This document shows, one piece after another, positions 1-64,000 of a DNA stretch of 64,000 nt. The stretch covers positions 62,001-126,000 of the forward strand of contig JAJEAH010000063.1 in NCBI GenBank assembly GCA_022824225.1. Reading direction: 5' to 3'. Made by a program: the position numbers and the translations under genes. Below the pieces are notes generated by a model. It was given only the letters and a program-made list of their open reading frames with translations, did not search any database and had not been told where the DNA came from. Every line of letters starts with the position of its first letter. Position 1 is the first letter of the stretch. Source of the DNA: Chloroflexota bacterium. Lineage in GTDB: Bacteria; Chloroflexota; UBA11872; VXOZ01.

Positions 1-380
1 CACAGCCACGAGGAAGAAGCAAAACGTACCGGCGAATTCAGCCACGAGAGCCTTGATCGATTGTTCAGTCAAGCTCTAATCACGCCTCCTGGGGCGGCGC
101 CCCACCACTACTTACCCTTGTATGGACTTTTGCCACTTGCTATTGTGCTAGGTAGTCGGCGAATGTCAAATGAGCAGCGCGGCTTGACGCAACTAGATGT
201 GTCTTGCCAAGCCCGCGCCGACCTGCGGTTAGTGCGCAGGCAAGCGCCGAAGCTGTCGTTTGCCTGTGTCACCAGTTTGATGGGCGGCTTGCAGCGCGGC
301 GCGCTCATGCGTGCCCGCTTTTCCTCGATGCCCCACCGCCGGTACAAAGCGGCCCGAAAGCCAACAGAAAGCGATCTGAC
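1..380. other. Left-edge region without a supported gene
   Basis: An open frame runs from the window edge to about 402 on the plus strand, but its product has no recognisable motif and it overlaps the start of the DUF3604 gene. A short GC-rich hairpin (GGGGCG/GCGCCCC type) lies near 90-105. It could hold the tail of a gene whose body is outside the window. No tRNA fold or promoter was convincing. Confidence 0.4.
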
Positions 381-2360
381 ATGCCATCCCAATCGGACTT
401 GAACGAGACCGGCGCCGTATCCATAGCGCCCAACCATGGCCGCGCGGGCACGTGGGGCACGTGGGTCGTGACGTACACGGCGGGCAGCCAGGGCATTGCC
501 ACCGGCGGCGGGCTGCAGGTGGCCTTGCCGGAACGCTGGCACCAGTGGTGGCGCAACTCCGGCCGGCGCGTGCAGAGCGTGGACCCCACGGCGCCGTTCT
601 ACGTCACCGCACACACCGACCGGCCCGGCGTGCGCCTGCGCTACGAGGTGCTGGACGCCACCGACGGCGAATACGCGAAGCCGTACCGCCGCAACGTCGG
701 CTACCCGGCGGGCAGCCGCTACTCGTGGACGGTGCAGGTGACGGTTGTGGAGGGCGCGCTGCAGGCGGGCGACGTGGTCAGCGTCGTGTACGGCGACATG
801 ACCCACGGCGGACGGGGTTTCACGCCGCCCCTGTGGACGGGTTCACCAGAGCGCGTGCGCGCCGCGGTGGACGCGGCGGGAGGCGGGGAGTTTGCCCTCT
901 TGCCGGAGGCGGCCCTGCCGCTGCTCAGCAATGAGCCCGGCCCGCCGGTAGAGCTCTTCATCGTGCTCGAGTCACGCACGGTGGTGGGCAAACCGGCGCG
1001 GGTCCGCATGGTGGCTCTGGACGAGTTCCAAAATGCGGTCTCGGCGCCGGAAACCGCCATTTACCTTGTCACCGAGACCGGCGCCGCCACTCTTCCCCCC
1101 AGTCCCGTCAAGCTCGGCGCAGCCGGCACGTGGGGCTGCCGCGAATTCCACGTCACGCCCACGGAGGAAGGGGCACTGCGCCTGCGCGGCACCTCCCACG
1201 ACGGTAGGCTGTATGGCCTCTCCAACCCCAGCAAGGTCCAGTCCGCTGCGACGGGCGCGGGTGGCGATTCCGGCGGCCTCTACTGGGGTGACATTCACTC
1301 CCACAGCCAGTATTCGTGGGACGGCACCGGCACGCGGGACGACCACTTCCGCTATGCGCGCTACGCCTCTTTGCTCGACATTTATTGCGCCACCGACCAC
1401 AACGACAGACGCAGCATGAGCCAGGACGACTGGCAGATGAACGTCGCTTACACTGAGAAGTGGTATGCGCCCGGGGAATTCGCCACGATTCTTGGCTATG
1501 AGGCGAGCTTTGGCGCGCCATGGGGACACCACAACGTCTACTACCGCGATGGGGAGGGCCCGCTCAACTACCAAGACGAGGAGAACCCGGAAGAAATCTG
1601 GCAACGAGGTGAGCGAGAGAACTTAGAAGGCGAGATGTTCACCATCCCCCACCATACGGGCGGATTCGCGCGGCCCGGCAGTGGTGTGAAGCATGACTGG
1701 CGCATTCACGACCAGCGATTCCGTCCCAGCATCGAGATTTACTCATCCCACGGGCTCAGCGAGGAGTACGCGCCGGACCATCCCATTTCGATGGACGTTT
1801 CCGACTTCACCTTCAACGGCCCGGGCGATCCCGGCAACTATGCCGTGGACGCATGGCTGGCCGGACTCAAGCTGGGCGTCATCGGTTCATCGGACAATCA
1901 CGGCGCGCAGCCGGGGATGGAGGGTTTCGGTACGATGGCGGTCTGGGCGCCGGAACTGACGCGTGAGGCGGCTTTTGACGCGATTCGCAACCGCCGCACC
2001 TACGGCTCCACCGGATCGCGCATCTACTTGGAACTCACGGTGAACGGGGAACCCATGGGCGGCGAGACGACCATAGCCGCCGGTCAGCCGGTGGTCGTGC
2101 AGGTAGAGGCGCTGGGCACCGGTCCCCTGCGCTGGATACACATCCTCCGCGCCGATCTCGACCAACCCGATGCAGGTTTCACTGTCGTCCACCAAGAGTG
2201 GTTCCCCGGCGCCAGCGCGCCCCTGGATTTCAGCCTGGAATGGACCGACGACAAGCCGCCGGCCCGCGCCGTCTACTACGTTCGCGTGCGCCAACGCGAC
2301 CTGGTCCACGGCCGCGTTGCCCAGGCTTGGAGCAGCCCGGTGTGGGTGACCAAGGCTTGA
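381..2360 (+). CDS. DUF3604 (PHP-like) metal-dependent hydrolase, copy 1
   Basis: A 659-residue protein of the DUF3604 family, related to PHP-type metal-dependent phosphoesterases. Residues 1-290 are beta-rich, probably Ig-like. The catalytic core then shows the metal-ligand motifs GDIHSH (303-308), ATDHN (337-341), IPHH (422-425) and SSDNHG (503-508). The last 100 residues look like another beta domain. No signal peptide is seen, so it is probably cytoplasmic. The ATG at 381 was chosen over upstream starts because the protein then aligns at its N-terminus with the paralogue at 5171-7060; the ribosome-binding site is weak. The substrate is unknown. Linkage of the paralogue to a CocE-type hydrolase suggests ester or amide breakdown, which is inference. 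The family call is firm, the reaction is not. Confidence 0.85.
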   Translation: MPSQSDLNETGAVSIAPNHGRAGTWGTWVVTYTAGSQGIATGGGLQVALPERWHQWWRNSGRRVQSVDPTAPFYVTAHTDRPGVRLRYEVLDATDGEYAKPYRRNVGYPAGSRYSWTVQVTVVEGALQAGDVVSVVYGDMTHGGRGFTPPLWTGSPERVRAAVDAAGGGEFALLPEAALPLLSNEPGPPVELFIVLESRTVVGKPARVRMVALDEFQNAVSAPETAIYLVTETGAATLPPSPVKLGAAGTWGCREFHVTPTEEGALRLRGTSHDGRLYGLSNPSKVQSAATGAGGDSGGLYWGDIHSHSQYSWDGTGTRDDHFRYARYASLLDIYCATDHNDRRSMSQDDWQMNVAYTEKWYAPGEFATILGYEASFGAPWGHHNVYYRDGEGPLNYQDEENPEEIWQRGERENLEGEMFTIPHHTGGFARPGSGVKHDWRIHDQRFRPSIEIYSSHGLSEEYAPDHPISMDVSDFTFNGPGDPGNYAVDAWLAGLKLGVIGSSDNHGAQPGMEGFGTMAVWAPELTREAAFDAIRNRRTYGSTGSRIYLELTVNGEPMGGETTIAAGQPVVVQVEALGTGPLRWIHILRADLDQPDAGFTVVHQEWFPGASAPLDFSLEWTDDKPPARAVYYVRVRQRDLVHGRVAQAWSSPVWVTKA

Positions 2361-2481
2361 ACGCACATGTCTGCGCGAATGTCCCCCGATGATTGCCTGG
2401 AGACTCTGGCACGCCACGCGGGTAGGACCAGGCTGCAAACTCGAAGGGCTACACTACGACGGTGACCGGGAGGAGGTGCTG

Positions 2482-2793
2482 GTGAGTTCCATCACAAGTC
2501 CGGACCCCCCGCTGTCCACGGATGCGGTCAAGCAAATCGCCGTGCCGATTCTCAAACTGTACGGCGCGAAACGGGCAAGTCTCTTTGGTTCAGTAGTCCA
2601 CGGTAGACTGGGACCGGAGAGCGACATCGACTTCCTGGTGGAATTGCCTGAGGGAGCAAGCCTGCTTGATCTTGCCGGCCTGGGCTTGGATCTGGAACAG
2701 GCCTTAGGTCGCAAAGTTGACGTTCTGACCTATCGCTCTCTCCATCCCCGCCTGCGCGAACGTATTCTTGCTGAGCAAGTGGCGATTCTCTAG
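2482..2793 (+). CDS. mntA: MntA-type nucleotidyltransferase antitoxin
   Basis: A 103-residue minimal nucleotidyltransferase. The motif GSX10DXD is exact: Gly36-Ser37, ten residues, then Asp48-Ile-Asp50. In the MntA/HepT family this enzyme adds AMP groups to the HepT toxin and so silences it. The GTG start at 2482 is chosen because AGGAGG lies six bases upstream at 2471-2476, giving one of the best ribosome-binding sites in the window; an earlier ATG at 2389 has no such support. The stop is four bases before the hepT ATG, the usual MntA-HepT arrangement. The antitoxin frame is intact while its toxin partner is broken. Confidence 0.85.
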   Translation: MSSITSPDPPLSTDAVKQIAVPILKLYGAKRASLFGSVVHGRLGPESDIDFLVELPEGASLLDLAGLGLDLEQALGRKVDVLTYRSLHPRLRERILAEQVAIL

Positions 2794-2797
2794 TCCT

Positions 2798-3143
2798 ATG
2801 ACTTCAGACCCCCTTGTCTTCCTACAAGACATCTTGGATAGCATTGACCTAATCGAGTGCTATACTCAGAACCTTACAGAGCCTGCGTTTCTCTCTTCGC
2901 AAGAGAAGCAAGACGCTGTCATTCGAAGACTGGAGGTCATTGGGGAAGCAACGCGCAATCTTCCCTAGGAATTCACTGACGTCCATCCTGGAGTCCCGTG
3001 GGGCCGAATCGTTGCCATGCGCAAACGTCTCGCTCATGCCTATGCCAGCGTAGACCTTAAGCTGACGTGGGCGGTCGTCGTAAACGACTTACCCCTTTCT
3101 CAAGAGAGAAGTCCTGGCTCTAGTCAAGGCTCAGGATGAGTAG
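2798..3143 (+). pseudogene. hepT: HepT-type HEPN toxin, broken by a stop and a frameshift
   Basis: The frame opens at ATG 2798 as a HEPN (DUF86) protein but meets an in-frame TAG at 2966-2968 after 56 codons. Past the stop the same frame continues with good family similarity and carries the catalytic RX4HXY motif (Arg at 3020, His at 3035, Tyr at 3041). Near 3092-3098, in a run of C and T, the frame shifts: the expected C-terminus (EVLALVKAQDE) is found in another frame ending at TAG 3141-3143. The gene therefore needs one nonsense correction and one indel to be whole. As read, it makes a 56-residue fragment without the RNase active site. Two sequencing errors would be an alternative, but two lesions in 350 bases of otherwise clean sequence favour decay. 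Confidence 0.8.
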
Positions 3144-3181
3144 TCTGGCATGCTAAGACCCTAAGCGTTTTCGCCTGCGCC

Positions 3182-3214
3182 GAGACTTGAGAGTCTCTGG
3201 CATACTGTATGCCA
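3182..3214 (+). repeat. Two adjacent perfect inverted repeats upstream of CocE hydrolase
   Basis: GAGACT-TGAG-AGTCTC (3182-3197) is followed directly by TGGCATA-CTG-TATGCCA (3198-3214). They sit 70 bases before the hydrolase start. The second is a good candidate operator or, as RNA, a small hairpin. No T-run follows, so a terminator is unlikely. Confidence 0.5.
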
Positions 3215-3284
3215 ACTAGCTGCCTTGCAACTGCCATGTCTACTAGGTTTTGCTGGCTTTCAAGTGGGAAGAAAAGGATTCTCA

Positions 3285-5174
3285 GTGACTAACGAACAGA
3301 TTTCACCGACCCAGTACAGTGTCGTGATACACAAGAACGTCATGGTGACCGCCCGAGACGGAGTTGAACTCGGAACGGATGTCTACCGCCCTGCGCTGCC
3401 AGTGGACGGCGGGCAGGGGAGCGTTGGCTTGACACAAGAGGGGCTGACAGCGGTAGAGGGACAGTTCCCCGTCATTCTGGAACGCACGCCGTATGACAAG
3501 ACGGGTCTCGGCTTGCGGCGGAAGGGACATTACTACGCCCGGCGGGGGTACGTGGTGGTGATCCAGGACGTGCGGGGGCGGTTTACGTCTGAGGGTGAGT
3601 GGTACGCCTTTGGCGACGAGGGGCCGGACGGCTATGACACCTGCGCGTGGATCGTGGAGCAGCCCTGGAGCAACGGCAAGATCGCCACCACCGGATGCAG
3701 TTATGCCGGCTGCACGCAGAGCGCGCTCGCGTCGCTGAATCCCCCCGGCTTGGCGGGCATGTTCGTCGAGGAGGGGCCGTGGAACTACCACACCGCCTCC
3801 ATGCGGCACAACGGCGCCTGCGAGATGCGCTTCATGATTTACGCCTTTCGTATGGCCACGACCAGCAAAGAGGCGCTCAGCGACCCGCGCCTGCGCCAAA
3901 GCCTGGACAGCGCCTTTGCCAACGTGGCGCAGTGGGTAGAAAACGCGCCTCTGAAGAAGGGCGTGTCGCCGCTGGCCGAATTGCCCAGCTACGAGCAGTG
4001 GCACCTGGACGTGCTCACCCACGGCGACCTGGACGAATACTGGGAGCGTCCCGGCTACGGACCGGAACTCTTCTACGACGAACACGCCGACGTGCCGACG
4101 GTCTATTTTGGCGGTTGGTACGACTCCTACGCGCGCTCGACGTGCACCAATTATGTCGAGCTAAGCGAGCGCAAGGATTCGCCGCAGACCCTCATCATGG
4201 GGCCCTTTACCCACGGCACCGGCAGCGCCGAGGTCTCCCATGCCGGCGACGTGGACTTTGGCCGCGACGCCGCGATCTACGACATGAACGAACTGCGCCT
4301 CCACTGGTTCGACCATTGGCTGAAGGGCGAGGACACCGGCGCGGCCCACACCAAGCCGGTGCAGATCTTCGTCATGGGCGGCGGCAGCGGCACGCGCAAC
4401 AGCGACGGCCGCCTGGACCACGGCGGTCGCTGGCGGGCCGAAGACGAGTGGCCCTTGGCGCGCACGCAGTGGACGCACTTCTACTTGCACGGCGACGGCG
4501 GCCTGAGCGCGGATACGCCGTCTCCCACGAAACAGGCAAAGCAAAGTTCCTTTACGTTCGACCCGGCCGACCCGGTGCCGACCATCGGCGGCAACCTGTC
4601 GGCGGGAGATCCCGTGCTCGTGGCCGGCGCGTACGACCAGCGGGGAGATGAGCGCTTCTTTGGCTATTCCGGCAGCCTGCCGCTGGCGGCCAGGCCCGAT
4701 GTGCTGGTGTTCCAGACGCCGCCACTTGAAGAAGACATCGAGGTCACCGGGCCGCTCACCGTCAAACTTTGGATCGCCTCGACGGCCGTGGACACGGATT
4801 TCACGGTCAAGCTGCTCGACGTGCATCCGCCCAACGGCGACTACCCCCAGGGCTTTGCCATGAACATCACGGACAGCATCCAGCGCGCGCGTTACCGCAA
4901 CAGCCGCGAGCAGGCCGAGATGCTCGAGCCCGGCACGCCCACGCCGCTCACCATCGAGATGTATCCCACCAGCAACGTGTTCGCCGCAGGCCACCGCATC
5001 CGGCTGGATATCTCCAGCAGCAATTTTCCCCGCTTCGATGTCAATCCCAATACCGGCGAGCCGCTGGGACGCCACACGCGGCTGGAGGAGGCGCACAACA
5101 CGGTCTACCACGAGCCGGGGCGGCCCTCCCGCATCGTGCTGCCGGTGATTCCCAAAGACTGCGACACCGCATGA
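3285..5174 (+). CDS. CocE/NonD family alpha/beta hydrolase, copy 1
   Basis: A 629-residue member of the CocE/X-Pro dipeptidyl-peptidase (S15) family, which cleaves esters or amides. The nucleophile is Ser139 in GCSYAG, the likely acid is Asp280 in GGWYDSY and the base His310 in GPFTHG. An alpha/beta-hydrolase core with helical cap is followed from about residue 400 by a jelly-roll C-terminal domain, giving the normal family layout. No signal peptide is seen. GTG 3285 is the start because AAGGA lies six bases upstream at 3274-3278. The stop overlaps the ATG of the next gene (ATGA at 5171-5174), so hydrolase and DUF3604 protein are translationally coupled and probably act on the same compound. 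The substrate cannot be read from sequence. Confidence 0.88.
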   Translation: MTNEQISPTQYSVVIHKNVMVTARDGVELGTDVYRPALPVDGGQGSVGLTQEGLTAVEGQFPVILERTPYDKTGLGLRRKGHYYARRGYVVVIQDVRGRFTSEGEWYAFGDEGPDGYDTCAWIVEQPWSNGKIATTGCSYAGCTQSALASLNPPGLAGMFVEEGPWNYHTASMRHNGACEMRFMIYAFRMATTSKEALSDPRLRQSLDSAFANVAQWVENAPLKKGVSPLAELPSYEQWHLDVLTHGDLDEYWERPGYGPELFYDEHADVPTVYFGGWYDSYARSTCTNYVELSERKDSPQTLIMGPFTHGTGSAEVSHAGDVDFGRDAAIYDMNELRLHWFDHWLKGEDTGAAHTKPVQIFVMGGGSGTRNSDGRLDHGGRWRAEDEWPLARTQWTHFYLHGDGGLSADTPSPTKQAKQSSFTFDPADPVPTIGGNLSAGDPVLVAGAYDQRGDERFFGYSGSLPLAARPDVLVFQTPPLEEDIEVTGPLTVKLWIASTAVDTDFTVKLLDVHPPNGDYPQGFAMNITDSIQRARYRNSREQAEMLEPGTPTPLTIEMYPTSNVFAAGHRIRLDISSSNFPRFDVNPNTGEPLGRHTRLEEAHNTVYHEPGRPSRIVLPVIPKDCDTA

Positions 5175-7060
5175 AGTCTGATTCAATACATGAACAGAGC
5201 GCCGGTCTCGCGCCGCCGGACTACACGGCCCGCATCGCGCCGGCCGATCCCGTCACCGTCGGTCAGTACGGCACGTGGGAGGTCGAATTCACGGTAGGCG
5301 CGCAGGGCATGGCGATCGGCGGCGGGGTGCGCATCGCGCCGCCGCATCGCGAGAAGCAGCGCTGGGACGTGGGCAACGTGGTGGCGGCTACTAATGTGCC
5401 TGGCACCAGCGTGCGGGTAGATGTCGTCAACGGCCATCCGCTCTCCTACCACCATTCGCAGTATCCGGTCATCTACGCCGTGCTGGAGGGCAAGCCGCTG
5501 TGCGGCGGAGACACGCTCACGGTCACACTTGGCCATCCGGGCAGCTACGTTTCCGGCTTTCGCCAGCCCGCACAGGCGCAGGACATAGTCACAGTAGACT
5601 CTGAATTCGACGTTGGGGTAGACATCGAGGGAAATACCGACTACAGCAATCCGGACTATCCCGTTCGCGGCGGCGGCCGCCACTTTGCTCTGCAGGCGCA
5701 ACCGAGCCTCGCCGTCCTGCCCGGCGAACCGGCGCAGCTCGGGGTCTCCGTGCCGCAGTTCGAGCCGGAAGTCGCTGCCGTTCGCGTCTACGTGCACGCC
5801 AGAGACGCCTTTGGCAACGTCTGCGCGGACTTTCAGGGCGCGCTAAAGCTGGAGGCCGTAGATAGGGCGGACGGCGACTCGCAAGCTGCTGCGACTGCGG
5901 CAACGGATGGCCGGGGTGTCGCCGAAGCCACAATTGAGATTCCGTGGCAGAAAAACGTGTACGTTGTGCGGGCGCGGGACGAGCGCAGCGGCATCATCGG
6001 CAAAAGCGCGCCGGTAGCGCCCCAGTTCCGTCCCGGCGGCTACAACATCTACTGGGGCGACGTACACAACCACACCAACCTCTCCGGCGACGGCGTGCGT
6101 GATATTGACGACGCATATTGGTATGCCCGTTACATTAGCGGCCTGGACTTCGTCGCCGTCACGGACCACGAGGGCGGCAGCGATTGGGCGCGCAGCCAGG
6201 CGTGCGCCAAGCAGTACAACACGCCGGGCGAGTTTGTCAGCTTCCTGGCATACGAATACAGCAGAGCGGGCGCATACGGTCACCGCAACGTGTACTATCT
6301 CGACGACGACATGCCGTGTCCCACGCCCGACGATCCCAACGATCTCTGGGAGCAGTTACCGCCGGGCCGCGCGCTGGTCATACCGCACCATCCCAATACG
6401 CACTCCGAGGGTGGTACCACGTTTGGCCGTTGGCAACCGACGGACTGGAGCAGGCGCCATCCCGAATTTCAGCGCCACGTTGAAATATGCCAATTGCGCG
6501 GATCTTTCGAAGTTGAGGAAATTGGCGATCCCGTCATCCTGGGCGGCAATGGGTCGTCCGCCCGCAGCGCTTTGGCCAAGGGGCTGCGCCTCGGCTTTGT
6601 GGGCGGCACCGACAACCATCGCGGCCATCCCGGCTCGCGCATGGATACCATGGGAGGCATCAACTATCGGCTGCGGCCGGTCGGCGGCATCACCGCCGTG
6701 CTCGCCCACGAGTGCACGCGGGAGGCGCTGTGGGAGGCCCTGCTGGCCCGCAGGACCTATGCCACCACCTGCGAGCGCATTTTGCTCGATTTCAGCGTCA
6801 ATGGCGTCTGCATGGGCGGCAGCGCCGCCGCGGCGTCTGATTACACCGTGCGCGTGGCCGCCATTGGCACGGGATCAATTGCGAGAATTGACGTCATCCG
6901 GGACGGCAGCGAAGTGCACACGATCCAGGGCGTTGCGGCCCATGTAGAACACGCTTGGCGCGACACGCCGGCGGCGCAACCGGGGTACTACTATGTCCGG
7001 GTGCTTCAGGCCGACGGCAACGCCGCGTGGTCAAGCCCGGTCTGGATCGAGTCCGAATAG
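5171..7060 (+). CDS. DUF3604 (PHP-like) metal-dependent hydrolase, copy 2
   Basis: A 629-residue paralogue of the protein at 381-2360. It keeps every metal-binding motif: GDVHNH (296-301), VTDHEG (330-335), IPHH (404-407) and GTDNHRG (479-485). The N-terminal beta-rich half (TYGTW-type start, GGG-rich turn) and C-terminal beta domain are shared with copy 1, but the sequences are clearly divergent, so this is an old duplication. The start overlaps the CocE stop by four bases, which fixes it and implies coupled expression. Function is unknown; a two-step pathway with the CocE hydrolase is inferred from the coupling. Confidence 0.87.
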   Translation: MKSDSIHEQSAGLAPPDYTARIAPADPVTVGQYGTWEVEFTVGAQGMAIGGGVRIAPPHREKQRWDVGNVVAATNVPGTSVRVDVVNGHPLSYHHSQYPVIYAVLEGKPLCGGDTLTVTLGHPGSYVSGFRQPAQAQDIVTVDSEFDVGVDIEGNTDYSNPDYPVRGGGRHFALQAQPSLAVLPGEPAQLGVSVPQFEPEVAAVRVYVHARDAFGNVCADFQGALKLEAVDRADGDSQAAATAATDGRGVAEATIEIPWQKNVYVVRARDERSGIIGKSAPVAPQFRPGGYNIYWGDVHNHTNLSGDGVRDIDDAYWYARYISGLDFVAVTDHEGGSDWARSQACAKQYNTPGEFVSFLAYEYSRAGAYGHRNVYYLDDDMPCPTPDDPNDLWEQLPPGRALVIPHHPNTHSEGGTTFGRWQPTDWSRRHPEFQRHVEICQLRGSFEVEEIGDPVILGGNGSSARSALAKGLRLGFVGGTDNHRGHPGSRMDTMGGINYRLRPVGGITAVLAHECTREALWEALLARRTYATTCERILLDFSVNGVCMGGSAAAASDYTVRVAAIGTGSIARIDVIRDGSEVHTIQGVAAHVEHAWRDTPAAQPGYYYVRVLQADGNAAWSSPVWIESE

Positions 7061-7114
7061 TCCGAGAAAACTCGCCCAATGTCCCCTGTAGGGGCGAATC
7101 CGTTTCGCTCGTTG

Positions 7115-7123
7115 TGCTATACT
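7115..7123 (+). promoter_or_regulatory. Extended -10 promoter for glutaredoxin gene
   Basis: TGC-TATACT at 7115-7123 is an extended -10 element (TGN-TATAAT type). No good -35 hexamer lies 17 bases upstream, as is usual when the extended -10 is present. Start codon at 7173. Confidence 0.45.
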
Positions 7124-7172
7124 AGGGTCACGAATCGTGCAGGAGGCCCGTATCAATAGAGGAAGCCACGTC

Positions 7173-7565
7173 ATGGCTCAGGCAGAAAGCGAAACCCAAG
7201 GTAACATGGCTGATAACCCGACCATCATCGCCTGGATGAAGCCGTTCTGTGGGTGGAGTAATGGCGTGCGCGCCGTATTTCAAAAGTACGGCCTGGAATT
7301 CGACGACCGCGACATCATCAACAACGCCGCTAACTTCAGCGAGATGGTACAGCGCACGGGGCAGACTATGCAGCCGTGCATTGCCATCGGTGAGCACGTG
7401 CTGATTGATGTGTCGGGAGAGGAAGTGGAGAGTTGGCTGATCGCGCAGGGCTTCGTTGAGCCCAGCGATGCCGAGACCGAAGTGCCAATTGACCGTGCCT
7501 GCGAAAACGAAGGGGCGCCACAGCCGGTTTCGTTGCAGATGCGGCCCTCTTCTCGTTCCCGCTAG
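7173..7565 (+). CDS. Glutaredoxin-like protein with CGWS active site
   Basis: A 130-residue thioredoxin-fold protein. The active site is Cys26-Gly-Trp-Ser29, close to the CGFS of monothiol glutaredoxins, which handle [2Fe-2S] clusters or deglutathionylation rather than dithiol exchange. The expected cis-proline loop is seen as MQPCIAI, with an extra cysteine. After about residue 95 a polar tail without clear structure follows. The ATG at 7173 is preceded by AGAGGAAG at 7158-7165, better than the GTG at 7137. It stands alone between two larger gaps. Family membership is clear; whether it binds a cluster is not. Confidence 0.75.
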   Translation: MAQAESETQGNMADNPTIIAWMKPFCGWSNGVRAVFQKYGLEFDDRDIINNAANFSEMVQRTGQTMQPCIAIGEHVLIDVSGEEVESWLIAQGFVEPSDAETEVPIDRACENEGAPQPVSLQMRPSSRSR

Positions 7566-8073
7566 CCCTCCGCACTAGAGAAAGCTGTCCGCTCTTAGCA
7601 TACCTGCCCGTTTTACTGCTATTGACCGCTAGCTACTCTTTACCGCTACACTCTTATCCGTCTTACTCCCCTTCTATTGCCTCGCTACTTCATCGCTCCG
7701 ATTAGTTTGCTTGACCTGTTTAGGCATGGGGTAGGCTTGACACTTGCTGCATTTGCGCCCATGCGCGTGGCGCGTTTCTCCAACCGTGCTTGCATGCCAG
7801 CATCCCCACTGTGCTAAGCAACCCCCGCACCAACCCCCCGCAGTGGAAAGACTGAGACTTGAGAGTTCTATGCAGACCGCGGTCTGCGGCACATGCTTCC
7901 CCGCAGTCTTCTGTGTCCGTCAGACATGCAGAACTCTGGTTTCGATTACAGCCGGCGGCCAATGCCCCTGATTCTCCGCTGTTCTACTTTGCAGCGACGA
8001 ATCACTGCCGTATCATAGGACATGAGGCCAGCGCAGCCCTCGTGTCCCCAGTCCCATAAAGGCCAAACGCAAG
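7566..8073. other. 508-base gap without a gene
   Basis: The first 120 bases are unusually AT- and pyrimidine-rich for this window. No RNA gene, coding frame or strong terminator was recognised. The only supported element is the putative yvcK promoter near the right end. Confidence 0.4.
7989..8016 (+). promoter_or_regulatory. Putative sigma70-type promoter for yvcK
   Basis: TTGCAG (7989-7994), 16-base spacer, TATCAT (8011-8016). Expected transcript start near 8023, about 50 bases before the yvcK ATG. Confidence 0.45.
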
Positions 8074-9399
8074 ATGTTCCCCTCACGCAAGTGGCTCTAT
8101 CCCGGAATGCACGTCAAGCGCTGGATCGTGCTGCTCATGTTGGGTTTCATGGCGTTTGCTCTCGCCGGCGCCATGCAACTCGCCTGGGCATACAGAACCT
8201 TGGCGGTTCCCGAACCGTTCACAGAGCCCGTTCAGACGATAACCCTCCAGTTCATCCCGCACCCGTTCCGTGCCATGTTGGTGGGCTCGATAGGATTGGC
8301 CATCACCGTCTTGGCAATCTTCAAACTCTATAATTCCCTGATGGAGGTTGTCGCGGAGCCCCGGCAACGGGAGCGGCTGGTTGACCTCATCTACGCCCGC
8401 AGAATGCTCAAGACCGGGCCGCGAGTCGTCACCATCGGCGGCGGCACCGGCCAGTCGGTCCTGTTGCGCGGCCTGAAGGAATTCACGAACAACCTGACCG
8501 CCATTGTGACCGTGGTGGACGACGGCGGCTCATCCGGACGCCTGCGCCGCGAATTCGGCGCGCTGCCGCCCGGCGACGTGCGTCAATGCATCGGCGCCCT
8601 CGCTATCGCGGAGCCGCTCATGACGCGCATGTTGAACTATCGGTTCAGCAAGGGTGACGGCTTGGAAGGCCACAGCCTGGGCAATCTCATGATGCTCGCC
8701 ATGGCTGACCTGACGGGAGGGTTTGAGTCGGGCATACAGGAGCTTTCCCGCGTCCTGGCCGTGCGCGGGCAAATCATGCCTTCCACCCTCGAAAGTGTGA
8801 AACTATGCGCGGAACTCGAGGACGGCCGCACGATTGCGGGTGAATCGGCAGTCGGCAGCGCGGGTTCATCCATCAAGCGCGTCTTCCTGGACCCGGCGCA
8901 GCCCCCTGCCTACTCTGAGGCGTGTCGGGCGATAGCGGAAGCTGACTTCATCATTCTCGCGCCGGGCAGTTTGTACACGAGCCTGCTACCCAACTTGCTC
9001 GTGCCCGAGATTGCTCAAGCCCTGAGTGAATCTACCGCCCTCAAGCTCTACGTCTGCAATGTGGCAACGGAACCAGGGGAAACCGCTCACTACGGCGTCG
9101 ACGAGCATCTGGCGGCGCTGCGCCAACACGCCCCACCTGAGATTTGCCGTTTCGTGCTGGCGAACGACCGCACCAAGGTGCCAACCGCGAACGGGACTTT
9201 CGAGTTGGTGCAAACGCCTGAAGCAGACTCCGCAGTGGGCGACCTTTCCGTAATCACGGCCGATGTTATCGACATGGAGGTCCCATACCGGCACGATGCG
9301 ACAAAACTCGCCCAGGCCGTGATGCAGGTGTTTAACGAGTACAGCGGTTCCAAGCGCGAACGCAAGCGCGCCAGTTCCAGCGCGGCACGGGCCTCCTGA
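8074..9399 (+). CDS. yvcK: YvcK/CofD-family gluconeogenesis factor with N-terminal membrane anchor
   Basis: A 441-residue protein. Residues 16-39 and about 62-87 are hydrophobic and form two membrane spans; the cytoplasmic YvcK domain follows, opening with the nucleotide-sugar binding motif TIGGGTGQS and VVDDGGSSG, then PPGDVRQC and GHSLGNL. In Bacillus, YvcK binds UDP-GlcNAc and is needed for normal cell shape on gluconeogenic carbon sources. The membrane-anchored form is known in several phyla. It lies just upstream of gap and pgk on the same strand (70-base gap), which fits a link between carbon flux and the cell wall. The ATG at 8074 is in a reasonable context. Confidence 0.88.
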   Translation: MFPSRKWLYPGMHVKRWIVLLMLGFMAFALAGAMQLAWAYRTLAVPEPFTEPVQTITLQFIPHPFRAMLVGSIGLAITVLAIFKLYNSLMEVVAEPRQRERLVDLIYARRMLKTGPRVVTIGGGTGQSVLLRGLKEFTNNLTAIVTVVDDGGSSGRLRREFGALPPGDVRQCIGALAIAEPLMTRMLNYRFSKGDGLEGHSLGNLMMLAMADLTGGFESGIQELSRVLAVRGQIMPSTLESVKLCAELEDGRTIAGESAVGSAGSSIKRVFLDPAQPPAYSEACRAIAEADFIILAPGSLYTSLLPNLLVPEIAQALSESTALKLYVCNVATEPGETAHYGVDEHLAALRQHAPPEICRFVLANDRTKVPTANGTFELVQTPEADSAVGDLSVITADVIDMEVPYRHDATKLAQAVMQVFNEYSGSKRERKRASSSAARAS

Positions 9400-9469
9400 A
9401 CGTAACTCGCGGTTTACGGTATGCTGGTAAGTGGCGTTCTTCGTTGTGCAGAAGGGGACTATCGAGCAG

Positions 9470-10489
9470 ATGTCAAGCATAGCAATTAATGGATTTGGTC
9501 GAATTGGCAGGCTGGCTTTGCGCGCCATTCTGGAGCGGGCGCCGGACGTCACGCCAGTCGCCGTAAATGATCTTGCCAGCCCACAGACTAACGCCCATCT
9601 CTTCAAGTACGACAGCAATTACGGCCGCTATCCCGGCGAAGTCAGCGTAAGCGATGACGCCCTGACGATCGATGGGCGTGACATTCACATTCTTTCTGAG
9701 CGCGATTGGGCGGCGTTGCCGTGGGGAGAATTGGGCGTAGACGTTGTTGTCGAGTCCACCGGCGTGGGCACGGACCGCGAGTCCGCGGCCAAGCACTTGG
9801 CGGCAGGCGCCAAGAAGGTCATCATCTCCGCCCCGGCCACGGATGAGGACGTGACCATCGTGTTGGGCGTGAACGATGCTGCCTACGATCCGGCCGCGCA
9901 CAGCGTCATTTCCAACGCGTCCTGCACCACGAATTGCCTGGCGCCGGTGGTAAAGGTGCTGCACGATGCCTTTACGGTCCGCCAAGGACTGATGAATACG
10001 ATCCACTCGTATACGAACGATCAGCGCATTCTCGACCTCGATCAGAAGGACTTGCGTCGCGCGCGAGCGGCCGCGCTGAACATCATACCCACCACCACCG
10101 GCGCGGCCCGCGCGGTGGTCCAGGTCATACCGGAACTGAAGGGCCGCCTGGACGGCTTTGCCCTGCGGGTGCCCACGCCCACGGTCTCCGTGGTGGACTT
10201 TACGTGCCAGGTCGAGGAGAGTGTTTCCGCCGAGAACGTGAACGCTGCCTTCGTCGCGGCCGCGGCAGGATCCCTGAAGGGCATTCTGGGTTGCTCCGGT
10301 GAGGAGTTGGTCAGTATGGACTTCAAAGGCGATTCGCAGAGCTCCATCGTGGACCTGCCTTCTACGCTCGTTTCCGGCAACTTGGTCAAGGTCGTCTCCT
10401 GGTACGATAACGAGTGGGGCTACGCATGCCGCATTGCCGACCTGACCGCGCGCGTTGCGCAGACCATTCCGCAGGAAGCAGCAGTCTGA
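9470..10489 (+). CDS. gap: Glyceraldehyde-3-phosphate dehydrogenase, type I
   Basis: A 339-residue GAPDH that converts glyceraldehyde-3-phosphate to 1,3-bisphosphoglycerate in glycolysis and the reverse in gluconeogenesis. NAD-binding motif INGFGRIGR at 6-14; Asp34 in the second strand favours NAD over NADP. The catalytic cysteine is Cys152 in SNASCTTN, with the partner histidine in TIHSYTND. The C-terminal WYDNEWGY signature is present. ATG 9470 gives the family-standard N-terminus, although the ribosome-binding site (GAAGGGG at 9451-9457) is distant. A terminator separates it from pgk, so the two may be partly uncoupled. Confidence 0.97.
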
Positions 10490-10540
10490 GCCTCAGGCCG
10501 CTGCCGGTCTGAGAATCTCGTGGGCGGCGCCTGAAAAGAG

Positions 10541-10568
10541 GCCGTGGGCATCAACTCCCACGGCTTTT
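10541..10568. terminator. Rho-independent terminator between gap and pgk
   Basis: GCCGTGGG (10541-10548), 8-base loop, CCCACGGC (10557-10564), then TTTTC; AAAAG precedes the stem, so it could work in both directions. Confidence 0.75.
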
Positions 10569-10620
10569 CTTATGTTCATCGCCCAGCGCAGCCGTAGGTC
10601 CGGCAACACAGGGAGTTGCT

Positions 10621-11802
10621 ATGGATAAGAAGACACTGCGTGACATCGACCTAACCGGCAAGACTGTGCTGGTGCGGGTGGACTTCAACGTGCCGCTTGC
10701 CGCGGGGAGAGTGGTCGATGATTCCCGTCTACGCGCGACGACGCCGACAATTGAGTACTTGCACGCGCGCAACGCCAAGATCATCCTTGTTTCACATTTG
10801 GGGCGGCCTAAGGGGGCAGTGGACGATGCCTTGCGACTCGCGCCGGTGGCCGTCCGCTTGTCTGATATTCTTAGTCTCCCGGTGGCCACTGCCCCGGACT
10901 GCATCGGCGCACCGGCTGCCACCGCCGTCCAGGCCCTGGCGCCTGGGGACATATTGCTATTGGAAAACGTGCGCTTCCACGCTGGGGAAGAGAAGAACGA
11001 CCCGGCGTTTGCCCGCGAGTTGGCGTCGCTGGCGGATGTGTTCGTAAACGACGCCTTTGGGGCCGCTCACCGCGCCCATGCCTCCACGGCGGGCGTGACG
11101 GCTCACCTGCCCAGCGCGGCCGGCTTGCTCATGGAAAAGGAGATCGCCACCCTCTCCAGCTTGTTGGCCGGGGCGGACCGGCCGTTCGTCGCCATGATCG
11201 GCGGCGCAAAGATCTCCACGAAGATCGGCGTGCTCACGCACCTGTTGAACACGATCGACGTTCTCGCGGCCGGCGGCGGCATCGCCAACACCCTCCTCAA
11301 AGCACAGGGCCGCGCCGTTGGCAAGAGCCTCGTTGAAGACGACAAGCTGGACGTAGCCCGTGAATTTCTCCGACAGGCAGACCGCGCCGGCGTAACCGTG
11401 CTCGTGCCCGTTGACGCTGTTGTCGGCCCTGTTGGCGACTCTCAAGGCGCCGGAAGCGTTGTCGCAATTGACAGAGTCCCACCGAACCTGATGATTGGCG
11501 ACATGGGGCCGCAGACGGTGGCTGCCATCGGAACTGTCCTTGAGACGGCGGGCACCGTGCTTTGGAACGGACCGCTCGGCCTCTTCGAGGAGGAACGGTT
11601 TGCCGGCAGCACACGGGCGCTCGCCCACGCGCTGGCAGCCTGCGGCGCCGTGACCATCGTGGGCGGCGGCGAAACCGTGGCGGCGATTGAGGCCGCCGGT
11701 GTGGCAGACCGCATTACCCATGTCTCTACCGGCGGCGGGGCCACGCTAGAGTTCTTGGAAGGCAAAACGCTACCAGGCGTGGCTGCGCTGGATGACGCTT
11801 AG
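10621..11802 (+). CDS. pgk: Phosphoglycerate kinase
   Basis: A 393-residue cytoplasmic kinase that transfers phosphate from 1,3-bisphosphoglycerate to ADP. The N-terminal signature VLVRVDFNVP (16-25), SHLGRP and LLENVRFH are present, as are the C-terminal nucleotide-binding GGAKIS and GGGETVAA motifs. Length is normal. ATG 10621 has GGGAG upstream with suitable spacing. It lies downstream of gap in the common gap-pgk order, but a terminator lies between the two genes. The next gene is on the opposite strand. Confidence 0.97.
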   Translation: MDKKTLRDIDLTGKTVLVRVDFNVPLAAGRVVDDSRLRATTPTIEYLHARNAKIILVSHLGRPKGAVDDALRLAPVAVRLSDILSLPVATAPDCIGAPAATAVQALAPGDILLLENVRFHAGEEKNDPAFARELASLADVFVNDAFGAAHRAHASTAGVTAHLPSAAGLLMEKEIATLSSLLAGADRPFVAMIGGAKISTKIGVLTHLLNTIDVLAAGGGIANTLLKAQGRAVGKSLVEDDKLDVAREFLRQADRAGVTVLVPVDAVVGPVGDSQGAGSVVAIDRVPPNLMIGDMGPQTVAAIGTVLETAGTVLWNGPLGLFEEERFAGSTRALAHALAACGAVTIVGGGETVAAIEAAGVADRITHVSTGGGATLEFLEGKTLPGVAALDDA

Positions 11803-11977
11803 GCGTGGGGAACTCACCCTCCAAGGATACCCTGTGGGACAAGCGCGGGACCTGGTACGTTACGCGGAACGGGCACCCTCTAGTCAGTAGGGGAGCCGCC
11901 CGCGCTGCCGATCGATCAAGAGTGCGGCGGCGAACGGCGGCCCTTCAGAGGCTCTGCGCGGGACCGGCACGACAACC

Positions 11978-12931
11978 CTACTCCTCGGTCCGTTGTCGAT
12001 GCAACAGATCCGCCAGCAAGGTACGCTCCACCTCACGCCGCGTCACGCGGGGATCGGCATCGCCCCAATCTCGAAAGCCGCGCCGCGCTTCCAGCCCCAC
12101 GGCGCCTTGCGCGAGCAGGTCCTTCATCGCTTGGGGCGCGTCGGCGAGATTGCTGAGCGAGGGATAGAGCGTAGTGGCAATGGTGACGTTCATTGCCATG
12201 CCGCCCAGATCGCGTTGGGCCAGCGGCCCCACCCTGGCGAGGCGCAGCCCAAAGCCGTTCACCACCACCGCATCGATCTCCTCCGCCGTGGCCACGCCAC
12301 TTGCCCAGAGCGCAATCGCTTCGCGGCTCAGGGCGTGCTGTAGGCGATTGTGGATGAATCCCGGAATGTCCTGTTGCACCTTCACGGGCTGCTTGCCGGC
12401 CCGGCGCCAGAGGTCATACGTCGCCTGCATCGTGTCGTCGCTGGTGCCGTCGCCCCGCACGACTTCCACCAGCGGCAGCACCGTGCCCGGCAAGATGAAG
12501 TGGCTGCCGACCACGCGGTCGGGCCGCCGGGTGGCAGCCGCCAGAGCGGAGATGGATAGAGATGACGTATTGCTGGTCAGTATGGCGGCCGGCGGTGCTT
12601 CAGCGTCCAGAGCGGCGAACACCTCCTGCTTTAAGGCAAGGTATTCCGGCACCGACTCCACGACGAAGTCGGTTTGCGATACAGCGGCAGCCCGGTCAAG
12701 GGTGCCGTCCACGTGCGTCATGGCCGCGTCCGCTTGCTCGGGAGCGATCAATTCGAACTCGCCCAGCGCGTCCAGGCTCGCCCGCATGCGCGCCTCAGCC
12801 AGCTCCAGCCGGTTGCTGTCAATATCTACGAGCGTGACCGCAATGCCAGCCAGGGCCAGCACGACGCCAATGTCCGCGCCCATGAGACCGGCCCCCACAA
12901 CGGTGGCATTGTGAATGGCGTTCGCTTGCAC
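11978..12931 (-). CDS. 3-hydroxyacyl-CoA dehydrogenase family protein
   Basis: A 317-residue NAD-dependent dehydrogenase of the HCDH family. The N-terminal Rossmann motif VGAGLMG is at 12-18 and an acidic residue (VDID, 35-38) suits NAD. The catalytic pair is likely His144 in GSHFILPG and Glu156. The usual His-Phe-x-N-P-V context is changed (ILPG), so the natural substrate may not be a simple fatty acyl-CoA; carnitine or lambda-crystallin type dehydrogenases are close alternatives. It follows the acyl-CoA synthetase gene by 14 bases on the same strand, so the pair probably forms an operon for activating and oxidising a short acid. Confidence 0.83.
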   Translation of the reverse strand: MQANAIHNATVVGAGLMGADIGVVLALAGIAVTLVDIDSNRLELAEARMRASLDALGEFELIAPEQADAAMTHVDGTLDRAAAVSQTDFVVESVPEYLALKQEVFAALDAEAPPAAILTSNTSSLSISALAAATRRPDRVVGSHFILPGTVLPLVEVVRGDGTSDDTMQATYDLWRRAGKQPVKVQQDIPGFIHNRLQHALSREAIALWASGVATAEEIDAVVVNGFGLRLARVGPLAQRDLGGMAMNVTIATTLYPSLSNLADAPQAMKDLLAQGAVGLEARRGFRDWGDADPRVTRREVERTLLADLLHRQRTEE

Positions 12932-12945
12932 AGCACTTTCCTGTT

Positions 12946-14901
12946 CTAGCCGCTATGGGCCTGAATCGCCGTGATGGCTTGAGGATTGTCTAACTTGGTT
13001 ATATCGCCCAGCGGCTCGCCCGCATACGCCCGCCGGATAAGTCCGCGGGGAATCTTTGCCGCCAGGTTCTTGGGCAGCGCGTCCACCACGTGGATCTCGT
13101 CGGGCCGACCGGTTCTATCGTACGTCGCGCCCACGTGCGCGCGCAGGCTATCGGTAAATTCGCCTTCTCCAGCAGCGCCAAATAGGCCATCCACCACGAT
13201 GAAGCATACGATGCGTTCGCCAAATTCGGCGTCTTTGGCGCCGATTGCCGCGGCTTCCGCCACTCGCGGCGGGCCGGGATAGCTCAGCAGGGCCTGCTCG
13301 ATCTTGCCGGGATCATGGTTGATGCCGCCGCGAATGATGAGGTCGTCGCCGCGTCCCAGAATATACCATAGGCCGTCCGCGTCCATCTCAACGCGATCGC
13401 CGTGCACCCAGAGCCGCTCGCCGTGCGGGAAGTACGTTGCCAAGTAGCGGTCTCGCTCACCCAGAAAGCCCCGGGTCATGGACGGAAACGGCTGGCGGCA
13501 GGCAAGATTGCCCGGTCCCGCCGCGACTGGCCCGCCCTGGTCGTCCACGATCGCGATGTCCATGCCCAGACCGGCGCTGCCCAACGTGCCCGGCTTGAGC
13601 GGCATCACCGGCAGCGGCGAGAGCAAACATCCGATGACTTCCGTGCCGCCGGAGACGTTCATCACGGGGCACCGACCCTCGCCGAACGTATTGAAATACC
13701 ATTGCCAGGTACGGTCGTCGAGGATTTCTCCCGTAGAGCCCAGAATGCGCAGCGTCGAACGATCGTGCCGGGTGAAGTCTTCATCCAGGGCGGCAAGCTG
13801 GCGCAAGGCAGTCGGCACAAAGCCAAAGATCGTGATGCCGTGTTTCTCAATCAGCTCGAATACGCGGTGCGGCGTGGGAAACACGTGGGTGCCTTCGTAG
13901 AGCACCACCGCGCCGCCGAAGAACAGCACGCCGATGATTTCCCACGGCGCCATCATCCAGCCGAAGTTCGTAAACCAGCAGAAACGGTCCGTGCTGCGAC
14001 AGTCGAAGGCATAGCCGACTTCCTTCACAATCTGCGCGAGCGAGCCGCCGTGGCTGTGCACGATGGCCTTCGACGTGCCTGTGGTGCCGGAGGAAAACAG
14101 GATGAGATTGGGGTGTTCGGCAGACACGGCTTCGGTCGCACACGGCCCTTCTCCTGCGGCAAGCGCGATGAAGTCTGGCCACCACAGGGCCGGAGCCGCC
14201 GGACTATGGCGCGTCTCTCCCCGTGGGATGAGCACCACGCGCTCAAGGGACGGCACGCCCCGCACTGCGGCATGCAGCGTGGGCGCGCAATCCGTCCACT
14301 TGCCGCCCCGAGGGTACGCGTCGTTCATGAATAGCAGCCGGGCGTGACCCCGCTCCAGGGATTCGGCAACATCCTGCGGCGTAGAGCGCGCGGCAATTTG
14401 CATACACACCGCGCCGATTTTCATGGCCGCGAACATCACCGCCACGGCCTCCGGGGAGACCGGCGCGCAAAGGCCGACGACGTCGCCGGCCGCGACACCC
14501 AGATTCCGCATTGCCGCTGCAGTTGCGCAGACGCTTGCATGGAGTTGCCGGTACGTTAGTTCCCGGGTTTCGCCGGAATCACTTTCCCAGATGAGGGCCG
14601 TCTGTTCACCCCGGCTGTCGCGCACGTGCCGGTCGATGCAGTTGTGCGCGACGTTCAGGGCGCCGCCTGGAAACCACCGCGTCCACGGCATGCCTTCAGA
14701 AGCATCGTAAACCGAGGCGTAGGGGGTCTCCCACTCGACGCCCAGGTGGCTGAGCGCCGCATCCCAGAACCAGGCGATATCGCGTTGCGACCGCGTAACG
14801 AGTTCCTGCCAGTTCGGTATGCCATGGCGGACCATGAAGTCTCGCACCCGGGATTGGGCAAGATAGTCTCCATAGGGTTCCCACACGAAGCTCCGACCCA
14901 T
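12946..14901 (-). CDS. Acetyl/acetoacetyl-CoA synthetase-like AMP-forming ligase
   Basis: A 651-residue adenylate-forming ligase with the N-terminal ACAS domain typical of acetyl- and acetoacetyl-CoA synthetases. Motifs: the P-loop SSGTTGTSKA, GSTGE, VSGGTEV, and the C-terminal catalytic lysine region PKNLAAKIPRG. The last departs from the common SGK form (AAK), but the lysine is kept. It would turn a small carboxylic acid, ATP and CoA into acyl-CoA. The Trp-Phe-Pro-Gly-Gly start region (WFPGGALN) is typical. The dehydrogenase follows 14 bases downstream. Substrate is not readable; acetoacetate or a branched or hydroxy acid are reasonable guesses. Confidence 0.87.
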   Translation of the reverse strand: MGRSFVWEPYGDYLAQSRVRDFMVRHGIPNWQELVTRSQRDIAWFWDAALSHLGVEWETPYASVYDASEGMPWTRWFPGGALNVAHNCIDRHVRDSRGEQTALIWESDSGETRELTYRQLHASVCATAAAMRNLGVAAGDVVGLCAPVSPEAVAVMFAAMKIGAVCMQIAARSTPQDVAESLERGHARLLFMNDAYPRGGKWTDCAPTLHAAVRGVPSLERVVLIPRGETRHSPAAPALWWPDFIALAAGEGPCATEAVSAEHPNLILFSSGTTGTSKAIVHSHGGSLAQIVKEVGYAFDCRSTDRFCWFTNFGWMMAPWEIIGVLFFGGAVVLYEGTHVFPTPHRVFELIEKHGITIFGFVPTALRQLAALDEDFTRHDRSTLRILGSTGEILDDRTWQWYFNTFGEGRCPVMNVSGGTEVIGCLLSPLPVMPLKPGTLGSAGLGMDIAIVDDQGGPVAAGPGNLACRQPFPSMTRGFLGERDRYLATYFPHGERLWVHGDRVEMDADGLWYILGRGDDLIIRGGINHDPGKIEQALLSYPGPPRVAEAAAIGAKDAEFGERIVCFIVVDGLFGAAGEGEFTDSLRAHVGATYDRTGRPDEIHVVDALPKNLAAKIPRGLIRRAYAGEPLGDITKLDNPQAITAIQAHSG

Positions 14902-15123
14902 TCCACCAGCCTTTGAGACGATCGCAAGCGCACATGGCCACGGCCACGCTAGGGCGTGACACTTTCCACGCTCGCTGGCATGATACTATCAATTCCGGTT
15001 CAGCGCGTGGTAGATGCACGTTCGGCTCTATCGGCTACACGCAGCGCGGGCCGGTTGGCCGGGCCAGCAATTCGAAACCTCGCCCGCGCCGTCAAGCCGC
15101 CCCGGGCGCAAAGGGAGTAGGAG

Positions 15124-17157
15124 ATGAACGCGGAGCCATTCACCGGCGATGACCCTCGTTGGCTGCTGGACGATTCCCGGACCCCGTCGGCAGAAGCGCT
15201 GGCAGAGATTGCGGAAGTCCTGAGTAAGTCGCCGAACCCCGGTAGGTCCCTGCCCCTTGGACCCTTCATTGCTCACCTGCCCGACGCGCCGTCCGTGCTA
15301 AAGGCCTGGCGCACGTTTGACGAACGCGTGGCGCAGCTTTCTCCGTACTGTAGCCGCCGGGGCACCGAAAGTGTGACGCAATTGCTCCGCTATGCGCAAG
15401 CGGCGCACGGCTGCCTGCGGCGCCGGCTAAACGAAACTGAGTCTGCTCACGATGGCGCCACGGACGCGGAATTGCGCACGCGCCTCGGACACCTGACGGC
15501 AATTCAGCGAGTCAACAGGGTGACCAACTCCACGCTCAACGTGGAGCAAGTGTTGGTCCAAACGGTCCGAGCGATCCGTGACGTCTTGCAACTCGACGAT
15601 TGCAGCATCTACCTCTTTGACGAACGCCTCAATCGCCTGACGCTGCGGGCAACTACGGGGCTCAACCCGGAGGCCGTAGGTCGCGTGCACCTAGGACTGG
15701 GGGAAGGCGTGACCGGCTGGGCGGCCCAGCACGGGCAGCCGGTAGCTCTGGAAGACGCGTCGAACGACCCGCGGTTCGTCCATTTGCCCGATGTAGAAAC
15801 CGAACCTCTGCGCAGCTTGCTTGCGGTGCCCATCATACTCTTCACGGCTAATAAGCTCCTTGGCGTTCTAAACTTGCAGACCTGCCAAACGCGCACATAC
15901 TCCCAGGAGGAGATCAGCTTCGTTGAGACCGTATGCGGCCAAATTGCCATAGCAATTGACAATGCTCGCTCGTATGCGCAAACGGATGAGCAACTCCGAG
16001 AACTCGTCGGCCAGTTGACGGCCTTGCAGCGCGCTTGGGCCTCGATCGCGTCGAGCCTTGACCTGGGTCAGGTGCTCGATAGGATTGCACGCCACGCGGC
16101 TGAGCTATCTCGCGCCGACAAAGCCGCAATCTTCAAGGTAGACGCCAAGACGAACGATCTGTTCATCATTTCCGGCCACAACCTGAACCAACAGTTTAGG
16201 ACTATTCGGATGAAGGTAGGCGAAGGCGCCGTGGGTCGCTCTGTGGCGCAGCGCACGCCGATCGCCGTGACCGACGCTAATGACGATCCCAGTTTGGCGA
16301 GGGTCTACCCGCAAATGGAGGCGGAAGGCATCCGGTCCGTCCTCTGCGTGCCGCTCGTCGCGCGGGAGAAAGTCCTCGGCGGCATCAGCATTTTGACGCA
16401 GGAGCGTCAGGAGTTTAGCGATGAACACATCCAATTTCTCTCGATGTTCGCCCACGACGCCGCTCTGGCGATCGAAAATGCCCGGCTCTACGAGGAAGCG
16501 CAGCGCGCGTTAGAGACCCAGGCCATTCTCATGCGAGAGATGCAACATCGCGTCAAGAACAACCTGCAGACGGTGGCCTCGCTCCTTTCGCTGCAAAAAC
16601 GGCGCGCAGAGTCGCCGGAAGCCGCCAGCCTACTGGGCTTAAGCGCGGCGCGCGTCCAGAGTATCGCGGCAGTGCATGAACTCTTTTCGGAAGCGGACAT
16701 TGGCCTGGCGACCGTCGGCGAGATTTCCCATCGCGTCTTGGAAATTGCGCTCAAAGACCTCGCGCCGCCGGACCAACGGATTGACTTCGCAATCGAATCC
16801 ACGCCCATCAACTTGGGGTCGGAGCAAGCCACCGTCTTCGCGCTGGTACTCAACGAACTCGTCTCCAATGCCATCGTGCACGGTCTTGCGGGTCTGGCCG
16901 CGGGGACCATCCGCCTGACGGCCCGCGAAAAAGATGGCGTCATCGAAGTGGCGGTGTGGAATGACGGTCGGCGCGTGCCGACCGACTTTTCGCTCGATAC
17001 CCACGCCGGCCTTGGCCTCAGCATCGTCCGGCAATTGGTCACCCACGAGCTTTCGGGCGCGTTTACCATAGAGAATGATCCGGACCGCGGGGCGACCGCG
17101 CGGGTGAGCTTTCCGGCAAAACGGGGCGACTTCTGGACCGTGTGGTGGAAAGGCTAG
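15124..17157 (+). CDS. Soluble sensor histidine kinase with two GAF domains (HisKA_2 type)
   Basis: A 677-residue kinase. After a poorly conserved first 120 residues come GAF domain 1 (about 138-280), GAF domain 2 (about 313-455), a short coiled linker, and the HisKA_2 phosphoacceptor with His475 in MQHRVKNN. The ATPase N-box (LNELVSNAIVHG) and G-box (HAGLGLSIV) follow. No membrane span is present, so the signal is a cytoplasmic ligand or a redox or light cue bound by the GAF domains. HisKA_2 kinases often signal to response regulators or anti-sigma partners; none is encoded nearby, so it is an orphan. ATG 15124 has GGGAG six bases upstream. Confidence 0.9.
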   Translation: MNAEPFTGDDPRWLLDDSRTPSAEALAEIAEVLSKSPNPGRSLPLGPFIAHLPDAPSVLKAWRTFDERVAQLSPYCSRRGTESVTQLLRYAQAAHGCLRRRLNETESAHDGATDAELRTRLGHLTAIQRVNRVTNSTLNVEQVLVQTVRAIRDVLQLDDCSIYLFDERLNRLTLRATTGLNPEAVGRVHLGLGEGVTGWAAQHGQPVALEDASNDPRFVHLPDVETEPLRSLLAVPIILFTANKLLGVLNLQTCQTRTYSQEEISFVETVCGQIAIAIDNARSYAQTDEQLRELVGQLTALQRAWASIASSLDLGQVLDRIARHAAELSRADKAAIFKVDAKTNDLFIISGHNLNQQFRTIRMKVGEGAVGRSVAQRTPIAVTDANDDPSLARVYPQMEAEGIRSVLCVPLVAREKVLGGISILTQERQEFSDEHIQFLSMFAHDAALAIENARLYEEAQRALETQAILMREMQHRVKNNLQTVASLLSLQKRRAESPEAASLLGLSAARVQSIAAVHELFSEADIGLATVGEISHRVLEIALKDLAPPDQRIDFAIESTPINLGSEQATVFALVLNELVSNAIVHGLAGLAAGTIRLTAREKDGVIEVAVWNDGRRVPTDFSLDTHAGLGLSIVRQLVTHELSGAFTIENDPDRGATARVSFPAKRGDFWTVWWKG

Positions 17158-17235
17158 CCGGCCAGGTCTCTTGCCTGCTCCTGGCGCTATGCCAATGGCG
17201 GGTAGAATACCGCGTTACCCATGTAAGGGTCTGAA

Positions 17236-18114
17236 ATGCGCTTGACGATAATGGGCGCGGGCACTCCGGGCATCAGCGCGACGCAGTACGGATCTGCCTA
17301 CGCGGTCGCCGTAGGCGACACCCGGCTGTTGTTCGACTGCGGGCCGGCAACGACGTATAAGCTGCTCAAGTTGGGGATCGCCCCGGCAGCCATCGGCTAC
17401 CTCTTCTTCACTCACCACCACTACGATCACACGTCGGACTATCCCGGCTTCTTACTCTCGCGCTGGGACACCGGCTACCATGGCGCGGACCGGCTGCGGG
17501 TCTACGGCCCAACTGGAACCGAGCAACTCACGTCGCGCCTCATCGACCCCGAAGCGGGGGCCTTTGCTCCCGACATCCTGGCGCGCATCAACCATCCCAT
17601 CAGCGTGCGGGGCTACCAATCGCGCGGCGGCGCTCTGCCACGCACGCCGCCCTGTGTCGCGGTCAAGGACGTGGGTCCCGGCCCAGTCTGCGCCGGCGCA
17701 GACTGGAAGATCACGTGCGCGGCCACCCGGCACGTGCAACCGTGGCTGGAGTCGCTGGCCTACCGTCTCGACAGCGCGGAGGGCTCCATCGTCTTCACTG
17801 GCGATGCCGGCCCGGAACCCGGACTCCTGAAACTGGCGCGAGGCGCGGACACGGTAGTCGCCATGTGCCATATGACGCGGGCGCAAACGCGAGAGGATGA
17901 GCGCGACGCCAATCTGGGTACGATCTCCGCCGGAAGGTTGGCGCGCGAGGCCGGTGTCAAACGCCTGGTCCTCGTCCACCATACCCGCGCAATTGGCGCC
18001 GAGACGCTTGGCGCACCCCAACCGGGACAAGCCGAACGCGTAATCGCCGAAGTGGCCTCACAATTCCACGGCGAAATCGTCTTGGGCAGAGAATTCCTGC
18101 AACTGGAACTCTAA
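17236..18114 (+). CDS. MBL-fold (ribonuclease Z-like) metal hydrolase
   Basis: A 292-residue metallo-beta-lactamase-fold protein. The metal motif HxHxDH is His60-His61-His62-Tyr63-Asp64-His65 after FFT. Further ligands are plausible at the His in ATRHVQPW, the Asp in FTGDAG and the His in LVHHTR. The closest general types are RNase Z-like and arylsulfatase-like MBL enzymes, but the RNase Z exosite is not obvious, so I call only the fold. ATG 17236 is 78 bases after the histidine kinase stop, with AAGGGT upstream. It is convergent with the aldolase gene. Confidence 0.8.
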   Translation: MRLTIMGAGTPGISATQYGSAYAVAVGDTRLLFDCGPATTYKLLKLGIAPAAIGYLFFTHHHYDHTSDYPGFLLSRWDTGYHGADRLRVYGPTGTEQLTSRLIDPEAGAFAPDILARINHPISVRGYQSRGGALPRTPPCVAVKDVGPGPVCAGADWKITCAATRHVQPWLESLAYRLDSAEGSIVFTGDAGPEPGLLKLARGADTVVAMCHMTRAQTREDERDANLGTISAGRLAREAGVKRLVLVHHTRAIGAETLGAPQPGQAERVIAEVASQFHGEIVLGREFLQLEL

Positions 18115-18205
18115 GCGGGCGGACGTTTATTCAAGTGGATCCCAAGGGCAGGAAGCCCCACCAATCCCATTCAGCTCACAGGCAAGCCAACCAGACATTC
18201 AGCCA

Positions 18206-18988
18206 CTACGCTTCCGTAGCCTCAGTAATTGCCTGGCGCAGGTCCGTGCAGGCGCGGTAGAAGATGTTGGTATCGCAGGAAACGGAAACCATCTTTACTC
18301 CCCGCGCGGCCCACACGGCGGCGTCTTCGGGCGTGTTGACGAACGTGCCCACCACCTTGCCGTGTTGCCCGCAGAGCGTTACCGTGCGCTCGATGACGTC
18401 CACCACGCGCTGATGGCCGGTCTGACCGGCGACGCCCAGGGATTGCGAGAGATCGTACGGCCCAATGAAAATCGAGTCATAGCCGGGCACGGCAGCGATG
18501 GCCTCGAGATTCTCGACGCCTTCCGTGCCTTCCACCTGGAGCACGACTGCCTGATTCTCGTTGCAGACACTGAAAAACTCTTGCGCGCCCAGCGCGCCGT
18601 ATTGGCCGCCGCGCAGGAATACGTGCACGCCTCGCTCACCAGCGGGGGCAAAGCGCGCGGCCGAGACCGCGGCCTCCGCCTCTGCCGCGGTGGAAACAAA
18701 CGGCACTTGCACGCCGGAGGAGCCGCAGTCCAGGGCCGGTCCGATAAGCCAGGAAGCCGACGACGGCGTGCGCACGAGAGACGCGATGCCAAAGTGGTCG
18801 CAGGCGCTCACCAAGTGAACGAGACTCTCGGCATTGATGTGGCCGTGCTCTTGGTCCAATATGACGAAGTCAAAGCCCGCGATCGCCAAGGTCTCCACAT
18901 GCGAAATCGTCGGCGCGTCCACGAATACGCCAAACATCGTCTCGCCGCGCGCGATTCTGCGTCGCAAGCCAATCTGCTCAACGGTCAC
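18206..18988 (-). CDS. HpcH/HpaI family class II aldolase
   Basis: A 260-residue TIM-barrel enzyme of the HpcH/HpaI aldolase/citrate lyase family. The metal and substrate region shows ILDQEHG (43-49), VQVPFVSTAAEAE and IGPYDLSQSLG, all typical of 2-keto-3-deoxy sugar acid or 4-hydroxy-2-oxo acid aldolases that split a hydroxy-oxo acid to pyruvate and an aldehyde using Mg or Mn. The start is GTG at 18988, with AAGGAG eight bases upstream on this strand. It stands alone between two rightward genes. The substrate is not determined. Confidence 0.85.
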   Translation of the reverse strand: MTVEQIGLRRRIARGETMFGVFVDAPTISHVETLAIAGFDFVILDQEHGHINAESLVHLVSACDHFGIASLVRTPSSASWLIGPALDCGSSGVQVPFVSTAAEAEAAVSAARFAPAGERGVHVFLRGGQYGALGAQEFFSVCNENQAVVLQVEGTEGVENLEAIAAVPGYDSIFIGPYDLSQSLGVAGQTGHQRVVDVIERTVTLCGQHGKVVGTFVNTPEDAAVWAARGVKMVSVSCDTNIFYRACTDLRQAITEATEA

Positions 18989-19208
18989 AAGCGTGCTCCT
19001 TCAGTACTCTCAGGTTTCATTCAGCATAGTAGCTAGAATGTACCTAGGCAAGCGGCGCCCCACTCGCTTGCGCAGAGCAGCGCAACGTCCCGGCGCGCGG
19101 CGGCTCCCCAAGCGGGGCGCGGGACCGGCGCTGCGAGCCCCATGGCGAGAGCGTGTATACTCTACGTTAAGTCACTTGTAGCGGCCCGAGAAGGTTGAGG
19201 TCACCAAT

Positions 19209-20153
19209 ATGGAAGGCATTCAGGACTTTGCCGAGCGCGTGATCGAAAACGTCGAGCGCGTCATCGTGGGCAAACACGCGGAGGTGGAACTCACCCTCAT
19301 CGCCTTGCTTTGCGGCGGGCACGTCTTGGTCGAGGATGTTCCCGGCGTTGGCAAGACCTCCCTGGCGAAAGCGGTGGCACGCTCCATCGGCTGCAGCTTC
19401 AAGCGACTTCAGTTTACGCCGGACATGCTGCCCAGCGACATTACCGGCGTCTTCATCTTCAACCAGAAGACGAACGAGTTTGAGTTCAGGCCCGGGCCCA
19501 TCATGGCGCAGATCGTGCTGGCTGACGAAATCAACCGCGCCACCCCCAAGACCCAATCGGCGCTGCTGGAGGCCATGGAAGAACGACACGTTACGGTGGA
19601 AGGGCAGACCTTCCCCCTGCCCAGGCCGTTCCTCGTGCTGGCAACCCAAAACCCTATCGAGTATGAGGGAACGTTCCCCCTGCCCGAAGCGCAACTCGAC
19701 CGCTTCCTCATGCGTATCGAGTTGGGCTATCCCCGCCGCGCCGACGAGATGACAATCCTCGAATCGCAGCAACGGGCCCAGCCCCTCGATGAAATCAGCC
19801 AGGTGGTGGAAGTGCGCGAGCTAAGCGAAATGCAAGAGCGCACTAAGGAAGTCTACGTTGACCGACTGGTGCGGGAGTACATTGTGGAACTCGTGAACGC
19901 CACCCGCCAGCACCCCGACGTCTACCTGGGCGCCAGCCCACGGGGCAGCCTGGCGCTGGACCGCACCGCGCAGGCCCGCGCCGTCCTCATGGGACGTGAG
20001 TACGCCACCCCGGATGACGTCAAGTATATGGCCGTGCCGACCTTGGCGCATCGCCTGATCGTCAGTCCTGGCGCCGGTGTGCGCAATACCAGCACCAACG
20101 AAGTCGTGCTGGAACTCTTGGAGTCCGTGCCGGTGCCGGGCGCGAGGGTATAG
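19209..20153 (+). CDS. MoxR-family AAA+ ATPase (orphan)
   Basis: A 314-residue AAA+ ATPase. Walker A is GVGKTS (46-51), Walker B is VLADEIN, and [22 protein letters not shown] is the MoxR sensor region. MoxR proteins are chaperones that load metals or assemble complexes, nearly always next to DUF58 and von Willebrand factor A genes. None is present here: the next gene is a DNA alkyltransferase. The protein is complete, so its partner must lie elsewhere. A TATACT -10-like element lies at 19156-19161 without a good -35. Confidence 0.9.
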
Positions 20154-20249
20154 GGCTGCACAGTCGCGCGGAACAACCATAGTGATTGACCAGAGTGAGC
20201 GCCGGTTTGCGTTCAGTGTGACCAACAAGTGAATTGTGCAGGCAAGAAA

Positions 20250-20819
20250 ATGGGTATAGATTTGGTAAGCCAGCGTCTCGCCGACTGCGGACTGGCGGTG
20301 CGCATTGCCGACGCGGGGGAGAAGTGGGGTTGGTTTGCCGTGGCAGCGACGGCTGCGGGCGTTTGCGGCGCCACGTTTGGGCACACAACTGCTCTCGAAG
20401 CCGCAAATGAGCTTGAAGAGCGGCTGGATGTCCCGCATGGCGACAGTGGCGGCAGCGGCGAGGAGATTGCCGCTACCGCGGCGCGGGAACTGGTTGCGTT
20501 CTTTGCCGGCGAAAGTGCGGTGTTCACCGTTCCCCTTGCGCTGCGGGGTACTGGGTTCCAACGCGCGGTGTGGGAGGCGACCAATGCCATTCCCTACGGC
20601 GCATTGATGTCATACCGGGACGTGGCCGCCCAAATCGGCCGCCCGCAGGCCTACCGCGCGGTGGGCAATGCGCTTGGCCGGAATGCGCTGCCCGTCATCG
20701 TGCCGTGCCATCGGGTGATCGCTAGCGACGGCAGCTTCGGCGGCTACACCCAAGGGTTGCCTTGGAAGGAACGGCTGCTCGACCTGGAAGGGTCGCTCCG
20801 GCGGGTAAAACACCCTTAG
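20250..20819 (+). CDS. ogt: Methylated-DNA--protein cysteine methyltransferase
   Basis: A 189-residue suicide enzyme that removes alkyl groups from O6-alkylguanine. The acceptor is Cys153 in VPCHRV; the helix-turn-helix region (SYRDVAAQIG, RAVGNALGRN) precedes it as in all family members. The N-terminal 85 residues match the Ada/Ogt N-terminal ribonuclease-like domain. No AdaA zinc domain is fused. The start is uncertain: ATG 20250 or GTG 20229, neither with a clear ribosome-binding site. Confidence 0.92.
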   Translation: MGIDLVSQRLADCGLAVRIADAGEKWGWFAVAATAAGVCGATFGHTTALEAANELEERLDVPHGDSGGSGEEIAATAARELVAFFAGESAVFTVPLALRGTGFQRAVWEATNAIPYGALMSYRDVAAQIGRPQAYRAVGNALGRNALPVIVPCHRVIASDGSFGGYTQGLPWKERLLDLEGSLRRVKHP

Positions 20820-20985
20820 CTGGCGGCGCTTTCGCTGGGGCTTCCCAACGCACTCGCCACACACGCCGCGGCAGAGCCGATCTACCTATCTCACTTGTAG
20901 TTTGGCATTCCTGCATCGATGGGCGGGAGCGACGGTAGTAGGCAGGAGCTAGCGTTGGCCGTTCGTGGCCCGTGGTAGCCGGTAG

Positions 20986-21004
20986 CACAGGTTTGCAACC
21001 TGTG
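20986..21004. repeat. Perfect palindrome, 8-bp arms
   Basis: CACAGGTT, loop TGC, AACCTGTG. No T-tract follows. It resembles short dispersed intergenic palindromes seen in many uncultured bacteria. Confidence 0.55.
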
Positions 21005-21155
21005 TCTAGCCCCTCGGTTTGGCGCGTTCGCTCCACATTACAGCAAGTAAGCGCAGGTTACGCGCGCATTCCGCGCAAACCTACGCTACCCATCGATTCA
21101 ATCGTATTGAACCACCAGGTTATGTTGACATTTTACCGTCACTCCCACGAAAGTT

Positions 21156-21173
21156 CGCCCCCGTGCGGGGGCG
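21156..21173. repeat. Perfect GC-rich palindrome
   Basis: CGCCCCC, loop GTGC, GGGGGCG. Very stable hairpin in a gene-free stretch, 336 bases after ogt. Confidence 0.55.
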
Positions 21174-21316
21174 CGGAATCCATCTTCCCCCTGCGCCAGT
21201 CTGTCCTTCTACGAGGGGTAGAGAGTGACGTTGCGCACAAATAACGCCTTCGTCGATTGCTCTTTCTGTTGCTCTGCGGAGCAAAGCGATGGTGAGTCCC
21301 GCACAAACGCACTAGA

Positions 21317-21340
21317 TTCCTCGCTGCGCTCGGAATGACA
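21317..21340. repeat. Single dispersed copy of the GGAATGACA repeat unit
   Basis: About 22 of 24 bases match the first unit of the tandem array at 38614-38912 (core CGCTCGGAATGACA). Confidence 0.6.
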
Positions 21341-21399
21341 TGAGATGTCACCGCTGCCTAGTCTTGGTAGGCGCCGGGCTCTCTCCCGTCGCAGTCCGG

Positions 21400-21717
21400 T
21401 TATTGGCTCTCCTCTGCGTATCGCGTCCGGCTGAGGATATCGTCGTTGAGGAAGCCGACCTCTTGACCCCGATAGACGGTCACCAGGAAATCCTCGCGGG
21501 GTACTTCGGCAGATTGCACCAGACGGTTGTCGATCTCATCGATCGCCGCGCGCAGTTCCGGTTCGGCCAGGTCCTCAAGGAGCACCAGCGAACAGTAGAC
21601 GACCGTGTGGGCGTAGTGCAATTCGATTTGCGCGACCGGCATGCCGCCTCTGTGCAGCCGGTAGCCCTCTGAGGTGGGCGTGCGGTACTGCCGTTCGAAT
21701 ACGACGTCCGAACTCAT
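21400..21717 (-). CDS. Conserved-looking 105-residue protein of unknown function, after nadC
   Basis: I do not recognise a family. The product is a soluble alpha/beta-looking protein with many charged residues, no signal peptide and no cysteine pair. ATG 21717 lies four bases after the nadC stop, with GAGGAA as ribosome-binding site inside the nadC end, so translation is likely coupled to nadC. That spacing and codon use like its neighbours support a real gene. A role in NAD or quinolinate metabolism is only guilt by association. Confidence 0.65.
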   Translation of the reverse strand: MSSDVVFERQYRTPTSEGYRLHRGGMPVAQIELHYAHTVVYCSLVLLEDLAEPELRAAIDEIDNRLVQSAEVPREDFLVTVYRGQEVGFLNDDILSRTRYAEESQ

Positions 21718-21721
21718 TGGG

Positions 21722-22576
21722 CTATTCCTCAATGTCTAGACTTATGTCGAGCGCTGGGGCCGAATGCGTGAGCATGCCTACCGAGATCAGGTCTACGCCG
21801 GTTTGGGCCGCATCTTTGACGGACTCAAGGCTGATTCCGCCAGACGCCTCGGTGAACGCCTTGCCCCGCGCCATGTCCACTGCCGCCGCCATCATTTCCG
21901 CAGACATATTGTCAAGCAGAATACCATCCGCGCCGGCCGCCAGCGCTTCCGCGACCTGTGCCAGAGTCGCGGCCTCCACCTCGATCTTCAGAAGGTGATG
22001 TACGGCAGCCCTCGCTCGTTGCACGGCTGCCGCGATGGAGCCGCAGGCGGCAATGTGGTTGTCCTTTATGAGCACCCCGTCATAGAGACCGATGCGGTGG
22101 TTATGTCCGCCGCCGATGCGCACCGCGTACTTCTCCAGGTGTCGCAGACCGGGCGTCGTCTTGCGGGTATCGACGATCTGAGCGCCGGCGCCGGCCGCGG
22201 CAGCGACGAATTCGCGCGTGAGGGACGCCACGCCGGAGAGATGGCGGAGGAAATTGAGCGCCACCCGCTCGCCTGTCAGTATCGCCCGCAAGGGTCCCTC
22301 CACGCGCAGGATCGTGGCGCCCGGTTGCAGGTGCGCTCCGTCGCCAACCAGCGTCGTCGTGCCCACGGCATCGTCTAAGAGCGTGAACACCCGTGCTGCG
22401 ACGTCAACGCCGGCCAATACACCCGCCTCTTTGGTGTGAGCGGTGGCTACACCTACTTGATCGGGAGGAATGAGCGCGGCTGTGGTGACGTCGCCTGCGC
22501 CGACGTCTTCGGCCAGGGCGCGGCGAATAGTCTCGTCAACCAAACTGGGCAATAGCGCCTGCTCTGGAGCATTCAT
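21722..22576 (-). CDS. nadC: Nicotinate-nucleotide diphosphorylase (carboxylating)
   Basis: A 284-residue enzyme that makes nicotinate mononucleotide from quinolinate and PRPP in de novo NAD synthesis. Signatures: EDVGAGDVTT near the N-terminus, DTRKTTPGLR (PRPP/quinolinate binding), GGGHNHRIGL, LIKDNH and LLDNM. Length is normal. It follows nadB by 36 bases on the same strand. nadA is not in the window, so the first part of the pathway must be completed elsewhere. Confidence 0.96.
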   Translation of the reverse strand: MNAPEQALLPSLVDETIRRALAEDVGAGDVTTAALIPPDQVGVATAHTKEAGVLAGVDVAARVFTLLDDAVGTTTLVGDGAHLQPGATILRVEGPLRAILTGERVALNFLRHLSGVASLTREFVAAAAGAGAQIVDTRKTTPGLRHLEKYAVRIGGGHNHRIGLYDGVLIKDNHIAACGSIAAAVQRARAAVHHLLKIEVEAATLAQVAEALAAGADGILLDNMSAEMMAAAVDMARGKAFTEASGGISLESVKDAAQTGVDLISVGMLTHSAPALDISLDIEE

Positions 22577-22612
22577 GGCAGCTTTCCAGTTTTCCTTGCG
22601 TACATTAGTCGT

Positions 22613-24196
22613 CTAGGCGCTGCCGGAACGGCGTGTCTCCGGCGCGATTACGATGCGGCGGCGCCAGCCCTCATTGGCGTCAGGATAGTCCTGGCGAAAG
22701 TGCGCGCCGCGACTCTCCCGGCGCAAGCGCGCCGCCGTGGTGAGCAGCAGACCCAAGACCAGTGATGACCGGTATTCCTGCTGGCGGCGCGTCGCCCCGA
22801 TCGGCGCGCGCGCCAGCCACTCGCGGAGCTGCGCTTCCGCCGCCGCCAGGCCCGTCTCGTGGCGCACAATGCCCGTATTGTGCCACATGAGCTGTTGCAG
22901 CGCAGGCATGGCGCCGCCGGCCCGCTTGCGGTGCGTGGCCGGGGGCGGAATGTCGATGCGCACGTGCCGGTGGGGCGCAAGATCGGCCTCTCGCTGCGGG
23001 GGCAGCGCATAGTCGGGCACGTCGATGTCCTGGGAATCCAGCACGATGCGCCGGGCAAAGACAACCGCTTCCAGCAGCGAGTTGCTGGCCAGGCGGTTTG
23101 CCCCGTGGGCGCCGGTGCATGCCACTTCGCCGCACGCATACAACCCGGGCACGGTCGTGCGGCCCTGCAGGTCCGTCAGCACACCGCCTGTCATGTAATG
23201 GGCGGCCGGAGCCACGGGAATCAATTCCTTAGTTATGTCTATGCCATAGTGTTGGCAGCGCGCAAAGATGGTAGGAAAGTGCGTACGAGTCTCCGCCGCG
23301 TCCAGATGGCGCATATCCAGGTACACACAGTCAGTCTGTGCGGGTTCCATCTCGCGCACGGCCGCCCGCGCCACCACGTCGCGGGGCGCCAACTCCGCCA
23401 AGTCGTGATAGCGCGACATGTACCGCTCGCCGCTCTCGTTACGCAAGTGGGCCCCGGCGCCGCGCACGGCCTCTGAGATCAAGAACGACGCGGCGCCGGT
23501 CAGGCGCAGGGCGGTGGGATGGAACTGGTAGAATTCCATGTCCGCGATACCTGCGCCGGCGCCGAACGCCAGCGCCACGCCGTCGCCGGTCGCAATGGCA
23601 GGATTTGTGGTGTAGGCAAAGAGCCGGCCCGCGCCGCCGGAGCACAGAATGACTGTGCGAGCGCCAAATTCGCGAAACTGCCCGGCGCGTTCGTCCAGCG
23701 CCTCCACGCCCACGCAGCGGCCGCCCTGCACCAGCAGTTTGGTAGCGGTATGGTTTTCGCGTATTGTCACCGGGCTGCGCCGCGTGTAGCGGGAAAGCGC
23801 GCCTTCGATCTCTGCGCCCGTGGCGTCGCCGCGGGCGTGGAGCACGCGCGGCACGGAATGGGCGCCTTCATTCGCCAGGGTAATCTCCCCGTGCAACGTG
23901 TCGAAGTTCACGCCCAAGGCCATGAGTTCGCGGACACAGGCGCGGCCCTCGGTCACCATCGCCATCACGGCGTTGGCGTCGCACAGCCCTGCTCCCGCCA
24001 CCATCGTATCCTGCCAATGCAGGGCGGGACTGTCATCCGCGGCCACCGCGGCGGCAATGCCGCCCTGGGCGTACTTCGTGTTGGATTGGGAGAGTCGCCC
24101 CTTGGTCAGAATGAGCACAGAACCATATTGGCGCGCGTAGTGTGCTGCGTAGAGGCCGGCGATCCCGCTGCCGATGACGATGTAATCGTAGGTAAT
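22613..24196 (-). CDS. nadB: L-aspartate oxidase, apparent ATT start
   Basis: A 527-residue flavoprotein that oxidises aspartate to iminoaspartate, the first step of NAD synthesis. The FAD motif GSGIAGLYAAH lies at about residues 9-19. Further signatures are the KYAQGGIAA and EGAHSVPRVLHARGD regions, SEAVRGAGAHL, and CTGAHGANRLASNSL. The first ATG/GTG-like codon in frame (GTG 24118) would cut off the FAD motif. Reading back, no ATG, GTG or TTG occurs before the motif; the only well-placed codon is ATT at 24196, six bases after GGAGGG at 24208-24203, an ideal ribosome-binding site. I therefore start at ATT, a rare initiator. A base error for ATG is the alternative. Confidence 0.9.
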   Translation of the reverse strand: MTYDYIVIGSGIAGLYAAHYARQYGSVLILTKGRLSQSNTKYAQGGIAAAVAADDSPALHWQDTMVAGAGLCDANAVMAMVTEGRACVRELMALGVNFDTLHGEITLANEGAHSVPRVLHARGDATGAEIEGALSRYTRRSPVTIRENHTATKLLVQGGRCVGVEALDERAGQFREFGARTVILCSGGAGRLFAYTTNPAIATGDGVALAFGAGAGIADMEFYQFHPTALRLTGAASFLISEAVRGAGAHLRNESGERYMSRYHDLAELAPRDVVARAAVREMEPAQTDCVYLDMRHLDAAETRTHFPTIFARCQHYGIDITKELIPVAPAAHYMTGGVLTDLQGRTTVPGLYACGEVACTGAHGANRLASNSLLEAVVFARRIVLDSQDIDVPDYALPPQREADLAPHRHVRIDIPPPATHRKRAGGAMPALQQLMWHNTGIVRHETGLAAAEAQLREWLARAPIGATRRQQEYRSSLVLGLLLTTAARLRRESRGAHFRQDYPDANEGWRRRIVIAPETRRSGSA

Positions 24197-24243
24197 GGCG
24201 ATCCCTCCCGGCGGAATTCGTCGACGGGAAACAAGTGTACTTA

Positions 24244-24272
24244 AAGATACTCGACCGCCGTGCCGTGCTCAA
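24244..24272 (-). promoter_or_regulatory. Promoter of the nadB-nadC operon
   Basis: On the minus strand TTGAGC (24272-24267), 17-base spacer, TATCTT (24249-24244). The transcript would start near 24237, about 40 bases before the ATT start of nadB, supporting that start. Confidence 0.6.
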
Positions 24273-24510
24273 CCGAGACGAGACCGGGCCCATCCCGCCG
24301 GGCCGCTTTGCCAGACGTGCACCATGTGTCTGCCGCCGGAAGCATTCATGGGGCACGGCCCCTAGGACACGGCGCCCTTGGCTGTGCCTCGCTCACCCAT
24401 CAGCCGTAGTGGGCTCTGCATCGGAGTACTCTCCGGGAAACGGTCTCTTGATACTCGCTGGTGCCTGCCGGCGGCCCGCCGCTGCGTAGGCTCTGCCGCC
24501 CAAGCCGCAT
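24273..24510. other. Central part of divergent nadB/dtxR intergenic region
   Basis: The whole gap between nadB and the DtxR gene is about 410 bases. Outside the two opposed promoters I see no gene, RNA or clear palindromic metal-regulator box. Confidence 0.35.
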
Positions 24511-24538
24511 TTACACGGCTTGGCGCGCGCCGTATACT
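24511..24538 (+). promoter_or_regulatory. Promoter of the DtxR-type regulator gene
   Basis: TTACAC (24511-24516), 16-base spacer, TATACT (24533-24538). Transcript start near 24545, about 60 bases before the ATG. Confidence 0.5.
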
Positions 24539-24606
24539 TAACGTCAACGGGAACGCACCGCGTGGATGTGATTCCTGGGGTGAGGGCATTAAGGACGCTG
24601 CACGCC

Positions 24607-25302
24607 ATGGCAAGCGACAACCAAGCGTCGCCAACTCGACCGACTACGGCCGGCATCGAGCGCTACCTGGAAGCCATCTACGCCTTGGGCGATGAAGGCC
24701 GGGAGGTTATTGCCGCGCGGCTGGCCGAGCACCTGGGCGTCGCCGCGCCCACGGTGACCGAGGCCTTGCGCCGTTTGGTAAAAGACGGCTACGTTTCCCT
24801 CAACCGCCGGCGGGAAATCGAGTTTACGCCCATGGGACAGGCGGTGGCCGAGCGCATCGTGCGGCGTCACCGGCTCTCGGAGCGCCTGCTCACCGACCTG
24901 CTCGGCGTGCCGTGGTACGACGTCCACGAAGAGGCCAGCCGGTTGGAACACGCGATATCGCCGAGTGTGGAGGCCAAGCTCGCGGCGCTCTTAGGTGAAC
25001 CCGCCACCTGCCCCCACGGCAATCCAATCCCCGGTTCGGGCTCTCCCAATCTGGAGACCGGGCACTATCTGGACGTGGCCGCCGAGGGCGAGGAAGTCGT
25101 GGTGGAGCGTATCACGGAGCAAGCCGAACAGGATAGCCGGCTGCTCGAGTATTTCCATCGCAATGGGATTGTCCCCGGCGCTCTGGTGCGCGTGGCGCGG
25201 GTGGAGCCGTCTGTCGGCGCCATCGAATTGCGGGTGGGCGAACAGACGGTGAGCATCAGTCTGCAAGCAGCCAACTGGATCTTCGTGCAGCCGGCCCCGT
25301 GA
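24607..25302 (+). CDS. DtxR/MntR-family metal-dependent regulator with FeoA-like domain
   Basis: A 231-residue repressor. An N-terminal winged helix (about 10-70; VIAARLAEHLGVAAPTV recognition region) is followed by the dimer and metal domain with LEHAIS and the CPHGNPIPG signature, then a C-terminal FeoA/SH3-like domain (about 155-229). Family members bind Fe(II) or Mn(II) and repress uptake or storage genes. No metal transporter is adjacent; the divergent neighbour is nadB. ATG 24607 gives the usual length; an upstream ATG would add 29 unrelated residues. Its targets are probably elsewhere. Confidence 0.9.
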   Translation: MASDNQASPTRPTTAGIERYLEAIYALGDEGREVIAARLAEHLGVAAPTVTEALRRLVKDGYVSLNRRREIEFTPMGQAVAERIVRRHRLSERLLTDLLGVPWYDVHEEASRLEHAISPSVEAKLAALLGEPATCPHGNPIPGSGSPNLETGHYLDVAAEGEEVVVERITEQAEQDSRLLEYFHRNGIVPGALVRVARVEPSVGAIELRVGEQTVSISLQAANWIFVQPAP

Positions 25303-25428
25303 CCCGCCGCCGCCCAGTGGAGCGGTTCCCGCGGCCGGTCGCAGTTTCGCCGCCGCAATGCACATGTTACGCGTCCCGCACGCAGCGCTCCGGCGCTCGC
25401 AGCGTTCTAGTGGTAAAAGGTAAATGGC

Positions 25429-25869
25429 ATGGCCAAGAGCGGATCGCGCAGAAAGAGAAAGAAGCCCCAATCGTCCCGCCGCAGGCAGCGCGCGAAAGAA
25501 GCGCCGCCGGCGCCGGTGGAGGCCGACGACTATAGCTGGGACATGGAAAGCCGGCCGCGGCGTGTATTCGTCTGCATTGGCCCCTCCTGCGTCGACCAGA
25601 AGAGTCGCGGCATACTGACGGAAGTCAAGAAGCAAGTCGACCGGCTCGGTCTAAGAGAGTCGGTTCACGTCTACGCCGCGACGTGCCTCAGCCACTGCAA
25701 ACGCGCCCCGGTGATGCGCGTCTATCCGGAGGGCACCATCTACTGCCAGGTCCAGCCGCGTGACGTGCGCACGCTTGTGAACGAGCACCTATACAAGGGT
25801 GAAGTCGTTACCCTTTTCTCTCACGACCCCTTCACCACCGTACAGTGGAATGATGAAATCGACTCGTAA
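25429..25869 (+). CDS. Thioredoxin-like [2Fe-2S] ferredoxin
   Basis: A 146-residue protein. Residues 1-30 are very basic and probably disordered. From about 44 a thioredoxin-like [2Fe-2S] domain follows, with Cys49 and Cys54 (CIGPSC) and Cys86 and Cys90 (CLSHC). That is the NuoE-type pattern, and RAPVMRVYPEG after the second pair is typical of shethna-like or NuoE-related small ferredoxins. It probably carries electrons in the cytoplasm. AAAGG lies eight bases before ATG 25429. No partner oxidoreductase is next to it; the adjacent QueG and DtxR genes are suggestive of iron metabolism only loosely. Confidence 0.82.
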   Translation: MAKSGSRRKRKKPQSSRRRQRAKEAPPAPVEADDYSWDMESRPRRVFVCIGPSCVDQKSRGILTEVKKQVDRLGLRESVHVYAATCLSHCKRAPVMRVYPEGTIYCQVQPRDVRTLVNEHLYKGEVVTLFSHDPFTTVQWNDEIDS

Positions 25870-26068
25870 CGGCGGCTAGGCGCGGGAGAGTCCTGCGCCG
25901 GGCGGCCGCGTTGGCAAGGAGCGCGTGCGAACCGGGCGAGCCGGCCACGCTGGCTTGCGGGAGCTTGCCGCTTTCCGACGGGCCCGCGGCGAGAGGCGGG
26001 CGCTTTGGTTGCTCTGTCTACGAAGTCACCGTCCGCCGCTTAGGCCGCGCCAACACAGCTCCGAGGAT

Positions 26069-27238
26069 TCACGTTTGGTGCGCGGCAGCATGCCTGCGCT
26101 CGCCCGCAGCTATTGCGGCCAGCGCCGCGGCAACTTCTTCACGCAATTCAGGGTGCAGCGCCCGGACGTTCACCCGCCGGAGAGCTTCCAAGGCAGTACT
26201 GCCCGCCAGGCGTCCCAGAGCCCACGCCGCGTGTCCGCGCAGCAGCGGCGCTTCCCGATCGTCAAGGAGGATTCGCCGCAGTGCCGGTATCGCCGCCGGG
26301 TCGCCGGCATTGCCGGCGCCGACGATTGCGTTGCGCCGCAGCCCCTCGCGCTTGGCGCGCAGCAGCGGGGTGCCCTGAAAGCGGCGCGTGAATTCCTCTG
26401 CCGTGATTTCCAACAACGGGATTAGCGCCACGGTAGGCCCGACGCCCGGCCGGGGCAGAAAGTCATCATCCGCATTGGGGTTCACGTGGCGATTGACAGG
26501 GCACACTTCCTGACAGATGTCACAGCCAAAGACCCGCATGCCCACACGAGAACGCAGGTCGCGGGGAATGCCGCCGCGATTTTCGATGGTCAGATACGAT
26601 ATGCAGCGGCGGGCGTCTACCTGGTACGGCGCAACGATGGCGCCGGTGGGACAGGCGTCTATGCAGCGCGTACAGCTTCCGCAGTTCTTGCGCTTGGGTC
26701 TCGTATAGTCCAGCTCCAGGTCGGTAACGACTTCAGCCAGGAAGACCCACGTGCCTTCCGTCTCGGTGAGGATCATGGTGCTCTTGCCGTACCAGCCGAT
26801 ACCGGCGCGAAATGCCGCGGCCCGGTCGAGCATGGGGCCGGTGTCGGCGAAGAAGCGGGCAGAGGCGTCCCTGGCCGTGAGGAACTCAACCAGTCTGCGG
26901 AGCTTCTTGCGCAGTACGTTGTGGTAGTCACGCCCCCACGCGTACCGCGACACGATGCCGCGGGGCCCGCCGGCAGCCTCCCAGTCTTTACCAGGATCTC
27001 CCACGTAGTAGGGCAGCGCCAGCGCGATGATGGAGCGCGCCTCCGACAGCAGCCAAGCGGGCCGGGTACCGCGCTCGACACGGGCTGCGTTGTACCAGTC
27101 CATGCCGGCGAGATGTCCGGCCTTGAGCCGGGCCCGGGCCGCGGCCCGGGTCTCGGTGAAAGCGTGGGCCGGGGCAATGCCCACCGGCCCGAAGCCGAGC
27201 TCTTCGGCAAATGCAATGATCTCTTGCGTACGTGTCAT
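26069..27238 (-). CDS. queG: Epoxyqueuosine reductase QueG
   Basis: A 389-residue cobalamin-dependent iron-sulfur enzyme that reduces epoxyqueuosine to queuosine in tRNA wobble position 34. Signatures: RYAWGRDYHNVL, GWYGKSTM, and two [4Fe-4S] motifs, CGSCTRCIDACPTG and CDICQEVCP. The C-terminal 100 residues hold HEAT-like repeats (NAGDPAAIPALRRIL), giving the longer form of the family. Start ATG 27238 gives the canonical N-terminus; upstream codons in frame add an unrelated 42 residues. The ribosome-binding site is weak. It is divergent from the mraZ promoter. Confidence 0.95.
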   Translation of the reverse strand: MTRTQEIIAFAEELGFGPVGIAPAHAFTETRAAARARLKAGHLAGMDWYNAARVERGTRPAWLLSEARSIIALALPYYVGDPGKDWEAAGGPRGIVSRYAWGRDYHNVLRKKLRRLVEFLTARDASARFFADTGPMLDRAAAFRAGIGWYGKSTMILTETEGTWVFLAEVVTDLELDYTRPKRKNCGSCTRCIDACPTGAIVAPYQVDARRCISYLTIENRGGIPRDLRSRVGMRVFGCDICQEVCPVNRHVNPNADDDFLPRPGVGPTVALIPLLEITAEEFTRRFQGTPLLRAKREGLRRNAIVGAGNAGDPAAIPALRRILLDDREAPLLRGHAAWALGRLAGSTALEALRRVNVRALHPELREEVAAALAAIAAGERRHAAAHQT

Positions 27239-27461
27239 AGTTCTGGGCTCACGCCCTGTGCCTGTCACCGCTAGTCCCCGCACCAGGCGAGCGGGACGTT
27301 TGACTTGCATTGAATTCAGTTTAGCGCAGAACAACAGGGAGAAGCGTGCCCCATGCCAAAACACGGCCCAGCAGGCGATTCTTACGGTCCAGAGGTGCGA
27401 CGCGGTTGGGATTCTGTCGCGCGAACTTCGCCATAATCACAAAGAAAAGCGCCGTCAAGTC

Positions 27462-27491
27462 TTGACCGCTCCCAAATCCCGCCGCTATAAT
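27462..27491 (+). promoter_or_regulatory. Strong sigma70-type promoter of the division cluster
   Basis: TTGACC (27462-27467), 18-base spacer, TATAAT (27486-27491, perfect). Transcript start near 27498, directly at the first MraZ box. Confidence 0.8.
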
Positions 27492-27498
27492 TGCGCTT

Positions 27499-27540
27499 GT
27501 GGATAAAGGTGGGGAGAAGTGGGGCAAAATGTGGATAAAG
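27499..27540 (+). promoter_or_regulatory. MraZ operator: four GTGGRK boxes at about 10-bp spacing
   Basis: GTGGAT at 27499, GTGGGG at 27509, GTGGGG at 27519 and GTGGAT at 27531: spacing 10, 10 and 12 bases. MraZ proteins are known to bind short G-rich direct repeats with 10-bp phase in the mra promoter and to repress it. The third and fourth boxes contain possible GTG start codons of mraZ itself. Confidence 0.75.
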
Positions 27541-27992
27541 CCCCTGAGGTGGTCAGCCCGGTGTTCCTCGGCGAATTCCAGCACACAGTAGACCAGAAGG
27601 GCCGCCTTGCGATTCCGGCGAGGTTTCGCGAGGAGCTCGCAGACGGCGCTGTCGTCACGCGCGGCCTGGACAAGTGCCTCGTCATCTATCCACGAGGCGA
27701 GTGGGAAACGCTGGCCGAGAAGGTGAGCCGCCTACCCCAAACTCAGCCCAACGTGCGGACTCTGAGCCGCTTGCTGTTCTCAGGGGCCGTCGATCTCTCC
27801 CTGGACGGCCAGGGCCGCACCGTGCTGCCGCAGTTCTTGCGCGAATACGCCGGGATCGCGGCGAATGTGGCCGTGATTGGGCTCTACCAACGCATTGAAG
27901 TTTGGTCTCTCGAAGACTGGAATGCCGTGAAGACGACGACGGAGGCCGAGGGCGGCAGCCTGGCGGAGCAGCTTGCCGACCTGGGCATCTAA
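27519..27992 (+). CDS. mraZ: Transcriptional regulator MraZ
   Basis: A 157-residue AbrB-like DNA-binding protein made of two SpoVT-AbrB halves: GEFQHTVDQKGRLAIPARF and the second, DLSLDGQGRTVLPQFL. It represses the division and cell-wall cluster. Compared with the family, it has about 14 extra residues before the usual MFLGE-like start. GTG 27519 is taken because AGGTGG lies seven bases upstream, but GTG 27531 in frame is nearly as good. Both codons lie in its own operator boxes. A gap of 113 bases separates it from rsmH. Confidence 0.93.
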   Translation: MGQNVDKAPEVVSPVFLGEFQHTVDQKGRLAIPARFREELADGAVVTRGLDKCLVIYPRGEWETLAEKVSRLPQTQPNVRTLSRLLFSGAVDLSLDGQGRTVLPQFLREYAGIAANVAVIGLYQRIEVWSLEDWNAVKTTTEAEGGSLAEQLADLGI

Positions 27993-28105
27993 CACCGCCC
28001 TAAGGTGGGGGCACGCAACGTGCCCACGCCTCGATCCTGTCGAATGCTACCTTTTCTCCGACGTACCCCGCGAAGCTCCCCCAATGAAACAATTTAAGCG
28101 CAGAC

Positions 28106-29035
28106 ATGCAGACTCGTCACATCCCAGTGCTCTTGCCCCACGTGCTCGAAGCACTGCGGGCTGACACTGGCGGCAGGTTCATCGATTGCACCGTAAACGG
28201 CGGCGGGCACGCCGAAGGCATTCTCGCCCAGAGTTCGCCCGGAGGCCGGTTGCTGGGGCTTGACCTCGACCCCTTTGCGCTGGAGCGCTGCGCCGAGCGC
28301 CTGCGCCGGTTTGGCGACCGCGTCCTGTTGGCCCACCAGAACTTCGCCCGGCTGCTTGCCGCCGCGGAGAGCGCCGGCTTTCGCGCGGTCAACGGCATCA
28401 TTTTCGATCTTGGCATGTCATCTCTGCAAATCGGACAGCCGCAGCGAGGCTTTTCCTGGCAGCAGGAGGGGCCTCTTGACATGCGCATGGACCCAACCCA
28501 AGCGCTCACCGCCAAGGCCATCGTGAATACGTGGCGACAAGAGGAAATCGCGGACGTGCTCTGGGAATATGGTGAAGAGCGTCATGCCCGGCGCATCGCG
28601 CGGCGCATCGTTGCCGCCCGGCGCACGCGTCCGCTCACCACGGTGAGCGACGTAGCCGCCATCGCGCAGGGGGCCTATGGCGGGGGCAAGCGCCGCATCC
28701 ATCCGGCCACCCGCACGTTTCAAGCGCTGCGCATTGCCGTGAACGGGGAGTTAGACAATTTGCGGAGCGCCTTGGCGCACGCGCGCGACCTCCTGGCCAC
28801 CGGCGGGCGGCTGGTAATTATCGCATTCCATAGTCTGGAAGACCGCATCGTCAAGCGCTTCTTCCAGCGCGCCGCCGGGCGCTGCATCTGTCCGGGCGGC
28901 ATTCCCCAGTGCGTCTGCAATCCCCAGGTCACGTTGCGCGTCCTGACGCGCAAGCCGATCCGTCCCGATTCTCAAGAGTGCGCGCGCAACCCCCGCAGCC
29001 GCAGCGCGTGCTTGCGCGTGGCCGAACGCGTCTAG
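28106..29035 (+). CDS. rsmH: 16S rRNA (cytosine1402-N4)-methyltransferase
   Basis: A 309-residue SAM-dependent methyltransferase that modifies C1402 in the decoding centre. Signatures: HIPVLLPHVLEAL at the start, DCTVNGGGHAEGIL (SAM binding), GFSWQQEGPLDMRMD, TFQALRIAVNGEL and IIAFHSLEDRIVK. The C-terminal CICPGGIPQCVC cysteine cluster is as in the family. ATG 28106 gives the canonical N-terminus, with only a weak ribosome-binding site. Second gene of the division cluster. Confidence 0.96.
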   Translation: MQTRHIPVLLPHVLEALRADTGGRFIDCTVNGGGHAEGILAQSSPGGRLLGLDLDPFALERCAERLRRFGDRVLLAHQNFARLLAAAESAGFRAVNGIIFDLGMSSLQIGQPQRGFSWQQEGPLDMRMDPTQALTAKAIVNTWRQEEIADVLWEYGEERHARRIARRIVAARRTRPLTTVSDVAAIAQGAYGGGKRRIHPATRTFQALRIAVNGELDNLRSALAHARDLLATGGRLVIIAFHSLEDRIVKRFFQRAAGRCICPGGIPQCVCNPQVTLRVLTRKPIRPDSQECARNPRSRSACLRVAERV

Positions 29036-29052
29036 CAAAGCAGGAGCGCCCC

Positions 29053-29526
29053 ATGGCCCGACAAGAAACAGCCCTGCCACGAGCCGTACCCCGCGCGGAT
29101 AGCCCGGCGCGCAAGCCATGGTACTACGAACTGAGCCCGCTGGTAGCGGTGGACATGGGCATTCTGGTGCTGTTCCTGGTGGCGATGTTGTACCTCATGC
29201 CCACCGGCCAGGTGGCGGACGCGGGCTTTCGCATCCAGGTCTTGGAGCGTTCCATCGAGCGAGTAGAGCGCGAGAACCAAATGCTGCGCACGCAAATCGC
29301 CCAGGCCAGCGATCTCCGCGCAATCGAAACGGTTGCGCGCAGGGATCTCGGCATGGCGCCGGCAGAGCAGGTGCACTTTGCGCAAATGCCGCCCAGCGCC
29401 CGTCAACTGCAAGCGCCGGGCGACGGCAGCGCCGCAGAGGCCGAACTGCCCTTCAGCAGCCGCTGGGACATCGTTCGCGAGCAATTCGACCGGCTGTTCG
29501 GGGAAGGAGGGGCCGGTGCCTCCTGA
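29053..29526 (+). CDS. ftsL: FtsL/DivIC-like septum protein
   Basis: A 157-residue single-span membrane protein. A basic cytoplasmic N-terminus (1-32), one transmembrane helix (about 35-52) and a heptad coiled coil (about 58-88) rich in Glu/Arg are followed by a polar tail. This is the layout of FtsL and DivIC, which bridge FtsQ and the FtsI-FtsW synthase. The sequence is poorly conserved, so the call rests on layout and on its place between rsmH and ftsI. CAGGAG at 29041-29046 precedes ATG 29053. The last 11 bases overlap ftsI. Confidence 0.8.
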   Translation: MARQETALPRAVPRADSPARKPWYYELSPLVAVDMGILVLFLVAMLYLMPTGQVADAGFRIQVLERSIERVERENQMLRTQIAQASDLRAIETVARRDLGMAPAEQVHFAQMPPSARQLQAPGDGSAAEAELPFSSRWDIVREQFDRLFGEGGAGAS

Positions 29527-31270
29527 GTCCCCAAGCGCAGTGCGCGTCCGCGTCTTGCAGGTCTTTGCGCTGCTCGCTGCCCTGGCCATCGCGGGTGAGC
29601 TGGTCTGGCTTCACGTGGTGGAGAGCGACACGTTTTCCGCGCTCGCTCAGAAGCAACATCGGAACGACACGCAGATTCTGCCCCAGCGCGGCAGCATCCT
29701 CGACGCGAATCGTACGCTCTTGGCAACAGCCGAGTACCTTGACGACGTGGAAGCCGCGCCCAATGTGCTGCGGGGCGGCAATCTGGCCCAGACTATGGCA
29801 AGCAGGCTGTCTCAACTCCTGGACAAGCCCGAGGACCAACTCTTGGCTCTACTCGACCAACCGGGGAAACCCTACGTGCTGCTGGCGAGGGGCGTTGCCC
29901 CGGACGTAAGCGCGCGTATACAGGAGATCAAGCAAGATGGGCAAGCGCCCGGCATCTCGCTGCGGGTCACGCCCTATCGCACCTACCCCTTCGGCACGCT
30001 GGCCGCCCACGTCATTGGCTTCCATAGCCAGAGCGGCAGCGGTCAATACGGTATCGAAGGCTATTACGAAGACCTGCTGCAAGGCGCTCCCGGGCGGCGG
30101 CTGAGTTCCAGCGCGCCCTTTGGCGGAGAAGCGGGCGAGGCGACGTGGGTGCTCCAGAACGCCGAACCGGGCGCCGACCTGGTGCTCACTCTGGACGGCG
30201 GGGTGCAACACATCGTAGAACGTGAACTCGAGGCGGCTCTGGAGGAGTACGGCGCGTCCAGCGGCACGATCATCGTCATGGACCCCAAGACCGGCGCCAT
30301 CCTGGCCATGGCCAGTCTCCCAACGTATGACGCCAACCATTACCAGGAGTTTCACAAGCCCAGCGAAGACGCCTATGCCAATCCCGCCATTAGCATGCAA
30401 TACGAACCGGGCTCGACATTCAAACTCATCACCATGGCCGGCGCGTTGGATTCGGGCGTTGTAACGCCGTCTTCCACGTACTATGACGGCGGCAGTATCG
30501 AGTACGGCGGTGTGGAGATCAAGAACTGGGATGAATCGGGCCACGGCGAAAGCGATATGACCGACTTGCTCGCCTTTTCGAGTAACGTGGGCGCGGTGCA
30601 CGTGGGCAACCGTTTGGGCAAGGACCTGTTCTATGAATACGTCCACGCCTTTGGTTTCGGCGCGCCTACCCACGTAGACCTGTGGGGCGAAGTGCGCGGC
30701 GACGTCTTGACCCCGCAGTCGCCGAATTGGTATCCCTCAAGTCTCGCTACTAACGCCTATGGACAGGGCATTGCCGTTACACCGCTCCAGCTTACGACCG
30801 CAGTTGCCGCCATCATCAATGACGGTGTGCTCATGCGGCCCTATGTAGTGCAAGAAATCCGCACGGAAGACGGTGTGGAGCGCGTCGAACCCACGCCGGT
30901 GCGCCGCGTCATTCGCACCGAGACCGCCCGCACGTTGCTCGCCATGCTCGTGGAAGCGAGCGGCCGTTCGGAGAGCAAGCTCCATCGGGTAGAAGGCTAC
31001 GCGGTGGCGGGCAAGACGGGCACGTCGTCTATCCCGCTGCCAACCGGCGGCTACGACGAGCGCTTTACCATCGCGTCGTATATTGGCTTTGGGCCCGTGG
31101 AAGATCCGCGTTTCATCGTTCTCGTCAAGATCGACCGGCCGACCGTCGAGCCATGGGGTTCGCTGGTAGCCGCGCCGGTCTTTCGCGACGTGGCTTCCGA
31201 ACTATTCCGTTACTATCACATTCCGTATATGGCATCCCGGCACGAGACCGCAAGCGAAACGGCAGGTTAG
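29516..31270 (+). CDS. ftsI: Septal penicillin-binding transpeptidase (FtsI/PBP2b type)
   Basis: A 584-residue class B penicillin-binding protein. A transmembrane helix near 12-32 is followed by the dimer/pedestal domain and the transpeptidase domain. Active-site motifs are Ser300-Thr-Phe-Lys303 in GSTFK, Ser355-Ser-Asn357 and Lys500-Thr-Gly. It cross-links peptidoglycan at the septum together with FtsW. No PASTA repeats are present. GTG 29516 is chosen because GGAGG lies six bases upstream and the frame overlaps ftsL by 11 bases. ftsW starts four bases after its stop. Confidence 0.94.
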   Translation: MPPESPSAVRVRVLQVFALLAALAIAGELVWLHVVESDTFSALAQKQHRNDTQILPQRGSILDANRTLLATAEYLDDVEAAPNVLRGGNLAQTMASRLSQLLDKPEDQLLALLDQPGKPYVLLARGVAPDVSARIQEIKQDGQAPGISLRVTPYRTYPFGTLAAHVIGFHSQSGSGQYGIEGYYEDLLQGAPGRRLSSSAPFGGEAGEATWVLQNAEPGADLVLTLDGGVQHIVERELEAALEEYGASSGTIIVMDPKTGAILAMASLPTYDANHYQEFHKPSEDAYANPAISMQYEPGSTFKLITMAGALDSGVVTPSSTYYDGGSIEYGGVEIKNWDESGHGESDMTDLLAFSSNVGAVHVGNRLGKDLFYEYVHAFGFGAPTHVDLWGEVRGDVLTPQSPNWYPSSLATNAYGQGIAVTPLQLTTAVAAIINDGVLMRPYVVQEIRTEDGVERVEPTPVRRVIRTETARTLLAMLVEASGRSESKLHRVEGYAVAGKTGTSSIPLPTGGYDERFTIASYIGFGPVEDPRFIVLVKIDRPTVEPWGSLVAAPVFRDVASELFRYYHIPYMASRHETASETAG

Positions 31271-31274
31271 CGCA

Positions 31275-32504
31275 ATGCTCCGAATTCTCCCGCGCATCGT
31301 GCCCGCAAACTGGGCGGATGACGCCCGGCGCAAACGCTGGCCGGATGTTCCGCTGACCGTGCTAACCTTTGCGCTCCCTCTCGCCGGACTGATCGCCATT
31401 TACAGCGCCAGCATCGCCGTCTCCTATAACGAGACCGGTGATCCACACTTCTACTTCCGCCGCCAAGTGCTGTTCCTCCTGGTGAGCTTTGCCGCGGCGG
31501 TCACCATGTTCCGGATTGACTACCATTGGTATAGTCGCATCCAGTTCTTCGGCATCAGCCTCACCTTCTGGCTCTTGGCAGCCGTGGTTGGGGTCCTGGT
31601 CTTGATGGCGGTAACCGACGTAGGCCACGTGGCCCGGGGGTCGGAACGCTGGATCCGGTGGGGGCCTTTCAGCCTGCAACCCAGCGAAATCGCAAAGCCC
31701 ATCCTCGTCCTCTACCTTGCCCAAGTGTTCGCGAAACCCGCGGAAGGGCTAAACAGGCTCGCGCAATTTGCGGCGCCGACGCTGATGATTGGCCTCGTTG
31801 CCGCCATTGTCGCGCTGCAGCCGGACCTGGGCACAGCCATCATGATCTTGCTCATCGGCGCTGCAGTACTCGTGGCGGCGCGCATGCCATTCCTGCTGCT
31901 GGTGGGCGTCACCGTCCTGGGGCTGCTGGCCGCCTGGTATGCCGTATTGCAAGAGCCCTACCGCCTGGCACGCCTGCGCGCCTTCTTGGACCCGTTCAAT
32001 CCGCAGTACCAAGATAACGTCTCCCACCATATCAACCAGGCGTTTCTCGCCTTTGGGTCGGGCAAGATTACAGGCGTTGGACTGGGACGCGGGTTGCAGA
32101 AGTTCTTCTACTTGCCGGAGCCGCACACCGACACAATCTACGCCGTGATAGGGGAAGAGCTGGGTCTCTTGGGCACGCTTGCCATCCTGCTGCTTTTCGT
32201 CTTGTTGGCGTGGCGGGGCTTCAACGTGGCCGCGCGGGCGCCGGACCTGTTCGGCCAACTGCTCGCCGTGGGCGTGACCTGCGGTCTCTTTGGGCAAGCT
32301 ATCCTGAACATGGCGGTGGTCACCGGACTACTGCCCTTCACCGGCATTCCCCTCCCCTTCATTAGCGCGGGGGGCTCGTCGCTGCTGGCCAGCGCCATGG
32401 CCATGGGGCTGCTCCTCAACGTCTCCACCCAAACGATCAGCGCGCCACGGAAGAAGAAAGGCCGTAGCTGGAAAATGGATGCCAATGGCAACCCGAAGCC
32501 CTGA
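31275..32504 (+). CDS. ftsW: FtsW-family lipid II glycosyltransferase (SEDS)
   Basis: A 409-residue polytopic membrane protein of the SEDS family, the glycan polymerase that partners FtsI at the septum. About ten hydrophobic segments. Family signatures: RGSERWIRWGPFSLQPSEIAK, ALQPDLGTA, the HxINQAFLAFGSGKITGVGLG loop and EELGLLG, then INISAGGSS-type LPFISAGGSS. The ATG lies directly after ftsI. The C-terminus is basic. A RodA function cannot be excluded by sequence alone, but the neighbourhood argues for FtsW. Confidence 0.94.
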   Translation: MLRILPRIVPANWADDARRKRWPDVPLTVLTFALPLAGLIAIYSASIAVSYNETGDPHFYFRRQVLFLLVSFAAAVTMFRIDYHWYSRIQFFGISLTFWLLAAVVGVLVLMAVTDVGHVARGSERWIRWGPFSLQPSEIAKPILVLYLAQVFAKPAEGLNRLAQFAAPTLMIGLVAAIVALQPDLGTAIMILLIGAAVLVAARMPFLLLVGVTVLGLLAAWYAVLQEPYRLARLRAFLDPFNPQYQDNVSHHINQAFLAFGSGKITGVGLGRGLQKFFYLPEPHTDTIYAVIGEELGLLGTLAILLLFVLLAWRGFNVAARAPDLFGQLLAVGVTCGLFGQAILNMAVVTGLLPFTGIPLPFISAGGSSLLASAMAMGLLLNVSTQTISAPRKKKGRSWKMDANGNPKP

Positions 32505-32514
32505 GGTCAAGGGC

Positions 32515-33936
32515 ATGGACGCCCACGACCTACGCGATTTTCTGGCCAAGCAACCGCGCCGCGTCCACCTCATTGGCGTAGGCGGCGCCGCCATGTCCGG
32601 CCTCGCGCGCATACTGAGGCAGCAAGGACATCACGTAAGCGGCTCGGACGTGGCGCCCTCACCCGCGCTCCAGGCTCTGCGCCGCCAGGACGTAGCCGTA
32701 ACCGTGGGGCATGCTGCCCAAAATGCCGCCGACGCCGATCTGACGGTATACAGTTCCGCCATCAACCCGGACAATCCCGAACTTGACGCCGCGGCCCGGC
32801 GCGGCACGCCATCGGTCAAGCGTGCCGTGCTGCAAGGCGCGTTCAGTCTCGAACGGGCCACGGTGGCTGTTGCCGGCACTCACGGCAAGACGACTACCAC
32901 AACCATGATTGCCCACGCCCTGCGGGAGACCGGGCACAGGCCCTCCTACATGATTGGCGGTGATCCGCGAAACTTCCCGCACAGCGCCCACTGGGGAAGC
33001 GGCGCTTTCTTGGTAGTCGAGGCGGATGAATTCGACCGGGCGTTTCTCGAGCTCTTTCCTACCGTTGCCGTCGTCACCGCTCTTGAGGCCGACCATCTGG
33101 ACACCTACGGATCGGCGGCGCATCTGGAGCGGGCGTTTCAGGCATTTGTCAACAAGGTGCCCCCGAACGGGGCGGTGGCTACACGTGCGGACAGTCCCGC
33201 TTGCCGCCGGGTAGCTGATTCCGCGCAAGGCGAATTGCGCACGTGGTCGCTGCACGGCAACGCCGACTGGATCGGCACGGCGGTCACGCCGCGCCGGGGT
33301 ACCGGCTGCACGGCGACCCTGGTCAACTGCGCCGGTGAACGCCATGGCCTCGTATTGCAAGCGCCCGGCGTCCACAACGTCCTCAACGCGCTCGCCTGCG
33401 TTACCGCCCTCGACGCCCTCAACATACCGGCGGCTGCGGTGACGGAAGCGCTCAGCAGCTTTCGCGGCGTCTGCCGGCGCTTTGAGTTGCGCGACCGGGT
33501 GCACGGGATCTCGGTGGTAGACGACTACGCCCACCATCCAACTGAGGTGCGCGCTACGCTGCGGGCCGCGCGGGAGTGGCATGACGGCCGCGTAGTGTGC
33601 GTGTTCCAACCCCATTTGCGCAGCCGCACCGCCGACCTGTTTGCGGACTTCAAAGAGGCGTTTCAGGACGCCGACAAGCTCATTCTCGTGGAAACCTACG
33701 AGCCCCCCGGACGGAACGACCCGTCTGCCGTATCGAGCGCCGACCTGGCCGACGCGGTACCGGCGCCACGAGACACCCGCTATGCCGCCACATTGCGCGA
33801 CGCGCTCAGTCACGTAACGCAGACGGTCGCGCCAGGGGACCTGGTCATCGCCATGGGCGCGGGCGACATTACCGAGTTGTGCGATCCCCTGCTCGCGTAC
33901 TTGCACGAACGCGCCGCATCAGAGAGTTCAACATGA
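32515..33936 (+). CDS. murC: UDP-N-acetylmuramate--L-alanine ligase
   Basis: A 473-residue Mur ligase that adds L-alanine to UDP-MurNAc. The N-terminal Rossmann motif LIGVGGAAMSGLARIL and the ATP-binding GTHGKTTTT are clear; EADEFDRAFL, EADHLDTYG and DDYAHHPTEV follow. Length is normal. ATG 32515 has GAGG eight bases upstream and lies ten bases after the ftsW stop; an earlier ATG inside ftsW is less likely. The stop overlaps the murB start (ATGA). Confidence 0.95.
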   Translation: MDAHDLRDFLAKQPRRVHLIGVGGAAMSGLARILRQQGHHVSGSDVAPSPALQALRRQDVAVTVGHAAQNAADADLTVYSSAINPDNPELDAAARRGTPSVKRAVLQGAFSLERATVAVAGTHGKTTTTTMIAHALRETGHRPSYMIGGDPRNFPHSAHWGSGAFLVVEADEFDRAFLELFPTVAVVTALEADHLDTYGSAAHLERAFQAFVNKVPPNGAVATRADSPACRRVADSAQGELRTWSLHGNADWIGTAVTPRRGTGCTATLVNCAGERHGLVLQAPGVHNVLNALACVTALDALNIPAAAVTEALSSFRGVCRRFELRDRVHGISVVDDYAHHPTEVRATLRAAREWHDGRVVCVFQPHLRSRTADLFADFKEAFQDADKLILVETYEPPGRNDPSAVSSADLADAVPAPRDTRYAATLRDALSHVTQTVAPGDLVIAMGAGDITELCDPLLAYLHERAASESST

Positions 33937-34934
33937 GCACCATCGCAACGCACGACCGCTGTTCATCCGGCGCACAGACCGGCATTGGCACACTGAAACA
34001 CGTCGCCGCCCTCGCGGCGCAGCCGCCGCACGAACTGAAGCCGGCGTGGCGCGAACCCTTGGCGCGGCATACGTCGGTGCGTGTCGGCGGTCCGGCGGAC
34101 CTTCTGCTGCGGGTGCGTTCGCGGGACGCGCTGCGCCTGGTGGCGGCGGAGGCCTTTGCGCGCGACCTGCCGTTTCGCGTCATCGGCGACGGCACGAACG
34201 TGATCGCCGCGGATGCGGGCATTCGCGGACTGGTGATTCGCAACCACGGCGGCGAGCATGGCCTCTGCGCCGACGGCGTGACCGTTTGGGCAGACGCGGG
34301 CTGTTCGCTCATTGGCACGGCGCGCTGGACTGCGGGTCTGGGCCTCTCCGGACTGGAAGGCGCCGCCACCATCCCGGGCACTGTGGGCGGCGCGGTCGTC
34401 AACAATGCGGGCGCGTACGGGTGGACTGCCGCGGACTCCGTCACGCGAATCAGGGTCTTGGACGGCCATGGCGAACGCTGGATAGGCGTTCAAGAAATGC
34501 GCTACGGCTATCGAACGAGTATCGTCAAGCAACGCCCCGGCTGGGCGGTAGTGCTGGGAGCGGAGATGCGCCTGACACGCGGTGACGGGGCGAGTATCCT
34601 GGCCGCCATGCGGGAACGCTTGGCCGCGCGGCAGCGCACACAACCGACCGCGCCCAGTTCCGGCTCGGTCTTTCGCAATCCGCCCGGCATGAGCGCCTGG
34701 CAACTGATTGACGAAGCCGGACTGCGCGGCCGCGAGTGCGGCGGCGCGCACGTTTCGCGCAAGCATGCCAACTTCATCATAAACGGCGGCGGGGCTACGG
34801 CCCATGACGTGGCCGCGCTCATCGATGAGATCGAAGAGACGGTGCGGTCCCGCTTGCGCGTGACGTTGCAGCGGGAAGTCGAATTCATCGGCGCGTGGGA
34901 AGCCGCGCGCCCGCAAGAACACGGCACGAACTAA
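33933..34934 (+). CDS. murB: UDP-N-acetylenolpyruvoylglucosamine reductase
   Basis: A 333-residue FAD enzyme that reduces UDP-GlcNAc-enolpyruvate to UDP-MurNAc. Signatures: HTSVRVGGPADL (near 56), GDGTNVIAAD, the FAD-binding GLSGLEGAATIPGTVGGAV, NNAGAYG and SSGSVFRNPPG with the catalytic serine, then HANFIINGG. This is the short (type IIa-like) form. Coupled to murC by a four-base overlap; ftsQ starts one base after its stop. Confidence 0.95.
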   Translation: MSTIATHDRCSSGAQTGIGTLKHVAALAAQPPHELKPAWREPLARHTSVRVGGPADLLLRVRSRDALRLVAAEAFARDLPFRVIGDGTNVIAADAGIRGLVIRNHGGEHGLCADGVTVWADAGCSLIGTARWTAGLGLSGLEGAATIPGTVGGAVVNNAGAYGWTAADSVTRIRVLDGHGERWIGVQEMRYGYRTSIVKQRPGWAVVLGAEMRLTRGDGASILAAMRERLAARQRTQPTAPSSGSVFRNPPGMSAWQLIDEAGLRGRECGGAHVSRKHANFIINGGGATAHDVAALIDEIEETVRSRLRVTLQREVEFIGAWEAARPQEHGTN

Positions 34935-34935
34935 C

Positions 34936-35739
34936 ATGCGTAGCGATGACCCACAAGCTGAAGGCACGGTAATCGGGCGATTCTTCCGTCGTTTGGGCCG
35001 CGGCGTGCGGTCTTTCGGCCATCGTTGGCTGTCGTTGCTTGTCGTTTCCGCCGTTTCATACGCCCTCTGGGGACTGCTCACTTCGCCGGAATTCCACGTG
35101 TCCGTGGTGTCCATCCGCCGCATCACGCCGCCCACGCTGGCCGGCGACGCGTCGCTCGTGCAAATACGCTCGTTCACCGGACTCGTGGGGCAAACGATCT
35201 TCTTCCTGAACCCGGATACAGTCACGCGCGAAATCGCGCACCTGCCGGCAGTGGCCGACGCCCGTCTCTTCCTGGTCTTGCCCGGCCAAGCCATCGTCGA
35301 AATGGCGGAACGACAGCCCGAAGCGCGCTGGATCGCAAACGGCATCGTGTACCTCATCTCGCGTGATGGTGAAATCCTGGGCAGCGATGACGCTCCGGAA
35401 CTGGTCGTCACTATCGTCGACGAAACCGGAAACCCCATTCGCAGTGGGGACCGGGTTGACGGGGGCGCCGTGCGTATGGCTTTCCAATTGCAGGAACTCT
35501 TAGCGACCGCCGGGATAGGTATCAGCGCGTTCCATTACACAGCGCAGGACGGGCTTTCCGTCAAGGCAAATGAAGGCTGGATTGCCAGGTACGGCAGCGC
35601 CGAGCGCCTGGTGGAAAAGACCCAGGCATTGCTCACCGTGCTGCAAGTCGCGCGGGAAGAACAGCGCTTGCCGAGCGACATTGACCTCCAGCCAAACGAG
35701 AGCCCAACATTCCAGTCAATACCGACAGCACGCTCTTGA
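34936..35739 (+). CDS. ftsQ: FtsQ/DivIB-like division protein
   Basis: A 267-residue single-span protein. A basic cytoplasmic head (1-30), a membrane helix near 31-50 and an external POTRA-like domain (about 55-130; PAVADARLFLVLPGQAIVEMAERQPEARW) are seen. FtsQ/DivIB links FtsL and the divisome. Overall identity to distant homologues will be low; placement between murB and ftsA is strong support. ATG 34936 follows the murB stop directly. Confidence 0.87.
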   Translation: MRSDDPQAEGTVIGRFFRRLGRGVRSFGHRWLSLLVVSAVSYALWGLLTSPEFHVSVVSIRRITPPTLAGDASLVQIRSFTGLVGQTIFFLNPDTVTREIAHLPAVADARLFLVLPGQAIVEMAERQPEARWIANGIVYLISRDGEILGSDDAPELVVTIVDETGNPIRSGDRVDGGAVRMAFQLQELLATAGIGISAFHYTAQDGLSVKANEGWIARYGSAERLVEKTQALLTVLQVAREEQRLPSDIDLQPNESPTFQSIPTARS

Positions 35740-35767
35740 CAAATGCGAGTCTAGTGGGTTTCTAGCT

Positions 35768-35796
35768 TTGATTAAACTGGAACATGACATTATACT
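35768..35796 (+). promoter_or_regulatory. Internal promoter for ftsA-ftsZ
   Basis: TTGATT (35768-35773), 17-base spacer, TATACT (35791-35796). Transcript start near 35803, in the 92-base gap between ftsQ and ftsA. It would let ftsA-ftsZ run apart from the MraZ-controlled promoter. Confidence 0.65.
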
Positions 35797-35831
35797 TGTA
35801 CTATTCACAGCCCGAAAAGTAGGTAGGGGAT

Positions 35832-37073
35832 TTGGGCAAGAGTAACCCCATTGTCGCCTTGGACGTCGGCACCACGAAAACGCGTGCGCTCGCATGCGAG
35901 TCGTCCTCGGGCGGCCTGTTGAATGTCTTGGGCTACGGTATCGCTGCCAGCCAAGGCATGAATCGAGGCGCGGTAGTAGATATGCAGGCAGCGGCCGGAT
36001 CCATCCGGAACTGCTTGCGAGACCTGCAACAGCGTCTTGGGCAGACACCGCTGACAACGCACCTTAGTGTGAGCGGCTGGAACGTCACGTCGCAGGTCGT
36101 GCGCGTGGAGACGGTGGTCAAGCAAGCCAAGGGCGCGATTTCCTCAACCGAAATCGACGATGTCTTGGAGATGGCGCACCGTTCCGCCATGCCGGAGGGC
36201 CGTCAAATCCTCATGGCCTTCCCGGTGGGCTTCATTTTGGACGGCACTGAGGGCATTCGCGATCCCACGGGCATGTACGGCCACGTGCTCGGCGCGGAAG
36301 TACACATGGTCACGGGCAGTGTTGGTCCCATCCGCAACCTAAAGTCCTGCGTCACTGCCGCCGAGTTGGCGGTGGACGGCGAAATCACCCCGCAAGCCTT
36401 GGCAGCGGCCGAGGCTGTCTTGTCCGACCAGGAAAAGCAGATTGGCGTTGTGCTGGTGGATATCGGCGGCGGCACGACCGACATGGTGCTGTATACCGAC
36501 GGCGTGCCGTGGCATACTGCAAGCATCCCGCTAGGCGGCGTGAACATCACAAAAGACATCTCCTACGGCCTGCGATTGCCGCAAGAGGTTGCGGAAGAGC
36601 TAAAGTTGCAGTACGCTAGCGTTAGTGACAGCGCGCTGGAGGATGATACCGAGATCGACGCGCCCGGATTCTCTCCCGGTCGTTGGACGGTCTTGAAGCA
36701 ACAGGACGTCTCCATGATCGCCGCGGCCCGCATGGAGGAGATCCTCGAACTCGTCAAGGACGAAATCCGGCGCACGGGCCACTTCGACGTTTTGCCGGCG
36801 GGCGTAGTCTTTTCCGGTGGTGGGTCCGAATTACACGGGCTGGAGGAATTGGCAAGCGCCGTTTTGGATTTGCCGGTGCGGCAAGGAGCAGTTCCGGTGA
36901 TGCGGGGCCTCGGGGAGGATGTCAGCTATCCGGAATTCGCGACGAGTGTAGGCTTGGCGCTCCACGCTGCACGGGTGCAGCGAACGCGCGTACGGCGACC
37001 GGTAGCGGCCGCACTGGGCACCGTTGCGGAGAGACTTGGTTCAGTAATGCGGTCGTTCAACCCAATGAGTTAA
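35832..37073 (+). CDS. ftsA: Cell division protein FtsA
   Basis: A 413-residue actin-like ATPase that anchors FtsZ to the membrane. Phosphate-1 motif IVALDVGTTKTRAL at the start, phosphate-2 VDIGGGTTDM, GGVNIT, and the adenosine motif FSGGGSELHGL. The C-terminal end (about 385-413) is basic and amphipathic, the usual membrane-targeting helix. The start is TTG 35832; AGGTAGGGG just upstream is a good ribosome-binding site and no ATG fits. The product ends 20 bases before ftsZ. Confidence 0.95.
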   Translation: MGKSNPIVALDVGTTKTRALACESSSGGLLNVLGYGIAASQGMNRGAVVDMQAAAGSIRNCLRDLQQRLGQTPLTTHLSVSGWNVTSQVVRVETVVKQAKGAISSTEIDDVLEMAHRSAMPEGRQILMAFPVGFILDGTEGIRDPTGMYGHVLGAEVHMVTGSVGPIRNLKSCVTAAELAVDGEITPQALAAAEAVLSDQEKQIGVVLVDIGGGTTDMVLYTDGVPWHTASIPLGGVNITKDISYGLRLPQEVAEELKLQYASVSDSALEDDTEIDAPGFSPGRWTVLKQQDVSMIAAARMEEILELVKDEIRRTGHFDVLPAGVVFSGGGSELHGLEELASAVLDLPVRQGAVPVMRGLGEDVSYPEFATSVGLALHAARVQRTRVRRPVAAALGTVAERLGSVMRSFNPMS

Positions 37074-37093
37074 CGTAGTGTAGGTTGGTGCGC

Positions 37094-38281
37094 ATGGCTA
37101 ACGGTGCAGAAAACCGCATATCGCGATTGCCGTCGAGTTCGAGCGACGACTTGGGACGACTGGACGCCCGAGAACATCAAGAATCTTGGGCGCGCATCAA
37201 AGTGGTCGGGGCAGGCGGTGCGGGCGGCAACGCCATCGACCGTATGATCGAAAGTCAGGTCGGCGGCGTGGAGTTCATTACCGTCAATACTGATGCGCAA
37301 ACGCTCATGAGTTCGCAGGCTGAGACTCGCCTGCGCATCGGCGACAAGCTCACTAAAGGTCTGGGCGCCGGCGGCCGGCCGGAGGTGGGTGAAAAAGCCG
37401 CCGAGGAAGCCTATGAAGAGTTGCAGGATTCCCTGCGGGGCGCGGACATGGTATTCATTGCCGTCGGCATGGGCGGCGGCACCGGCACGGGGTCTGCTCC
37501 CGTAATTGGCGAGATCTCACGTAATATCGCCGCTCTGACCGTGGGCGTCGTAACCCGGCCGTTCACGTGGGAAGGTGTGCCGCGGAGACGCATCAGTGAG
37601 GAAGGCATCAGCCGGCTGCGGGAACACGTGGATACGCTGATCACTATTCCGAACGACCGCATCCTGGAAATCGCGCCGAAGAACACCCCCATCACAGAGG
37701 CTTTTCGTCTGGCAGACGAAGTGCTGCGGCAAGCGGTGCAGGGCATTTCGGACCTCATCACGCAGCCCGGCTTGATAAATCTTGACTTCAATGACGTTAA
37801 GGCCATCATGCAAAATTCCGGCACCGCCTATATGGCCATCGGCTACGGCAGCGGCGAAAACCGCGCCGCCGATGCCGTGCGGGACGCTCTGGCGAATCCG
37901 CTGCTGGAAATGTCCATCGACGGCGCCAAGGGCATCTTGCTCAATTTCACCGGCGGCCCGGACATGAGCCTGTATGAAGTCTCTCAAGCCGCCGAGATAA
38001 TCTCCAATGCCGCCGACCAAGACGCGCAGATCATCTTTGGCTCGGTTATCGACGAGTCTATGAGTTCGGACATCCAAATCACGGTTATTGCCACCGGCTT
38101 CGACGAACAGGACATTCGTCAGGCCAGCATGCGCAGGACCGCGGCGCCCCCCACGCGGGAGGACGACGAAAGCCCTTCCGTAATCCCCATTGGCCGTGAA
38201 GAATTGGACGATACCGATACGGAACAAGACCTGGAAGTGCCGGCTTTCTTGCGCAAGCGCGTGAACCGGCGCGAGCGGTAG
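37094..38281 (+). CDS. ftsZ: Cell division GTPase FtsZ
   Basis: A 395-residue tubulin-like GTPase that forms the Z ring. GTP-binding signatures: VVGAGGAGGNAIDRM (38-51), the tubulin motif MGGGTGTGSAPV (126-137) and the T7 loop region NLDFNDVKAIM. The variable linker (about 340-380) is acidic. The C-terminal peptide LEVPAFLRKR plus basic tail is the binding site for FtsA and related partners. ATG 37094 is preceded by AGGTTGG; TTG 37085 is possible. It ends the cluster. Confidence 0.97.
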   Translation: MANGAENRISRLPSSSSDDLGRLDAREHQESWARIKVVGAGGAGGNAIDRMIESQVGGVEFITVNTDAQTLMSSQAETRLRIGDKLTKGLGAGGRPEVGEKAAEEAYEELQDSLRGADMVFIAVGMGGGTGTGSAPVIGEISRNIAALTVGVVTRPFTWEGVPRRRISEEGISRLREHVDTLITIPNDRILEIAPKNTPITEAFRLADEVLRQAVQGISDLITQPGLINLDFNDVKAIMQNSGTAYMAIGYGSGENRAADAVRDALANPLLEMSIDGAKGILLNFTGGPDMSLYEVSQAAEIISNAADQDAQIIFGSVIDESMSSDIQITVIATGFDEQDIRQASMRRTAAPPTREDDESPSVIPIGREELDDTDTEQDLEVPAFLRKRVNRRER

Positions 38282-38321
38282 TCCCGGTCCCCGTCTGCTA
38301 GTGTGTGATCGCTAGAGAGCT

Positions 38322-38349
38322 GAGGCTTTTCTGGGACGCCTCGCCTTTT
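38322..38349 (+). terminator. Weak hairpin terminator after ftsZ
   Basis: GAGGC (38322-38326), 11-base loop, GCCTC (38338-38342), then GCCTTTTG. Short stem, so only tentative. Confidence 0.35.
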
Positions 38350-38613
38350 GCCGTGTTCCTCAATTACAGGGGGAAAACACAGGCGGTCTTAGATGAGCGG
38401 TCTGTGTTCCATGTCTGGGTTGGGGAGGCGCGGCACTTGTGACCGACTCTTGGTCTGAACCACCCGCTTGTTTGTGTGATCGACTCTCCAGCCGTTTGGG
38501 GAGAACTGGCTAACCGTTGGGGGAGACTTGCTCGCCGGTGGGAATGACCTTTCCATTGTCATGTTGTGGAGCGCGGCGGCAGAGCGTGTGGAACTGGTAG
38601 TTCGCTTGGATTT
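38350..38613. other. Non-coding stretch before the tandem array
   Basis: Part of the roughly 700-base gap between ftsZ and the glyoxalase gene. A leftward frame here begins with a peptide (CHSERSE-like) that is the translation of the repeat unit itself, a known source of false genes. No other feature seen. Confidence 0.45.
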
Positions 38614-38912
38614 CTCGCTCCGCTCGGAATGACAGGACATTCCGCCCGGAATGACAAGACGCTCCGCTCAGAATGACAAGACGCTCCGCCCGGAACGACA
38701 GGGCACCCCACCCGGAACGACAGGCACTCCACCCGGAATGACAGGATGCACTCACCGGAGTGACGGGGCGCGCCGCTCGGAGTGGTAGGACCGGGCCCTT
38801 CCGGAGTGACGGGACACGCCACTCGGAGTGGCAGGACCGGGCCCTGCCGAAATGTCGGGACGTGCCGTTCGGAGTGGTAGGACCAGGCCCTGCCGGAACG
38901 TCGGGACGTGCC
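38614..38912. repeat. Degenerate tandem repeat, 13 units of about 22 bp with 46-bp higher order
   Basis: Unit consensus is close to GCTCCGCTCGGAATGACAGG. Spacing between the GGAAT cores is 22, 22, 22, 22, 21, 22, 22, 24, 22, 24, 22, 24. The first seven units are 22-mers; from unit 8 on, units alternate in type (GGAGTGGTAGGAC and CGGAGTGACGGGAC) with a 46-base period, three times. The unit length is not a multiple of three, so it is not coding. Units differ too much and lack unique spacers, so it is not CRISPR. Confidence 0.8.
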
Positions 38913-38979
38913 GAGCAGGCGCAGTTGGATTCGCCGATTTGCCGGATAGCCACACCATCTGTTCAGGGAGGGACGCCCT

Positions 38980-39396
38980 TTGGCCCGCAACACGCAACCT
39001 TCAGGCGCGGGATTCCATCACGTAGCCATTCGCGCCGCCGATTTCGAGGCCAGCGTTAAGTTCTACACCGAGGGACTTGGCTTCACCGAAAAGATCTCGT
39101 GGGGGGAAGGCAGAGGTCGTGCCGTCATGCTCGACGCGGGCAACGGCAACTACGTCGAACTCTTCGCCAACGGCGCGCCGGGCCCCAAGCCCGAAGGCGC
39201 GATCGTGCACTTTGCCGTGCGTACTGACGATTGCGACGCCGCCGTCGCCCGCGCGGAAGCGGCAGGCGGCCAAATCACGACGCCTCCCACAGAGGTGAAC
39301 ATTCTGAGCCGCCCCCACCACACGCCGGCCAAGCTCGCCTTCTGCACGGGACCCGATGGGGAAGTCATCGAGTTCTTCCAGAACGAACTGACGTAG
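38980..39396 (+). CDS. Glyoxalase/VOC-family protein
   Basis: A 138-residue vicinal-oxygen-chelate protein made of two beta-alpha-beta-beta-beta modules. Metal-ligand residues are likely the His in FHHVAIRA, the Glu in YVELFA, the His in HFAVRTDD and the Glu in EVIEFFQ. The set fits a lactoylglutathione lyase-type or bleomycin-resistance-type enzyme; substrate unknown. TTG 38980 is the start because GGGAGGGA lies about seven bases upstream and no ATG fits. It follows the tandem array by 68 bases and is convergent with the second CocE gene. Confidence 0.82.
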   Translation: MARNTQPSGAGFHHVAIRAADFEASVKFYTEGLGFTEKISWGEGRGRAVMLDAGNGNYVELFANGAPGPKPEGAIVHFAVRTDDCDAAVARAEAAGGQITTPPTEVNILSRPHHTPAKLAFCTGPDGEVIEFFQNELT

Positions 39397-39420
39397 CTCC
39401 CCGCACGTGTCTACCGCAGG

Positions 39421-41094
39421 TTAGTCGGCAGGAATCACCGGCAGCACGATGTGCGAAGGATGGGACTTGCTGTGGTGGACCGTCTGCCGCGCTACCGTCC
39501 ACTGGTCGTCCAGGCCGTTGTTTTCCGCCCCGGTATTTAGGTTGCGGTCGAAGCGCGGGAAATTGCTTGACGAGATTTCAACGCGTATGCGGTGGCCCGC
39601 CCGGAAGACGTTGCCGATCACCCATAGATCGATTTCATACGCATACACCTGCCCGGGCTCGATGAGTGACGACGTTCCCTTTCCTTCGCGGAAGCGGGCG
39701 CGCACGATCCCGTCGCACAGGCTGAGGGCGCGGCCGTCGGGATGCACGTCCACCAGTTTGGCAGTCCAGTCGGTATCCGTGCAATCGGACTCCGCATAGA
39801 GCACAACCTTGATGGGCCCGGTTACTTCCATATCGCTTTGCAGGCGATCGCTCGTGTAGCAGAGGACGTCCTGGCGCATCTCGATGTTCTGCTGGTCGTA
39901 GGGCCCCCACGGCACGATGTGGGGAGAGCAGCAGTTATTCCCGCCCAGGGTGGGCACAGGCGCCATGGGGTCGTAGGCATAGGTGTCCGCCGGCTCGTCC
40001 GCGGGCGCTTCCGGTGACAGCCCGCCATCGCCGTTGAGAGAGTTGGCGGCCCCCCGCGAGTGAAAGTACCACGTCTGCCAGTCGGTGCGGGCCAGCGGCC
40101 ACTCGTGCTCGCCGCGCCACTCGTTGCTGCCCATGATGAAAAGTTGCAGCGGCGGCTCGGACACGATGCCATTTTGCTCGCCCTTCAGCCAATAGTCGAA
40201 CCACCGCAGCTCGTCGCCGTCCAGGTCGAACAGGGAATCCTCGCCAAAGTCCACTTCCCCGGTAACGCGCGATAGGGAAAGCCCATGAGGCCAGGGACCC
40301 ATGATGAGGCGGCTCTGCCTGGCTTCGTCTGATCCGCCATGCAAGCGCATCTCGCCCCAATTATCGAACGTAGCCTTGGAATAGAGGTCGAACCACCCGC
40401 CCATGTTGTACGCCGGCGCGATGATGTTCCCCCATTGGACGCTGTTGCTGAGTTGCTCCCAGTACTCGTCGTAGTGGGGATGTCGTATCCAGTCCTGCCA
40501 AAACTCCAGATCGCGCCCGATAGCCGCTGTGACCTGCTCGACGGGAAGTGTGCGGAAAACTCGCTTCCAGTCTTCGTACTCGATGTTCTGGGCCGTGCGG
40601 CCGTGAGTGCGCGAGCCCCAGGTGGCCAGCACGCCCAGTTGGTAGGCGCCCTGCGTATAGCCGGGAGAGTCATAGAAGTCGCAGGGGGCGACACGCGGCA
40701 CGATGCACGCAAGGTGCGGGCTGCCCCGCCAGGCGGCGGTCCATTGAGTAATGCCCACGTATGACCCACCGGCCATGCCGACTTTGCCCGTGCTCCAGGG
40801 CTGCTCGGCAATCCACTCCACCGTGTCGTGGCCGTCGTCGGCCTCGTTCTTCACCGGATAGTAGGTTCCGTCGGAGTCCCACCGGCCGCGCACGTCCTGA
40901 ATAACGGCGGCATAGCCTTTGCTGGCAAGAAACCGGCCCTTGTCGATGAGCAGGTCCGTATTGTTGCCATAGGGCGTGCGAATCAGGACCGTAGGCGCAG
41001 GGGCTCGTTCTTCCGGCAGGAATATGTCCGCGGAAAGGTCCACGCCGTCCCGCATCGGCACTTTTACGTCAACAAGGGTCTGGGGTCTTGCCAC
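39421..41094 (-). CDS. CocE/NonD family alpha/beta hydrolase, copy 2
   Basis: A 557-residue relative of the hydrolase at 3285-5174. Catalytic triad: Ser111 in GGSYVG, Asp236 in GGWFDLY and His270 in GPWPHG. The DVRGRWDSDG motif and the C-terminal jelly roll ending in SSSNFPRF and IVLPVIP match copy 1. Start GTG 41094 is set by GGAGGT seven bases upstream; longer readings add 72 residues with no similarity. No DUF3604 gene accompanies this copy. It probably cleaves an ester or amide in the cytoplasm; substrate unknown. Confidence 0.88.
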   Translation of the reverse strand: MARPQTLVDVKVPMRDGVDLSADIFLPEERAPAPTVLIRTPYGNNTDLLIDKGRFLASKGYAAVIQDVRGRWDSDGTYYPVKNEADDGHDTVEWIAEQPWSTGKVGMAGGSYVGITQWTAAWRGSPHLACIVPRVAPCDFYDSPGYTQGAYQLGVLATWGSRTHGRTAQNIEYEDWKRVFRTLPVEQVTAAIGRDLEFWQDWIRHPHYDEYWEQLSNSVQWGNIIAPAYNMGGWFDLYSKATFDNWGEMRLHGGSDEARQSRLIMGPWPHGLSLSRVTGEVDFGEDSLFDLDGDELRWFDYWLKGEQNGIVSEPPLQLFIMGSNEWRGEHEWPLARTDWQTWYFHSRGAANSLNGDGGLSPEAPADEPADTYAYDPMAPVPTLGGNNCCSPHIVPWGPYDQQNIEMRQDVLCYTSDRLQSDMEVTGPIKVVLYAESDCTDTDWTAKLVDVHPDGRALSLCDGIVRARFREGKGTSSLIEPGQVYAYEIDLWVIGNVFRAGHRIRVEISSSNFPRFDRNLNTGAENNGLDDQWTVARQTVHHSKSHPSHIVLPVIPAD

Positions 41095-41330
41095 GCCGCC
41101 TACCTCCCCGTGAAGTTTGGGTACAACTCGCTTGCTTGTGCGTGAATTTCTCAGATATTTTCCGCTGGCAGTGTACCATATAGCACTTGGCGCGAATGAC
41201 GCCGGAATCTTACCTGCGGTACCCGTCATCCAAGCAGGGCAGAGCTCGCGCTGCACGCATGGCATCTGTGTGGGGGCCAGTGTCTGGACACAGCCAGAAC
41301 CCCGTGCCAAATCTCTGCCACCCTACTTCT
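41095..41330. other. Divergent gap between CocE copy 2 and metG
   Basis: About 346 bases separate the two genes in all. Apart from the putative metG promoter at its right end I see no gene or convincing riboswitch. Confidence 0.4.
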
Positions 41331-41358
41331 TTGGTCTTTCCTAAGCGCATGGTATGAT
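41331..41358 (+). promoter_or_regulatory. Putative promoter of metG operon
   Basis: TTGGTC (41331-41336), 16-base spacer, TATGAT (41353-41358). Transcript start near 41365; ATG at 41441. Confidence 0.45.
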
Positions 41359-41440
41359 GATTGGACGTAATCCGCCGTTGCGGGACATAGACACGGCGCG
41401 ACGCTCGTTAGAGAAATCACCAGAAACCGCCGGCAGAGAC

Positions 41441-42988
41441 ATGTCTACCTACTATCTGACCACCCCCATTTACTACCCCAATGCCAAGCCGCATATTGGC
41501 ACGGCCTTCTGCACCATTGGCAGCGACGTGCAAGCGCGCTACCGCCGCTTGAAAGGGTATGATACGTTCTTCCTCACGGGCCTGGACGAGAACAGCCTCA
41601 ACGTGGAGCGCCAGGCCAGGAGCCAGGGCAGGGATCCGCAGGACTATTGCGACGAGATGGCGGAGTTCTTTCGGGACCTCTGGGACAAGCTTGACATTTC
41701 CTACGACGGCTTTATCCGCACGACTGAGGAGCACCACAAGCACGCGGCGCGGCTCCTGCTGCAAAAGTGCTTTGACGCCGGAGACATCTACAAGGGGACC
41801 TATGCCGGGTGGTACTGCCTGCCCTGCGAGGCCTTCTATGCCGATGACGACTTGGTAGACGGCAAGTGCCCCGTGCACGACGCCGAGCCTGAGTGGACGG
41901 AGGAGGAAAACTACTTCTTTGCCCTTTCCAAGTACCAGGACCGGCTACTCGCCTTTTACGACGAGCACCCCGAGTCCGTGCTGCCGGACTTTCGCCGCAA
42001 TGAAGTCGTCAACATGGTTCGCGGCGAGTTGCGGGACTTCAGCATTTCGCGCGCCAACAAGACCTGGGGCATTCCGGTGCCGTTCGACGAAGAGCAGGTC
42101 ATCTACGTTTGGTTCGATGCGCTCACCAACTACATCACCGGTGTCGGCTACGGGCAGGACGACGAACTGTTTAACCGCTACTGGCCGGCAGACGCCCACG
42201 TTATCGGCAAAGACATCATCCGCTTCCACTGCGTCTACTGGCCCGCAATGCTCATGTCGGCCGGCGTGCCGCTGCCCACGACCGTCTGGGCCCACGGCTG
42301 GATCATGTTTCGCGGGCAGAAGATGAGCAAATCGCGCGGCACGGGCGTGGACCCCTTCGAAATGGTGGAAGAATTCGGCGCCGACGCCGTGCGCTACTAC
42401 CTCGTGCGGGAAATCCCGTTCGACCAAGACGGCGTCTTCCATTGGGAGAGCTTCTATCGCCGTTACAATGCCGACCTGGCCAACGACCTCGGCAATCTCG
42501 TGCACCGCATCTCCGCCATGGTCTCACGGTACTGCGACGGTGTGCTGCCCGCGCCCGGCGCATCGGCTCCGGGAGACGAATCTTTGCAGGAAACGGCACG
42601 CAGCGCGGTCACCGGCGCGGAAAGCGGTCTAGAGGCCTGGGACCTGGACGGGGCGTTGGAGAGCATCTGGACACTCGTCACCCGCACCAACCAGTACATC
42701 GAGGAAAATGCCCCCTGGGTACTTGCCAAAGACCCCGCTCAGCGCGAACGCTTGGAAACGGTCCTCTACAACGTGTCTGAAGCCGTCCGCTTGCTGGCGT
42801 TCTTGCTGGGGCCGTTCGTACCCCAGACGGCGAATACGATGCTGGCGCGCCTGGGCGAGCCGCCGTTGGCAGACGGCGCCTGGGAGCGCGGCTTGACTTG
42901 GGGCGCGCTGCCGCCGGGACAGGCCGTGGCTACCGGCAAGCCCCTCTTCCCGCGTCTGGAAATGCCGGAGTTTGCGGAGGACGCCTAG
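41441..42988 (+). CDS. metG: Methionyl-tRNA synthetase
   Basis: A 515-residue class I aminoacyl-tRNA synthetase. The HIGH box reads His18-Ile-Gly-Thr21 (PHIGTAF), a tolerated variant. A single zinc knuckle, CLPCEAF plus CPVH, resembles the short Thermus-type enzyme. KMSKS is present as QKMSKSRG. The anticodon-binding helical domain follows and there is no C-terminal dimerisation domain. ATG 41441 gives the canonical start; ribosome-binding site is weak. It leads a run of rightward genes, with tatD 21 bases downstream, a common metG-tatD order. Confidence 0.97.
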   Translation: MSTYYLTTPIYYPNAKPHIGTAFCTIGSDVQARYRRLKGYDTFFLTGLDENSLNVERQARSQGRDPQDYCDEMAEFFRDLWDKLDISYDGFIRTTEEHHKHAARLLLQKCFDAGDIYKGTYAGWYCLPCEAFYADDDLVDGKCPVHDAEPEWTEEENYFFALSKYQDRLLAFYDEHPESVLPDFRRNEVVNMVRGELRDFSISRANKTWGIPVPFDEEQVIYVWFDALTNYITGVGYGQDDELFNRYWPADAHVIGKDIIRFHCVYWPAMLMSAGVPLPTTVWAHGWIMFRGQKMSKSRGTGVDPFEMVEEFGADAVRYYLVREIPFDQDGVFHWESFYRRYNADLANDLGNLVHRISAMVSRYCDGVLPAPGASAPGDESLQETARSAVTGAESGLEAWDLDGALESIWTLVTRTNQYIEENAPWVLAKDPAQRERLETVLYNVSEAVRLLAFLLGPFVPQTANTMLARLGEPPLADGAWERGLTWGALPPGQAVATGKPLFPRLEMPEFAEDA

Positions 42989-43009
42989 CCTGGCGCAACC
43001 GGCAAGCGC

Positions 43010-43789
43010 ATGACCGATACCCACGCCCACATCAACGCGCCCGCATTTGCCGCGGACTTGCCCCAGGTGGTGGCGCGAGCGACGGCGGCGGGCCTCACTG
43101 CCATCATCGTGGTGGGTGTGGACGTACCCTCGAGCCAGGCGGCAGTGGCTGTCGCCGCGCAATACCCCAACTGCTGGGCGACCGTGGGAATACACCCCCA
43201 CGAGGCCAACTCGTGCACACCTGAGACCTTGCGCCAACTGGAAGCCCTGGCCCGCGCGCCCAAGGTTGTGGCAATTGGCGAGACCGGCCTGGACTACTAC
43301 CGCAACTACGCCGCAAAGCCCGCCCAGCAAGAGGCCTTTGCCGCCCAGCTTGACCTTGCGGCCCGTCTGCGGCTGCCCGCGGTCGTCCACATGCGCGAAG
43401 CGTACGCCGACGTGTACGCCGCCTTGGGGGCAGACCGGCGGTTGCCCCCCGTGGTAATGCACTGCTTTTCAGGAGATACCACCCAGGCGCGGGACTTCAT
43501 CGCTCTCGGATGCATGATCTCGCTGGCCGGAACGGTAACGTACCGTTCGGCGCGAAAGTTACACGACGTGGCAAAGATGGTACCATCTGAAAGGCTCTTG
43601 CTGGAAACCGATTGCCCGTACCTTGCGCCGGCGCCCAGGCGGGGCAAGCGCAATGAGCCCGCCTACGTGCGGCATACGTTGGAATTCATCGCGCGCAAAC
43701 GTGGCGTGTCGCCGGCACACTTGGAAGAGATCACGGACGCCAATGCCCAGACGACTTTCGGAATCGCCTCCCCCGACGCGGACGGCTGA
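43010..43789 (+). CDS. tatD: TatD-family metal-dependent deoxyribonuclease
   Basis: A 259-residue TIM-barrel hydrolase. The N-terminal metal motif is DTHAHIN (3-9); GIHPHE, GETGLDYYRNY, VVHMREA, MHCFSG and ETDCPYLAP follow. TatD enzymes act as 3'-5' exonucleases or D-aminoacyl-type hydrolases in DNA repair and quality control. It lies in the metG operon. Its last 47 bases overlap the polyprenyl synthase gene if that gene starts at 43743. Confidence 0.95.
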   Translation: MTDTHAHINAPAFAADLPQVVARATAAGLTAIIVVGVDVPSSQAAVAVAAQYPNCWATVGIHPHEANSCTPETLRQLEALARAPKVVAIGETGLDYYRNYAAKPAQQEAFAAQLDLAARLRLPAVVHMREAYADVYAALGADRRLPPVVMHCFSGDTTQARDFIALGCMISLAGTVTYRSARKLHDVAKMVPSERLLLETDCPYLAPAPRRGKRNEPAYVRHTLEFIARKRGVSPAHLEEITDANAQTTFGIASPDADG

Positions 43790-44768
43790 AGTAGATTCCC
43801 CCATCGCCCGCATTGCGGCGCCGGTGGCCGGGGGACTTGACCGCGTGGACGGCTTTCTGACGAGCGTCTGGGAGGAAGCGCCGAATCCGGCCCTTTCGCA
43901 ATTAGTGCGCCACATCCTGGCGGCCGGCGGCAAGAAGCTGCGGCCGTTGCTGGCGCTGCTCAGCGCGGACGTGCGGTCGGTTGCCGACGAACGGGCCGTG
44001 CGTGTCGCCGCCGCGATAGAGATCCTCCATGCGGCGACCCTAATCCACGACGACGTCATCGACCACGCCCACGTGCGCCGGGGCATACCCACGGCTAATT
44101 CCATCTGGTCGAATTCGCTGGCCGTGCTCACCGGCGACTACCTGTTTGCCAAGTGCTCCCACGTGATTGCGGAACTCGATAGCCCGGCCCTTGACCGTAT
44201 GCTGGCGCGCACGGTCATGCGCATGGTAGCCAGCGAGACTACCCAGTTTTCGGCCTTCGAGCAGACGGCGGCCTTAGAGCACGAGTACTACGGAAAGGTC
44301 CGGGGCAAGACCGCGTCGCTGCTGGAGCTCTGCTGCGAGGCGGGCGGCTTGGTGGGCGGCGCCGCGGCCGGCGAGCAGCAGGCGTTGCGCGCCTACGGCG
44401 AGAACTTGGGCATCGCGTTTCAGATCGTGGATGACATACTGGACATCGCGGGTTCGGAAGAAGAACTGGGCAAACCCGTCGGCGGCGACCTGCGTGAAGG
44501 CACGTTGACGCTCCCCATTATCTTGTTCTTACGGCAAGCCCCGGCGCACGCCGCCGTCAACGGGCTATTGAGTCAAGAGGCGGATGACGAGAACGCCGTG
44601 TGGGAAGCCGTGGCCGCAATTCGCGCGTCTGACGCCATCGAATGCGCTTACGCCAAGGCGTGGCAGTTTGCCGATCTGGCCCGCGCCGCGTTGACCGAGT
44701 TGCCGCAAAGCACGAGCCGGACATCCTTGGAAATGCTCACCGATTACGTGGTCCGGCGGCGCAGTTGA
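43743..44768 (+). CDS. Long-chain polyprenyl diphosphate synthase
   Basis: A 341-residue all-helical trans-prenyltransferase. First Asp-rich motif Asp103-Asp104-x-x-Asp107 (IHDDVIDHAH) with the small residues AATL before it, typical of long-chain producers; second motif DDILD (230-234); GKTASLLE and GGDLREGTLTLP follow. It extends farnesyl or geranylgeranyl diphosphate to the isoprenoid tail of a quinone. menG, two genes on, supports a menaquinone role. ATG 43743 overlaps tatD by 47 bases in another frame; a later GTG at 43827 would remove conserved residues. Confidence 0.9.
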   Translation: MPRRLSESPPPTRTAEVDSPIARIAAPVAGGLDRVDGFLTSVWEEAPNPALSQLVRHILAAGGKKLRPLLALLSADVRSVADERAVRVAAAIEILHAATLIHDDVIDHAHVRRGIPTANSIWSNSLAVLTGDYLFAKCSHVIAELDSPALDRMLARTVMRMVASETTQFSAFEQTAALEHEYYGKVRGKTASLLELCCEAGGLVGGAAAGEQQALRAYGENLGIAFQIVDDILDIAGSEEELGKPVGGDLREGTLTLPIILFLRQAPAHAAVNGLLSQEADDENAVWEAVAAIRASDAIECAYAKAWQFADLARAALTELPQSTSRTSLEMLTDYVVRRRS

Positions 44769-44799
44769 CCGAATGCCGCGTGAGGCAAAGGGGGAATTG

Positions 44800-46269
44800 A
44801 TGGCGCGTGTCCTGCTGGCAAAACTGCAACAAGAGACCGCCACCTTCAACCCGCATCCCACCCAATATGAGGACTTTCGGGTGGTGCGGGGCGCTGAAAT
44901 CCTGGCGGAACTGGGCGGTACCCGCACCGAGGTCGCCGGCGCGCTCGACGTGTTTGCCGAACACGGCGACGTTGAGGTGGTCCCCACCGTGGCAGCCTGG
45001 GCCGTGCCCCACGGGCCGGTGGTAGATGCCGTGCTCGACCGCCTCATCGGTGAGATCCTGGCTGAAGCGGAGCGGCAGGGAGACGTGGACGGCGTGTTGC
45101 TCGTGCTCCACGGCGCCATGGCCGGCCAGACGGAATTCGACCCCGAAGGCAGGCTGCTGGCAGCCCTGCGCACGCGCCTGGGTCCGGTCCCAATGGTGGC
45201 TTCCCTGGACCTCCACGCCGTCATCACCGACCGCATGTTGCAGAATGCCGACATGCTGGTCGGCTACCTAACCTATCCCCACACGGACTTCTACGAGACG
45301 GGACAGCGCGCGGCCCGCAACCTCATGCGCTTGCTCAAAGACGGTGTGCAGCCATACACGGCCCGCGTCGCCATACCGCTCTTGACCCGTGGCGACGAGT
45401 TGATTACCGCCACCGGACGCTTTGGCGACGCAATTCGCATGTGCCAAGCGCTGGAAGACTCCCCCGGCGGTCTGGTCGGCAATATCTACCTCTCCAACCC
45501 CTTCACCGACGTACCCGACCTACAAACTTACGTCATTGTCACCACCGACAACGACGCGGCGCGGGCCAAGGCGGAGGCGGAACGCATCGCCGCTTACATG
45601 TGGGACAACCGCGACCTGTGGGAAGCGGAACTGACGCCGCTGCCGGACGCCATCGCGCTGGCGCGGGCAACGCCGGGGTTGACAGTCTTCTCCGATGCCG
45701 CCGACGCGACGTCGTCCGGCGCGCCCGGCGATAGCAACGCCGTGCTCAAGGAACTGCTGGCCCAAGACTACGCCGGCCGCGCGCTGATTCCCATGGTAGA
45801 CGCGCCGGCGGCAGACGCCGCGTTTGCGGCCGGCGTGGGCAGCACAATTGACGTGCGCTTGGGCGGCACACTCGACCCCACTCGCCACACGCCGTTGCCG
45901 GTAACGGCCTACGTTAAGAGCTTGCACGACGGCGAGTTCACGTATGAAAACGGCGTAGTGGACCAAGCCGGCCGCACGGCGGTCCTCACCATCGGCGGCA
46001 TCGCTCTCATCGTTACCGAACGTTCCGTGCTTTTCGTTGGGCTGCGCGCGTACCAGGCCTTTGGCCTGGAGCCGCAGGACTTCGACATTGTGGTGGCCAA
46101 GTCTCCCAATGGGTTCCGCACGTGGTACGAGCCGCTGGCCTCCCGCATCGTGCACCTTGATACGCCCGGCTCCGCCAGCCTCAACCTGGAGTCGCTGCCC
46201 TATACGCACTGCGTACGCCCGATTCACCCGCTGGACGATAACGTCGTCCCCACGCTGCGCGCCGAATAG
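44800..46269 (+). CDS. M81-family (MlrC-like) metallopeptidase
   Basis: A 489-residue zinc peptidase family known from MlrC, which acts on microcystin-derived peptides. The N-terminal half has VLLVLHGAMAGQTEFDPEG and SLDLHAVITDRML with candidate zinc ligands; the C-terminal half carries ALIPMVDAPAADAA and VAKSPNGFRTWYEP. It is a soluble cytoplasmic protein. Substrate is unlikely to be microcystin in most bacteria; small or modified peptides are a guess. ATG 44800 has AAGGGGG six bases upstream, better than ATG 44773. It interrupts the quinone gene pair. Confidence 0.88.
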   Translation: MARVLLAKLQQETATFNPHPTQYEDFRVVRGAEILAELGGTRTEVAGALDVFAEHGDVEVVPTVAAWAVPHGPVVDAVLDRLIGEILAEAERQGDVDGVLLVLHGAMAGQTEFDPEGRLLAALRTRLGPVPMVASLDLHAVITDRMLQNADMLVGYLTYPHTDFYETGQRAARNLMRLLKDGVQPYTARVAIPLLTRGDELITATGRFGDAIRMCQALEDSPGGLVGNIYLSNPFTDVPDLQTYVIVTTDNDAARAKAEAERIAAYMWDNRDLWEAELTPLPDAIALARATPGLTVFSDAADATSSGAPGDSNAVLKELLAQDYAGRALIPMVDAPAADAAFAAGVGSTIDVRLGGTLDPTRHTPLPVTAYVKSLHDGEFTYENGVVDQAGRTAVLTIGGIALIVTERSVLFVGLRAYQAFGLEPQDFDIVVAKSPNGFRTWYEPLASRIVHLDTPGSASLNLESLPYTHCVRPIHPLDDNVVPTLRAE

Positions 46270-46337
46270 AGCCCCCGCGGTTGCCGTGGGAGCCCCCCGA
46301 GTGCGCCTCTAGCCTGCCACCTATACATAGCTGCGCG

Positions 46338-47057
46338 ATGGTCTCACCACAGGAAAAACCAACGTACGTCCGGCGCATGTTCGACACCATCGCGCCGACG
46401 TATGACTTCATGAACACCGTCATGACGGCGGGCGCCCACCACGTCTGGCGCCGTTCGGTGGCGCGTCAGATCGTTGCCGGTGAACCGCGCGTGGTGCTGG
46501 ACCTCGCCTGCGGCACCGGCGACCTGAGCTTTGCGGTCATGCGGGAGTGCATGTCGCCTTGTATCATTCTGGGCGCCGACTTCTCGGGGCCGATGCTCCA
46601 TTTGGCCCAAGCAAAACACGCGCGTCTGCCGGAACACCGGTTTCCGGTGACGTTTCTGCAAGGAAACGCGCTCGCCCTGCCACTGCCGGATGCCAGTGTG
46701 GACGTGGTAACCAATGCCTTTCTGCTGCGCAATCTCGTGGACTTGGACGCCTTCTTCCGAGAGTGCGCGCGCGTGCTGCGGCCCGGCGGCCGCTTCATCA
46801 CGTTGGAGATTACCCATCCTCCCGTTCCGGGATTCCGCCGCGCGTTCGAGCTCTACTTCAACAACGCGGTGCCGCTCCTGGGCAAACTGCTGGTGCGACA
46901 CCAGGAGGCGTATACGTATCTGCCAACCTCGCTGCAGTCGTTCCCCAACGCGCCGACATTGGCCGCGGCCATGCGCGCGTCCGGATTCGACCAGGTCATT
47001 TACCGCTATCTTGGACTGGGCACAGTGGCAGTGCATAGCGCGAATAAGGTAATCTGA
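46338..47057 (+). CDS. menG: Demethylmenaquinone methyltransferase (UbiE/MenG)
   Basis: A 239-residue SAM methyltransferase. The N-terminus YDFMNTVMTAG and the SAM motif VLDLACGTGDLS match UbiE/MenG, as do DVVTNAFLLRNLVD (the family-specific motif) and RVLRPGGRFITLEIT. It adds the ring methyl group in the last step of menaquinone synthesis. Start ATG 46338 gives the usual length; an earlier start adds 19 residues. The polyprenyl synthase upstream would supply the side chain. Other men genes are not in the window. Confidence 0.9.
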   Translation: MVSPQEKPTYVRRMFDTIAPTYDFMNTVMTAGAHHVWRRSVARQIVAGEPRVVLDLACGTGDLSFAVMRECMSPCIILGADFSGPMLHLAQAKHARLPEHRFPVTFLQGNALALPLPDASVDVVTNAFLLRNLVDLDAFFRECARVLRPGGRFITLEITHPPVPGFRRAFELYFNNAVPLLGKLLVRHQEAYTYLPTSLQSFPNAPTLAAAMRASGFDQVIYRYLGLGTVAVHSANKVI

Positions 47058-47108
47058 GAGCGAACGAACCGAATTGGTTCAGCCCCGTGTACAAGGAAAG
47101 GACTTCAG

Positions 47109-48278
47109 ATGAAACGACGCCTGTGTTTGGCGCTCATCGTGGCATTTGTCGCGGCGCTTCTCGGAACGCCGGCCGCCTTTGCGGCTGAGTTTCGCGGCGA
47201 CACGACGATTACGATCGGCGAAGGCGAAGTCCTCAATGACGACCTCTATCTTTTTGCCACTACCATCACCATAGACGGCACCATTAATGGCGACGTTTTC
47301 GCCGTGGGCTCGTCTGTGACCATCAACGGCACGGTCAACGGCAACGTTTATTTGGCAGGCGAGAACGTCACATTGAGCGGCACGGTTTCCCAAGACGCGC
47401 GGGTGGTCGGCAACACGGTCACCGTGGCGGGATCCATTGGTGATGACCTTCTGGTCCTGAGCAACTCAGCCACGGTCCTCAACGGCGCATCTATCGGGCG
47501 CGACTTGATCCTGGCGGTATCATCGACCACGTTCGACGGTGACGTGGGCCGTCGCATCGCCGGCGTTGCCGATACGCTTATCCTCAGCGGCACCGTGGCC
47601 GCGGAGGTCGATGTTGACTCAGGGACATTGACCATTACCGACGGCGCGAGCATTGGGGGCGACCTGTCCTATCGCTCGGATAGCGAGGCCGAAATCGCCA
47701 GCGGCGCGCAAATCGGCGGCGACTTGATCCATGAAATGCCAGGGCCCGAATCCGTTGCCGGGCTCGAATTTGATCCGGTCTCATGGGGCTGGAGCATCGT
47801 CAGCCTTCTCATGGCCGCCGTATACGGTACGTTCCTGCTCTTTGCATTCCCCCGGCTCACATTGTCGGCGTCTAACCAGTTGCTGGAGAGCCCGCTCCTG
47901 AGCATCGGCATGGGAATCGTCTTCCTCATCGTCGTGCCCATTGCCGCCACTCTCGTGATGATCACGGTGATCGGCATTCCGCTGGGATTGATAACGCTGC
48001 TGGTCTACGGCATCGCTCTCTTTTCGGCGCAGGTATTCGTCGGCGTGACCATCGGCAGACTGTTGTTTAGCTTCTTTGCTAACGCGAACCGCCGCTTGAT
48101 TCAGTTCTTCGGCCTGCTGCTGGGCTTGCTGGTCCTCTTCGGCATTTCATTCATACCTTACGTGGGTTCGTGGTCGCCGCTCGTCATCGCAATTCTGGGG
48201 TTGGGCGGCTTGATGGTCGCCATCGGCAAGCTGCGTAACATGCCACCACAGGCTGCCGCCCACGCGCCAGAGGGCTAG
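47109..48278 (+). CDS. Exported bactofilin-like polymer-forming protein with membrane domain
   Basis: A 389-residue protein. A signal peptide (1-25, cleavage after AFA) precedes about 190 residues of regular beta repeats with the rhythm TITIDGTINGDVF / VTINGTVNGNVY / VTLSGTVSQD, the beta-helix style of bactofilins. The C-terminal 180 residues hold four to five membrane spans. Bactofilins proper are cytosolic, so the exported form is unusual but known as a polymer-forming fold in integral proteins. AAAGGA precedes ATG 47109. It lies three bases before two FemABX-type genes, so a cell-envelope role is likely. Confidence 0.82.
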   Translation: MKRRLCLALIVAFVAALLGTPAAFAAEFRGDTTITIGEGEVLNDDLYLFATTITIDGTINGDVFAVGSSVTINGTVNGNVYLAGENVTLSGTVSQDARVVGNTVTVAGSIGDDLLVLSNSATVLNGASIGRDLILAVSSTTFDGDVGRRIAGVADTLILSGTVAAEVDVDSGTLTITDGASIGGDLSYRSDSEAEIASGAQIGGDLIHEMPGPESVAGLEFDPVSWGWSIVSLLMAAVYGTFLLFAFPRLTLSASNQLLESPLLSIGMGIVFLIVVPIAATLVMITVIGIPLGLITLLVYGIALFSAQVFVGVTIGRLLFSFFANANRRLIQFFGLLLGLLVLFGISFIPYVGSWSPLVIAILGLGGLMVAIGKLRNMPPQAAAHAPEG

Positions 48279-48281
48279 CCG

Positions 48282-49376
48282 GTGCGAGAGGATGTCACCG
48301 CCGCAAGACCTGCGGCGGCTGACTTCGACTTCAAGCCGGTATCAGCGCGGCAGGAATGGGACGCGACGGTCGCGCCGTGGGGCGGCGAAGTACTGCAAAG
48401 CTGGGATTGGGGCGAGTTCAAGGCGCGCACCGGCTGGCAGACCGCGCGCCTGCTCTGCCTGCGCCAGGGAAGACCGGTGGCGGCAGCCCAGTGGCTGCGC
48501 CGGTCCGCGCCCGTCTTGGGCTCTCTGGCCTACATACCCCGCGGCCCGGTAACGGCCCCAGACGCAGCACAGGCCGCCATTGCCCTGATCGAGCGTGTGG
48601 CGAATGACGCGCGCCAAGCAGGTTCATTCGCGCTCTGGGTGGAGCCGCCCTGGCACGCGAGCGACGGGTCGCGCCTGCCCGCTCACTTCGCTGCGACGTC
48701 GGATTATGTGCAACCTCAGGCTACCGGACTAGTCGATCTCCGGCCTGAGGCCGCTACGATTCTGGCCGGTTTTCACCGCAGCATGCGCCGCAATATCCGC
48801 CTGGCTTTCCGCCGTGGCTTGACCGTGCGTACCGGACGGACCACAGAAGACTGGCAGGCATTCTACGCGCTGCTCACCGAAACGGCGAATCGAGACGGAT
48901 TTGGTATCCACACGTGGCCGTACTTCGCGGCGCTGCGGGATACGATGGAAGACTCCGGGCTCGTGACGCTCTTTCTGGCTGAGCACGACGGGCGTCCCGT
49001 AGGCGGCTTGGTGCTTACGATCTATGGCGGCACTGCCGCGTACCTGTTCGGCGCCAGCGCCACGGACGGCCGTGACTTGCGCATCGGGCATGGGCTGCAA
49101 TGGCACGCCATGTGCTGGGCGCGGGAGCATGGTTGCCATACGTACGACCTCTGGGGCATGCCGGCCGCATCCGCCGGCGAAGATTCCCGCGCCAGCGGCG
49201 GGGGCTCCCTCGCCAGCGGCGAGGGCTCCCTCGCCGGCGCCTATCGTTTCAAACGCGGATTCGCCCCCCGGCACGTAGAATACGCGCCCACGGCACAGGC
49301 CGTGCTGGACCCCAAACGCTACTGGCTTTGGCAACGCCTGGCGCCGCTGGCCCGCAAGCTGCTGCCGGGATTTTAG
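48282..49376 (+). CDS. FemABX-family peptidyl ligase, copy 1
   Basis: A 364-residue GNAT-fold protein of the FemABX family, which adds amino acids from aminoacyl-tRNA to lipid II or peptidoglycan peptides. Signatures: QSWDWGEFKARTGW at about 38-50, the helical HRSMRRNIRLAFRRGL and LYHGASATDGRD-like LFGASATDGRDLR, YDLWGM and AYRFKRGFAPRHVEY. A glycine/serine-rich insert of two seven-residue repeats sits at 304-317 before the last motif, absent from copy 2. Start GTG 48282 is three bases after the previous stop. Confidence 0.85.
   Translation: MREDVTAARPAAADFDFKPVSARQEWDATVAPWGGEVLQSWDWGEFKARTGWQTARLLCLRQGRPVAAAQWLRRSAPVLGSLAYIPRGPVTAPDAAQAAIALIERVANDARQAGSFALWVEPPWHASDGSRLPAHFAATSDYVQPQATGLVDLRPEAATILAGFHRSMRRNIRLAFRRGLTVRTGRTTEDWQAFYALLTETANRDGFGIHTWPYFAALRDTMEDSGLVTLFLAEHDGRPVGGLVLTIYGGTAAYLFGASATDGRDLRIGHGLQWHAMCWAREHGCHTYDLWGMPAASAGEDSRASGGGSLASGEGSLAGAYRFKRGFAPRHVEYAPTAQAVLDPKRYWLWQRLAPLARKLLPGF
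49191..49232 (+). repeat. In-frame 21-bp tandem duplication inside FemABX copy 1
   Basis: Two 21-base units (20 of 21 bases identical) encoding ASGGGSL and ASGEGSL, followed by a partial third. Length keeps the frame. Confidence 0.75.
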
Positions 49377-49415
49377 ATTCGGCCCCAGCCAAAGGCGTGT
49401 TCAAGTAAATTCCCC

Positions 49416-50483
49416 ATGGACTCACTGCACATTCAGCCAATTGCCGACCACGCGCGCGTTGACTGGGATGCGGCGCTGGCTGCCTTGCCGGGCGGCCACT
49501 TCTTGCAGACCTGGGAGTGGGGCGATCTGAAAGCCCAGTATGGCTGGCAGGTCCAACGCTACGTCTGCGAACGCAACGGCAGACCGGCGGCTGCCTTCAC
49601 GTTGCTGACGCGCTCGCTGCCCCGGCTGCCGTGGCGCGTCGCGTACGTGCCGAAAGGGCCGTTGCTGGACTTTGGCGACCCGTCGCTGTTCAGCGCCGCA
49701 CTTGACGCCATCGCGGGTGTGGCGCGAGAAGCGCGCGCTATTTATGTCAAGACTGACCCCGACCTGGCCGCCGACGACTCAGCGGCAGCCGCCATCTACA
49801 CGGAACGGAACTGGGACGCGAGCACAGAGCAAATCCAATTCCCCAATACCGCCCTGCTCGATTTGGCGGGGGGTGAGGACGCCGTCCTCGCCGCCATGAA
49901 ACCTAAAACCCGCTATAATATCCGCCTTGCGTCGCGCCGGGGCGTCGTTGTCGAGCAAACGACGGACTGGGACATCCTCTATCGGCTCTATGCGGAGACC
50001 GCGGCGCGCGACGGCTTTGCCATTCGCGAGGCAGGCTACTACCACGCACTGTGGTCGGCGTTCAGCCGGTGCGGCCGCGGCGTAGCCTTCCTGGCAAAGG
50101 TTGGAGAAGATGCTGTGGCCGGTCTATATCTAATGCACTGCAGCGATACCGGCTGGTTCTTTACCGGGGCGTCGACCCACCGCCACCGTAAGATGATGCC
50201 CAACTACCTCCTGCAGTGGCACACGATGCAGTGGCTCATGGCACACGGCTACCGCTGGTACGATCTGTGGGGCGCGCCGACCGTGCTGGACGAGAGCGAC
50301 CCTCTGTGGGGCGTATACCGCTTCAAGCAGGGCTTTGGCGCACAGTACGTGCGCCGCCTGGGGGCATACGACCGGGTCTTCAATCAGCCTGTGTACGCCC
50401 TGTTGACGCGATTCGTTCCTTACTACTGGCGCCTGCGCCACGGCCTGGCGCGCCGGACACGCCCAAACGGCCACAGTGCTTGA
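49416..50483 (+). CDS. FemABX-family peptidyl ligase, copy 2
   Basis: A 355-residue paralogue of the gene just upstream (39-base gap). Matching blocks: LQTWEWGDLKAQYGW, AYVPKGP, MKPKTRYNIRLASRRGV, FTGASTHRHRKMMPNYLLQW, YDLWGAP and GVYRFKQGFG. It lacks the seven-residue repeats of copy 1. Two tandem FemABX genes suggest a branched peptidoglycan cross-bridge with at least two added residues, as in other bacteria with FemA/FemB pairs. The specific amino acids are not readable. ATG 49416 has no strong ribosome-binding site. Confidence 0.88.
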   Translation: MDSLHIQPIADHARVDWDAALAALPGGHFLQTWEWGDLKAQYGWQVQRYVCERNGRPAAAFTLLTRSLPRLPWRVAYVPKGPLLDFGDPSLFSAALDAIAGVAREARAIYVKTDPDLAADDSAAAAIYTERNWDASTEQIQFPNTALLDLAGGEDAVLAAMKPKTRYNIRLASRRGVVVEQTTDWDILYRLYAETAARDGFAIREAGYYHALWSAFSRCGRGVAFLAKVGEDAVAGLYLMHCSDTGWFFTGASTHRHRKMMPNYLLQWHTMQWLMAHGYRWYDLWGAPTVLDESDPLWGVYRFKQGFGAQYVRRLGAYDRVFNQPVYALLTRFVPYYWRLRHGLARRTRPNGHSA

Positions 50484-50669
50484 CCGTACCGCCCTGGGTG
50501 CACTACCATGCGCGTGCACGGGCGGATCGAGCAAGCAATTCAGCCGTCGTTCGTAGGCGCGGCGCAGACGTCTGCCTCCAGACCGCGCCAGCGGATCGTG
50601 CCCGCGCCGCAAACCGGCAACCGGCGCTCAAGCCGCAACAGCAATGCGACCACGGGGAGACTTGAATCC

Positions 50670-52043
50670 ATGGCAAAGATTGCCTTCATCGGCGCGGGCA
50701 GCGTGACGTTTGCCCGCCGCATCCTCACCGACATCTTGACCTGGCCCGAACATGCCGAAAGCTCGCTGGCCCTCATGGACGTCGACGGCGAGACGCTGCA
50801 AATCACGACGGAATATGTGCAGCGCCTCATCAAAGAACAGAGTCTTGGGGCCACGGTGACGGCGACGCTGGACCGCCGGGAAGCAATTGACGGCGCCGAC
50901 TACGTGATCTCCGCGATTGACGTCGGCGGTCAACCCCTCCGCATGCAGGACTGGAAGATCCCCGCCCAGTTCGGCGTGTACCAGACGGTAGCGGACACCA
51001 TCGGACCGGGCGGTATCTTTCGGGGTCTGCGCACGGCGCCGGTGCTGGCCGCGCTGGCCCAGGACATGGAGGAACTGTGCCCGCACGCGCTGCTCATCAA
51101 CTACGCCAACCCCATGAACATCAATATGTGGCTAATTGGGGCTGTGAGCAAGATTCGCGCCGTGGGACTCTGCCACAGCGTACAGGGCACGGCGGCCCGA
51201 CTCGCCCAGTTCTTGGGCATGCCGCCGGAAGACGTATCCTATTGGGTGGCGGGCATCAATCATCAGGCGTGGTTCCTGCAATTCCGGCGCAACACCTACC
51301 GAGGAGAAGACCTGTACCCGCGCTTACGCGCGGCCATGGAGGACCCCGAAATCTACGCCAAGGACAGCGTGCGCTTCGAGGTGATGCGGCACTTCCAGTA
51401 CTTTGTCACCGAATCGAGCCACCACATGTCGGAATACACACCGTGGTTCCGGCGCACGCCGGCCGACCGCGCGCGGTTCATTCCCGAATACCTGAAGCGG
51501 TGGGCGGCTGAAAACCCCGATCTAGCTGCCAGCGTCACGGGGCCGGCGGACGATGAGGAAGCCCGGATTCGCGAATCGTTCATGTACGCCCGCCAGGAGC
51601 GGCGCGAAGACTATTTCGCAAACCAGCGCAAAGACCTGGATAGACCCGAACCGCTGCCATTCGATCGCACCCACGAGTATTGCTCGTTCATCCTGCACGC
51701 CGTCGAAACGGACACGCCGTACCGGTTCAACGGCAACGTACCGAACACCGGCTTGATTCCGAATCTGCCGCCGGGCTGCAACGTGGAAGTGCCGATTCTG
51801 GTGGATAGCGCCGGCATGCATCCGTGCTATGTCGGTGATCTGCCCGCCCAGTGCGCGGGCATCAACCGCACGAACGTCAACGTGCAGGAGCTAACCGTTC
51901 AAGCCGTCTTGCAGCAAGACCGCCGGCGCGTATACGAAGCCATCGCCCTCGATCCGCTCACCACGACCCAGTGCTCCCTGGAAGACGTACGCGCGATGAC
52001 CGACCAACTCTTTGCGGCAAGCGGCGCGCACTTGACGATCTAG
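50670..52043 (+). CDS. Glycoside hydrolase family 4 (alpha-galactosidase/galacturonidase-like)
   Basis: A 457-residue GH4 enzyme, which uses NAD and Mn by an oxidation-elimination mechanism. NAD motif FIGAGSVTFARR (6-17); NYANPMNINMW; metal ligands Cys168 in GLCHSVQGT and His198 in AGINHQAWF. The CHSVQGT form points to the alpha-galactosidase/alpha-galacturonidase branch rather than the phospho-glucosidases. ATG 50670 follows GGGGAGA by about ten bases; an earlier GTG adds a low-complexity 54 residues. It stands 186 bases after FemABX copy 2, so may be separately expressed. Confidence 0.88.
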   Translation: MAKIAFIGAGSVTFARRILTDILTWPEHAESSLALMDVDGETLQITTEYVQRLIKEQSLGATVTATLDRREAIDGADYVISAIDVGGQPLRMQDWKIPAQFGVYQTVADTIGPGGIFRGLRTAPVLAALAQDMEELCPHALLINYANPMNINMWLIGAVSKIRAVGLCHSVQGTAARLAQFLGMPPEDVSYWVAGINHQAWFLQFRRNTYRGEDLYPRLRAAMEDPEIYAKDSVRFEVMRHFQYFVTESSHHMSEYTPWFRRTPADRARFIPEYLKRWAAENPDLAASVTGPADDEEARIRESFMYARQERREDYFANQRKDLDRPEPLPFDRTHEYCSFILHAVETDTPYRFNGNVPNTGLIPNLPPGCNVEVPILVDSAGMHPCYVGDLPAQCAGINRTNVNVQELTVQAVLQQDRRRVYEAIALDPLTTTQCSLEDVRAMTDQLFAASGAHLTI

Positions 52044-52212
52044 CCCGGACGCCGCTTAAACGGCATCTCTGGCCGGCGCTAGGTCGTGACGCGGGCTGTG
52101 CGAAGACGGAATGGGCTGGGCCGCAGGCAGGAACAGGGCTCCCGCTCGCGGCGCGGGGGAATTCGTGAGGCCGGGGAAACGGTTTGCGCCGGCCGCATTG
52201 CGGAGAGCTATC

Positions 52213-52560
52213 GTGTCACAGAATACTGACGAAACGCGACACACAACGGAGTCTATCGACGAGACCCCGGACGGGTATCCCATCTGCCAGTGGTGCGGCG
52301 GTGCGATCACCCACAAAGACGACCTCGTGGTGGCAGCGGAGGAGACGGGCGTGCCCACTCGGATCGCGCCCGTGGGCTATACCGCGCCGCGCTCGTTCAC
52401 GGCATTTCACCGCGATTGCCATGCAGAAGCCACGGACGAGCCGCTGGAAGTCGCCGCTCCTACCGCCGCGACCTTCTGGACGCCCGTGAATGTTGGCATT
52501 CTCGCGCTCACGGCGCTCGTCATCCTGATTGTGCTGTACGTCGCCATCTTCGCCCAATAG
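52213..52560 (+). CDS. Small zinc-ribbon-like protein with C-terminal membrane anchor
   Basis: A 115-residue protein. An acidic N-terminus leads to a CQWCGG motif (near 26-31) with downstream His and Cys (FHRDCHA) that could complete a metal site. The C-terminal 20 residues are a single membrane helix, giving a tail-anchored layout with the metal domain in the cytoplasm. I do not recognise a named family. GTG 52213 has GGAGAG upstream. Codon use resembles its neighbours, supporting a real gene. Confidence 0.65.
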   Translation: MSQNTDETRHTTESIDETPDGYPICQWCGGAITHKDDLVVAAEETGVPTRIAPVGYTAPRSFTAFHRDCHAEATDEPLEVAAPTAATFWTPVNVGILALTALVILIVLYVAIFAQ

Positions 52561-52637
52561 CGCGCCGGTTAGGCGCGCAGAGACGCCACACAGGCTAGCC
52601 ACCGAAAGACCGGCGGGAAGATCGCCCGGCTTGGCAC

Positions 52638-52676
52638 TTGACGACCACGGGGCTATCCCGTACACTTCACGTGTAC
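52638..52676 (+). promoter_or_regulatory. Promoter with palindromic operator before ABC ATPase
   Basis: TTGACG (52638-52643), 17-base spacer, TACACT (52661-52666). The perfect inverted repeat GTACAC-TTCAC-GTGTAC (52660-52676) covers the -10 and the likely start, the position of a repressor site. The regulator is unknown. Confidence 0.65.
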
Positions 52677-52806
52677 TGTGCAGCGCACGGGCAAGTTGCG
52701 TATATCGTGGAGATGTGCAGGACGACGCGGAAGCGTTCAGGGCGGCAGGCGAAGACCGCACGTCGCCAGGTGGTAGTACCTTAGTGGACAGAAGGAGTTG
52801 CTCCAA

Positions 52807-53916
52807 GTGGCTAGTGTAACTCTCGAATCCGTCACCAAGCGCTTTGGCGAAGTGGTGGCGGTCAGCAAGATGAACCTGGAAGTAAAGGACAAGGAATTCC
52901 TCGTCCTGGTCGGCCCTTCCGGATGCGGTAAGTCGACGACTTTGCGCATGATTGCCGGGCTTGAAGAGATTACGGAAGGAAGCCTCTTCATTGGCGACCG
53001 CTTGGTCAACGACGTGCCGCCGAAGGACCGCGACATCGCCATGGTGTTCCAGTCCTACGCGCTCTACCCGCATATGTCGGTCTACGACAATCTGGCATTC
53101 GGTCTGCGGCTGCGCCGCACGCCCAAGAAAGAGATCGATCGGCGCGTGCGCGAGAGCGCTGAGATGCTCGGCATCGGCGAGCTTCTCAACCGCAAGCCGC
53201 GGCAGCTCTCCGGCGGTCAGCGCCAGCGCGTGGCCCTTGGCCGCGCCATCGTGCGCGACCCCGCCGTCTTCTTGATGGATGAGCCGCTTTCCAACCTGGA
53301 CGCCAAGCTGCGCGTTACGACGCGCGCGGAGCTCATCAAGCTCCACCGCCGCTTGGAGACAACCACCATCTACGTTACCCACGACCAGGTGGAAGCCATG
53401 ACGATGGGTCACCGCATCGCCGTGATGCGGGATGGTGTTTTGCAGCAACTCGACACGCCGCAGAACATCTACGACCATCCGTCCAACATGTTCGTGGCCG
53501 GTTTCATTGGTAGCCCGGCGATGAACTTCCAGGAAGCAACGCTTACCGGCGATGCCGACGAGATGTGGGTGGAGACCGGTGGCTTCAAGTTGCGCTGGCC
53601 GCCGGATAAGGCAGCCGCGCTCGCCAAAGCCGAGGTTGACCGGATCTACTTTGGCTGGCGGCCTGAGGATATGTTCGACCCGCGCTTCCGCCCCGCCGCG
53701 CTGGATGTTTCGGAAGGCAACTCGATGACGGCCCGCGTGGACGTGGTTGAGACCCTGGGCTCCGAAATGTACGTTTACTGCCTGGCCGGCGACATCGACT
53801 TCGTGGCCCGGCTCGACCCGCGTGCAGAGGCCATTATCGGCCGCGACATCGAAATGGTCGTGGACGTGGACAATTGCCACGCGTTCGACATGCGGACCCA
53901 GGAAGCAATCTTCTAG
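52807..53916 (+). CDS. Sugar-type ABC transporter ATP-binding protein (MsmK/UgpC-like)
   Basis: A 369-residue ATPase. Walker A GPSGCGKST (about 37-45), Q-loop FQSYALYPHMSV, signature LSGGQRQRVALGRA, Walker B VFLMDEPLSNLDA and the H-loop VTHD. The C-terminal 130 residues form the TOBE/regulatory domain of the MalK/UgpC/MsmK group. No permease or binding protein gene is near, so it may serve several transporters, as MsmK does. Start GTG 52807; AAGGAG at 52791-52796 is ten bases away and partly paired with CTCC just downstream. A strong terminator follows. Confidence 0.92.
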   Translation: MASVTLESVTKRFGEVVAVSKMNLEVKDKEFLVLVGPSGCGKSTTLRMIAGLEEITEGSLFIGDRLVNDVPPKDRDIAMVFQSYALYPHMSVYDNLAFGLRLRRTPKKEIDRRVRESAEMLGIGELLNRKPRQLSGGQRQRVALGRAIVRDPAVFLMDEPLSNLDAKLRVTTRAELIKLHRRLETTTIYVTHDQVEAMTMGHRIAVMRDGVLQQLDTPQNIYDHPSNMFVAGFIGSPAMNFQEATLTGDADEMWVETGGFKLRWPPDKAAALAKAEVDRIYFGWRPEDMFDPRFRPAALDVSEGNSMTARVDVVETLGSEMYVYCLAGDIDFVARLDPRAEAIIGRDIEMVVDVDNCHAFDMRTQEAIF

Positions 53917-54384
53917 GGAAACGCCACATTCCAATCCCAATCTCATTCTTGGCGCGGCCAAGAGTGGGACGAAAGCAGACAAGAGGAGGCAGACGCGAAG
54001 TCTGCCTCCTCTTGCTTTGATTTGGGGGTCCGATAATCCCGAGCAAAGCAGCTTAGCGATGACGGTAATCGGATTGGGTAAGGCAGGACGTTCGCGGCGG
54101 GCAAAGGCCCCGCGCGGCACGCCAGCATCCAGTCTACGCGGAAGCGTTCACGCGTAGCCGCGCCGTTGGCACGATGGGCTCGTGTTCTCGCCGCCGATCA
54201 GGTGGGGCAACGGCTAACTGGCATTCCGCTCAGACTCGCGTGCGCAAACACGTACAGGCCGCGCCGCCAAGCGGCAGGTGAATCTAGCAGACGCAAGAGG
54301 CCCCCACGACCGGGACAAGAGACGCTGCGACCGGATGGAGCAAAGTCGGCGGTCACAGGACGCTGCGCCGGGCCGGGCGAGGTT
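53917..54384. other. 468-base gap between ABC ATPase and pspAB
   Basis: Holds the terminator at 53980-54014. The rest shows only spurious open frames. Confidence 0.45.
53980..54014 (+). terminator. Strong hairpin terminator after ABC ATPase
   Basis: AAGAGGAGGCAGAC (53981-53994), loop GCGAA, GTCTGCCTCCTCTT (54000-54013), one more C-G pair outside; followed by GCTTTGATTTG. A perfect 15-bp stem. Confidence 0.75.
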
Positions 54385-54954
54385 TTAGACCGGTAACTCC
54401 CACAGGGCGTACCACTTGGACTGATCGGCCTCCAGGGGCAGTTCGCCGTGCGCCACGGCTTGCATGCGCAGTTCCAGGGCATTGTCACGCGCCCGCGGCC
54501 CTGTAGGCGCAAACGGATAGAACGACCCGCGCTTGTAGTTGTACAACCAGTACAGCCCAGCGCCGGACGTGTCTCGAAAACGAAACGCCGCCGCCAGCAG
54601 TTGGTCCCGGTAGCCATGCTCGGACAAGGTGAGGCTCACCATGTGGATGGTGGTCACCAGGTCCTCCAGGTCGGGATCGTCCAGCACGACCCAGTGGAAG
54701 CCGTACGGGTCTTTCTGGATGAGGGTGTCCGTGCCCGTCTCTCTGCCGCTCACGGCCAGGAGATCGGCCAGTTCTTGCTGGAGGTTGGCAAACTGGCCGG
54801 ACGAAAGCGAGCGAAAGCAGATTCCCGCCTTGCCTGTGCTTTCCAGACCGTTGCTCGCGGCAAAGGCCAGCGCGGCAGTGGACATGCTCATCAGACTCTC
54901 GAGCCGGGACCGCACCGGGCGGCTGCGGCCCAGCAACGCGTCCAGGAATTTCAC
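54385..54954 (-). CDS. pspAB: PspAB-type protein associated with HtpX
   Basis: A 189-residue soluble protein resembling PspAB, the phage-shock-associated protein found directly after htpX in actinobacteria and Chloroflexota. No enzymatic motif is seen. It has a hydrophobic N-terminal stretch, and a C-terminal aromatic-rich region with LYWLYNY and FYPFAP. GTG 54954 overlaps the htpX stop by one base, so translation is coupled. PspA itself is not in the window. The family call rests on context plus sequence impression. Confidence 0.7.
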   Translation of the reverse strand: MKFLDALLGRSRPVRSRLESLMSMSTAALAFAASNGLESTGKAGICFRSLSSGQFANLQQELADLLAVSGRETGTDTLIQKDPYGFHWVVLDDPDLEDLVTTIHMVSLTLSEHGYRDQLLAAAFRFRDTSGAGLYWLYNYKRGSFYPFAPTGPRARDNALELRMQAVAHGELPLEADQSKWYALWELPV

Positions 54955-55856
54955 TACGCTCGCTCCATCCGCTGTTCGAGCGCGGCAAGCCGCTTGAGGC
55001 GATTCTCAAGCGACGGGTGGGTGGAGATCAGTTCCATCAGGGAATTCTTGCTCAGCGCGGGCATGATGAAGAACGCGTTTGCGCCCTCAACCTGGCGCAA
55101 GTCCTGCTCCGGGATGCGCTGCATGCGGCCGCTGATCTTCAACAGGGCGGATGAGAGATGCGACGGCGAACCCGTTAGCGACGCGGAACCCCGGTCGGCG
55201 GCATACTCGCGATAGCGCGAGAGCGCCCGGATCAGAAAGAAGCTAATCACCCACACAATGAGGGCAACAATGTACACGAGGATGATTGCGTTGCCCTGGT
55301 TGTCGCGGCCCCGGCCGCCAAAGCCGCCAAAAAGGCCCATGTACATCCCAAAGCGCATGATCATGAAGGCCAACGTAGAAAAGAAACTGGCAAGCGTAAT
55401 GACCATCACGTCGCGATTCTTGACGTGGCTAAGTTCATGGGCGAGCACGGCTTCCAGTTCGTCGCGGTTGAGCTGATGGATGAGCCCGGTCGTCACGGCC
55501 ACCACGGCGTGCTTGGGGTCCCTGCCCGTGGCGAACGCGTTTGCCATGGTGTGTTCCACCATGGCGACCCGCGGCTTTGGCATGTCCGCCATGGCGGACA
55601 ACCGCTCAACCATGGCGTGGAGGTCGGGGGCCTGTTCGGGGGTGACCTCTTTCGCCCCCATGGACCACAGGATCATCCTGTCGCTGAAGAAGTACTGCAC
55701 GGCCATCATGCCGCCCGCGAAGATCAGCATGGTCATGGCGCCTGCGCCCAGCGACCACAGCGCGGCCAAGAAGAACACGTAGACGGCGCCAAGGAGAAAG
55801 ATGGTGATGACCATGCGCACTTGCAGTCCGCCATCGCCAACCCATTTTCGTTGCAT
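54954..55856 (-). CDS. htpX: Membrane zinc protease HtpX
   Basis: A 300-residue M48 metalloprotease that degrades misfolded membrane proteins. Two N-terminal membrane spans (about 14-34 and 38-58), zinc site His140-Glu141-x-x-His144 (AHELSHVKNRD), two further spans (about 150-170 and 190-215) and the third ligand region REYAADRGS. The order htpX-pspAB with a one-base overlap links it to envelope stress. A perfect TATAAT promoter lies 120 bases upstream. Confidence 0.95.
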   Translation of the reverse strand: MQRKWVGDGGLQVRMVITIFLLGAVYVFFLAALWSLGAGAMTMLIFAGGMMAVQYFFSDRMILWSMGAKEVTPEQAPDLHAMVERLSAMADMPKPRVAMVEHTMANAFATGRDPKHAVVAVTTGLIHQLNRDELEAVLAHELSHVKNRDVMVITLASFFSTLAFMIMRFGMYMGLFGGFGGRGRDNQGNAIILVYIVALIVWVISFFLIRALSRYREYAADRGSASLTGSPSHLSSALLKISGRMQRIPEQDLRQVEGANAFFIMPALSKNSLMELISTHPSLENRLKRLAALEQRMERA

Positions 55857-55978
55857 TGTGATGCTCCTCGCAAATGTGGCAAAGCTGCAATGGAAGGTCT
55901 ATGGCTCGGTGCTCCGCACGAGAAGCGCCGTTGCAAGCGCCAAACGAAACCAACGCCGAAACACGCGCTTCTTCCCCA

Positions 55979-56007
55979 ATTATACTTCAGATTCGGCCCT
56001 ATGACCA
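55979..56007 (-). promoter_or_regulatory. Promoter of htpX-pspAB
   Basis: On the minus strand TGGTCA (56007-56002), 17-base spacer, TATAAT (55984-55979). Transcript start near 55972, leaving a 115-base leader. Confidence 0.6.
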
Positions 56008-56147
56008 CGCAAGCGCAGTCTGCGGGAGCCGTGGGGCGCTACGGGGCGGCGGCTGTGCATGGCTGCCGAAAATTTGCTACAGTAGAAGCGAAGAAACTGG
56101 TTTCGGGCGGTACTCCTATTGTCCTTATCGCGCAAAGGCGCGCCACC

Positions 56148-56894
56148 ATGGCAATTGCCGACAACGTAGGCAAGGTTCTGGCTCACATTGCTGACGCGGC
56201 GGCGCGCTCCGGCCGGACGCCCGAGGACGTCACGCTGGTTGCGGTCTCAAAAGGCTTTGGCCAGGAGAGAGTCACGGAGGCCGCCGCGGCCGGACTGGAC
56301 GTTTTTGGCGAGAACCGCATTCAGGAAGCGGCGGCGAAGATCCCTGCACTGCCGGCGGCGCTGCAGTGGCATATGATCGGCCACATTCAGTCAAACAAGG
56401 CCAGGCAGGCAGCCGGGCTCTTCGATGTAATTCACTCGGTGGACAGCGAACGGCTGGTCAGGAGCTTAGCGCGGCACGCCGCCGACCTGGACCGGCGCAT
56501 TCCCGTCCTGCTGCAAGTGAATGTAACGGGTAAGGAGAGCCAGTTTGGGCTGCCGCCCGCGACCGTGCCGGCGTTCGCACGCCGCGTGGCGGACTTTCCG
56601 GCGCTGCGCTTGGACGGCTTGATGACGATCGCTTCGTTCACGGAAGACGAGAAGGTGCTCCGGAGCGAGTTTCAGACGTTGCGCCGGCTGCGTGATGAGG
56701 TGCAGGGCATCGTTCCCGACCACCCGTGCCGCGAACTTTCCATGGGCATGACCAACGACTACGCCGTCGCGATCGAAGAAGGGGCAACCATCGTGCGCGT
56801 AGGCCGCGCCATATTTGGCGAGCGAACAACCGCCCAGGCCGGCGTAGCCAGCGGCGCGGCGCACAGCACGGATACTGAAATGGCAGGCGCATGA
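56148..56894 (+). CDS. yggS: PLP homeostasis protein (YggS/PROSC)
   Basis: A 248-residue TIM-barrel protein that binds pyridoxal phosphate on Lys35 (VAVSKGF) and buffers PLP and amino-acid pools. GENRIQEA, WHMIGHIQSNKAR, SVDS and SMGMTNDYAVAIEEGATIVRVGRAIFG are all family signatures. ATG 56148 follows AAAGG. It opens the packed operon yggS-yggT-yggU-hisS; the first two overlap by four bases. YggS next to YggT is a widespread pair near division genes in many bacteria. Confidence 0.95.
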   Translation: MAIADNVGKVLAHIADAAARSGRTPEDVTLVAVSKGFGQERVTEAAAAGLDVFGENRIQEAAAKIPALPAALQWHMIGHIQSNKARQAAGLFDVIHSVDSERLVRSLARHAADLDRRIPVLLQVNVTGKESQFGLPPATVPAFARRVADFPALRLDGLMTIASFTEDEKVLRSEFQTLRRLRDEVQGIVPDHPCRELSMGMTNDYAVAIEEGATIVRVGRAIFGERTTAQAGVASGAAHSTDTEMAGA

Positions 56895-57151
56895 ACGACA
56901 TCATTTGTACCTTCGTCGAGTTCCTCACGCTGGCACTTATCTTTGCCATCATCGCCCGAGCCTTGGCGTCGTGGTTCGTCCAGGATCCGGGCAATCCCAT
57001 CCTGGCAATGCTCAACGACATTACCGAGCCCATCGTCGGGCCGGTGCGCCGTTTCATGCCCAATACGGGCATGATCGACTTCTCGCCGCTGGTTGCCCTC
57101 ATCATTCTCCAAATCCTCCGCAGCGTATTGCTTTCGCTGATTTGCGGTTGA
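56891..57151 (+). CDS. yggT: YggT-family small membrane protein
   Basis: An 86-residue protein with two membrane spans (about 7-27 and 64-84) and the conserved loop LASWFVQDPGNPI...ITEPIVGPVRRFMP typical of YggT, a family linked to osmotic or division-related envelope functions. It overlaps yggS by four bases (ATGA) and ends three bases before yggU. Confidence 0.93.
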   Translation: MNDIICTFVEFLTLALIFAIIARALASWFVQDPGNPILAMLNDITEPIVGPVRRFMPNTGMIDFSPLVALIILQILRSVLLSLICG

Positions 57152-57154
57152 CGC

Positions 57155-57469
57155 ATGTCCCTGCCGGCGCCACACCTCCGAGATTCCGCCACCGGGTGCG
57201 AGTTGACTGTGCTGGCCAGGCCGCGAGCCCGCCGCACTGCGTTTGCCGGTACACACGACGGTGCTCTGTGCGTCCGCGTGCAGGCGCCCCCGGCGGACGG
57301 CAAGGCAAACGCGGAACTCATTCGGTTTCTTGCCGTCGTATTCGGAGTACCTAAGACTGCCGTAAGGCTGCGGCGGGGCGCCCGGTCCCGGCGCAAGACT
57401 ATTTGCATTGAGGGCCTGGACGCGGCCGGCGCTTCGCGTCTCCTGAGCAACCTACAGACTGGAGAGTAG
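57155..57469 (+). CDS. yggU: DUF167 (YggU) family protein
   Basis: A 104-residue small alpha/beta protein of the DUF167 family. The signature VRVQAPPADGKANAELIRFLA (about 40-60) and the following GARSRRKTI loop are clear. Function is unknown in all bacteria; it is widely linked to yggS-yggT. Start ATG 57155 lies three bases after yggT, and the stop is three bases before hisS. Confidence 0.93.
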   Translation: MSLPAPHLRDSATGCELTVLARPRARRTAFAGTHDGALCVRVQAPPADGKANAELIRFLAVVFGVPKTAVRLRRGARSRRKTICIEGLDAAGASRLLSNLQTGE

Positions 57470-57472
57470 ACC

Positions 57473-58738
57473 GTGCTGCAGACCCCGCGGGGCACAAACG
57501 ATCTGCTACCCGCCGAACAGGCGGCGTGGGACTACGTTTCCGACCACTTCAGGGCCATCTGCGCCGCCTACGGGTACGGGGAGATTCGCACGCCGGTATT
57601 CGAAGATACGCGCCTCTTTCAGCGCACGGTGGGGGAGGGTACGGATATTGTCGAGAAGGAGATGTACACGTTCTTCGACCGCGGCGGCGACAGCCTGACG
57701 CTGCGGCCTGAGGGCACGGCGCCGGTGGTGCGCGCCTATCTGGAACACGGGATGCACAGACTGCCCCAGCCGGTAAAGCTCAGTTACATTGCCTCGATCT
57801 TTCGCTACGACCGCCCCCAGGCGGGACGGCTCCGCCAGCATCATCAATTTGGCGTTGAGGCCCTGGGCGAATCAGCCGCAACCGTGGACGCAGAAGTCAT
57901 CGCCCTCTTGCTGCACCTCTATCGCAATGTTGGGCTTACCGGACTTTCGCTGCAACTCAATAGCATCGGCGACGCCGCATGCCGCCCGCAGTACATCGAG
58001 GAACTCTCGGCATACTACCGCTCCCACACCCACGCGCTGTGCGAGAACTGCCGCAACCGGCTGGAACGCAACCCGCTGCGCCTGCTGGACTGCAAAGAGG
58101 ACTCGTGCCAGCCGTTCATTCACGCAGCGCCGCACACATTGGGCAGCCTCTGCGCCGCTTGCGACGCGCACTTCGACACTCTCAAGCGGTCGCTCGAGGC
58201 GATGGACATAGACTACACGCTGAACCATACGCTGGTGCGCGGCCTGGACTACTACACCCGCACGGTGTTCGAGGTGTGGCCAGAGGCCGTGGGCCGCCAA
58301 AGCGCGCTCGGCGGCGGGGGCCGGTACGACGGTCTGGCCCGGCACATTGGCAAGCGCGACGTGCCCGGCATTGGCTTTGGCACCGGCATCGAACGCATCA
58401 TCCTCAATCTGGAGCGACAAGGGTTGGCGTCCGCCGCAGACGTGCCCTTCGGGGTCTATGTCGCAACTCTTGGCGACAACGCGGCGCGCTACGGCATAGG
58501 CCTGGTAAACGATCTCCGTCAGCGGGGCATCCGCGCCCTGATGACGTACAAGTCGCGCAGCCTCAAGGCCCAGTTGCGCCAGGCGGGGAATCTCGGCGCG
58601 CACTACGCCGTCATTGTGGGGGACGACGAACTCGAACAAGGCAAGGCGCTGCTACGCGACCTGAATTCTAGCACACAAGAACTCGTTGACGACAGCGACC
58701 TGGCCCCAACGCTCGAACGGCTGCGCGCCGGCAACTAA
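57473..58738 (+). CDS. hisS: Histidyl-tRNA synthetase
   Basis: A 421-residue class II synthetase. N-terminal PRGTNDLLP, motif 2 (FRYDRPQAGRLRQHHQFGVE), the histidine signature VRGLDYYTRTVFE and motif 3 GIGFGTGIERI are present. The C-terminal anticodon-binding domain is complete. Start GTG 57473 follows GGAGAG. It closes the yggS operon. Confidence 0.97.
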   Translation: MLQTPRGTNDLLPAEQAAWDYVSDHFRAICAAYGYGEIRTPVFEDTRLFQRTVGEGTDIVEKEMYTFFDRGGDSLTLRPEGTAPVVRAYLEHGMHRLPQPVKLSYIASIFRYDRPQAGRLRQHHQFGVEALGESAATVDAEVIALLLHLYRNVGLTGLSLQLNSIGDAACRPQYIEELSAYYRSHTHALCENCRNRLERNPLRLLDCKEDSCQPFIHAAPHTLGSLCAACDAHFDTLKRSLEAMDIDYTLNHTLVRGLDYYTRTVFEVWPEAVGRQSALGGGGRYDGLARHIGKRDVPGIGFGTGIERIILNLERQGLASAADVPFGVYVATLGDNAARYGIGLVNDLRQRGIRALMTYKSRSLKAQLRQAGNLGAHYAVIVGDDELEQGKALLRDLNSSTQELVDDSDLAPTLERLRAGN

Positions 58739-58900
58739 GGCCGCGCCACCGCGTGCGCCGACCGGCCTCAAGCGGCGCGCAAGCCCAACAGCCTGTCAGT
58801 GGGGTGGGGGCCGAACTAATGTTGTCGCACTAGGCTCAGACACTGGGTCAAGTGGGGCGAAACTGCCTTGCTTACGCGATGGCAACGGTGTCGCAATGAT

Positions 58901-58928
58901 GTAAGGGCACGACATGTCGTGCCGCTAC
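58901..58928. repeat. Imperfect palindrome of GTAGGGGCACGACA type
   Basis: GTAAGGGCACGACA pairs with TGTCGTGCCGCTAC at 12 of 14 positions; a third related arm (ATCGTGCCCCTAC) follows near 58946-58958. It resembles short mobile-like intergenic repeats, and a fragment of similar sequence (GTAGGGGCGAATC) occurs near 7088. Confidence 0.5.
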
Positions 58929-59209
58929 ACCATCGAGTACGAACTATCGTGCCCCTACCGTAGTTGACACTCCGGGTAGCGGCAATCTGATCCTGGCTTT
59001 CAACTGCAATGCGCCACTATTGGGGGCCCGATCTTCTCCGCCGGTGACCGTCTGCGCCGCCGCAACCCACCACGAGGCCCACTCCCCTGCGCCCAAGCCT
59101 GCCTGCCAGCACAGCGTTATGTAAAGCAAAGTCAGTATGGACTGCTGCAGCCCGGCCGAGCCGGGACGAACCACGTGTAGTGCGCTACACCGCGCCGGTG
59201 GAACGTGCG

Positions 59210-59271
59210 AGAGCCTGCCCCGCATTCATTGCGGAGCAGGCTCTTGCCATCATGCCCTGCCAATTGGCAGG
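59210..59271. repeat. Two hairpins downstream of hisS and of the aldo/keto reductase
   Basis: AGAGCCTGC (59210-59218) and CCGCA pair with TGCGG and GCAGGCTCT (59236-59244), a 14-bp stem with one mismatch. CCTGCC-AATT-GGCAGG (59256-59271) is perfect and followed by TCTTCTTGCTTTC, so it could act as a weak rightward terminator. Confidence 0.45.
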
Positions 59272-59324
59272 TCTTCTTGCTTTCATTGGCAATGCGGAGA
59301 CCGCGCTATCCGGCCAACCGCCGC

Positions 59325-60092
59325 CTAGACCGGAACGCCCGACAGCACTTCCATCAATTCCACGTTTTCGTCGACCTCTGCCTTGCTCTCCATGCCCAAC
59401 ACGATGGCGTTCACGCTGGGTAGATCGAGCACATACTCCAGCGCCCGGCGGCGGTCGTGCAGGAGCTTGCCGGCCCCGTAGACCTTCATGCCGTAAATGC
59501 CCTTGCCCCGCGCCGACATGTCGTCCATCACCGGCACCACTTCCTCAGGGGAGGCGTCCATCGAGACGCCGTCGTAGTTGATGCGGGCCAGCACCACCTC
59601 CACCCACGGCGTGGCGGCAGCCAGCTTGAACGCGTCGAAATCGTGGCACGATACGCCTACGGCGCGCAGCAGGCCCTGGTCCTGGCATTTGGACAGGGCG
59701 TCCATGCAGTCGGCGTAGCGCGACGTCCAATCGGCTTCCGTGAGGCAATGCAGGAGCACAATGTCCGCATAGTCCGTACCCATTTCCCGCAGGAACCGCT
59801 CCACGTCCTCCCGGACACCTGCGGGCGTGCGTGACGTAGTCTTGGTGGTGACCACCACCTGGTCGCGGGGCAGCCTTTGCAGAGCCGCGCGCACGTGGGG
59901 GTGAGACCCGTATTGGTCGGCGGTATCCCAGAACCGCACACCGGAATCGTAGGCATAGCAGAGCAGGTCTACCAGCCCTTCCATGCCGAGCTTCCGTGTC
60001 TGGTTGGAGGAACCGCTCCAGCCCACGGTGCCGGTGCCGATGCACAGGCGCGAGACTTCTATTCCGGAGTCTCCGAGCGTTACTTGCTGCAT
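59325..60092 (-). CDS. Aldo/keto reductase
   Basis: A 255-residue NAD(P)H-dependent aldo/keto reductase. The catalytic tetrad is Asp56 and Tyr61 (DTADQYGSH), Lys84 (VTTKT) and His115 (VLLHC). It is slightly shorter than many members and lacks a long C-terminal loop, so substrate range may be broad. ATG 60092 has GAGGAG eight bases upstream; the nearby GTG 60101 overlaps that site. Role unknown; chrA, 76 bases upstream, is probably co-transcribed. Confidence 0.88.
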   Translation of the reverse strand: MQQVTLGDSGIEVSRLCIGTGTVGWSGSSNQTRKLGMEGLVDLLCYAYDSGVRFWDTADQYGSHPHVRAALQRLPRDQVVVTTKTTSRTPAGVREDVERFLREMGTDYADIVLLHCLTEADWTSRYADCMDALSKCQDQGLLRAVGVSCHDFDAFKLAAATPWVEVVLARINYDGVSMDASPEEVVPVMDDMSARGKGIYGMKVYGAGKLLHDRRRALEYVLDLPSVNAIVLGMESKAEVDENVELMEVLSGVPV

Positions 60093-60168
60093 GTTTCCCA
60101 CTCCTCTATTGCCGTTGATTCGTCCTTATTCTAGCACCCATCGTCTATCTGCGCTTGACTGCCATGGA

Positions 60169-61392
60169 CTACTGCACTACGTACGGCATCACGATCTGGG
60201 TGACTACACCGAATGCCGCGCCGCCGGCGACGAGCCAGACCGAGTTTACTTTCGTTCGCCACAGCAAGACCAAGGCAACCACTCCCGCCGCTACCGTGGG
60301 CACGTCGATGAAGGCTGCCTGTCCGAGAAAGACGGCCACGGCCGCCATGAGGCCCATGGCCGCGCTTACGACGCCGTCCAGAGCGCTGCTGAAGACCTTG
60401 GACTGTCTCAGCTTTGGTATCCAGGGATTGACGGCTGCCACGAATGCGAACGAAGGCAAGAATATGGCCACCGTCGCCAGGGCGCCGGCCAGCAAGGCCC
60501 CCTGCACGCTGCCCAGATAGGCATGGCCCGTGAGAAAGCCGACAAAGGAGGCCGTGGTAAAGAGGGGCCCGGGCGTAAGTTGCCCCACAGCCACCGCGTC
60601 CAGCAATTGGTCTTCGCTCAGCCAGGCCAGGCCTTCCACAAAGTCGCCGTGCAGGAACGCCAGCAGAACATAGCCGCTGCCGTAGAGCACGGCGCCTATC
60701 TTGAGAAACGTCAAGAATAGCGTTCCCAGCCCAAACGGCGCCGCGACCGGGGTGAAGAGCACGGCCGGCAGCGCAAACAGCGGCTTGGCAAAGGGCGATG
60801 CCCCCAAAGCTGCCAGCGGCAGGGCCGCCAGACTGTTGCCGCCGGACTTCGGAACCCGTTGCCATCCGGCGAAGACGATCGCCGCCAAGACGCCGCTCCC
60901 AAAGAGCAACAGCAATTCGTTGATGCCCAGCAGCGCCAGCGCGCCTGCGCCGACGCCCAGGGCTCCCAGGGCGATGCTGCGCCAGGCCGTGCTCAAAAGC
61001 CCAATCAAGGCGTGGACGACAATGGCGATGACGACCGGTTTGACGCCGTAGAGGATCCACGCCGCCTGGGGCAGATGGCCGAACTCAACGTAGAGCCAGG
61101 CGAGGGCGGTCACCATGAGCGCCGCGGGCAGGATGAAGGCGATGCCGCCCAGGATGAGGCCCCGCCAGCCGCTCCGCACCGCCGAAATGTGAATCGCCAT
61201 TTCCGTGGAATTGGGGCCGGGGATGAGGTTCGTCGCCGCCCACAAGTCCACGAATTGCTGCTCGGTCAGCCACTCTTTACGGTCTACTAACTCGCGGTGC
61301 ATCATCGCCACGTGCGCCGCCGGCCCGCCGAACGCGACGCACCCAAGCACGAAGAAGTAGGAGACGACCTCACGCAGACGAGATGCTTGCAT
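60169..61392 (-). CDS. chrA: Chromate transporter, two-domain ChrA
   Basis: A 407-residue membrane protein of the CHR family with two homologous halves (about 10-180 and 220-400). Each half has the family motifs: FGGPAAHVAMM and PGPNSTEMAIHI in the first, GSGYVLLAFL and GQLTPGPLFTTASFVGFL in the second. ChrA exports chromate by antiport in known cases; sulfate-like or other oxyanion transport is possible. About ten to twelve spans are expected. ATG 61392. Confidence 0.93.
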   Translation of the reverse strand: MQASRLREVVSYFFVLGCVAFGGPAAHVAMMHRELVDRKEWLTEQQFVDLWAATNLIPGPNSTEMAIHISAVRSGWRGLILGGIAFILPAALMVTALAWLYVEFGHLPQAAWILYGVKPVVIAIVVHALIGLLSTAWRSIALGALGVGAGALALLGINELLLLFGSGVLAAIVFAGWQRVPKSGGNSLAALPLAALGASPFAKPLFALPAVLFTPVAAPFGLGTLFLTFLKIGAVLYGSGYVLLAFLHGDFVEGLAWLSEDQLLDAVAVGQLTPGPLFTTASFVGFLTGHAYLGSVQGALLAGALATVAIFLPSFAFVAAVNPWIPKLRQSKVFSSALDGVVSAAMGLMAAVAVFLGQAAFIDVPTVAAGVVALVLLWRTKVNSVWLVAGGAAFGVVTQIVMPYVVQ

Positions 61393-61566
61393 TGCACATA
61401 CTTCCTAGGCGCATTCGTTCTACCAATGGGCCGGCAACTACCGGCGGGCCGCTGCCTGTCACGGCACCACTCTTTGCCCAACCCACCGGCAGGCGCGCAA
61501 GGTGACAAGCAGCGCACTCTCTAGTACTGTAGATGAGAGTATGAACGTGAAGCAAGGAGGCTCCAA

Positions 61567-62502
61567 GTGGCGCGCACCGTTCGCATTGCCGTGTGTTCCA
61601 CGCCGGTGCGCGTGCCGGACGGCGCCGACGATGAAAAGCGCGCCTACAATTTGGGCGTAGCTGAGGATTTGCTTGCCCAGGCGGCGGCTAGCCGCGCCGA
61701 CGTGGCCTGCCTCCCTGAAGTCTTCCACGTGCGCGGCGTCAACCGGACGGGCAACGTGGCGGCGTTGTTCGAGGACGTGCCGGGCGGGCCGACGTTTACG
61801 CGCATGTCTCAGCTTGCGCAACGCTTCGGCATGAACGTCATCGCGCCCATCCTCGCCGTCGAGAAGGGCGAGCGCCGCAACCTGGCCATGGTATTCGACC
61901 GCACGGGCGCATACGTGGGCGGCTACCAAAAGGTGCACCTCACCGATACGGAGCGCTACGAGTGGAACATCGTGCCGGGAAGTGATTGGCCGGTTTTCGA
62001 GCTTGACTTTGGCACGATCGGCATCACGATTTGCTACGACGTGAACTTTCCGGAGGGCTTTCGCATTCTCGCGCTGGAGGGAGCGGAGATCATCTTCCAT
62101 CCCACGGTCTACAGCATGTACGGCGAAGTAGGCTGGGAAGCCGTCATCACGTCCCGTGCCATTGACAATTGCGTATACGTGTGCCCGGTGAACAACGGCA
62201 TCGCCGACGACGCGCCCTGGATGCCGGGCATGTGCCTCAACCGGAGCAGCGTCATCGGGCCGGACGGTCTCTTTCTGGCGGACCTTGGCCGCTATTGGGG
62301 CACGGCGGTGGCGGAGATCGACCTGGACCGGCCGCGTATGGTGCGCGGTATGGGAGTTTCGGGAGAGGCGAATTTTCGCGAGCAAATGTGGACGCATCGG
62401 CGTCCTGAAACCTATGGCAAACTTACCGATCACGGCTATTGGGCAACAAACGGTCAGCCGCGCCGCGCGGACGCCGCAGTCTCAGCCACGCATGAGGAGT
62501 AG
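61567..62502 (+). CDS. Nitrilase-superfamily amidohydrolase
   Basis: A 311-residue carbon-nitrogen hydrolase. Catalytic triad Glu51 (CLPEVF), Lys122 (GYQKVHL) and Cys156 (TICYDVNFPE). It cleaves a nitrile, amide or carbamoyl group in the cytoplasm. Closest general types are N-carbamoyl-amino-acid and omega-amidase branches; substrate not readable. GTG 61567 has AAGGAGG six bases upstream. It lies seven bases before an aminotransferase-type gene, so the two probably work on one nitrogen compound. Confidence 0.9.
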   Translation: MARTVRIAVCSTPVRVPDGADDEKRAYNLGVAEDLLAQAAASRADVACLPEVFHVRGVNRTGNVAALFEDVPGGPTFTRMSQLAQRFGMNVIAPILAVEKGERRNLAMVFDRTGAYVGGYQKVHLTDTERYEWNIVPGSDWPVFELDFGTIGITICYDVNFPEGFRILALEGAEIIFHPTVYSMYGEVGWEAVITSRAIDNCVYVCPVNNGIADDAPWMPGMCLNRSSVIGPDGLFLADLGRYWGTAVAEIDLDRPRMVRGMGVSGEANFREQMWTHRRPETYGKLTDHGYWATNGQPRRADAAVSATHEE

Positions 62503-62508
62503 CCGGCA

Positions 62509-63819
62509 ATGGCACAACAGACGGTAACACGCTTCACCGAGTCGCTCGACCTGTTCGCCCACGCGGAAGAGGTGATAGCGGGCGGCAGCCAGACCATGAG
62601 CAAGCGGCCGAGCGCCTATGCCTACGGCGCGTACCCAATCTACGCGTCGCGCGCCGCCGGGTCGCACATTTGGGACATAGACGGCAACAAGTACATCGAC
62701 TTTGTAAACGCCCTTGGACCCATCGTGCTCGGCTATTGCTATCCTGAGGTGGACGCGGCCATCGCCGCGCAGCTCGAAAAGGGCATTATATACGGCCTGC
62801 TGTCTCCGCTGGAAGCCGCCGCGGCTGACAGCGTCATCGACGCCGTACCGTGCGCGGAAATGGTCCGCTTTCTCAAAGGAGGCGCCGAAGCCAACAACGC
62901 GGCTGCCCGCATCGCCCGCGCGTACACGCGGCGGGAGATCATCCTCAATACCGGCTATCGCGGCTGGTCCGACGGCTGGAACACGAGCCGCAACGACGGC
63001 GGCATACCCGCTGCCTTTGCCTCTGCCGTGCAGCAGTTCCGCTTCAACGACCTGGACCACCTGGCGGAACTCTTCCGCGCCCACGACGGCAACGTCGCGG
63101 CGGTATCGTTAGACGCGGCATCGCTCGGCAAGGAGCCGGAGCCGGGATACCTGCAAGACCTGAACGACCTGGCGCATAGTCACGGCGCGTTGGTCATCTA
63201 CGACGAGATCGTCACCGGCTTTCGCCTTGCCATGGGCGGGGCGCAGGAATTCTACGGCGTCACGCCGGACCTCGCCACCTTTGCCAAAGCCATGGCCAAC
63301 GGCATGCCGCTGGCCGCGGTGGCGGGTCGGAAAGAGGTCATGAAGGCGGCGGATAACTGCATCATCAGCATCACGTACGGCGGTGAAGCCCTGTCTCTGG
63401 CCGCCGGCGTGGCTACCATGAACATTTTGCGCTCCCACGACGTGCACGACCACCTGCACCGCACCGGTGAGTCGCTGCGGGCCGGCATCAACCGTGCGGC
63501 CGCCAACGCCGGGGTGGCATTGGAAGCGTACGGCCTGGCCCCAATCGGCGGCGAACGCTTCCTCGACGCGAAAGACGCCGAAGAAGAGGGCCTCATGTGG
63601 CACTTCCTCTTAGCCGGCTGCGCCCAACGGGGCGTGCTGCTGCGGCGAGGCGGCGTGAACTTCATTACCTACTCCCACACGGAAGCCGACGTGGCGCAAG
63701 CGGTAGCAGCTATCGAGGACGCGTTGCACGAACTGCGGCGCGTCCGGGAAGCCGGCGGCCTGGCCAGCGCCGTAAGCGCGACCGCCGAGCCGCACACAGA
63801 CATCACGCGCACGCTGTAG
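62509..63819 (+). CDS. Glutamate-1-semialdehyde aminomutase-like PLP enzyme
   Basis: A 436-residue class III aminotransferase-fold protein. The PLP lysine is Lys260 in TFAKAMANG, with the Asp232 region YDEIVTGFR; the N-terminus SQTMSKRP and GNKYIDFVN match the GSA-aminomutase branch. Heme-specific HemL would be expected next to other hem genes; here the partner is a nitrilase, so a catabolic amino-transfer role is more likely. The gene follows the nitrilase by six bases. lgt starts 16 bases after its stop. Confidence 0.85.
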   Translation: MAQQTVTRFTESLDLFAHAEEVIAGGSQTMSKRPSAYAYGAYPIYASRAAGSHIWDIDGNKYIDFVNALGPIVLGYCYPEVDAAIAAQLEKGIIYGLLSPLEAAAADSVIDAVPCAEMVRFLKGGAEANNAAARIARAYTRREIILNTGYRGWSDGWNTSRNDGGIPAAFASAVQQFRFNDLDHLAELFRAHDGNVAAVSLDAASLGKEPEPGYLQDLNDLAHSHGALVIYDEIVTGFRLAMGGAQEFYGVTPDLATFAKAMANGMPLAAVAGRKEVMKAADNCIISITYGGEALSLAAGVATMNILRSHDVHDHLHRTGESLRAGINRAAANAGVALEAYGLAPIGGERFLDAKDAEEEGLMWHFLLAGCAQRGVLLRRGGVNFITYSHTEADVAQAVAAIEDALHELRRVREAGGLASAVSATAEPHTDITRTL

Positions 63820-63835
63820 CACCAGAATTACAACT

Positions 63836-64000
63836 ATGCCGTTGCCCCTCGTCATCACGATCCATCTGGACCCGGTGCTCGTCCAACTGGGCCCCATCGC
63901 GTTTCGCTGGTACGGTCTCATGTACGTGCTCGGCATCATGGCCGGTGTGTGGACCATCCGGAAGTACGCTAACGAGCGCGGCATCGACGATGATCAGATC
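63836..64000 (+). CDS. lgt: Prolipoprotein diacylglyceryl transferase, 5' part
   Basis: The first 55 codons, cut by the window end. HLDPVLVQLGPIAFRWYGLMYVLG is the classic Lgt N-terminus (two pieces: HLDPVLVQLG and IAFRWYGLMYVLG), including the first membrane span. Lgt moves diacylglycerol from phosphatidylglycerol to the cysteine of prolipoproteins, so this organism makes lipoproteins. ATG 63836. Confidence 0.9.
   Translation, partial: MPLPLVITIHLDPVLVQLGPIAFRWYGLMYVLGIMAGVWTIRKYANERGIDDDQI

What the first reader, a model, noticed from the sequence alone, without database searches (positions are those of the whole stretch)
2482..3143. MntA/HepT toxin-antitoxin pair with an intact antitoxin and a doubly broken toxin
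The antitoxin keeps an exact GSX10DXD site and one of the best ribosome-binding sites here. The HepT frame has a TAG before its RX4HXY active site and a later frameshift near 3095, with the correct C-terminus readable in another frame. This looks like a toxin captured in decay, leaving a solo antitoxin or a readthrough-dependent toxin.
Basis: partly seen in the sequence, partly recalled or inferred. Interest (0 to 1): 0.6.

Follow-up and report, generated by a model that had tools for sequence, protein, structure and literature searches.

The report
Broken toxin gene beside intact antitoxin
In a group of apparently sponge-associated Chloroflexota bacteria, a small cell-poisoning gene has been disabled or lost in every one of the four species that carry this locus, while the gene for its antidote stays intact; a wider survey of the phylum shows the poison breaking in 11 of 140 such pairs and the antidote in none, a clean case of an expected order of decay.

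Summary
An intact MntA-type antitoxin (2482-2793, GSX10DXD) is followed by a HepT frame (from 2798) with TAG at 2966-2968, before its RX4HXY motif (3020-3043). A frameshift near 3095 leaves the C-terminal tail readable only in another frame (3099-3143). A sequencing slip is unlikely: the same site in four species of the genus carries intact MntA, and HepT is defective in all four (TAG plus frameshift here, a TAG at a different codon in G005, no HepT in G001 and G004). HepT was under strong purifying selection between the two broken copies (dN 0.22, dS saturated), so both breaks are recent and separate. In 140 HepT-MntA pairs from Chloroflexota, 11 HepT and 0 MntA carry in-frame stops (exact p = 0.001). 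TAG is the commonest normal stop in the window, so readthrough is unlikely. Where HepT is gone, MntA still evolves under constraint (G001-G004 dN 0.049, dS 0.41), and its tract looks exchanged between lineages. Best reading: a type VII toxin-antitoxin locus whose toxin is lost repeatedly, leaving solo antitoxins that some lineages retain. Solo antitoxins are already known, so this is a well-documented new member of a known kind.

The parts
2469..2474 (+). AGGAGG-type ribosome-binding site of mntA (approximate position)
   Evidence: sequence: GGGAGGAGGTGCTGGTG
2482..2793 (+). mntA: intact 103-aa minimal nucleotidyltransferase (adenylyltransferase-type antitoxin), GSX10DXD intact
   Evidence: start supported by alignment with three syntenic orthologues; nearest PDB relative 1wot, E 1e-16
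2798..2968 (+). hepT, N-terminal piece ending at the in-frame TAG 2966-2968 (codon 57)
   Evidence: PF01934, E 1.4e-8
2969..3094 (+). hepT, middle piece after the stop, carries RX4HXY (RKRLAHAY, 3020-3043)
   Evidence: PF01934, E 1.2e-10
3095..3143 (+). hepT tail, out of frame with the rest (frameshift near 3095; HepT-like tail readable from 3099, stop 3141-3143)
   Evidence: compare the in-frame tail of the G005 orthologue
204..2360 (+). left syntenic marker: DUF3604-like (PHP-type) protein; its start is uncertain, homologues suggest about 378
   Evidence: (PF12228)
3225..5174 (+). right syntenic marker: S15/CocE-type hydrolase (start probably near 3286)
   Evidence: (PF02129, PF08530)

Best explanation
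This is a type VII (HepT/MntA) toxin-antitoxin locus whose RNase toxin was recently inactivated by a nonsense mutation and a frameshift, while the adenylyltransferase antitoxin stayed intact. The order follows from function: losing MntA while HepT is active is harmful, whereas losing HepT is harmless, so the toxin breaks first (inferred). Across the genus the same site shows parallel outcomes: broken in two ways in two species, HepT gone in two. A solo MntA is kept under constraint in at least some lineages, most likely because it can still adenylylate the RX4HXY tyrosine of related incoming HepT toxins, or has another substrate (inferred, not shown).
For: Shown: intact MntA and doubly broken HepT. 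Syntenic G005 HepT has one TAG at codon 37, a different codon. G001 and G004 have MntA with no HepT or relic next to it, and G002 and G003 have neither gene. HepT G000-G005 dN 0.218 with dS saturated, and MntA dN 0.243, dS 1.66, so both genes were constrained until recently. In 140 HepT-MntA pairs of the phylum, 11 HepT and 0 MntA have in-frame stops, exact p 0.00098, or 0.0015 corrected for length; all 11 partner MntAs keep GSX10DXD. Solo MntA: G001-G004 dN 0.049, dS 0.406, Fisher p 5e-9; a second solo pair next to an ABC permease, G000:C16 and G004:C45, dN 0.188, dS 2.08. MntA neutralises HepT by adding AMPs to the RX4HXY tyrosine through GSX10DXD (PMC7641770).
Against: No reads were seen, so an error at either lesion in this one assembly cannot be excluded directly. 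Constraint on MntA in G000 itself may predate the break. Whether HepT was lost once or twice in G001 and G004 is unresolved: the spacers are of similar length (24-25 nt) but dissimilar in sequence. No activity has been tested for any of these proteins.
Confidence: 0.87

Rival explanations
1. Assembly or sequencing error in a metagenome-assembled genome makes an intact toxin look broken.
For: The source appears to be a MAG; reads were not available; one lesion is an indel in a C/T run.
Against: The orthologue in an independently assembled genome (G005, 9 contigs) is broken at another codon, and two more species lack HepT at the same site. The other 22 HepT matches of the genus have no stops, and 140 neighbouring MntA genes have none.
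Confidence: 0.06
2. A readthrough-dependent toxin: the TAG is decoded (suppressor tRNA or programmed readthrough), giving a rationed HepT.
For: Both broken orthologues carry TAG; residues past the stop are still HepT-like and include RX4HXY.
Against: The two stops are at different codons. TAG is the commonest ordinary stop in the window (21 of 41 large ORFs). No tRNA gene lies in the window (the rest of the genome was not scanned for suppressors). A frameshift follows the stop here. Stops in other broken HepT genes are TAG, TGA and TAA at scattered positions.
Confidence: 0.03
3. A rival to the retention part only: the solo MntA is a neutral leftover that will decay next, and its intact state merely reflects the recency of toxin loss.
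For: In G000 and G005 the HepT breaks are recent, so an intact MntA is expected with or without selection. All 11 broken-HepT loci have an intact MntA, as recency would give.
Against: In G001 and G004, where HepT is absent, MntA differs at 24 synonymous against 11 nonsynonymous changes (dN/dS 0.12). The solo MntA pair C16/C45 shows dN/dS about 0.09 at dS about 2.
Confidence: 0.35

Closest known systems
HepT/MntA (HEPN/MNT) type VII toxin-antitoxin system, Shewanella oneidensis SO_3166/SO_3165 (PMC7641770)
   Same: Adjacent genes; PF01909 antitoxin with GSX10DXD, PF01934 toxin with RX4HXY.
   Different: HepT here is interrupted by a stop before the active site and by a frameshift; MntA scores below the NCBIfam equivalog cut-off (44.5 against 60 bits).
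Orphan/solo antitoxins (PMC2701414; K. pneumoniae PMC7192599; marine MAGs PMC12654330)
   Same: Antitoxin gene without a functional toxin beside it; anti-addiction or a new role proposed for some.
   Different: Those are mostly type II and IV. Here it is an enzymatic type VII antitoxin, with the intermediate stages (broken, absent) seen at one syntenic site.
1wot, putative minimal nucleotidyltransferase in the PDB
   Same: Matches the MntA profile over 89 residues.
   Different: Sequence relationship only; no fold comparison was run.

Membership tests
HepT/MntA type VII toxin-antitoxin | MNT-domain antitoxin (PF01909) with GSX10DXD | tested here: met
   the NCBIfam equivalog cut-off was not reached
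HepT/MntA type VII toxin-antitoxin | Adjacent HEPN toxin (PF01934) with RX4HXY in one open frame | tested here: not met
   Homology and motif present, but TAG at 2966 precedes the motif and the tail is out of frame. It is therefore a degenerate derivative of such a pair, not a working pair.
HepT/MntA type VII toxin-antitoxin | MntA adenylylates the HepT tyrosine and neutralises its RNase | not testable with these tools
   needs protein work
Solo (orphan) antitoxin | Intact antitoxin without an intact toxin nearby | tested here: met
   window, G005, G001 and G004 at synteny
Solo (orphan) antitoxin | Retained under purifying selection after toxin loss | tested here: inconclusive
   Low dN/dS in G001-G004 and C16/C45, but single or double toxin loss in G001 and G004 is unresolved; in the window the break is too recent to tell
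Anti-addiction antitoxin | Neutralises a toxin encoded elsewhere | not testable with these tools
   Closest other HepT in G000, G001 and G004 are only 30-37% identical and have an MntA beside them

The most novel reading that the evidence does not exclude
Solo MntA at this site is a selected, laterally exchanged immunity gene: its adenylyltransferase activity disarms HepT toxins brought in by mobile elements, so lineages discard the toxin and trade the antidote. The G001-G004 tract of MntA and its upstream region is clearly closer than the neighbouring host gene (synonymous p-distance 0.31 against 0.62).
Probability: 0.2. Interest if true: 0.6.

Novelty: new member of a known kind. Interest (0 to 1): 0.36.

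Why it matters
[quoted passage not shown] This locus shows stages of decay at one genomic address, and the survey puts a number on the order (toxin first, 11 to 0). If solo MntA really protects against foreign HepT, it would be an enzymatic anti-addiction gene and a direct way to test what keeps orphan antitoxins alive.

Tried and rejected
Plasmid and phage collections and viral contigs hold no relative of this MntA or locus. Genome contigs gave the three syntenic loci already known plus one distant Calditrichaeota hit. The idea that G005 shares the same TAG (first suggested) was rejected: it lies at another codon. A NucS_C-like gene beside the locus in G004 and G005 (its end also present in G001) has no relic in the window. 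No HepT relic was found beside the four solo MntA genes. The short HepT profile matches of a divergent HepT subfamily are a profile effect, not truncations. The first MntA/HepT asymmetry count compared score-ranked lists (10 of 150 against 0 listed), which is open to ranking bias; it was replaced by the paired count.

Full report
Observation. The finding is accurate. mntA runs from GTG 2482 to the stop 2791-2793 behind an AGGAGG site and encodes 103 aa with an exact GSX10DXD. hepT starts at ATG 2798. TAG at 2966-2968 interrupts it at codon 57, upstream of RKRLAHAY (RX4HXY, 3020-3043). The two halves each match the Pfam HepT-like family independently. Near 3095 the frame shifts, and a HepT-like tail is readable in another frame up to the stop at 3141-3143.

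Where it is. The window is G000:C24:62001-126000 of a 3.37-Mb, 87-contig genome. Syntenic matches in named records are Chloroflexota MAGs (SB0662_bin_44, RHO3_bin_22, CATQHC contig_2). That these series come from sponges is my own recollection of the name style, not tested. Five further genomes of the genus are held.

The same address in six species. The left marker is a DUF3604 protein; the right marker, where the contig reaches it, is an S15/CocE hydrolase. G000: MntA plus HepT with stop and frameshift. G005: MntA plus HepT with one TAG at codon 37, then a convergent NucS_C-like gene. G004: MntA alone, then the NucS_C-like gene. G001: MntA alone, then the end of a similar gene, where the contig stops. 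G002 and G003: neither gene. So MntA is intact in four of four carriers and HepT intact in none. Of 24 HepT matches in the genus only these two have stops.

Timing. Between G000 and G005, HepT has 54 synonymous against 42 nonsynonymous differences (synonymous sites saturated, dN 0.218, Fisher p 1e-18), the same regime as MntA (dN 0.243, dS 1.66). Both toxins were therefore functional for most of the time since their split, and the two breaks are recent and independent.

Is this general? In 201 Chloroflexota genomes, 10 of the 150 best-scoring PF01934 matches carry an in-frame stop (rows counted by hand), while none of the PF01909 matches listed does. Because those lists are ranked by score, I fetched the listed HepT loci and read the neighbouring MntA directly. 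Of 143 HepT matches, 140 have an adjacent MntA. 11 HepT genes and no MntA have in-frame stops (exact two-sided p 0.00098; 0.0015 if corrected for profile length). In 10 of the 11 the HepT profile is otherwise matched over nearly its whole length; the eleventh (L153, minus strand) is a fragment. The stops are TAG, TGA and TAA at scattered positions. All 11 partner MntA genes keep GSX10DXD. This is what a toxin-first order of decay predicts. The window and G005 are two of the 11; frameshifts were not scored in this count.

Is solo MntA kept? G001 and G004, both without HepT, differ at 24 synonymous and 11 nonsynonymous changes in MntA (dN 0.049, dS 0.406, Fisher p 5e-9). A second solo MntA sits before the same ABC permease gene in G000:C16 and G004:C45, with dN 0.188 at dS 2.08 and no HepT within the stretch read. 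Both point to retention. The caveat is that I cannot prove HepT left the G001-G004 line only once; the spacer behind MntA is 24-25 nt in both but dissimilar in sequence. The tract from the end of the DUF3604 gene through MntA is 82-93% identical between G001 and G004, while the DUF3604 gene is about 77% identical (synonymous p-distance 0.31 against 0.62), suggesting exchange of the MntA segment between lineages.

Mechanism. By established work on Shewanella and Thermococcus pairs (PMC7641770), MntA adds AMP to the tyrosine of RX4HXY and so silences the HepT RNase. The conserved motif implies that this MntA still can. With its own partner truncated before the active site, its remaining use would be against HepT toxins from elsewhere, or another substrate. 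The resident HepT proteins of G000, G001 and G004 are only 30-37% identical to this one and have an MntA beside them, so an incoming toxin is the likelier target. This step is inference.

Alternatives. Assembly error, readthrough and neutral leftover are weighed in the rivals. Readthrough is the weakest: TAG ends 21 of 41 large window ORFs, the stop positions differ between orthologues, and a frameshift follows.

Known or new. Solo toxins and antitoxins were counted as common in 2009 (PMC2701414), orphan antitoxins are abundant in Klebsiella (PMC7192599) and occur in marine MAGs (PMC12654330). The present case adds a type VII example with stages of decay at one address, and a paired count. It is ordinary in kind and well supported.

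Noticed in passing
G000:C46:93981-94823 (L003:1450-2292): A single 281-aa ORF fuses a HepT domain and an MntA-type nucleotidyltransferase; the HepT part reads RNHLTYGN, so the RX4HXY histidine and tyrosine are missing while the nucleotidyltransferase domain is intact. Only one of the three HepT matches of this genome (C78) then looks active.
   Followed up: partly
L049:899-1216 (G000:C16) and L047:1501-1839 (G004:C45): A second solo MntA, directly before the same ABC permease gene in two species, with strong constraint (dN 0.188, dS 2.08).
   Followed up: partly
L015:288-1412 (G005) and L036:3194-4324 (G004): A convergent gene with a weak NucS_C endonuclease match sits right behind the antitoxin locus, but is absent from the window; it may travel with the locus.
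   Followed up: partly
L153:257-638 minus strand (G058:C106): A broken, truncated HepT with an intact MntA lies close to an intact HepT-MntA pair on the other strand.
   Followed up: no
window 204-7060: Two DUF3604-like genes flank an S15/CocE-type hydrolase; the arrangement is conserved in the genus.
   Followed up: no

Follow-up and report, generated by a model that had tools for sequence, protein, structure and literature searches.

Comparative evidence for an AUU, AUC or AUA start codon in nadB of a Chloroflexota genus, with predicted weak translation of L-aspartate oxidase

The gene for L-aspartate oxidase, with which NAD synthesis begins (nadB), in the 64,000-nucleotide stretch of DNA from an uncultured Chloroflexota bacterium analyzed here (the window), like its counterparts in the same genus, is probably translated from an AUU, AUC or AUA codon (together, AUH) with an offsetting Shine-Dalgarno (SD) sequence, an arrangement that, judged by sequence comparison, would limit NadB synthesis. 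An AUH codon, an SD sequence and a promoter were found in the comparison, with no usable canonical start (ATG, GTG or TTG) and no coding constraint upstream. The features concerned are listed in Table 1.

Table 1. Location of nadB, its putative expression signals and related features (window positions unless a contig is named)
Feature	Position	Strand	Details
nadB, L-aspartate oxidase	22613..24196	minus	527 codons from ATT plus stop; TIGR00551; N-terminus conserved in the genus
Proposed nadB start codon, ATT	24194..24196	minus	AUH codon in 5/5 genus genomes
Shine-Dalgarno GGAGGG	24203..24208	minus	6 nt 5' of nadB ATT
Predicted nadB promoter, TTGAGC-N17-TATCTT	24244..24272	minus	TTGAGC 24272-24267; TATCTT 24249-24244; spacer 17; aligned and kept in 5/5 genus genomes
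FAD-binding motif GSGIAG of NadB	24155..24172	minus	From sequence and open reading frame list; PF00890 match from residue 4
nadC, next operon gene	21722..22576	minus	ATG start (22576); TIGR00078, 333 bits
DUF6962 gene	G000 contig C24, ~42689 onward (L148:2689)	plus	Apparent ATC start in 5/5 genus genomes
Initiator tRNA	G000 contig C24:1704-1778 (outside window)		C1:U72, A29:U41

NadB was identified by a profile search (TIGR00551 equivalog, 524.8 bits against a cut-off of 452.75). Its open frame on the minus strand is preceded by TGA at 24271-24269, and none of the 32 codons between this stop and GSGIAG is ATG, GTG or TTG, as an earlier sequence-only reading of the window had stated. That reading had also placed the ATT at 24196 six bases after GGAGGG, with which the coordinates (24208-24203) agree, and about 40 bases after the promoter, a distance that holds when counted from a plausible transcription start (~40 nt) and is 47 nt when counted from the end of TATCTT. 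The promoter did not appear in the output of a simple promoter scan, because it matches the consensus at only 8 of 12 positions; its conservation in all five genus genomes compared is what supports it. The promoter core GGTCAAGTATCTT (at most one mismatch) was present at nadB in these five genomes and once elsewhere in the 1.91 Mb searched; as it was absent from six nadA loci, a shared nad regulon motif was rejected. nadB comes first after its own promoter, and the upstream regulator gene is divergent, so re-initiation of translation from an upstream gene is unlikely. A promoter-like TTTACA-N17-TATACT lies at 24510-24538 on the plus strand, in position for this divergent DtxR/MntR-type gene. 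An Rfam search returned a single subthreshold match, which was taken as chance.

Pairing energies of the SD region were calculated with an assumed anti-SD sequence. The energy 5' of the ATT of nadB in the window was -11.2 kcal/mol, and a value of -10 was reached by 12% of 561 canonical starts in the genus and by 1.3% of 2,000 random sites, with medians of -6.8 and -3.3, respectively.

The start region was compared in the genome that carries the window (G000) and five further members of the genus (G001 to G005); since the contig of G005 ends before the nadB start, the comparison covers five genomes, our own included. The start codons were ATT in our genome, ATC in G003 and G004, ATA in G002 and ATT followed by ATC in G001, each with an SD-like stretch 5' of the AUH codon. 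The NadB proteins of the four relatives are 78 to 79% identical to that encoded in the window, with conservation beginning at the AUH codon, and the ATT in the window is one codon nearer the FAD motif than the AUH codon of the relatives. SD energies at the five starts were -11.2, -6.9, -6.9, -6.2 and -7.4 kcal/mol, and thus four of five were at or above the canonical median in strength and that of G002 (-6.2) was weak; the SD sequences of the relatives (-6.2 to -7.4) are average for the genus. Our genome is a draft assembly of 87 contigs, so that a sequencing or assembly error that turned ATG into ATT might be considered; such an error is extremely improbable, because four separately assembled relatives also lack ATG there (ATC, ATC, ATA and ATT). 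The comparison with relatives that the sequence-only reading had proposed thus yielded no genus member with ATG at this site, and its proposal of ATT as the start of nadB is well supported by the comparison, with ATT, ATC or ATA in five of five genus members and ATT in five genes of Dehalococcoidia (see below).

Translation of NadB could in principle begin at a canonical codon upstream or downstream of the AUH codon, and such codons do occur: before GSG, a TTG at 14 codons (G003 and G004), a GTG at 22 (G002) and an ATG at 29 (G001), and in our own gene the downstream GTG 24118, its first canonical in-frame codon. We regard this as very unlikely. The nadB of the window has no canonical codon upstream at all, and a protein begun at GTG 24118 would be devoid of the FAD motif; this is the truncated NadB that gene finders limited to ATG, GTG and TTG would predict. 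In the relatives, the upstream codons lie in differing places, and each either is within or adjoins the promoter or lacks an SD sequence: G001 has an in-frame ATG and an in-frame TTG that, like the TTG of G002, fall within or before the promoter; the in-frame GTG of G002 follows the -10 box by 3 nt; and the in-frame TTG of G003 and G004, five codons upstream of ATC, has no SD sequence in front. The frame upstream of the AUH codon is, moreover, not conserved. Distances from the -10 box to the start were 47, 43, 43, 42 and 43 nt in the five genes, and these single-base differences mean that the upstream frame is not kept and that the conserved protein cannot begin there.

For a wider comparison, 80 nadB loci were collected, of which 79 were readable and 4 lacked a canonical codon 5 to 25 codons before the motif (L037, from the genus, L043, L063 and L058); L058 was discarded, as the wrong frame had been read. 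A start-region pattern was matched by 104 of 393 genomes in the class of G047, where the pattern demands A, G or T followed by T at the codon, leaving genes that start elsewhere uncounted. The homologous column, from which the ATT of the window is offset by one codon, contained ATG, GTG or TTG in 95 of the 104 (counted by eye), ATT in 4 (G142, G157, G279 and G315), ATA followed by ATG in 2 (G111 and G236), GTT in 1 (G415) and GTC in 2 (G117 and G164). G142, in which TTG directly precedes ATT, was left out of the count of ATT starts. No canonical alternative was found upstream in nadB of G157, G315, L043 and L063, and the one upstream TTG of G279, at seven codons, lies before its SD sequence. 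ATT preceded by an SD sequence therefore occupies the homologous codon in five Dehalococcoidia nadB genes (G157, G279, G315, L043 and L063). In three nadB genes of this class (L119, G117 and G164), the homologous start position is occupied by GTT or GTC.

In a tree built from 62 NadB proteins, the genus formed one clade and the other AUH rows fell inside one clade of 17 rows. The AUH label required at least three changes of state, in a count that omits L012, L059 and L119 (start unclear); L015, L061 and L120, for which there was no start reading, are absent from the tree. Two gains of AUH with later losses would fit the tree as well.

Ribosomes initiate inefficiently at known AUU and AUA starts, against which IF3 discriminates. 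Initiator tRNA would still insert fMet at the AUH codon of nadB, where IF3-dependent discrimination would make initiation weak and the SD sequence would keep it workable, so that little NadB would be made and the amount should track the levels of IF3 and initiator tRNA. NadB commits aspartate to NAD synthesis and can generate H2O2 as well as an unstable imine; both the commitment of aspartate and the formation of these products might be reasons for limiting it. We infer that holding enzyme production low is the likeliest purpose of the AUH start. Within the genus the codon drifts among AUU, AUC and AUA and is never AUG, and AUU recurs in some Dehalococcoidia, which suggests that selection keeps this core metabolic enzyme weakly translated. 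No report of an AUU start in nadB was found in the openly licensed literature searched.

In Escherichia coli, infC starts with AUU and is autoregulated through IF3, the protein that it encodes, and pcnB reportedly also has an AUU start, as Binns and Masters are said to have described in 2002. As in these two genes, the AUU of nadB would limit translation. The sequence-only reading had taken ATT initiation to mark, as a rule, low-level or autoregulated genes, and the second of these alternatives found no support: unlike infC, which is controlled by the initiation factor that it encodes, nadB encodes an oxidase and not a translation factor, and no unusual RNA fold was detected among the four nadB leaders folded (z, -0.19 to 0.33). 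The first alternative stands, in that low NadB output is likely by analogy with Staphylococcus aureus, in which reporters for the AUU and AUA starts of cvfC1, ccpN and citZ gave ~10% of AUG output in poor medium and such starts go with extended SD sequences (PMC13009471). The same paper describes conserved noncanonical starts with an extended SD sequence for ccpN (AUA), cvfC1 (AUU) and infC (AUA) of S. aureus and Bacillus subtilis (PMC13009471). nadB resembles these genes in having an SD-preceded AUU or AUA that is kept among related species and in the low output to be expected. It differs in that the S. aureus and B. subtilis starts were demonstrated by ribosome profiling and reporters, whereas that of nadB is proposed here from its sequence, and also in that nadB encodes a biosynthetic enzyme of uncultured Chloroflexota and the third base of its start codon varies.

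How often AUH starts occur was surveyed in 281 conserved gene families from sequence stretches of this genus. Of these families, 259 (135/145 plus 124/136) share a canonical start that lies at, or close to, their conserved N-terminus. An automatic rule demanding AUH plus an SD sequence selected 6 of the 281, compared with 3 to 5 for control codon classes; the rule by itself therefore shows no excess, and the case for nadB rests on the aligned details. Manual reading left 3 of the 281 families, namely, nadB, infC and the DUF6962 gene. Three matches were dropped by eye: one in a zinc-finger family (a C-terminal frame), one in a three-genome family (a shared canonical start was present) and one in a dnaN-like gene (the next codon is GTG). 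A first start survey had flagged 43 families, which were set aside as antisense open reading frame noise. The start of infC was ATA after AAGGAG in all four genus genomes with the gene (L032 to L035), which indicates that AUH starts are in use there, and AUH starts of infC were seen in other Chloroflexota too. The DUF6962 gene, encoding a membrane protein, has an apparent ATC start in five of five genomes and an ATG six codons later.

The initiation apparatus of the clade carries changes of its own. The sole initiator-type tRNA found in the genus has C1:U72 and, in place of the first G:C pair among the three that mark the anticodon stem of initiator tRNA (PMC10486304), A29:U41. This tRNA was found in five of six genus genomes (L214 to L218), with no match in G005; T41 was present in seven of nine genomes of the sister family f2, and initiator-type matches of families f3, f4 and f5 have C41. 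At a position where solved IF3 proteins read FKGR or FRGR, IF3 reads FLRR (Arg replaced by Leu) in the four genus genomes read (L032 to L035) and FLGR in all eight f2 genomes read (L323 to L330). We take this position to be R131 of the mycoplasma variants. Ayyub et al. are said to have described, in 2018, mycoplasma initiator-tRNA variants together with changes at IF3 R131. No infC match was found in the assemblies of G000 and G005, and as four relatives have the gene, these are probably assembly gaps. Covariation of tRNA and IF3 was imperfect: family f5 (G016 and G020) lost the Arg of IF3, yet G016 keeps C41. The TKR tail of uS9 was present in each of the five families compared within the class and is thus uninformative.

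Given A29:U41 or T41 in most of these genomes, the altered IF3 and the ATC start of the DUF6962 gene in five of five genomes, rare starts might be a by-product of relaxed initiation and no control device of nadB. This is unlikely. Dehalococcoidia with an AUU nadB had an ordinary FRGR IF3 in three of three cases read (G157, G279 and the genome of L043) and an ordinary CCC (C41) initiator tRNA in three of five (G279, G315 and the genome of L043; the other two gave no match), which shows that an AUH nadB and an altered apparatus are separable. The tRNA and IF3 changes extend to family f2, yet nadB of its member G026 starts with GTG, and in the genus only the three gene families named, of the 281 surveyed, have AUH starts by manual reading. 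Limited translation of nadB through its start codon is the preferred explanation. A broader scenario, that this Chloroflexota clade independently remodeled initiation and that the genus keeps an AUH set (infC, nadB and the DUF6962 gene) tying NAD synthesis to the supply of IF3 and initiator tRNA, is doubtful but conceivable. The genus resembles mycoplasmas in the change of the first G:C pair of the anticodon stem to A:U, the replacement of the matching Arg of IF3 and the presence of rare starts. It differs from them in being large-genome Chloroflexota with Leu as the IF3 residue, AUH starts that are still rare and a class-wide TKR tail of uS9. This lead might reveal a second origin of the mycoplasma pattern of altered initiator tRNA and IF3, in large-genome bacteria.

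Unusual start regions were also noted in two other genes. No canonical start lies near the conserved N-terminus of lysS (G000 contig C24, ~28838-30386, minus strand) in four of four genomes; the gene overlaps the end of the preceding gene, and its start candidates are GTA, ATA, TTA or ACG. An aquaporin-like gene at the edge of the window (~1-75, minus strand) has TTG at an aligned start where three of three relatives have CTG.
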